From: a virus
Direction: 5' to 3' (one strand)
IMG/VR virus record: IMGVR_UViG_3300045118_000108
Location: 1-21,374 of that record
Length of the DNA stretch: 21,374 nucleotides
Of the stretch, positions 1-21,374 are shown one piece after another (position 1 is the first letter of the stretch; every line of letters starts with the position of its first letter). The translations under genes were made by a program, and so were the position numbers. A model generated the notes under the pieces. It saw nothing but the letters and a program-made list of their open reading frames with translations. It was not told the DNA's origin and did no database searches.

Positions 1-177
1 CTCAACGACAAAAATAGATTCAATCCTTATGCCCAGACCATAAATGGCCCGCAATCGCTTACAATTCAGGGTAGCCGATGTGACGCCGACACCCTTGAGC
101 TTGTGGCGCATTGCCATACGTTCGGGGCAATCTTTGCGGATATGGTCATTACAAACATGGCACGGTTTTAGTATCAT
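1..177 (-). CDS. Small Cys-rich hypothetical protein, partial (C-terminus beyond left edge)
   Basis: An open frame runs leftward from an ATG at 177 to the window edge, giving 59 codons without a stop. Its ATG overlaps the TGA of the upstream XRE-like gene in an ATGA arrangement (174-177), the usual mark of translational coupling. The visible N-terminus has a CHVC pair at residues 6-9, C17 and C39, with His residues nearby, which suggests a small zinc-binding protein. I recognise no family. Function is unknown; co-transcription with a regulator is inferred from the overlap and the shared promoter at 384-412. Confidence 0.6.
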   Translation of the reverse strand, partial: MILKPCHVCNDHIRKDCPERMAMRHKLKGVGVTSATLNCKRLRAIYGLGIRIESIFVVE

Positions 178-362
178 TGGGGAAATATCTCCTTAGTTTC
201 CACCCCCAGCATGTCGGCCAGAAATTGCCGCTCTTCTTTCGGCGGGAGCCAGCCCTGAATCACCATCGATAATCGGGTCTGCCGCCAGCCGATTGCCTTG
301 GAAAATATTTTCTGGGAACCGTATTTCTTAATGATTTCCCCTCTTAATAGGTCGTTTCGCAT
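174..362 (-). CDS. XRE/Cro-like helix-turn-helix regulator
   Basis: This 62-residue protein consists of a single compact helix-turn-helix of the XRE/Cro type. A stretch reading SQKIFSKAIGWRQTRLS matches the helix-turn-helix pattern, and the C-terminal FLADMLGVETKEIFP is typical of the last helices of phage and host-type Cro/XRE repressors. The start at 362 has an AGGAGG ribosome site at 370-375, seven bases upstream, and a strong promoter behind it. It faces away from the replication operon, the position of a Cro/CI-type switch protein. Its operator and whether it acts as lysis/lysogeny repressor are not shown by the sequence; the only strong site next to it is the AT-rich promoter region. 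Confidence 0.8.
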   Translation of the reverse strand: MRNDLLRGEIIKKYGSQKIFSKAIGWRQTRLSMVIQGWLPPKEERQFLADMLGVETKEIFPQ

Positions 363-369
363 TTTGTGG

Positions 370-412
370 CCTCCTATGGTGAGTATATAAAATATATTAG
401 GGGTTGTGTCAA
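370..412 (-). promoter_or_regulatory. Sigma-70 promoter and ribosome site of the leftward XRE operon
   Basis: On the minus strand a consensus TTGACA (-35) lies at 412-407, followed by a 17-base spacer and TATATA (-10) at 389-384. An overlapping TATACT at 387-382 would give a 19-base spacer. The leader then contains AGGAGG at 375-370, seven bases before the ATG at 362. The spacer and -10 region are very AT-rich. This is one of the clearest promoters in the window. Confidence 0.8.
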
Positions 413-555
413 GAAATATCTTGAGGTTTGGGATAATTGATGATAAAAAAGATCATCCCCACCCGGAAATTTTGAAAAATGGCTTGACAGGGGGCGGGAA
501 GATGTGCAAGGATGGGTATGCCATGGTTCCTAAAAAATCAAAAGTCAGCATAGCG

Positions 556-629
556 GCCTTGGGAGAGGGGAATTTCGGCGTACCTGCGGGGTAGCCGGGG
601 GACCATGGCAACCTCTTCCAAGGCTTTTT
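556..629 (+). terminator. Terminator-like leader structure upstream of the replication operon
   Basis: A 13-bp helix forms between 556-568 and 612-624 (GCCTTGGGAGAGG with CCTCTTCCAAGGC, one G-U pair) and is followed at once by TTTTT (625-629). The 43-base interior holds a second hairpin: CGGC (576-579) with GCCG (594-597) and TACC (581-584) with GGTA (590-593), one bulged G and a TGCGG loop. The T-run ends 12 bases before the ribosome site of the SpoVG-like gene. It could be an intrinsic terminator of an upstream rightward transcript, or an attenuator/antitermination leader for the early operon. No good promoter is visible just upstream: a TTGACA at 484-489 lacks a convincing -10. Confidence 0.6.
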
Positions 630-655
630 AATTCTTAATTGAAGGAAATATAATC

Positions 656-943
656 ATGGAAATCAGGAATATGCGGAAAATCAATAAGCCTGAAAGCAAA
701 ATCCGGGCTTTTTTCACGGTATCTACAAAGAATTTCGATATTAACGACATGAAACTTATAGAAGGCGAAAAGGGTATTTTTGTCGCCTTCCCATCCCGTG
801 AATATACCAACGGCAAGGGAGAAAAGAAATTTCAGCCAATCATCTGGTGCAAGGATGTTGATTTCATTAAGGCAATTAATGACGAAGCCCTAAAGATTTA
901 TAGGGGAGATTCGCCCCCCGCCGATCAAGACATACCGTTCTAG
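656..943 (+). CDS. SpoVG-like protein
   Basis: The 95-residue product aligns over its length with the SpoVG family from recall: an N-terminal strand, a DINDMKLIEGEKGIFVAFPSRE core (the family's hallmark GxFVAMPS-type loop), and a C-terminal helix. SpoVG proteins are small nucleic-acid-binding regulators of bacteria. Phage copies occur, usually near replication genes. The ATG at 656 has a GAAGGA ribosome site at 641-646; a second in-frame ATG lies five codons in. The stop is seven bases before the primase gene, so the two are almost certainly co-translated. A role as a replication accessory or an SSB-like nucleic-acid-binding protein is inference; no OB-fold SSB gene is present in the window. 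Confidence 0.85.
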   Translation: MEIRNMRKINKPESKIRAFFTVSTKNFDINDMKLIEGEKGIFVAFPSREYTNGKGEKKFQPIIWCKDVDFIKAINDEALKIYRGDSPPADQDIPF

Positions 944-950
944 GGGTGCT

Positions 951-3053
951 ATGCCCACCATGGCCCCCGATCCAGATAAAATCAAAAGCCTTCCTGTTGT
1001 CCAGGCGGCGGAATTTTTGCAATGGCTCCATGACGGAGAACCATTCGAAATTTGCATTATAGCGCCACTGAAGCCCACGAGTCCCTTATGGGAAGGTAGG
1101 GCAGTCGGTAAATCTACGGTTGCCGGATGGTTTGTTGATGCAACCCAAGCTGCAAAGCTGGCCTGTCAAGTAGATGCAAAAGGAGTATATGTCACCCTCA
1201 ATCCCACAAAAGATGAACTCTTGGCGCGGGCAAATTGCCGCTTCAAGGCTGGAGTAGATCGGACGGCGGATAAAGGTATCGCCCATTTACGAAATTTGCT
1301 AATAGACATTGATCCCAAACGAGAATCAGGAATCAGCAGCACAGACGAAGAACATGAGCGGTCTTTGATGGTAGCCCAGGAAATATCTACTGAACTCGCA
1401 AAACAGTTCTGGCCGGATCCCCTATACGGCGATTCTGGCAACGGTGCCCACCTCATTTATCCTATCGCCCTTCCGAACGACCCACCAGGAAAAGACGACA
1501 ATAAAAAATTGATCCAAAAAGTTCTTCAGGCTGTAGCTTTCAAGTTTTCCAAACTGCTCCAAGAAACTAACATGGATATGGACCTTACAGTCTTTAACCC
1601 TGCGAGGCTTACAAAGCTCTATGGAACCTGGACCCGGAAAGGCGAAAATATTCCAGCCCGGCCACACAGACAAGCCAAGATATTATCCCTGCCTCCTCGT
1701 ACCGTCTTGTCTCTAGAAAAGTTACAAGAGATGGCCCAGCAAGCCCCTGAAGATAAAAAGGGGGCAGACCACAACAACATAACCAGCGACATGATGAACG
1801 TCGAGGCGTATCTAACCCATTATGGCCGGGAGATCATCAAGATCAAAAAACATGGCTCCGGGCATTTATACTGCCTTGATGAATGCGTTTTTGACCCTTC
1901 CCACAATTCCAATGAAGCAGCTATCGGCCAGCAGGGAGATGGCAAGCTATATTATCAGTGTTTTCATAATTCCTGTAAAGGGCGAAGCTGGGCAGAGGCC
2001 CGGCACATTATAAGTGGAAGAGATAAACTTACCAGGTTCCTACCCGCCGCCGCTGCTAGTTTTTATACCCCCCCCAAAGGGGGTGAACAAGAACATATTA
2101 ATAAAAATTCTTTTTCTCTAGGGAGTGACCTCAAAAAGCGAATTGAGGCGTCTTTGAGAGCAGGGGATTTAACCCCCCAAGAAGTGGACCATGTTATTGA
2201 TATACTTAAGGGATTTCCTAAAAATAAGTCACTAACCGAAGAGGTTGAAGAATGGATAATGACCTCAAATGGCCTCTTCCTGACCTCAGATGTCCACAAA
2301 GAACTGCACTTGACCTCACGTGACCTCAAAAAGCAAGCGAATGAGGTTTGTCGGCGATTAGCAGAGAAAGGAAGGATTACACCATGTGGAAACAAACGGG
2401 GTTGTTACCGGGTGATCGAAGAAAGCGAAGAAATGGACTGGAGGTCTGCCGATATAGAAAATTACTATCCCATAAAATGGCCCTTTGAACTGGAAAGTTT
2501 GGTAAGGGTTTTTCCTGGAAATATTGTGGTTATCGCCGGAGAGAAAAATGCCGGAAAATCTGCCTTTATTTATAACCTTATAAAGTTAAATCAGGATAGA
2601 CATAAAATAGTTTTATTTAATTCCGAAGCCAGCCGGGAAGAATTAAAGTTACGCTTATCGCTCCATGACGATATTAGATTAGATGATTGGAAGTTTAAAC
2701 CGCTCAAGAGGTCAAGGGATTTTTCAGATGGCATATTCCCCAATCGCTTGAATATTATAGATTATTTCGAGTTTAATGATGAAGCAAGGTTTTACGATAT
2801 AGCTACGGAAATTCGGAAGATTCACGATAAATTAAAAAAGGGAATTTGTGTTATTGCCCTGCAAAAAAAGAAAGGGGCGGAATATGGCAGAGGGGGCGAT
2901 TTTTCACGGGAGAAAGCCCGGATGTACCTGACTATGGGCGGAAACAAATTGAAAATAGTAGATGGTAAAATCTGGGCATCTGAGAAAAATCCGAATGGCT
3001 TAGAATTTGACTATAAGCTCGTGGGCGGCTGGAAATTTATTGAGTGGCAGTGA
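951..3053 (+). CDS. Phage primase-polymerase / RecA-type ATPase replication protein
   Basis: This 700-residue protein has four visible parts. Residues about 60-265 look like an archaeo-eukaryotic primase-polymerase domain: D119-I-D121 metal motif, S162-GNGAH167, then D211 and an NPARLTKLYGT segment. Residues about 305-350 hold a zinc-binding segment (C308, C312, H339, C342). Residues about 425-490 read as a winged helix. Residues about 515-700 are a RecA-like ATPase with Walker A AGEKNAGKS (K536, S537) and a hydrophobic CVIALQ strand near 635 that may carry the Walker B function without a classical acid pair. It is probably the initiator, primase and helicase of the phage. The start is ATG 951 or ATG 960; an AGGGGTG at 942-948 fits 960 slightly better. 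TGACCTCA repeats lie inside and just after the gene. Confidence 0.85.
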   Translation: MPTMAPDPDKIKSLPVVQAAEFLQWLHDGEPFEICIIAPLKPTSPLWEGRAVGKSTVAGWFVDATQAAKLACQVDAKGVYVTLNPTKDELLARANCRFKAGVDRTADKGIAHLRNLLIDIDPKRESGISSTDEEHERSLMVAQEISTELAKQFWPDPLYGDSGNGAHLIYPIALPNDPPGKDDNKKLIQKVLQAVAFKFSKLLQETNMDMDLTVFNPARLTKLYGTWTRKGENIPARPHRQAKILSLPPRTVLSLEKLQEMAQQAPEDKKGADHNNITSDMMNVEAYLTHYGREIIKIKKHGSGHLYCLDECVFDPSHNSNEAAIGQQGDGKLYYQCFHNSCKGRSWAEARHIISGRDKLTRFLPAAAASFYTPPKGGEQEHINKNSFSLGSDLKKRIEASLRAGDLTPQEVDHVIDILKGFPKNKSLTEEVEEWIMTSNGLFLTSDVHKELHLTSRDLKKQANEVCRRLAEKGRITPCGNKRGCYRVIEESEEMDWRSADIENYYPIKWPFELESLVRVFPGNIVVIAGEKNAGKSAFIYNLIKLNQDRHKIVLFNSEASREELKLRLSLHDDIRLDDWKFKPLKRSRDFSDGIFPNRLNIIDYFEFNDEARFYDIATEIRKIHDKLKKGICVIALQKKKGAEYGRGGDFSREKARMYLTMGGNKLKIVDGKIWASEKNPNGLEFDYKLVGGWKFIEWQ
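2126..2328 (+). repeat. TGACCTCA iterons inside the replication gene
   Basis: Five exact TGACCTCA octamers lie at 2126, 2260, 2281, 2311 and 2321. The last four are spaced 21, 30 and 10 bases, close to whole helical turns. The first and last share a longer 15-base match, GTGACCTCAAAAAGC (2125-2139 and 2320-2334). The octamers fall in two different reading frames of the host gene, giving DLK in one and MTS or LTS in the other, so DNA sequence rather than protein sequence seems to be conserved. Origins inside the initiator gene are known, for example lambda ori within O. Confidence 0.75.
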
Positions 3054-3054
3054 G

Positions 3055-3124
3055 TGACCTCAAAGTGACCTCAACATGACCTTAAAAGACCTCAAATATG
3101 GCAAGTTGACCTCAACTGACCTCA
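3055..3124 (+). repeat. Helically phased TGACCTCA iteron array (candidate replication origin)
   Basis: Directly after the stop of the replication gene, six copies of the octamer fill the gap before the next ribosome site. Exact copies are at 3055, 3066, 3107 and 3117; one-mismatch copies are at 3077 (TGACCTTA) and 3087 (AGACCTCA). Start-to-start steps are 11, 11, 10, 20 and 10 bases, so all sites face the same side of the helix. A position near 3097 is skipped. Together with the intragenic cluster this gives eleven sites. Iterons bound by the neighbouring replication protein are the simplest reading; an operator array is the alternative. Confidence 0.75.
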
Positions 3125-3139
3125 AAACAGGGGGTTGAT

Positions 3140-3748
3140 ATGGATAAGCTGTCAAAGGCAAAAATGAAGGAGTATGTATCTAACATATTAAAAGTATTAC
3201 CAGTTGGAACTATTTTAGAAGGAAGAGAGAAAAATATAGCCTTATATCTTCTGCATCAACATCCCCGGAAAGAGGAAAAGATAGGCTGCGGTCTGAAAGA
3301 TATTTGCGTCGCTGGACATAGCAAAAATAAGCACCTTCAAATTATCCGCATCGACGGCAGTCGGATTGATTATTCTTACCGGAAATGCTTATATGGCGAA
3401 CCTAAAAACCTCGACATATTCCGGGCGGCTTGCCGGTCTGCGGTAATGGCTGACATTAGACAATTTAAGGATAGAGCCTTGCAAGGCAATCCGATTTGTC
3501 GGCATAGAGAAACCATCTTAACGGAAGAAAATTCCGTAGTAGATCATGTTAAGCCTAAAACTTTCAATGTGATTGTGGGGAATTTTATATCGGCCCATGG
3601 CTATGTAGTTGATGAAGTGAAAATTGGCGGTGATCTCAGTCGTGTATTCTTGGATAAAGAATTATCCCGCCAATTTAGGGAGTTTCACAATAAACACGCT
3701 GTCTTGGAACTTGTATATAAGGACGCTAACAACAAGGAGTGCCGCTAA
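3140..3748 (+). CDS. DUF3223/DCL-like protein with HNH-like motifs
   Basis: The 202-residue product has an N-terminal half I do not recognise and a C-terminal part matching, from recall, the DUF3223 (DCL-like) family found in phages and plants. Key pieces are NSVVDHVKPKTF near residues 131-142 and FHNKHAVLELVYKDANN near 184-200. A DH pair followed by a distal H-N-x-x-H segment resembles a degenerate HNH (beta-beta-alpha metal) nuclease site, so a nuclease role is possible but unproven. Cysteines in the first half (GCGLKDIC, CLYG, CRSA) may bind metal. The ATG at 3140 has a GGGGG ribosome site at 3129-3133. The TAA overlaps the next ATG (TAATG). Confidence 0.6.
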   Translation: MDKLSKAKMKEYVSNILKVLPVGTILEGREKNIALYLLHQHPRKEEKIGCGLKDICVAGHSKNKHLQIIRIDGSRIDYSYRKCLYGEPKNLDIFRAACRSAVMADIRQFKDRALQGNPICRHRETILTEENSVVDHVKPKTFNVIVGNFISAHGYVVDEVKIGGDLSRVFLDKELSRQFREFHNKHAVLELVYKDANNKECR

Positions 3749-3924
3749 TGCAACACATCAGCACCCCCGTCAACCGGGAAATGGCCCGGATCAAAAGGGA
3801 AAGATGCCCCCACAACTCAGGGGGCACCTGCACCCACCCCCACGTCGCCCGGCTCCGCCTCGCCTGCGCTGCCTGGCAGGAGATACATGCGGGGTGTCCG
3901 GTGGGGATAAGGCTAAAAGAATAA
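3748..3924 (+). CDS. Small Cys/His-rich hypothetical protein
   Basis: A 58-residue frame starts at ATG 3748, sharing an A with the preceding stop (TAATG), and is served by AAGGAG at 3734-3739. A GTG at 3739 in the same frame is possible but less likely. The sequence contains CPHNSGGTC followed by HPH and two further cysteines, consistent with a small metal-binding protein. The DNA of this gene is much more C-rich than its neighbours. No family is recognised. Confidence 0.55.
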   Translation: MQHISTPVNREMARIKRERCPHNSGGTCTHPHVARLRLACAAWQEIHAGCPVGIRLKE

Positions 3925-3927
3925 AAG

Positions 3928-4659
3928 ATGAAATGGCCCGATGATTACCTGGTTCCTGGAGTTGAGCCTTATCATGTGGAAGAGGCGGGGATAATCTTGC
4001 TTGGCGATGCAAGAGAAATTATGCCTTTCTTCCCTGATAATTCCATCGATATGATATTTACCGATCCTCCTTATGGGCACAACAACAACAACAACAACGA
4101 TTTAATCCATAGTTGGGAGAAGGCGTTGGGCAGGTCAAAAGAAATAGCACCAATGAGACCTATTTGCAATGATAGTACCGAGGATGCTGAGAAACTTTTT
4201 GCTTTCCTCATGGAGCAGGCCCCGAGATTGCTTAAAGAAGAAAGCTGTTGCTGTTGTTGCTGCGGCGGCGGCGGCGGCCCTGGTCCGATGTTTGCGAGAT
4301 GGTCTCTTAAAATGGATCAGCATTTAACCTTTAAGCAAATGATTGTATGGGACAAAGGGCCAATGGGGATGGGTTGGCATTATCGGCGCAGTTATGAAAC
4401 TATTCTCGTTGGGCATAAAGGGAATAATATTCCGCAGGCCAACGAACATCCTACAGCAAAACCCTATCAATTAGCTGGATTTTTCATAGAACTTCATTCT
4501 CAACCTCATGACATTATTTTTGACCCATTTATGGGCGGAGGAAGCACTATTGAAGCGGCCCGAAAGGCAGGGCGTCGTTTTATTGGGATTGAAATTGATC
4601 CGCAATGGCTACCTATAGCCGTCAAGCGCCTACGCCAAGGAGTTTTGAACTTCTCATAA
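3928..4659 (+). CDS. Beta-class DNA methyltransferase
   Basis: The 243-residue product transfers a methyl group from S-adenosylmethionine to an exocyclic amino group of A or C in DNA. The catalytic motif IV is TDPPYG (D46-Y49) near the N-terminus and the AdoMet motif I is FDPFMGGGS (D199 onward) near the C-terminus, so the order is that of beta-class enzymes. HPTAKP at 174-179 is the usual lead-in to motif I. No restriction enzyme partner is adjacent, so protection of phage DNA from host restriction, or a regulatory role, is likely. Oddities are six Asn at 52-57, and six Cys followed by five Gly at 107-117, in what should be the region around motif IV and the target-recognition segment. I recall similar tracts in related phage enzymes, so they may be a family trait. 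No strong ribosome site precedes ATG 3928. Confidence 0.9.
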   Translation: MKWPDDYLVPGVEPYHVEEAGIILLGDAREIMPFFPDNSIDMIFTDPPYGHNNNNNNDLIHSWEKALGRSKEIAPMRPICNDSTEDAEKLFAFLMEQAPRLLKEESCCCCCCGGGGGPGPMFARWSLKMDQHLTFKQMIVWDKGPMGMGWHYRRSYETILVGHKGNNIPQANEHPTAKPYQLAGFFIELHSQPHDIIFDPFMGGGSTIEAARKAGRRFIGIEIDPQWLPIAVKRLRQGVLNFS

Positions 4660-4671
4660 GGAGGACACCCT

Positions 4672-4710
4672 ATGACCCCTAACCAGTTGGCCCGAATCCA
4701 GCACGAGTGA
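4672..4710 (+). CDS. 12-residue leader peptide ahead of the lysis gene
   Basis: A very short frame, MTPNQLARIQHE, has the best ribosome site of the region (AAGGAGG at 4659-4665). Its TGA overlaps the GTG start of the transglycosylase (GTGA, 4707-4710). The lysis gene lacks a clear ribosome site of its own, so this mini-frame may set its translation by coupling. Alternatively it is the N-terminus of a longer ancestral protein broken by a frame change. Confidence 0.4.
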   Translation: MTPNQLARIQHE

Positions 4711-5177
4711 GCTGGGCGGCGTTTTGCTTCCTATTAACCCTTAGTTTAAATTCAGGTATCCCGCCCGGCCAACTCAACGCAAGACTTGACGCGGGAACTT
4801 GGCTAACTTTCGTAAAGCTGGCGTGTGAAGAATACAATGTGGAGCCCACTTTCGCCCTCGGCCTCTGGCAAGTCGAAAGTGGCTTGCCCGGAGGCCCCGC
4901 AATCCGCCTGGGGCGGTTAGGGCGGACGCAGTATTACGGCCCAGGAGGACTCTTTAAGGGGTGCAAGAGCCTCAGAGGATTGAACCTTGATAACCCTTGG
5001 ATTGCAACCTGGGCCTCCGTGCGAGCCTTGAAGGGCACCGGCTACAACGAGGCCGCCCAGAAAAGGCGGCTGCGGAGCTATAATGCCCAATGGACCCGCC
5101 GTTATGAGCGCGACGTAATGGCGGCGAAGAGGAAGTGGATTGAAAAACAAAAAGCAAACTCCGGAAACAGCCCTTAA
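4707..5177 (+). CDS. Lytic transglycosylase-like lysis protein
   Basis: The 156-residue product resembles the SLT lysozyme-like fold. ALGLWQVESGLPG places the probable catalytic Glu at residue 57, and a GPGGLF segment, a WIATWASVRALKGTGYNEA helix and LRSYN follow, as in SLT proteins. Residues 3-13 are hydrophobic (WAAFCFLLTLS) and may act as a signal peptide or a signal-anchor, so export through the host Sec system is plausible. The enzyme would cleave peptidoglycan glycan strands either for lysis or during entry. The start is GTG 4707, coupled to the 12-residue leader frame. The last 38 bases overlap the nuclease gene. Confidence 0.7.
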   Translation: MSWAAFCFLLTLSLNSGIPPGQLNARLDAGTWLTFVKLACEEYNVEPTFALGLWQVESGLPGGPAIRLGRLGRTQYYGPGGLFKGCKSLRGLNLDNPWIATWASVRALKGTGYNEAAQKRRLRSYNAQWTRRYERDVMAAKRKWIEKQKANSGNSP

Positions 5178-5448
5178 GCGCGCCTGCTCCCAACTCCTGC
5201 GCCAGTTCGGGGGGGTTTCGCTTCCAATCCCCGGTGGCGCGTACGGCGTGCCTGGCTCCCCCGACAGGATAATTTTTTACCAGGGCACGGCTTATGCTGC
5301 GGAATTTAAAGCGCCAAACAAAAATCTATCCCCTGCACAACAGGCGATCCGGGAGAAAATCGAGGCCACGGGCTGCAAGTATCTGCTTATCCGGGATGTT
5401 AAAGACCTCGTGGATGCCCTGGCCTTGCCGGTGCTGGGGGTGTGGTGA
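5140..5448 (+). CDS. VRR-NUC domain nuclease
   Basis: The 102-residue protein is a stand-alone VRR-NUC domain of the PD-(D/E)XK superfamily. D42 in GSPDRII and E55/K57 in AAEFKAP are the metal and catalytic residues. LSPAQQAIREKIEATGCKYLLIRDVKDL is the characteristic C-terminal helix-strand pair. Viral VRR-NUC proteins are thought to act on branched or replicating DNA, as Holliday-junction resolvases. The start is TTG 5140, with GAGGAAG at 5130-5136; no in-frame ATG keeps the domain whole. It overlaps the transglycosylase by 38 bases, so the nuclease sits unexpectedly within the lysis block. Confidence 0.85.
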   Translation: MKNKKQTPETALKRACSQLLRQFGGVSLPIPGGAYGVPGSPDRIIFYQGTAYAAEFKAPNKNLSPAQQAIREKIEATGCKYLLIRDVKDLVDALALPVLGVW

Positions 5449-5470
5449 AAATAAGTTAAGGAGGGCCACT

Positions 5471-5728
5471 ATGAATTGGTACATCGCAATTTGTTCATTG
5501 GTGACGGGCATTGCATTAGGGCTTCTGATCGCCAGATGGGGAGATATTACACGGCTGGCGAATAAACAAGAAGAATTTGTAGATGTTTGGCTGAGAAATA
5601 TTGACACCTGGAATAAACAATTTGGTCGCCTTTTTGATATTAACCGGCAAATTCTTATCGCTTTAATTGGCAGGAAACCGGATTTATCAATCTTGGCGGA
5701 TAATGAAGATGATGGAGGGGGAGAGTAG
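5471..5728 (+). CDS. Small membrane protein, possibly spanin- or holin-related
   Basis: The true start is ATG 5471, with AAGGAGGG at 5458-5465; the open frame runs further upstream but only through the nuclease gene. The 85-residue product has one N-terminal membrane segment (residues about 4-21), then a charged region rich in Trp, Asn and Gln that could form a helix, and an acidic tail. One N-terminal anchor plus a helical domain beside a transglycosylase fits an inner-membrane spanin subunit or an atypical holin. No lipoprotein partner is visible, so this is inference only. Confidence 0.6.
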   Translation: MNWYIAICSLVTGIALGLLIARWGDITRLANKQEEFVDVWLRNIDTWNKQFGRLFDINRQILIALIGRKPDLSILADNEDDGGGE

Positions 5729-5730
5729 CC

Positions 5731-5832
5731 ATGCTTGCCTTCTTCTTTGGCGTGTTTGTAGGGACGTTCCTAGGAATGCTCATTATGGCGCTGTTGGCCA
5801 TGGCTAGGGATGGGAGCGATTATGACTTCTGA
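5731..5832 (+). CDS. 33-residue membrane peptide, DUF3789-like
   Basis: ATG 5731 follows a GGAGGGGGAGAG purine tract by a few bases. The product is almost entirely one hydrophobic helix with glycines (FFFGVFVGTFLGMLIMALLAMA) and a short acidic tail, ending DYDF. This is the pattern of DUF3789-type mini-membrane proteins, common in phages and mobile elements and of unknown role. It overlaps the next gene by 11 bases. Confidence 0.65.
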   Translation: MLAFFFGVFVGTFLGMLIMALLAMARDGSDYDF

Positions 5833-6019
5833 TATATCCCGGTGTCCTAAGTGCGGTGCAAAATTTCTTCCTTTCCCCGTAAGCCCTTGTACTAAGAATG
5901 GTATTATCTTGGATGTGGCTCTGCCAGGTTGGGAGTGTGGGTCAATGGGGTATGGATGTACTCACCAGACAGAAGAATGTAAACGGCGGGAAGGTCATGC
6001 AGCGTGGAGATATACTTAG
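5822..6019 (+). CDS. Small zinc-ribbon-like protein
   Basis: The 65-residue frame is taken from ATG 5822, which has GGGAG at 5812-5816; an in-frame ATG at 5810 would sit without a site. It contains CPKC near the N-terminus and further cysteines (SPC, ECG, GC, EEC) with a His, consistent with a metal-binding knuckle. It overlaps the preceding membrane peptide by 11 bases. Its last 116 bases lie antisense to the ribbon-helix-helix gene, so the two are convergent and overlapping. Function is unknown. Confidence 0.6.
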   Translation: MTSDISRCPKCGAKFLPFPVSPCTKNGIILDVALPGWECGSMGYGCTHQTEECKRREGHAAWRYT

Positions 6020-6104
6020 CCACAGACCAGCCCCGCGCCTTTGCCGCCCTTACGATTGCCTCTCTTTTATCATCGGGCATGTTTCGAATTTGCATGAAGC
6101 CCAT
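5904..6104 (-). CDS. Ribbon-helix-helix (Arc/FitA-type) DNA-binding protein
   Basis: The 66-residue leftward product begins with a classical ribbon-helix-helix: a short beta strand MQIRNMP, then helix DDKREAIVRAAKARG, a turn, and helix WSVAKYIST. Such proteins are dimeric repressors or antitoxins. The start at 6104 has AAGGGGG at 6117-6111, six bases upstream, and a good promoter overlapped by a perfect inverted repeat. Residues past about 45 are not family-like and run antisense to the end of the zinc-ribbon gene. No toxin gene is adjacent on the same strand, so a repressor role is preferred over antitoxin. Methionines at residues 1 and 4 are both possible starts. Confidence 0.7.
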   Translation of the reverse strand: MGFMQIRNMPDDKREAIVRAAKARGWSVAKYISTLHDLPAVYILLSGEYIHTPLTHTPNLAEPHPR

Positions 6105-6119
6105 ATCGGACCCCCTTGG

Positions 6120-6164
6120 TTATGATAGTATAGACATCATAATTCAAGAACATACAAAAGTCAA
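6120..6164 (-). promoter_or_regulatory. Promoter and operator of the ribbon-helix-helix gene
   Basis: On the minus strand TTGACT (-35) lies at 6164-6159, a 17-base spacer follows, and TATGAT (-10) lies at 6141-6136. A perfect 7-bp inverted repeat, TTATGAT (6120-6126) and ATCATAA (6136-6142) with a 9-base spacer, covers the -10 and the expected start point near 6129. Binding of the encoded dimer there would block its own transcription, so autorepression is inferred. Confidence 0.7.
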
Positions 6165-6213
6165 GGTAAAAGAAAATTTTTTAACAGAGGTCCCCAGAAA
6201 ACAAAAATAATTA

Positions 6214-6241
6214 TTGACATTCGCAGTTGTCTTGCTTTAAT
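6214..6241 (+). promoter_or_regulatory. Rightward sigma-70 promoter of the zinc-peptide/RNA cassette
   Basis: TTGACA at 6214-6219, a 16-base spacer and TTTAAT at 6236-6241 (or TTAATT with 17) form a near-consensus promoter. The flanks are AT-rich. Transcription would start near 6249 and enter the 35-residue gene and the structured region. It is divergent from the promoter at 6136-6164, with 50 bases between their -35 boxes. Confidence 0.65.
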
Positions 6242-6263
6242 TTAGGAAATTAAGGAGATAGGC

Positions 6264-6371
6264 ATGAAAGTCTGTCGATTTTGCCTCAAGTGGGTAGATT
6301 GGATTCTCCCCCGGCTGTTTAACGGCATACCCGTCCGGCATCGCTGCCCGCACTGCGATAGGTATCAGTGA
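6264..6371 (+). CDS. 35-residue zinc-ribbon peptide
   Basis: ATG 6264 has TAAGGAG at 6251-6257. The product has two CxxC knuckles, CRFC at residues 4-7 and CPHC at 28-31, spaced as in a minimal zinc ribbon, with a hydrophobic, Trp-containing middle. It is the first gene after a strong promoter and is followed by the long structured non-coding stretch. Peptides of this type are frequent in phages; their function is not known. Confidence 0.65.
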   Translation: MKVCRFCLKWVDWILPRLFNGIPVRHRCPHCDRYQ

Positions 6372-6734
6372 GCCTTGCAAGGCCCCTGGCCGGTGGGGTT
6401 AAAATCCTAACACATGGTTTAGGTGTCACTGGCAGCCGGTAGGAAGTGCACTCCTGAGTCCTGTCAGCGATGATTGTGGCTACCCCGATCGGAACCGATG
6501 CGGGGAGAGACCCGGAGCTTGCCGGGTCCGGCTGGTGTTAAAGGGAGGGGGCAGACACCGGGGACGCCCAGTGCCCCTCCCGGTTTTGTAACACCGAGCG
6601 GGAAAAAGGATGAGGCAAGGACGGCCTGGAAGCCTGAGCGCCGACTTCCTAGTAGTGGAACCGCTTCTAATAATAACCCCTTTGGCGCGTAGCCGCCGCG
6701 TCCCTGTGCAAAATATAAATAGCGGCTTGAATCT
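6372..6734 (+). ncRNA. Candidate large structured RNA, unrecognised family
   Basis: About 360 bases hold no convincing gene but many strong helices. GGGGTTA (6395-6401) pairs with TAACCCC (6674-6680) and closes a 286-base domain. Inside are: CTGGCAG/CTGTCAG (6429-6435 with 6461-6467, one G-U); CCCCG+ATCG with CGAT+CGGGG (6483-6505, one bulge); GACCCGG/CCGGGTC (6509-6515 with 6522-6528); GGTGTTA/TAACACC (6534-6540 with 6589-6595) enclosing GGGAGGGG-CA/TGCCCCTCCC (6543-6553 with 6572-6581); and TGGAAGC/GCTTCTA (6627-6633 with 6663-6669). Outside are palindrome GCCTTGCAAGGC (6372-6383) and AGCCGC/GCGGCT (6691-6696 with 6722-6727). It has no RNase P, tmRNA or clear intron signatures. The helices were found by eye. 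Confidence 0.55.
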
Positions 6735-6914
6735 ATGAACACTCAATCTCGATCAGCCTTAAAACGCAAATTCTTTCCATCAGGTCCCGATCTTTGTACT
6801 AACTGCGAGGCAGAATTGACTTTTTCCTTCTCCCCGCTTATGATGATCTGTGAAAGCTGCGGGGAGTATTGGCCGTATGATATAGAACCCATAGGGCGGC
6901 CTGCCGGGAATTGA
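6735..6914 (+). CDS. Zinc-ribbon hypothetical protein
   Basis: The 59-residue frame from ATG 6735 has CTNC at residues 21-24 and CESC at 39-42, a two-knuckle zinc ribbon, followed by an acidic and aromatic tail (GEYWPYDIEP). It has no evident ribosome site, and an in-frame stop lies just upstream, so the start is fixed by default. It lies directly downstream of the structured RNA stretch; control of its translation by that RNA is possible but unproven. Confidence 0.55.
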   Translation: MNTQSRSALKRKFFPSGPDLCTNCEAELTFSFSPLMMICESCGEYWPYDIEPIGRPAGN

Positions 6915-6937
6915 CCCGGCGGAGTAGGGGAAAGGAC

Positions 6938-7477
6938 GTGAGTAAACTGCTTATTGATGAACCACCTCTTCAAGTTCTTCCAAGGTTAGCCACCGTTATA
7001 GGTTTACACGAGGCCATTATTCTTCAGCAAATCCATTATTGGCTGGAAATTAATAAAAAAGTGGGGAGAAATTTTAAAAACGGATACCATTGGACATTTA
7101 ATTCTTATATGTCTTGGCAGGAACAATTTCCATTTATAAGCTTGATGTCTATTAGGCGGGCAATCGGGAATCTCAGAAAACAAAAACTTTTAATTACTGC
7201 AAATCTCAGTCCTCACAAATTTGATAATACTCTCTGGTATAGAATAAATTACCCCGCAGTTAACTCTCTGGAGTTAGTCTCTGTAGGCCAGGAAAACCCC
7301 GCCAGTCCTAATGAAAAAGACGGTCTAAATGACAAAAAGAACAAGTCGTCTGTTCAAAATGAACACACTATAGACGATCCTATCCCCAAAGACGAAAGAT
7401 ATGATAAGATGCGTATGCAATATCTAATTCACCAAGAAGGAAAGAAAAAATCTAGAAAGGGAAAGGCGGTTCATTAA
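6938..7477 (+). CDS. Winged-helix replication-type/HTH phage protein
   Basis: The 179-residue product begins LLIDEPPLQVLPRLATVIGLHEAIILQQIHYWLE, a block I know from many phage and conjugative-element proteins annotated as replication or HTH proteins. It continues with a winged helix (WQEQFPFISLMSIRRAIGNLRKQKLLI near residues 59-88) and a charged, probably disordered tail. It likely binds DNA as a replisome organiser or a regulator. The start GTG 6938 follows an AGGGGAAAGGA tract. An upstream extension of nine residues would overlap the previous stop. Confidence 0.7.
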   Translation: MSKLLIDEPPLQVLPRLATVIGLHEAIILQQIHYWLEINKKVGRNFKNGYHWTFNSYMSWQEQFPFISLMSIRRAIGNLRKQKLLITANLSPHKFDNTLWYRINYPAVNSLELVSVGQENPASPNEKDGLNDKKNKSSVQNEHTIDDPIPKDERYDKMRMQYLIHQEGKKKSRKGKAVH

Positions 7478-7478
7478 C

Positions 7479-7547
7479 ATGAAAACCCTACTCCGAACCC
7501 TCTCACTAATTGGCCTGCTGGTTTCCCCGGCGGCGATGGATGGGTAG
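7479..7547 (+). CDS. 22-residue hydrophobic peptide resembling a signal sequence
   Basis: ATG 7479, preceded by AAAGGCGG at 7462-7469, opens a short frame reading MKTLLRTLSLIGLLVSPAAMDG. It has a basic N-terminus, a hydrophobic core and a small-residue SPAA end, as in a Sec signal peptide with nothing after it. It ends four bases before the small terminase start. It may be a remnant, a mini membrane peptide, or a chance frame that couples ribosomes to the terminase gene. Confidence 0.35.
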   Translation: MKTLLRTLSLIGLLVSPAAMDG

Positions 7548-7550
7548 GGT

Positions 7551-8096
7551 ATGGCTAAAGCCAAGCTAACCGCAAAACAGGCTAAATTCATTGAGGAATA
7601 TTTGATAGACCTTAATGCTTCCGCCGCCGCCAAACGTGCCGGGTTCTCACAGAAAAATTCCGATATTATTGGCTATCAGTTGCTTCAGAAAACTACAGTT
7701 CAAAAGGCCCTCGCTATTGCTCGCCAAAAACTCTCTGCAAAAGCTGGGGTTACTCAAGAAATGGTAATCGAGGGTTTCCGGCAGATAGCCCAAGCCGATC
7801 TTGCCGAGTGTTACAATCCTGACGGAACCCTGAAGAATATTCACGACATCCCCGCAGAAGCTCGGCAGGCATTAGCAGGGGTTGAAGTGTTTGAAGAACA
7901 TGATGGCAGGGGAGAAAACAGAACGTTTGTTGGCTACACAAAGAAAATAAAGATGTGGGATAAGGTGAAGGCCCTCGATTCTCTAGCAAAGCATTTAGGC
8001 CTATACGATGCGGACAATAAACGAAAATTATATCTATCAGTAGAAGAGATGTCCGATGAAGTCCTCCAAAATATCGCCACAGGAAGCGGCGATTGA
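7551..8096 (+). CDS. terS: Terminase small subunit
   Basis: The 181-residue product is a clear Terminase_2-type small subunit. LTAKQAKFIEEYLIDLNASAAAKRAGFS is the family's DNA-binding helix-turn-helix block, followed by an oligomerisation region and the WDKVKALDSLAKHLGLYD motif typical of its C-terminal half. It recognises the packaging site of the concatemeric genome and recruits the large subunit. ATG 7551 is preceded by a GGTAGGGT purine-rich tract. The last 41 bases overlap the large terminase gene. Confidence 0.92.
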   Translation: MAKAKLTAKQAKFIEEYLIDLNASAAAKRAGFSQKNSDIIGYQLLQKTTVQKALAIARQKLSAKAGVTQEMVIEGFRQIAQADLAECYNPDGTLKNIHDIPAEARQALAGVEVFEEHDGRGENRTFVGYTKKIKMWDKVKALDSLAKHLGLYDADNKRKLYLSVEEMSDEVLQNIATGSGD

Positions 8097-9492
8097 GTTA
8101 TTAAAAAGGCGGCAGGCGAGGAATAACTTAATCCCCTTTGTAGAGTATACAAAGCGGGATTTTGTTACATCGGCCCATCATTTGTTAGTTGCGTCTTATC
8201 TGGAGCAGGTAGAACGTGGGGAGATTAACAGGTTGATGATATTTTCACCGCCACGTCACAGTAAATCAGAATTAGCTTCCCGCCGCCTTCCGGCCTGGTA
8301 TCTGGGCCGTAATCCCAATAAACAAATCATAGCCGCATCATACAATTCCGACTTAGCATCAAGTTTTGGCCGGGATGTCCGCAACCTGGTAGCCGATTCC
8401 TATTACCAAAACATCTTCCCTGGCGTGAGTCTGCGTCAAGATTCTAAAGCTGCTGACCGGTGGAACACTGTTAATGGCGGCTCCTATCTATCTGCTGGTG
8501 TAGGGTCCGGTATTACCGGTCATGGGGCCGATCTGGGGGTAATAGATGATCCCTTTAAGGACAGGAAAGAAGCCAACAGTCAGACTATCAGAGATAACGT
8601 CTGGGATTGGTACAGATCTGCTTTTTATACTCGGCTCATGCCTGGGGCGGCTATAATTTTGACCCTAACCCGCTGGCATGAAGATGATTTGGCCGGGCGT
8701 CTTTTGAAGGAAATGAAAAGTGGTGGTGACCAGTGGACGGTGTTGAGTCTCCCAGCCTTGGCCGAAGAAGATGATATGATGCGGAGATCGCCGGGCGAGG
8801 CCCTTTGGCCTGAATGGTATCCTCTCGCTACCCTTCAGCAAATTCAGGAAGTTATCGGCACTTATGACTGGAACGCTCTTTACCAGCAGCGCCCTTCAGT
8901 CGAAGAAGGCAACATTTTTAAACGTCACTGGTGGAAGAAATATAGAGAATTACCAGAGAAATGTGAAATAATCCAGTCATGGGATACGGCCTTTAAAGAC
9001 ACTACCGATAGTGATTATTCGGTATGCACTACCTGGGGTTTTGCAAAAAACCAGATATTCCTAATAGATAGGTGGAAGGGGAAAGTCGAATTTCCTGAGT
9101 TAAAAAGATTGATATTGGCTCAGGCGTTAAAATTAAAGGCAAATGCAGTCCTTGTAGAAGATGCTGCCTCTGGCCAATCATTGATTCAGGAAATGAAAAA
9201 GGATTTAAGGTTAAGAATTATACCCATTAAGCCCGACAGAGATAAGAAAAGCCGCGCTTATGCGGTAACTCCTTTCATTGAAAGTGGGAGGGTTCTATTG
9301 CCTGAATGGGGATCGTGGGTTGAGGAATATATAGATTGTATGGCCAAGTTTCCTTCCGGCAGTGATGATGATGATGTTGATAGTACGACCCAGGCACTTA
9401 ATTATTTGCGAAATAGATTGCATTCTGATAGATATGATCAAATTAGTCCGTATAATAAGCCAGCCATTGTTTCCTGGGACATGTTTGCTTAA
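8056..9492 (+). CDS. terL: Terminase large subunit
   Basis: The 478-residue protein is the packaging motor. The ATPase half shows a Walker A variant SPPRHSKSE (64-72), Walker B GVIDD (D164, D165) and the coupling motif LTLTRWHEDDL (202-212). The RNase H-like nuclease half shows D310 in QSWDTAFKD, E368/D369 in LVEDAASG and an acidic cluster at 437-442. The pattern matches the phage terminase subgroup with a Terminase_6C-type nuclease domain. It cleaves and pumps DNA at the portal. The gene starts inside terS and its length is normal for the family. Confidence 0.95.
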   Translation: MKSSKISPQEAAIELLKRRQARNNLIPFVEYTKRDFVTSAHHLLVASYLEQVERGEINRLMIFSPPRHSKSELASRRLPAWYLGRNPNKQIIAASYNSDLASSFGRDVRNLVADSYYQNIFPGVSLRQDSKAADRWNTVNGGSYLSAGVGSGITGHGADLGVIDDPFKDRKEANSQTIRDNVWDWYRSAFYTRLMPGAAIILTLTRWHEDDLAGRLLKEMKSGGDQWTVLSLPALAEEDDMMRRSPGEALWPEWYPLATLQQIQEVIGTYDWNALYQQRPSVEEGNIFKRHWWKKYRELPEKCEIIQSWDTAFKDTTDSDYSVCTTWGFAKNQIFLIDRWKGKVEFPELKRLILAQALKLKANAVLVEDAASGQSLIQEMKKDLRLRIIPIKPDRDKKSRAYAVTPFIESGRVLLPEWGSWVEEYIDCMAKFPSGSDDDDVDSTTQALNYLRNRLHSDRYDQISPYNKPAIVSWDMFA

Positions 9493-9506
9493 AGGAGAAA
9501 TAACCA

Positions 9507-9716
9507 ATGACAAGTCTTTTCAGTCCTCCTAAGATGCCCGAACCGACCCCCATGCCGGTTGTGCCGACTCGTGATGACCAAGCAGTCAAAGATGCAGAGG
9601 AACGGCAGCGCAAAGCGGCGCTCATGGCCAAAGGCAGGCAGTCAACTATCTTGACCGGGGGGATGGGATTACAGGAAGAAGCACCGGTTAAGAAAAAGCA
9701 ATTGTTTGGGGAGTGA
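9507..9716 (+). CDS. Small conserved virion-module protein
   Basis: The 69-residue product has a Pro-rich N-terminus (SPPKMPEPTPMPVVPT), a charged helix with AERQRKAALMAKGRQSTILTG, and a basic tail. Small proteins with this Pro-rich start and an STILTG motif commonly sit between large terminase and portal in podoviruses. Their role is unknown to me; a minor head component is plausible. The AAAGGAG ribosome site at 9490-9496 serves ATG 9507. Confidence 0.65.
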   Translation: MTSLFSPPKMPEPTPMPVVPTRDDQAVKDAEERQRKAALMAKGRQSTILTGGMGLQEEAPVKKKQLFGE

Positions 9717-9718
9717 TT

Positions 9719-9919
9719 ATGATCTTCTATCGCTGCGATAACTGTCAATTAGAAGAAACAGGAATTGCGCCGGTTCAATTAAAAGGTGATCCGACCTTTC
9801 GTGGTGGTGGTTTACACCTTTCTGATTTGGTATATGCTGTTGAGTTTTGCTCTCCCAAGTGTTTTTGGGGTTGGGTTGAGAAGAACGTAGAAAAGAAAAG
9901 GTCTGCCCTATGCAACTAA
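9719..9919 (+). CDS. Small Cys-containing hypothetical protein
   Basis: The 66-residue frame is read from ATG 9719, after GGGGAG at 9707-9712. A GTG at 9713 in the same frame overlaps the previous stop and is less likely. It contains CDNC near the N-terminus and CSPKC in FCSPKCFWGW, so a zinc ribbon is likely. Its end overlaps the next start by ten bases. Function is unknown. Confidence 0.6.
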   Translation: MIFYRCDNCQLEETGIAPVQLKGDPTFRGGGLHLSDLVYAVEFCSPKCFWGWVEKNVEKKRSALCN

Positions 9920-10137
9920 TGCCCATAAAGCCCCAAGCCATTGATACCGATGAAGGCCGGTTCCCTAACGGGTTCATCGGTTGCTCCAACTGTGGGCATA
10001 AGCAAGATGCCCTGGAGGGAAGCGCAAAGCTCCATCAACCGCCGTACAAGCTGGACTGTCCTAATTGTGGGGGGTTAGTTGTAACCTGGAAACCCACCAG
10101 GGAACAAAGACGGAGAGCGAAACGTCATGGCTGCTGA
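9910..10137 (+). CDS. Zinc-ribbon hypothetical protein
   Basis: The 75-residue product has CSNC (25-28) and CPNC (50-53) separated by about 21 residues, a regular zinc ribbon, and a strongly basic tail (TREQRRRAKRHGC) suited to nucleic acid binding. ATG 9910 has AAAAGG at 9896-9901; a second in-frame ATG lies at 9919. The gene overlaps both neighbours by about ten bases, which indicates coupled translation into the portal gene. Confidence 0.65.
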   Translation: MQLMPIKPQAIDTDEGRFPNGFIGCSNCGHKQDALEGSAKLHQPPYKLDCPNCGGLVVTWKPTREQRRRAKRHGC

Positions 10138-11767
10138 AGTCCAGGAACTCATAGACCAGCTAAACCAACTCAAGGCCGACCGGGGCACCTGGGATGCTCA
10201 TGTCGATGAGATTGTCGAGAACATTATACCCTTCAGGCAGCGGGTATCTTCGAAACTGACTCCCGGCGCTAAGGCTATGGATAAAATCATGGACTCCAGC
10301 CCAACGCACGCGCTGTTGCTCTGGGGTGCGGGATTGTGCGGGATGCTGACTAATGCTTCGGTCCCCTGGTATACGGTGACTACAGAGGACCCGGCCCTGG
10401 CCGATGATCAGGAAGTTAAGTGGTATCTGGATATTGTCAAGACACGATTTGAGGCGGTTTTTAACAAGGCCAACTTTTATAATCAGATTCACGAAGTCTA
10501 TTTGGACATAGGTTCTCTGGGCACCGGGCCGCTGTTTGTAGGGGAGCATCCTCGCCATATATGCCATTTCAAGGCCGTTAGCCCCGGCGAGTGCTATATT
10601 TCTACGTCTCAATATGACGTGGTGGATACGCTCTTTCGGGTGTTCACCATGACCGCCCGGCAAATGGCGCAGAAGTGGGGGGAGAATAAAGTTAGCGATA
10701 AGGTTCGGGAGAATCTCAAGACTAAGCCCTTTAACCAGATTGAAGTCTGCCATGCCGTCTATCCCCGGAAGCTCCGGGATTCCAACAAAATTGATAACCA
10801 GAATAAGCCCTATGCCTGTGTCTATTTTGAAACCGAGAGCAAACAAAAGCTCAATGAATCGGGGTACAATGAGTTTCCGTATATGGTTCCGCGGTTCTTC
10901 GTTATGTCCGGGGAGACTTACGGCCGCGGCCCTGGGGAAATTGCCCTGCCCGATGTGAAAATGCTCAATCGGATGGAGAAGGACATACTTGCATCCGGCC
11001 AAAAGAAGCTCTCTCCGCCTCTCCTGCTTCCTGATGATGGGATTATTGGGCAACTCAGGCTTATTCCTAATGGCCTCAATTTCTATCGGGGCGATACAGA
11101 TGCCCAGAAAGTAATCGGAGTATTCCCTACTGCTGACGACTTAGGATATGCAGAGCAAAAACTGGACCAAAAGCGTAATCAGATACGAAATATCTTTTAC
11201 AACGACATGCTGCAACTGGTTCACGATCAGGACATGACGGCCACGGAAGTTCTAAAGAGGATTGAGGAAAAACTTCGACTCATGGGGCCACTGCTTGGCC
11301 GGTTGCAATCTGAACTCTATAATCTCCTCTTTGACCGCATGTTTGAGATCATGCTGCGGAACCAAGTCTTGCCGATACCGCCCCAGGTGCTTTGGGGAGC
11401 CAATCTGAAAATCGATTATATCTCTCCCCTCGCTAAAGCCCAGAGGGTTGCTGAAGCTGACGGTATTTCCCGGACCATGCAGCAAATAGCATTGCTGGCT
11501 CAAGCCGACCCCTCAGTCCTTGACAACTTCGATCTGGACGGCACCGCTAAGGACATTGCCGAGATTAATGGCTTCCCGTTGAAGCGGATCAGAGACCCCA
11601 AACAAGTTCAAGAAATCAGGGCGCAGCGGGCGCAGCAGCAGCAGCAGCAACAGCAGGCTATGGCTCTGGCGGAAGCGGCTGACAAAATCCCGGCATTGTC
11701 CCAGGAGCCGGGGGCGGGATCGCCGATGGATATGTTGATGAATATGGGAAGGGAGAATATGCAATGA
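10127..11767 (+). CDS. Head-tail connector (portal) protein, T7 gp8-like
   Basis: The 546-residue product is close in length to T7 gp8 (536) and matches the T7-type head-tail connector family in overall pattern: an N-terminal helical part, KAMDKIMDSSPTHALLLWGAGLCGMLTNASVPWYTV, a GRGPGEIALPDVKMLNRMEKD segment, and MTATEVLKRIEEKLRLMGPLLGRLQSEL in the stem region. It forms the dodecameric ring at one vertex through which DNA enters and to which the tail attaches. A run of seven or eight Gln near residues 504-511, encoded by CAG/CAA triplets, lies in the C-terminal tail. Confidence 0.9.
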   Translation: MAAEVQELIDQLNQLKADRGTWDAHVDEIVENIIPFRQRVSSKLTPGAKAMDKIMDSSPTHALLLWGAGLCGMLTNASVPWYTVTTEDPALADDQEVKWYLDIVKTRFEAVFNKANFYNQIHEVYLDIGSLGTGPLFVGEHPRHICHFKAVSPGECYISTSQYDVVDTLFRVFTMTARQMAQKWGENKVSDKVRENLKTKPFNQIEVCHAVYPRKLRDSNKIDNQNKPYACVYFETESKQKLNESGYNEFPYMVPRFFVMSGETYGRGPGEIALPDVKMLNRMEKDILASGQKKLSPPLLLPDDGIIGQLRLIPNGLNFYRGDTDAQKVIGVFPTADDLGYAEQKLDQKRNQIRNIFYNDMLQLVHDQDMTATEVLKRIEEKLRLMGPLLGRLQSELYNLLFDRMFEIMLRNQVLPIPPQVLWGANLKIDYISPLAKAQRVAEADGISRTMQQIALLAQADPSVLDNFDLDGTAKDIAEINGFPLKRIRDPKQVQEIRAQRAQQQQQQQQAMALAEAADKIPALSQEPGAGSPMDMLMNMGRENMQ

Positions 11768-12036
11768 GTAATCCGTTTTCGGCACTCTATGTTAAAATGA
11801 ATATTTGCAATATTGCATTGGTTATGGGGAAAACAATTAAATTTCTGATATTATTTTATCGTCATCCGACAAATCGAGATTTGCTTAAGTCGTATGCCTG
11901 GTCAAACTATGAGGGAGCCAAAGTAGGGTTAGAAGTGGATAAAGGAAAATTGTCATTAATCGCAGATTCCGATCCATGGTTCAATGGTTATGAATTGTGC
12001 GTGTCTATGAAAAAAAAGCGATTGCAGGCGCAATGA
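11764..12036 (+). CDS. Hypothetical protein
   Basis: This 90-residue frame starts in an ATGA overlap with the portal stop (11764-11767). The product has hydrophobic stretches near residues 12-32 (MNICNIALVMGKTIKFLILFY) that could span the membrane, then a polar region and a basic end. The DNA is more AT-rich than the flanking genes. I recognise no family; the tight coupling is the main support that it is real. Confidence 0.5.
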   Translation: MSNPFSALYVKMNICNIALVMGKTIKFLILFYRHPTNRDLLKSYAWSNYEGAKVGLEVDKGKLSLIADSDPWFNGYELCVSMKKKRLQAQ

Positions 12037-12039
12037 ATT

Positions 12040-12339
12040 ATGATAACCTGGCAATACTTTTATTTAAATATTCAAGACCTTGGCTCCCAAGAGAGCCAAG
12101 ACATTCTTAACCACCACGGCGCACAGGGATGGGAGATAGTGACTGCGTTCAAAACGCCGAGCGGGGTTTATCAGATTATGTTTAAGAGGCCCCAAGAATC
12201 TGTACCCGCAACCCCGCAGCCCAAAACAGTGAAAGCAGAAAGGATGCCGAAAGCAAGCAAGCCGAAAGCAAAATCGGCAAAAGACAAAATCAAGAGGAAA
12301 CCCGGCAGGCCGAGGAAGGAGGCTACTCAATGCCCATGA
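12040..12339 (+). CDS. DUF4177-like domain fused to a basic AT-hook tail
   Basis: The first 50 residues read as a DUF4177-type fold: W-x-Y-F-Y strand, a helix with SQDILNHHGAQGWEIVTAF (the family's LNxxGxxGWE signature), and a YQIMFKRP strand. The rest is a Lys/Pro/Ala-rich tail ending in RKPGRPRKE, a textbook AT-hook that binds the minor groove of AT-rich DNA. The combination suggests a small DNA-associated protein in the head module. No strong ribosome site is present. Its end overlaps the next gene by ten bases. Confidence 0.7.
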   Translation: MITWQYFYLNIQDLGSQESQDILNHHGAQGWEIVTAFKTPSGVYQIMFKRPQESVPATPQPKTVKAERMPKASKPKAKSAKDKIKRKPGRPRKEATQCP

Positions 12340-12494
12340 CCAAGGAAGGCGAGATGGTGATGAACCGGATGCGTAAGAAATATAAATCCTTAGATAAGGC
12401 CAAAGATGTATTCTACGCCTCCATCAATGCCAAAAAGCCCGGCACTGAGAAGTGGCACAAGAAGGGTAAGACGATTTTGACGGGGAATAGATAA
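12330..12494 (+). CDS. Small basic conserved phage protein
   Basis: A 54-residue frame from ATG 12330 has AGGAAGGAGG at 12313-12322, eight bases away. The product is basic, with MVMNRMRKKYKSLDKAKDVFYASINAKKPGTEKW; the KAKxVFYASxN pattern recurs in small proteins next to podovirus portals. It is probably a minor structural or DNA-associated protein; function unknown. Confidence 0.65.
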   Translation: MPMTKEGEMVMNRMRKKYKSLDKAKDVFYASINAKKPGTEKWHKKGKTILTGNR

Positions 12495-12495
12495 G

Positions 12496-12780
12496 TTGAC
12501 CGAAGAACAGTCAAACTTCAAAATCAACCCCAAGGACGCCGGACATGACCTACGCTCCGACTATATCCGACTTTTTGATTCGGCTACCGGACGGCGAATC
12601 TTGGCGCATCTTTACCGGACGTTTTGCATAGCGATTTATGATCCATTGCCCCATGCTTTGCATTTTAAGGCCGGGCAGGATTCGGTAGTTAAAACGATCT
12701 TACACATGGCGGGCAAAATCGAAGTAGAGGACCTGGAGAAGTTAATTGGACCACCGCGAAATAGCGATGCTTCTCAATAA
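12496..12780 (+). CDS. Bbp19-like phage protein
   Basis: The 94-residue product has a FDSATGRRILAHLYRTF segment and a downstream HFKAGQDSVVKTILHMAG helix, the pattern of the Bbp19-like family of podoviruses (named from a Bordetella phage protein in the portal-scaffold interval). Its role is not established. The start is TTG 12496, with GGGGAA at 12482-12487; there is no in-frame ATG ahead of the conserved part. It begins two bases after the previous stop. Confidence 0.65.
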   Translation: MTEEQSNFKINPKDAGHDLRSDYIRLFDSATGRRILAHLYRTFCIAIYDPLPHALHFKAGQDSVVKTILHMAGKIEVEDLEKLIGPPRNSDASQ

Positions 12781-12865
12781 GATTCAGGCGAAGATGCCGG
12801 AAATTTATCGGCGGCTCCTTGCTATCATAAAAGACCTTGCAAATATGTGTGATAGGGTTGTATAA
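12746..12865 (+). CDS. Short hypothetical peptide before the terminator
   Basis: A frame in another phase overlaps the end of the Bbp19-like gene and runs to TAA at 12865. From TTG 12746 (GGAG at 12735-12738) it gives 39 residues; from ATG 12767, 32 residues. It is helical and amphipathic (LLNKIQAKMPEIYRRLLAIIKDLANM). It ends 36 bases before the terminator hairpin, so it would be the last gene of the portal transcript. It may be a small scaffold-associated or lysis-unrelated peptide, or chance. Confidence 0.4.
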   Translation: MDHREIAMLLNKIQAKMPEIYRRLLAIIKDLANMCDRVV

Positions 12866-12901
12866 GTAATATAACATTACCGATCATCGGCCACGGCTCT
12901 A

Positions 12902-12938
12902 AGCCCTACCCCTTCTTGGCGTAGGGCTATTTTAATTT
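12902..12938 (+). terminator. Intrinsic terminator before the scaffold gene
   Basis: A perfect 8-bp stem, AGCCCTAC (12902-12909) with GTAGGGCT (12921-12928), with an 11-base loop, is followed by ATTTTAATTT. The T-run is broken by two A residues, so termination may be partial, letting some polymerase pass into the scaffold and capsid genes. Confidence 0.75.
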
Positions 12939-12950
12939 GTGGAGGATTTT

Positions 12951-13940
12951 ATGGAATTGGAACTCACCCCCCGGAGTTACGGATTAGGGTTGAAACAAGA
13001 ACGGTACGGTATTATCTGGCCCGGATATGGGCTTTGCTGGCAGGACGGTGGAGGTGATGAGCCTCCCCCCGATTTGCCGCCCGGCGATTCTCCTCCAGGA
13101 GACCCCGGTAAGGCAGAAGGAGACGAGACCCCTGTTTCCTGGCAAGAACAGTTCTTGGCCGGAGATGAGTTCAAGGAACTGCGGGAAAACCCTACTCTGA
13201 AAACCATCAAGGATATTCCCACTCTGGCTAAGTCCATGGTGGAGACTAAGGCCAAGGTGGGCAAGAAGGGAGAGATTCCCGGCAAAGATGCCCCCCCTGA
13301 AGAAGTGGAGGCGTTTTATCAGTTGTTAGGCAAGCCGAAAACTGCGGAGGAATACCAAATCGAGCGTCCGGAGATGCCGGAAGGCTTGCCATATATGGAG
13401 GAACTGGAAAAGGACTTCCTATCAACGGCTTTTAGGGCCAATCTATCCGGCTCCCAGACAGCGGATATTTACAACTGGTTCATAGACTATCAAATTGATC
13501 TACATAATCATAATGAAAATATCAAAGTGACAGCCCATAATCAATCAGTGGAAGCCTTCAAAAAGGAGTTGGGAGACAATTACGAAGCCGAACTTAAGGC
13601 GGCGGAGCTTGCCGCCTATCGATTCGGGGGCCAGGAGTTGCGGGATTATCTCGATTCTTCCCGCTTAGGAAGTCATCCGGCGATGGTTAAGGCTTGGATG
13701 GCCGTAGCTAAGTCAATCGGCGAAGGTGAGTTCGTGGCCGGTGGCCCCGCGCAAGCCAAGGGGCTTGATGAACAATTAGCGGCTATCAATAAGCATCCAG
13801 CCATGCTGGATACGCAATGGGTGCCCGGCAAAGGCGAAGTGCCTCCCGGCTTACCCAACTTTCAAAACAGGAAAGAAGTATTGGCTTACCGGGACAAGCT
13901 CTTTGTGGAGCGGCACCCGGAAACCGATGTTACCCAATAG
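12951..13940 (+). CDS. Scaffolding protein, T7 gp9-like
   Basis: The 329-residue product is acidic, with a Pro/Gly/Asp-rich disordered region (about 30-60), a middle region with the KPKTAEEYQIERPEMPEG motif characteristic of T7-type scaffolds, long charged helices, and a basic C-terminal end (NRKEVLAYRDKLFVERHPE). It shapes the procapsid and leaves before maturation. ATG 12951 has GGAGG at 12941-12945; an in-frame GTG at 12939 is upstream of that site and is rejected. It lies between portal and capsid, as in T7 (gp9 is 307 residues). Confidence 0.88.
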   Translation: MELELTPRSYGLGLKQERYGIIWPGYGLCWQDGGGDEPPPDLPPGDSPPGDPGKAEGDETPVSWQEQFLAGDEFKELRENPTLKTIKDIPTLAKSMVETKAKVGKKGEIPGKDAPPEEVEAFYQLLGKPKTAEEYQIERPEMPEGLPYMEELEKDFLSTAFRANLSGSQTADIYNWFIDYQIDLHNHNENIKVTAHNQSVEAFKKELGDNYEAELKAAELAAYRFGGQELRDYLDSSRLGSHPAMVKAWMAVAKSIGEGEFVAGGPAQAKGLDEQLAAINKHPAMLDTQWVPGKGEVPPGLPNFQNRKEVLAYRDKLFVERHPETDVTQ

Positions 13941-13946
13941 CCAAGC

Positions 13947-14075
13947 GGATTACCTCTTAATGGGAGGCCCGGCAATTATTTGAAACACCCAACAACTGGA
14001 CTACCTCGATAGAGGCCCGGTTATCAGCCGTAACGAATAACTGAGGCCCCGCCATTGGCGGATTAGCCGAAAAAA
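13947..14075 (+). repeat. Tandem hairpin repeats in the capsid gene leader
   Basis: The 176-base gap before the capsid gene has two related hairpin units. Unit A (13947-13972) is GGATTACCTC, a 7-base loop and GAGGCCCGG. Unit B (13998-14020) is GGACTACCTC, a GATA loop and GAGGCCCGG. A third partial copy, GAGGCCCCG, begins at 14043 and runs into the hairpin CCGCC-ATT-GGCGG near 14048-14060. GGTTA/TAAC pairing lies between. They may protect or process the capsid mRNA or control its translation. Confidence 0.55.
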
Positions 14076-14116
14076 CGCAAGTAAGATTCATCAACTTTTT
14101 TCGGAGGTTCTGACCA

Positions 14117-14995
14117 ATGGCGGATACGATCCCCACTGCATTTGTTAAGAAATACGAAGCCAATATCACTCTGCTGGTAACGCAGATTGAATCGTATTTC
14201 CGGTCCCTGGTGACTATCAAGACCATCACGCCGGGACAAAAACTCTATATCGACTACGTAGCGGCCATTACTCCCCAGAAGGTTACGGGGCGTCATGCCG
14301 ATACTCCTATTCAAATCCCCGTTCATTCCCGGCGTCGGATCGTGGCCGAGCAGTATGTCGGCGCGACTCTGATCGACAAGGCCGATGTGGACCGGATGCT
14401 TTCCGATCCTGCCGGGGCCTACATGAACGCTTTCCGGGCCGGTTTCATGCAGAAAATCGACACCGTGATTGCCACTGCTGCTATCGGCAACTCCTACAGT
14501 GTTGAGACTGAGGACGAGACCGAGACGGCTATTGCTCTGCCCTCCAGCCAGAAAGTTACCGAATCCGGCACCGTGGGCATGACCCTTCAGAAAGTGCGTG
14601 AGGCCCTGAAAATTCTCAACACCAATGACGTGGCCCTGATTACTCCCAAGTTCATGGCCCTGTCTCCCCAGGCGATTTATGACCTGCAAGGCGAGCCGGA
14701 ATTGACGGACGCCGAGTCTATGGCCCTAAAGGTGATTCAGGAGGGCAAGATTGACCGGGCTTTCGGTTTCAACCTGGTAATGAGCAATCGCCTGTCCATC
14801 GCCAGCAATATCCGGTCTAACTTCGCATGGACCCAGGACGGTATCGGCCTGGGGCTGATTCAAGACCTGGAAACCTCCCTGACCATCCGTAACGACAAGA
14901 ACATGGCCCGGCAGCCCTACATGAGCATGGATTTTGGGGCTACTCGGCTGCAAGAAAAACTGGTGGTCGAGGTGCAGGGTTACGAAGCACCCTAA
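14117..14995 (+). CDS. Major capsid protein
   Basis: The 292-residue product is placed as major capsid protein by its position directly after the scaffold and by its pattern: an N-terminal helix with a long IPVHSRRRIVAEQYVGATLIDKADVDRML stretch as in podovirus HK97-fold coats, a glycine/alanine-rich middle, VALITPKFMALSPQAIYDLQGE (the conserved spine-helix/ITP segment), and a C-terminal MDFGATRLQEKLVVEVQ strand. It is shorter than T7 gp10A (345). The strong CGGAGG site at 14102-14107 and even codon use fit a highly expressed gene. Confidence 0.88.
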   Translation: MADTIPTAFVKKYEANITLLVTQIESYFRSLVTIKTITPGQKLYIDYVAAITPQKVTGRHADTPIQIPVHSRRRIVAEQYVGATLIDKADVDRMLSDPAGAYMNAFRAGFMQKIDTVIATAAIGNSYSVETEDETETAIALPSSQKVTESGTVGMTLQKVREALKILNTNDVALITPKFMALSPQAIYDLQGEPELTDAESMALKVIQEGKIDRAFGFNLVMSNRLSIASNIRSNFAWTQDGIGLGLIQDLETSLTIRNDKNMARQPYMSMDFGATRLQEKLVVEVQGYEAP

Positions 14996-15041
14996 TCTAT
15001 AACCAGGGGTAAAGCCGATCCCTGACAAGGAGGATTCATTA

Positions 15042-15473
15042 ATGGCTACCGTTTACAGTGTAGGGGCGACTAAATACAACGCCAGCCGGAAAGTGAACAG
15101 CGGCACCTGGGGCGCAAGGGTCTACGCCTATTACGATACGTATGAGGCGGCGGCGCTGGCTTCCGGGTCCACCATCTATATGTTTCTGCCCAGGGCCGGA
15201 ATGAAGTATGCCGGGTGGGGGCAGTTGGCATGGGATGACATGGGGGCGGCTGCGGCCACGACTTCCGTGGGCATTGTGGGCGTGGTGGATGCTTTTCTGG
15301 CGGCAACCGATGTGCAGTCGGCGGCTGACAAGGCCGACCTGGACGCTGGGGCTGCGGCTATCACCTACCTGGCATATGAATTTGACGGGACCGTCTGGGT
15401 CATTCTGACCACTGCGGGCGGCAATGCTCAGACCGGCACCATCAAGCTCATCATGCTGATGTTCGATGTCTAA
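15042..15473 (+). CDS. Capsid-associated hypothetical protein
   Basis: The 143-residue product is small, neutral and rich in Ala, Gly, Thr and Tyr with alternating beta-like stretches (TIYMFLPRAGMKYAGWG, VWVILTTAGGNA). It follows the capsid gene with an excellent AAGGAGG at 15028-15034 and sits before a terminator, so it is probably expressed with the capsid at high level. A head-decoration or cementing protein is the likely role by position. I do not recognise the family. Confidence 0.6.
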   Translation: MATVYSVGATKYNASRKVNSGTWGARVYAYYDTYEAAALASGSTIYMFLPRAGMKYAGWGQLAWDDMGAAAATTSVGIVGVVDAFLAATDVQSAADKADLDAGAAAITYLAYEFDGTVWVILTTAGGNAQTGTIKLIMLMFDV

Positions 15474-15487
15474 CCTTTAACCATTAG

Positions 15488-15529
15488 GCGGGGGGATATG
15501 GGGAAACCGCCCCTCCCCCCTCGCTTTTT
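15488..15529 (+). terminator. Intrinsic terminator after the capsid module
   Basis: The main stem joins GGGGGGA (15490-15496) with TCCCCCC (15514-15520), helped by GC pairs 15488-15489 with 15523-15524. A nested hairpin GGGG/CCCC (15500-15503 with 15510-15513) fills the loop. TTTTT follows at 15525-15529, just before the ribosome site of the next gene. Its position matches that of T7's terminator after gene 10. Confidence 0.8.
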
Positions 15530-15543
15530 AGGAGGAAATGAAT

Positions 15544-16215
15544 ATGGCGGATTTAGCAGCTTCAGATGTGACCGTGACGATGGTCCGTAAAGACAAGATG
15601 CGAAAGACCAGGATGAACCTAGTCACTATCGCTTTCGGCGACGGTGCGAAGACTTACCCGGCTAACGGGGTCCCCATGCCTGCCCTGAGTTCGCGGAAAT
15701 TCGGCCTGGAGCGGGAAATGGACCTACAATTTCTGGAAGTTCCCCAGGATGGTTACGTTTACAAATACGACCGGACTAACCGGACTATCAGGATGTACCA
15801 ATCGGCGGGTTTTACTCCGGCTGTTTCCGCAATCACCGCGGGCACTCCAGCGGGTAGTGTAGCGGCTCCGACATTCACCGGCTCTGCTCTTGCCGCCCAT
15901 GACCATGACATCAAGGTTATCGGCAATGCCCCAGGGGGCATAGACGAACCTCTCGGTGTAGAAGGAACCGATACCTTGGCCAAAGATGCGGCTACGGATC
16001 GAACCATTGTCGGTGCAAACTCTGCCACTAAAGGCGGCGTGGTAGGAATCACCGCGGGCACTCCAGCGGGCACCTGTTCTGCCCCTGCCTTTACCGGTTC
16101 GCCATTAGCTACCCATAACCATACCGGAGTCGCGGTAGCGGCTGCTGTCTTGGTGGAATTGGGCAACGTGATAGTCGCAGCTAAGGCTTTTCGGGCCATG
16201 GCTATTGGCATTTAA
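15544..16215 (+). CDS. Probable head-fibre or decoration protein with HxH repeats
   Basis: The 223-residue frame is taken from ATG 15544, seven bases after GGAGGA; an ATG at 15538 is too close to that site. An N-terminal domain (residues 1-90) is followed by two copies of an ITAGTPAG-x-x-x-AP-x-FTGS-x-LA-x-H-x-H unit, at residues about 97-121 and 169-193, separated by 72 codons. H119/H121 and H191/H193 are HxH pairs as used to bind metal in intertwined phage fibres such as T4 gp37. GTP/FTG-rich repeats are typical of trimeric fibres. It follows the capsid terminator, so head fibre or capsid spike is likely; a tail fibre is the alternative. Confidence 0.6.
   Translation: MADLAASDVTVTMVRKDKMRKTRMNLVTIAFGDGAKTYPANGVPMPALSSRKFGLEREMDLQFLEVPQDGYVYKYDRTNRTIRMYQSAGFTPAVSAITAGTPAGSVAAPTFTGSALAAHDHDIKVIGNAPGGIDEPLGVEGTDTLAKDAATDRTIVGANSATKGGVVGITAGTPAGTCSAPAFTGSPLATHNHTGVAVAAAVLVELGNVIVAAKAFRAMAIGI
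15831..16070 (+). repeat. 24-bp exact direct repeat inside the fibre gene
   Basis: The 24 bases at 15831-15854 recur without change at 16047-16070, 216 bases (72 codons) apart and in frame. Both encode the ITAGTPAG part of the repeat unit. The rest of the unit is alike in protein but diverged in DNA, so the exact block suggests gene conversion, recent exchange or strong DNA-level constraint at this point. Confidence 0.85.
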
Positions 16216-16222
16216 CTTTGGA

Positions 16223-16250
16223 CGGGGGTGGGGGAACTCGCCCCCGGTTT
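16223..16250 (+). terminator. Weak terminator-like GC hairpin
   Basis: CGGGGG (16223-16228) can pair with CCCCCG (16241-16246); alternatively GGGGG at 16230-16234 pairs with the same Cs around an AACTCG loop. Only three T residues follow, so termination would be weak; it could instead protect mRNA ends. Confidence 0.4.
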
Positions 16251-16265
16251 AAAGAGGGTAAGCCT

Positions 16266-16583
16266 ATGTTAGTTCCCGGTCCCATGTTTACCATCACGGG
16301 TCTTAATCTCTCTCAGGGGTTTTCTGCTGCCCAATTAGTACCCACTACCGGAGCCTTCATCGGCAAGTCGATGGGCAAAGCCTACATCCAGACCCGAAGT
16401 CAGGCATGTTATTTTAATATGAGCGGGGAGACGGCCACGTCTGACCATTTAAGCCTCTTTGTAGGCCAATCAATCACGGTAGGCGGTCCCGGCAATGCTG
16501 GCGTTCTGGAATGTCAGAAGTTCCGAGCTATTGAAGCCGCGGCCAGCGCCACTCTGATTGTGCAGCCGTTTTACCGGACGTAA
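16266..16583 (+). CDS. Hypothetical structural-module protein
   Basis: The 105-residue frame starts at ATG 16266 with AGAGGG at 16252-16257; the longer open frame upstream runs through the GC hairpin. The product is neutral and beta-rich (GPMFTITGLNLSQGF, SLFVGQSITVGG, TLIVQPFYRT). It lies between the fibre gene and tail tubular A and ends five bases before it. A minor head or fibre-attachment protein is possible. No family is recognised. Confidence 0.55.
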   Translation: MLVPGPMFTITGLNLSQGFSAAQLVPTTGAFIGKSMGKAYIQTRSQACYFNMSGETATSDHLSLFVGQSITVGGPGNAGVLECQKFRAIEAAASATLIVQPFYRT

Positions 16584-16588
16584 ACGTC

Positions 16589-17170
16589 ATGGCCTCCCAG
16601 GTGCAAGTCTGCAATCTGGCGAACCTTCGGTTAGGAGAAGCGCCAATTACCAGCATGACGGACGGTTCTAAGGCAGCGGTAGCCTATAGCAATAATTGGG
16701 ATACCATTCTGGATATTGTGCTGCGGGACCATCCTTGGAACTTTGCTACCAAGAGGGTGCAGTTAAGTCAACTGGACACCGTTCCCACCTGGGGTTACAG
16801 CTATGCCTATCAGCTTCCGGGTGACTGTCTCCGGGTTTTGGGTCTGGCGGCTTCGGATGATGACGATGTTGACCCCACTTTAATCTTTAAGGTGGAGGCC
16901 GGGCAACTGCTGACTAATGAGACCGCGGCCTACATCAAATACATCTACCGGGAAACCACGATGGGTAGGTGGGATGCGCGGGCGGTGAGTGCCCTGGCCG
17001 CTCGTCTGGCCGCTGAATGCGCTTACTGGATCACCGGCAATGCTTCCCTGAAAGAAGTGATTATCAAGGAATACCGCAATGAGTTGGCCGGGGCTAAGAG
17101 CATTGACGCCCAGGAAGGCAGCCCCCAGGAAGCTCAGACGGCGAATGATTGGGAATATTCGAGGTATTAA
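16589..17170 (+). CDS. Tail tubular protein A, T7 gp11-like
   Basis: The 193-residue product is close to T7 gp11 in length (196). It begins VQVCNLANLRLGEAPITSMTDGSKAA and continues with WDTILDIVLRDHPWNFATKR and YAYQLPGDCLRVLGL, all signatures of the tail tubular A/adaptor family. The helical end (RAVSALAARLAAECAYWITGN) is also typical. It forms the ring that joins the portal to the nozzle. Start ATG 16589; stop four bases before the nozzle gene. Confidence 0.92.
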   Translation: MASQVQVCNLANLRLGEAPITSMTDGSKAAVAYSNNWDTILDIVLRDHPWNFATKRVQLSQLDTVPTWGYSYAYQLPGDCLRVLGLAASDDDDVDPTLIFKVEAGQLLTNETAAYIKYIYRETTMGRWDARAVSALAARLAAECAYWITGNASLKEVIIKEYRNELAGAKSIDAQEGSPQEAQTANDWEYSRY

Positions 17171-17173
17171 ACC

Positions 17174-19981
17174 TTGTCCAAAGTTAATTACATCCAGGAC
17201 AGCTTTACCACCGGCGAGATAAGCCCCTTACTGGCCGGGCAGATAAGGCTTCAGAAATATGCCAGCGCCTTAGAGTCTGCGGAAAACCTGTTAATCCGCG
17301 CTCATGGCCCCATTACCCGCAGGCCGGGAACTTATTTTGTTGCTGAAGTTAAGACATCTTCTAAGAAAACCAGGACAATTAAATTCGAGTTCTCATCTAC
17401 TCAAGCATATAATTTAGAGTTCGGCGATCAATACATCCGCTTTTATAAAGACCGGGGCCAGATTTATGATGGTCCCATTCCTTACGAAATATCTACTCCC
17501 TACCTTGAAGCGCATTTGCCGGACCTCTGGCTTATCCAGAGCGCCGACACCATGTATATTACGCATCCGTCTTATCTGCCCCGTAAACTTACCAGGACCG
17601 GACATACGAACTGGACCCTGAGCGTCATAGAATTTAAGGACGGCCCTTATTTATCCCAGAACCTTAGCGATACGACCCTAACTCCTTCAGCCGATAATGG
17701 GACCATCACCATTAAAGCGACCCCGGCTGTAGGAAGTGAGAAGGTCACAAACGGTGTCTTTGCATCAACTTCCGGCCCTGAGATAGTTACGGATGGGGAT
17801 TTTGCAGTAGCCGGTCCTTGGGTCTACGGCGGCACTTGGGCGCATGATGCAGTGAATCTTGAAGCTGATCATGGGGCCGGGGACGCTACGCCCTTATCGC
17901 AAACCTTGGCCATTGCCGCCGCTAAGACCTACACGGTAGCATATACCATTAAAAACATGACCGGGGGTACTCTTACCCCTTCTCTAGGCGGCGTGGCCGG
18001 GATAACCAGGAGTTTGAACGGTACTTATACGGAATTGATTACCACAACAGGTATCGGGGACCTGCTCTTTACCCCGGATGCTGCGGCGTTTGACGGTTCG
18101 GTTGATGATGTCAGTGTCAAGGAGGCTATTGCCGATACTGCCTGGACGTGGGGTGCTGGATGGTCACATGACTTGGCAAACCTAGAGGCAGATCATACGC
18201 CGGGCAGCATTGCCGCCCTGGAACAGAATATCGGTGTAACCAGCGGCAAGGATTACTATATTGTCTTTACCGTCAAGAACCGTACTGCCGGGAGTGTGAC
18301 TCCTTGGATCGGGGCGGCGTCCGGGGCAGCGGTTATCGCTAATGGCACTTATCAACAGGCTATTACTTCCGTAAATACCGGTAATCTCCAGTTTATTCCC
18401 TCTACTGACTTTGATGGCTCTATAGATGATGTTTCGGTCAAGGAAGCTTCTTCCACGGTTGATGTTTTTCAGGTGGGACATGTGGGTAGCTACTGGCGGC
18501 TGAAACATGGAGATACCTGGGGTTATGTTAAGATTACTGTTTATACGTCCAGAATCCAAGTTACGGCTGAAGTGCAAATTAGCGTTGACACTGAAGGAGG
18601 CGTGCATACCGGGACTACAACAGCGTCCGGCTGGACGGAGGGGACTGCTCATAAAATCCAAACAAATAGAGCTACTTTAGGCGGAACTGCGGCTACTAAG
18701 ATATGGCGGGAGGGGGCCTGGTCCGATGTGCGGGGATACCCTGCATGTTGCTGTTTCCACGAAGAACGATTGATATTCGCCGGAACTACCCATCAACCGC
18801 AAACGCTCTGGGGTTCGGGTTCGGGAGATTTTGAGAATTTTACCCCGGAAAACACTATTACCAACTCCGGCCCCATCACTTATACGCTGGCATCTAACGA
18901 TGTTAATATCATTAAATGGCTGGCATCTTCCAGGGTTTTGATGATCGGCACCATGTCCGGGGAATGGAAGGTATCGGCGTCATCTATTAATGCGCCGATT
19001 ACTCCTACCGATATAGCCGTAAGACAAGACACTTCTTATGGTTCGGCAGGCATCCGGCCCCAGACTATCGGCGATGTAACATTGTTTGTGCAGCGCCGGG
19101 GCCGGAAAGTCAGAGAATTAGTATATGCCTATGAAAAAGATGCCTATGTTGCTCCTGATATGGCGATTATGGCGGAACATATCTCCAAGGGCGGTATTAT
19201 TGAAACGGCTTATCAGAAAGACCCGGATCAGGTCCTTTGGTGTGTGCGCGGAGATGGCGTCCTGCTGGCTATGACTTATGAACGGGCGCAAGAAGTTATA
19301 GGATGGACCCGAATAGTCACAGATGGCCTTTTTGAATCGGTGGCGGTCATTCCCGGAATCAATCAAGATGAAATCTGGGTTGTGGTCAAACGTACCATTG
19401 GCGGCGTCACTAAAAGATATGTTGAGTATTTTACGGACCTTGATTGGGGATCAAACGTAGAGGACTGCTTCTTTGTGGATTCCGGCCTTAGTTATAGCGG
19501 CGTGCCAGTATCTTCTGTTTCGGGGTTATCTCATCTTGAGGGCAAGGAAGTTGACATTTTAACCGATGGGGCGGCTCATGCCCGCAAGACCGTGAGCGGT
19601 GGGGCAGTGACACTCGATTTGCCTGCTTCTAAGGTTCATGTAGGACTGCCTTATACTTCCAAGGGCCGAACCTTGAAACCGGAAGCAGGAAGTGCCCAGG
19701 GAACTTCTCAGGGGGAGATTAAGCGGATACATAAGCTGATTCTGCGGCTCTATCAAACCTTGGGCATGAAAGTAGGACCAAGTTTGGATAAGTTGGAGAC
19801 TTTGCCTTTCCGCAGTCCCAGTGATCCAATGGACGCCCCGCCGCCGTTGTTCACCGGCGACAAAGAGGTGTCTTATCAGGGCGGCTATGACAAACACGGC
19901 CAAATCTGGTTTGTTCAAGATCAGCCCTTGCCTATGACGCTGTGCGCTCTGATTTATCACATGACGGTGATGGAAGGTTAA
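17174..19981 (+). CDS. Nozzle / tail tubular protein B (T7 gp12-like) with inserted carbohydrate-binding-like modules
   Basis: The 935-residue product starts QDSFTTGEISPLLAGQIRLQKYASALESAENLLIRAHGPITRRPGTYFVAEVK, the conserved N-terminus of podovirus nozzle and tail-tube proteins. Residues about 540-860 continue the nozzle pattern (CCCFHEERLIFAGTTHQPQTLWGSGSGDFENF, RRGRKVRELVYAYEKDAYV). Between them, two tandem modules of about 110 residues, roughly 203-317 and 318-428, each run from a WSHD/WAHD-x-x-NLEADH segment to FDGS-x-DDVSVKEA. They resemble jelly-roll carbohydrate-binding domains (CBM_4_9-like). Without them the length is near that of T7 gp12 (794). The start is TTG 17174, with GAGG at 17160-17163. 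Confidence 0.85.
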   Translation: MSKVNYIQDSFTTGEISPLLAGQIRLQKYASALESAENLLIRAHGPITRRPGTYFVAEVKTSSKKTRTIKFEFSSTQAYNLEFGDQYIRFYKDRGQIYDGPIPYEISTPYLEAHLPDLWLIQSADTMYITHPSYLPRKLTRTGHTNWTLSVIEFKDGPYLSQNLSDTTLTPSADNGTITIKATPAVGSEKVTNGVFASTSGPEIVTDGDFAVAGPWVYGGTWAHDAVNLEADHGAGDATPLSQTLAIAAAKTYTVAYTIKNMTGGTLTPSLGGVAGITRSLNGTYTELITTTGIGDLLFTPDAAAFDGSVDDVSVKEAIADTAWTWGAGWSHDLANLEADHTPGSIAALEQNIGVTSGKDYYIVFTVKNRTAGSVTPWIGAASGAAVIANGTYQQAITSVNTGNLQFIPSTDFDGSIDDVSVKEASSTVDVFQVGHVGSYWRLKHGDTWGYVKITVYTSRIQVTAEVQISVDTEGGVHTGTTTASGWTEGTAHKIQTNRATLGGTAATKIWREGAWSDVRGYPACCCFHEERLIFAGTTHQPQTLWGSGSGDFENFTPENTITNSGPITYTLASNDVNIIKWLASSRVLMIGTMSGEWKVSASSINAPITPTDIAVRQDTSYGSAGIRPQTIGDVTLFVQRRGRKVRELVYAYEKDAYVAPDMAIMAEHISKGGIIETAYQKDPDQVLWCVRGDGVLLAMTYERAQEVIGWTRIVTDGLFESVAVIPGINQDEIWVVVKRTIGGVTKRYVEYFTDLDWGSNVEDCFFVDSGLSYSGVPVSSVSGLSHLEGKEVDILTDGAAHARKTVSGGAVTLDLPASKVHVGLPYTSKGRTLKPEAGSAQGTSQGEIKRIHKLILRLYQTLGMKVGPSLDKLETLPFRSPSDPMDAPPPLFTGDKEVSYQGGYDKHGQIWFVQDQPLPMTLCALIYHMTVMEG

Positions 19982-19984
19982 GGT

Positions 19985-20413
19985 ATGCGAATAGTCCCCT
20001 TTGAACCCTGGCACTTAGAGGAAATGGAACTGCGGGACATTGATAAAATTTCTCTCTGGTGCGACAACCGGGATCGGGGTAAGGCGCTGTCATTAATGGG
20101 ACCATGTTTCACCGGCATAGAAGGGGAAAGGATAGTGGGGGCAGCAGGCTTAATTCTCCTTTGGCCGGGCGTAGCTCAAGCCTGGGCCGTATTTAGTCGG
20201 TCTTTCCCCGGCCTATCGGCGCATCGGGCCATTGTCAAAGGTTTTGCGGGCTTGATAGATTCCTGCCGTCTGCATCGGATTCAGGCTCAGGTCTTGGCAT
20301 CATTTGAGGCAGGGCATGAATGGGTAAAGCGTTTAGGATTTGAATATGAAGGCCCTAAAAAGAAATATGGACCGGATCGACAAGATTATGTCGAATATGT
20401 GAGGTTGCCCTAA
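19985..20413 (+). CDS. GNAT-like protein in T7 gp13 position (DUF2833-like)
   Basis: The 142-residue product resembles GNAT-fold proteins (ERIVGAAGLILLWPGVAQAWAVFS; HRIQAQVLASFEAGHEWVKRLGFEYEG). The HEWVKRLGFEYEGPKKKYG end is the typical last motif of phage gp13-type proteins. T7 gp13, an internal virion protein of similar size (138 residues), lies at the same place between gp12 and gp14. Whether it retains acetyltransferase activity is unclear. Its stop is directly followed by the next ATG. Confidence 0.82.
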   Translation: MRIVPFEPWHLEEMELRDIDKISLWCDNRDRGKALSLMGPCFTGIEGERIVGAAGLILLWPGVAQAWAVFSRSFPGLSAHRAIVKGFAGLIDSCRLHRIQAQVLASFEAGHEWVKRLGFEYEGPKKKYGPDRQDYVEYVRLP

Positions 20414-20938
20414 ATGGCTGTCTTAGCTCCGGCATTACCTTTTATAGCGGCCGCTTCTTCTCTTTTTAGCGGCCTTTCTCAATCCAGCGCCATGCGTTCC
20501 CAGGCGGCAGCGGCGGATTATAACGCCAGTATCGCCCAACAGCAGGCGGCGTCTATCCGGACGGCAGGCAACCTGGAGATAGAGCGAAAGCGCCGGGAGG
20601 GACAAAGGCTCTTAGGGAGGCAGGAGGCCCTTTACAACAAGGCGGGGGTGACTATGGAAGGCACCCCGCTTGATGTTATGGCGGAGACCGCCGCGGACTT
20701 GGAATTTGACGAACTTATCAGAAAATACAACATCGAAATTGGCGCTTCCCGCGCTGAAAGCGAGGCGAGGCAATATCGATTCATGGGTGAACGAAGCCGG
20801 GGCCTGGCAGGTTCGGCGATTATGGGCGGGGCATTGAAGGCGGGAACCAGCCTGCTAACCGGGTTGACTAAAGATCTATCCCCTGTATCTTCCCCTGTAT
20901 CTTCAATGGGTTCTTCAATATCTGCAAAGGTTTGGTAA
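20414..20938 (+). CDS. Internal virion protein, T7 gp14-like
   Basis: The 174-residue product has an Ala/Ser-rich hydrophobic N-terminus (LPFIAAASSLFSGLSQSSA), then a long charged coiled-coil region (NASIAQQQAASIRTAGNLEIERKRREGQRLLGRQEALYNKAGVTMEGTP) and a Gly-rich membrane-active-looking segment (GLAGSAIMGGALKAGTSLLTG). This is the general design of gp14-type core proteins, which leave the virion to form a pore in the outer membrane. Length is near T7 gp14 (196). Confidence 0.8.
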   Translation: MAVLAPALPFIAAASSLFSGLSQSSAMRSQAAAADYNASIAQQQAASIRTAGNLEIERKRREGQRLLGRQEALYNKAGVTMEGTPLDVMAETAADLEFDELIRKYNIEIGASRAESEARQYRFMGERSRGLAGSAIMGGALKAGTSLLTGLTKDLSPVSSPVSSMGSSISAKVW

Positions 20939-20939
20939 A

Positions 20940-21374
20940 ATGCCTAAGATTCCCATCTACGAACCCCAGACACAAATAGACCCCAGGTCTCCGGGAACCT
21001 TGGTGGATACTGCCACTTATGCTATTGAAGGCCGGAGCATGGCCCAGATATTTAGCACCGTGGCGGAATCAGCCATGACCGCCAATAAAACCTTGAGCGA
21101 CATCAATCATAGATTCGAGATTGCCCGTAAGACTGATGAACTGGATAACCTCAAGTTGGATATTAGCAAGCGGCTTTATGCGGACAGGGACACATTAAAC
21201 AATATCGAAGACCCGAAGCAATGGCAAGGAGAATTTGAGAAGAAATGGAATGAGAATCTGGCGGCGGGGTTAGCGCGCACTCAAGACCCACTGGTACAGA
21301 ATGCCTTGAAACATTGGGGCATAAAGACCTTCATCGTTGCTAATCATGGAGTCATGCAGGATGCCCGGAAACAG
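20940..21374 (+). CDS. Internal virion protein, partial (gp15/gp16-type position)
   Basis: An ATG at 20940, one base after the previous stop, opens a frame that stays open for 145 codons to the window edge. The visible part begins MPKIPIYEPQTQIDPRSPG, followed by long helices rich in charged residues (MTANKTLSDINHRFEIARK, WQGEFEKKWNENLAAGLAR). Such a start is common in internal core proteins after gp14. The full length and any transglycosylase domain are outside the window. Confidence 0.7.
   Translation, partial: MPKIPIYEPQTQIDPRSPGTLVDTATYAIEGRSMAQIFSTVAESAMTANKTLSDINHRFEIARKTDELDNLKLDISKRLYADRDTLNNIEDPKQWQGEFEKKWNENLAAGLARTQDPLVQNALKHWGIKTFIVANHGVMQDARKQ

Follow-up and report, generated by a model that had tools for sequence, protein, structure and literature searches.

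A non-coding phage stretch with a locally structured core, possibly a cis-acting mRNA segment, in an uncultured T7-like virus

We analyzed a non-coding, GC-rich stretch of 363 bases (6372-6734, + strand) in IMG/VR record IMGVR_UViG_3300045118_000108, an uncultured virus contig whose 21,374 bases constitute the window of this study. Only the middle of the stretch, a core of three hairpins at 6478-6605, is clearly more stable than shuffled sequence. We tentatively interpret the stretch as a cis-acting leader or intercistronic segment of a rightward mRNA, which would affect transcription or the fate of the message. Since only these ~125 bases beat chance and no relative was found in the collections searched, a local control segment is the likeliest reading; a new RNA class is not demonstrated. 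The original prediction had called the stretch the strongest candidate for such a class. This claim is unsupported because folding of the whole stretch is no better than that of shuffled sequence, and the evidence for a new RNA class from 6372-6734 is weak.

The window encodes a large terminase, a connector, a capsid protein, tail tubular proteins A and B, a helicase loader and a primase/helicase-like protein, and this gene content indicates a T7-like podovirus. The nearest capsids come from pelagiphages, for example HTVC203P (~40% identity, with similar gene order), and the nearest terminases are associated with mixed hosts. In IMG/VR, we found no relative of the large terminase above 53%, with the exception of one genome MAG that matches over a short segment at 56%, and no relative of the primase-like protein. 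The phage also encodes a SpoVG-family protein (656-943; PF04026, E 1.5e-11). A 65-base direct repeat with diverged copies (2267-2331 and 3063-3127) and many TGACCTCA motifs occurs once within the primase-like gene and once just past the gene end, and could possibly provide an origin or binding sites.

Open reading frames within the stretch score between -0.16 and -0.24 bits per codon under the codon model, compared to -0.03 to 0.29 for real genes, and all six frames of 6372-6734 fall below the real genes. This confirms the prediction that the stretch holds no credible protein, as does its GC content (59% versus 49%) the prediction that it is GC-rich. A decayed gene was rejected after neither the codon model nor Pfam detected any trace of one in the six frames. 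When 6372-6734 was scanned with the Rfam 15 covariance models, no family matched at the gathering score, including large ornate RNAs of the GOLLD, ROOL or OLE kind. Relaxing the threshold to E 5 returned only two implausible matches, sul1 and Xist_exon1; sul1 lies on the - strand and reaches 16.2 of the 36.2 bits needed. Group I and group II intron cores had no match up to the same E-value. The proposal that the RNA is unrecognised holds with respect to Rfam. The window contains no tRNA genes, and a tmRNA or tRNA origin of the stretch was rejected for want of signatures.

All the helices that had been listed for this stretch can be formed at the coordinates given. Positions 6395-6401 (GGGGUUA) pair perfectly with 6674-6680 (UAACCCC) and, past a U-U mismatch, the addition of 6389-6393/6682-6686 can extend this closing helix to 12 bp (strands 6389-6401 and 6674-6686). 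Internal helices form at 6429-6435/6461-6467, 6483-6491/6496-6505, 6509-6515/6522-6528, 6534-6540/6589-6595 and 6543-6550/6574-6581. The perfect 7-bp pairing proposed to close a 286-base domain therefore exists, but the closing helix is equalled in 18% of whole shuffles, in 6% of shuffles that treat the two ends separately and at 8% of other places in the window. Counts of helices of at least 7 bp give P 0.10-0.34; helices with at least 7 Watson-Crick pairs number 7, with 3.9 expected (P 0.10). Neither the closing helix nor the abundance of 7-bp helices exceeds what a GC-rich stretch yields by chance. The minimum free energy of the whole stretch, compared with dinucleotide shuffles, also gave a negative result (z -0.52, with 33 of 100 shuffles equally good). 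The main lesson is that long perfect helices listed in GC-rich sequence do not alone constitute evidence of structure.

The stretch had been described as highly structured over some 360 bases, which holds locally but not for the whole. The core consists of three adjacent hairpins (6483-6505, 6509-6528 and 6528-6602), and none of 200 shuffles is as stable as 6478-6605 (z -3.57). A 120-base version of the core, 6481-6600, reaches z -4.12 and ranks second among 709 sliding windows covering the entire 21,374 bases.

Local RNA structure in the window is strongest elsewhere, at 14011-14130 (z -5.6 to -5.7, 0 of 200 shuffles). Here, a long hairpin formed by CCGCCAUUGG...CCAAUGGCGG includes an inner stem CCGAAAAAA/UUUUUUCGG; it buries the CGGAGG ribosome-binding site together with the start codon (14117) of the gene for the major capsid protein, which suggests translational control of this gene. 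No such hairpin is detectable at the same place in pelagiphage HTVC203P (z -1.1).

The stretch lies behind a divergent control region. On the - strand, an ORF at 5904-6104, whose ATG is preceded by an AAGGGGG ribosome-binding site, weakly resembles FitA-like ribbon-helix-helix proteins (Pfam FitA-like_RHH, E 0.015, under its cut-off); it overlaps a rightward zinc-ribbon ORF at 5810-6019. Upstream of its start, a perfect 7-bp inverted repeat, TTATGAT-N9-ATCATAA (6120-6142; one match, 0.01 expected), is a candidate operator and overlaps the -10 of a leftward promoter-like site, TTGACT-17-TATGAT (6164-6136). From this arrangement, the ribbon-helix-helix protein is likely to be a local repressor that would regulate itself. 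A rightward promoter-like site, TTGACA-16-TTTAAT (6214-6241, + strand; hexamers at 6214 and 6236), can be read from the sequence, and is missing from the consensus promoter scan because its second hexamer, the -10, has no A at position 2. The near-consensus promoter that had been placed upstream of the stretch is therefore visible, but a 35-codon zinc-ribbon ORF intervenes (6264-6371, + strand). This ORF contains CxxC...CxxC, has a good ribosome-binding site (TAAGGAGAT) and matches nothing in Pfam or PHROG. Immediately after the stretch, a 59-aa zinc-ribbon-like ORF (6735-6914, + strand; sub-threshold Pfam zinc-ribbon matches) has no visible ribosome-binding site. It is followed on the same strand by the gene for a DnaD-like helicase loader (6911-7477; PHROG 6493, E 6e-41) and by those for the small and large terminase subunits (7551-9492; PHROG 51 and 38). 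We found neither a promoter nor a terminator belonging to the stretch itself, and the sequence from its end to 7000 shows no terminator-like site.

Because a promoter-like site and an ORF precede the stretch and genes follow it with no terminator-like site up to 7000, the simplest transcript would include it, untranslated, close to the 5' end. The rightward mRNA would start from the promoter-like site at 6214, cover the zinc-ribbon ORFs and then the helicase loader gene, and continue towards the terminase genes. We infer transcription across 6372-6734, and every functional step that would follow from it. Most likely, the core would act in cis on this transcript. Through attenuation or antitermination it could alter the passage of RNA polymerase, a function akin to that of the put leader RNAs of phage HK022. 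Alternatively, it could determine how the mRNA is degraded or processed between the first small ORF and the downstream genes. Several observations favor a cis-acting segment: the non-coding codon score, the stability of the core (z -3.6 to -4.1, with its rank among the sliding windows), and a position behind a promoter-like site, an operator-like repeat and a divergent repressor-like gene. Against it, the whole stretch is not more stable than chance and the rightward promoter is a consensus match only, with an imperfect -10.

The cis-acting reading is also supported by two relatives in which the corresponding operon begins with a promoter and a structured non-coding element close by. In the first (L002, terminase 52%; region 2390-2565), a near-consensus promoter, TTGACT-17-TATAAT, lies at -1023 and is directly followed by a ~110-base multi-hairpin element closed by a GGGGCU/GGCCCC pairing (z -1.9), which precedes an HNH-like ORF and the terminase genes. 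In the second (L003, terminase 48%), the promoter TTGACA-17-TAAACT lies at -671, and the region around 940-1200 reads as this promoter, an intrinsic-terminator-like hairpin with a T6 run, and a 75-base element with a perfect 14-bp closing helix (z -4.2 to -5.1); tRNA-Met(CAU) and the terminase genes come next. Like the stretch in the window, which follows a promoter-like site, both elements are located near the start of the operon, behind a promoter, and have a closing helix, but they share no sequence similarity with it and measure ~110 and ~75 bases. The two loci, whose terminases are among the closest, were selected from 15, and most of the others show nothing comparable; the parallel is therefore a suggestion and not a test. 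We consider it improbable that the operon leading to the terminase genes carries an undescribed large phage RNA of ~300 bases, made of the closing helix and the three-hairpin core, perhaps as one of a set of structured elements, unrelated to one another, placed near the operon start by phages with this type of terminase.

No homolog of the stretch was detected in a DNA similarity search of phages and plasmids, at the loci of terminase, helicase-loader and zinc-ribbon relatives (blastn and nhmmer), or in the whole records of 18 relatives. Exact patterns taken from three parts of the stretch found none in IMG/VR, nor did that from one part in GTDB contigs; a handful of 16-base matches sit in unrelated sequence. 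The same was true of 1,434 prokaryote genomes from four phyla, although these searches limit rather than exclude relatives because they covered a sample only and had no positive control. Among the genome matches with E 0.0002-0.008, the five that were best by nhmmer or most interesting were read individually and discarded: they lie in or beside protein genes, and the rest of the element is absent. A covariance model of the core recovered nothing in the records of 24 relatives or in 398 genomes. In the window, which completed the set of 25 records, it matched its own site and only one weak site on the - strand.

A functionless or decayed GC-rich intergenic remnant between two small ORFs, with hairpins due largely to base composition, is a somewhat less likely reading. 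In its favor, neither the folding of the whole stretch nor the helix counts nor the closing helix exceed chance, and none of the collections searched returned a homolog. Against it, the core clearly beats its shuffles and stands near the top of the 709 windows. In addition, 363 untranslated bases are costly in compact phage genomes, and the six frames retain no trace of a decayed gene.

The stretch could also be a discrete trans-acting RNA in the style of GOLLD and ROOL, processed from the transcript and with a structural, decoy or antisense role, but we regard this as rather improbable. It would fit a non-coding sequence, unmatched in Rfam, with a possible 12-bp helix over 286 bases; this helix does not exceed chance. 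With no terminator found behind it, the stretch looks more like an mRNA segment than a separate RNA of this kind, and no promoter of its own was found. GOLLD and ROOL are present across many phages and prophages, often near tRNA islands (PMC12286853), a location that is not obligatory; the element described here has no detected relative and the window has no tRNA.

Less probable still is a DNA element, either a replication origin or a single-strand initiation site with hairpins acting as DNA. The nearby gene for the DnaD-like helicase loader is compatible with this role, and so are the GC-rich hairpins and a 12-base palindrome that can be read at 6372-6383. An iteron origin was rejected because 6372-6734 contains no direct repeats of this type, and several stem pairs are G-U, forming only in the + strand RNA. 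Finally, a self-splicing intron, or its relic, interrupting a zinc-ribbon gene is very unlikely: the zinc-ribbon ORFs on either side share a frame at a distance of 363 bases (121 codons), but this is expected by chance one time in three, the upstream ORF is already complete in its CxxC...CxxC and ends in a stop of its own, and no group I or II family matches up to E 5.

Should the core prove to be a cis-acting control RNA, uncultured T7-like phages would gain a further example of their little-explored RNA leaders, and the presence of 363 untranslated bases in a compact genome would be explained. The put leader RNAs of HK022 are cis-acting leaders that control phage transcription, encoded by short sites, well under 100 bases, at the 5' end of the transcript. 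The stretch resembles them in being hairpin-rich, untranslated and near the start of a phage operon; it differs in being larger and located behind a small ORF. With GOLLD and ROOL it shares a phage origin, the absence of coding potential and a possible long-range closing helix. Unlike the stretch, these RNAs are larger, with many GOLLD exceeding 800 nucleotides, are often found near tRNA islands and are backed by covariation and Rfam families (PMC12286853).
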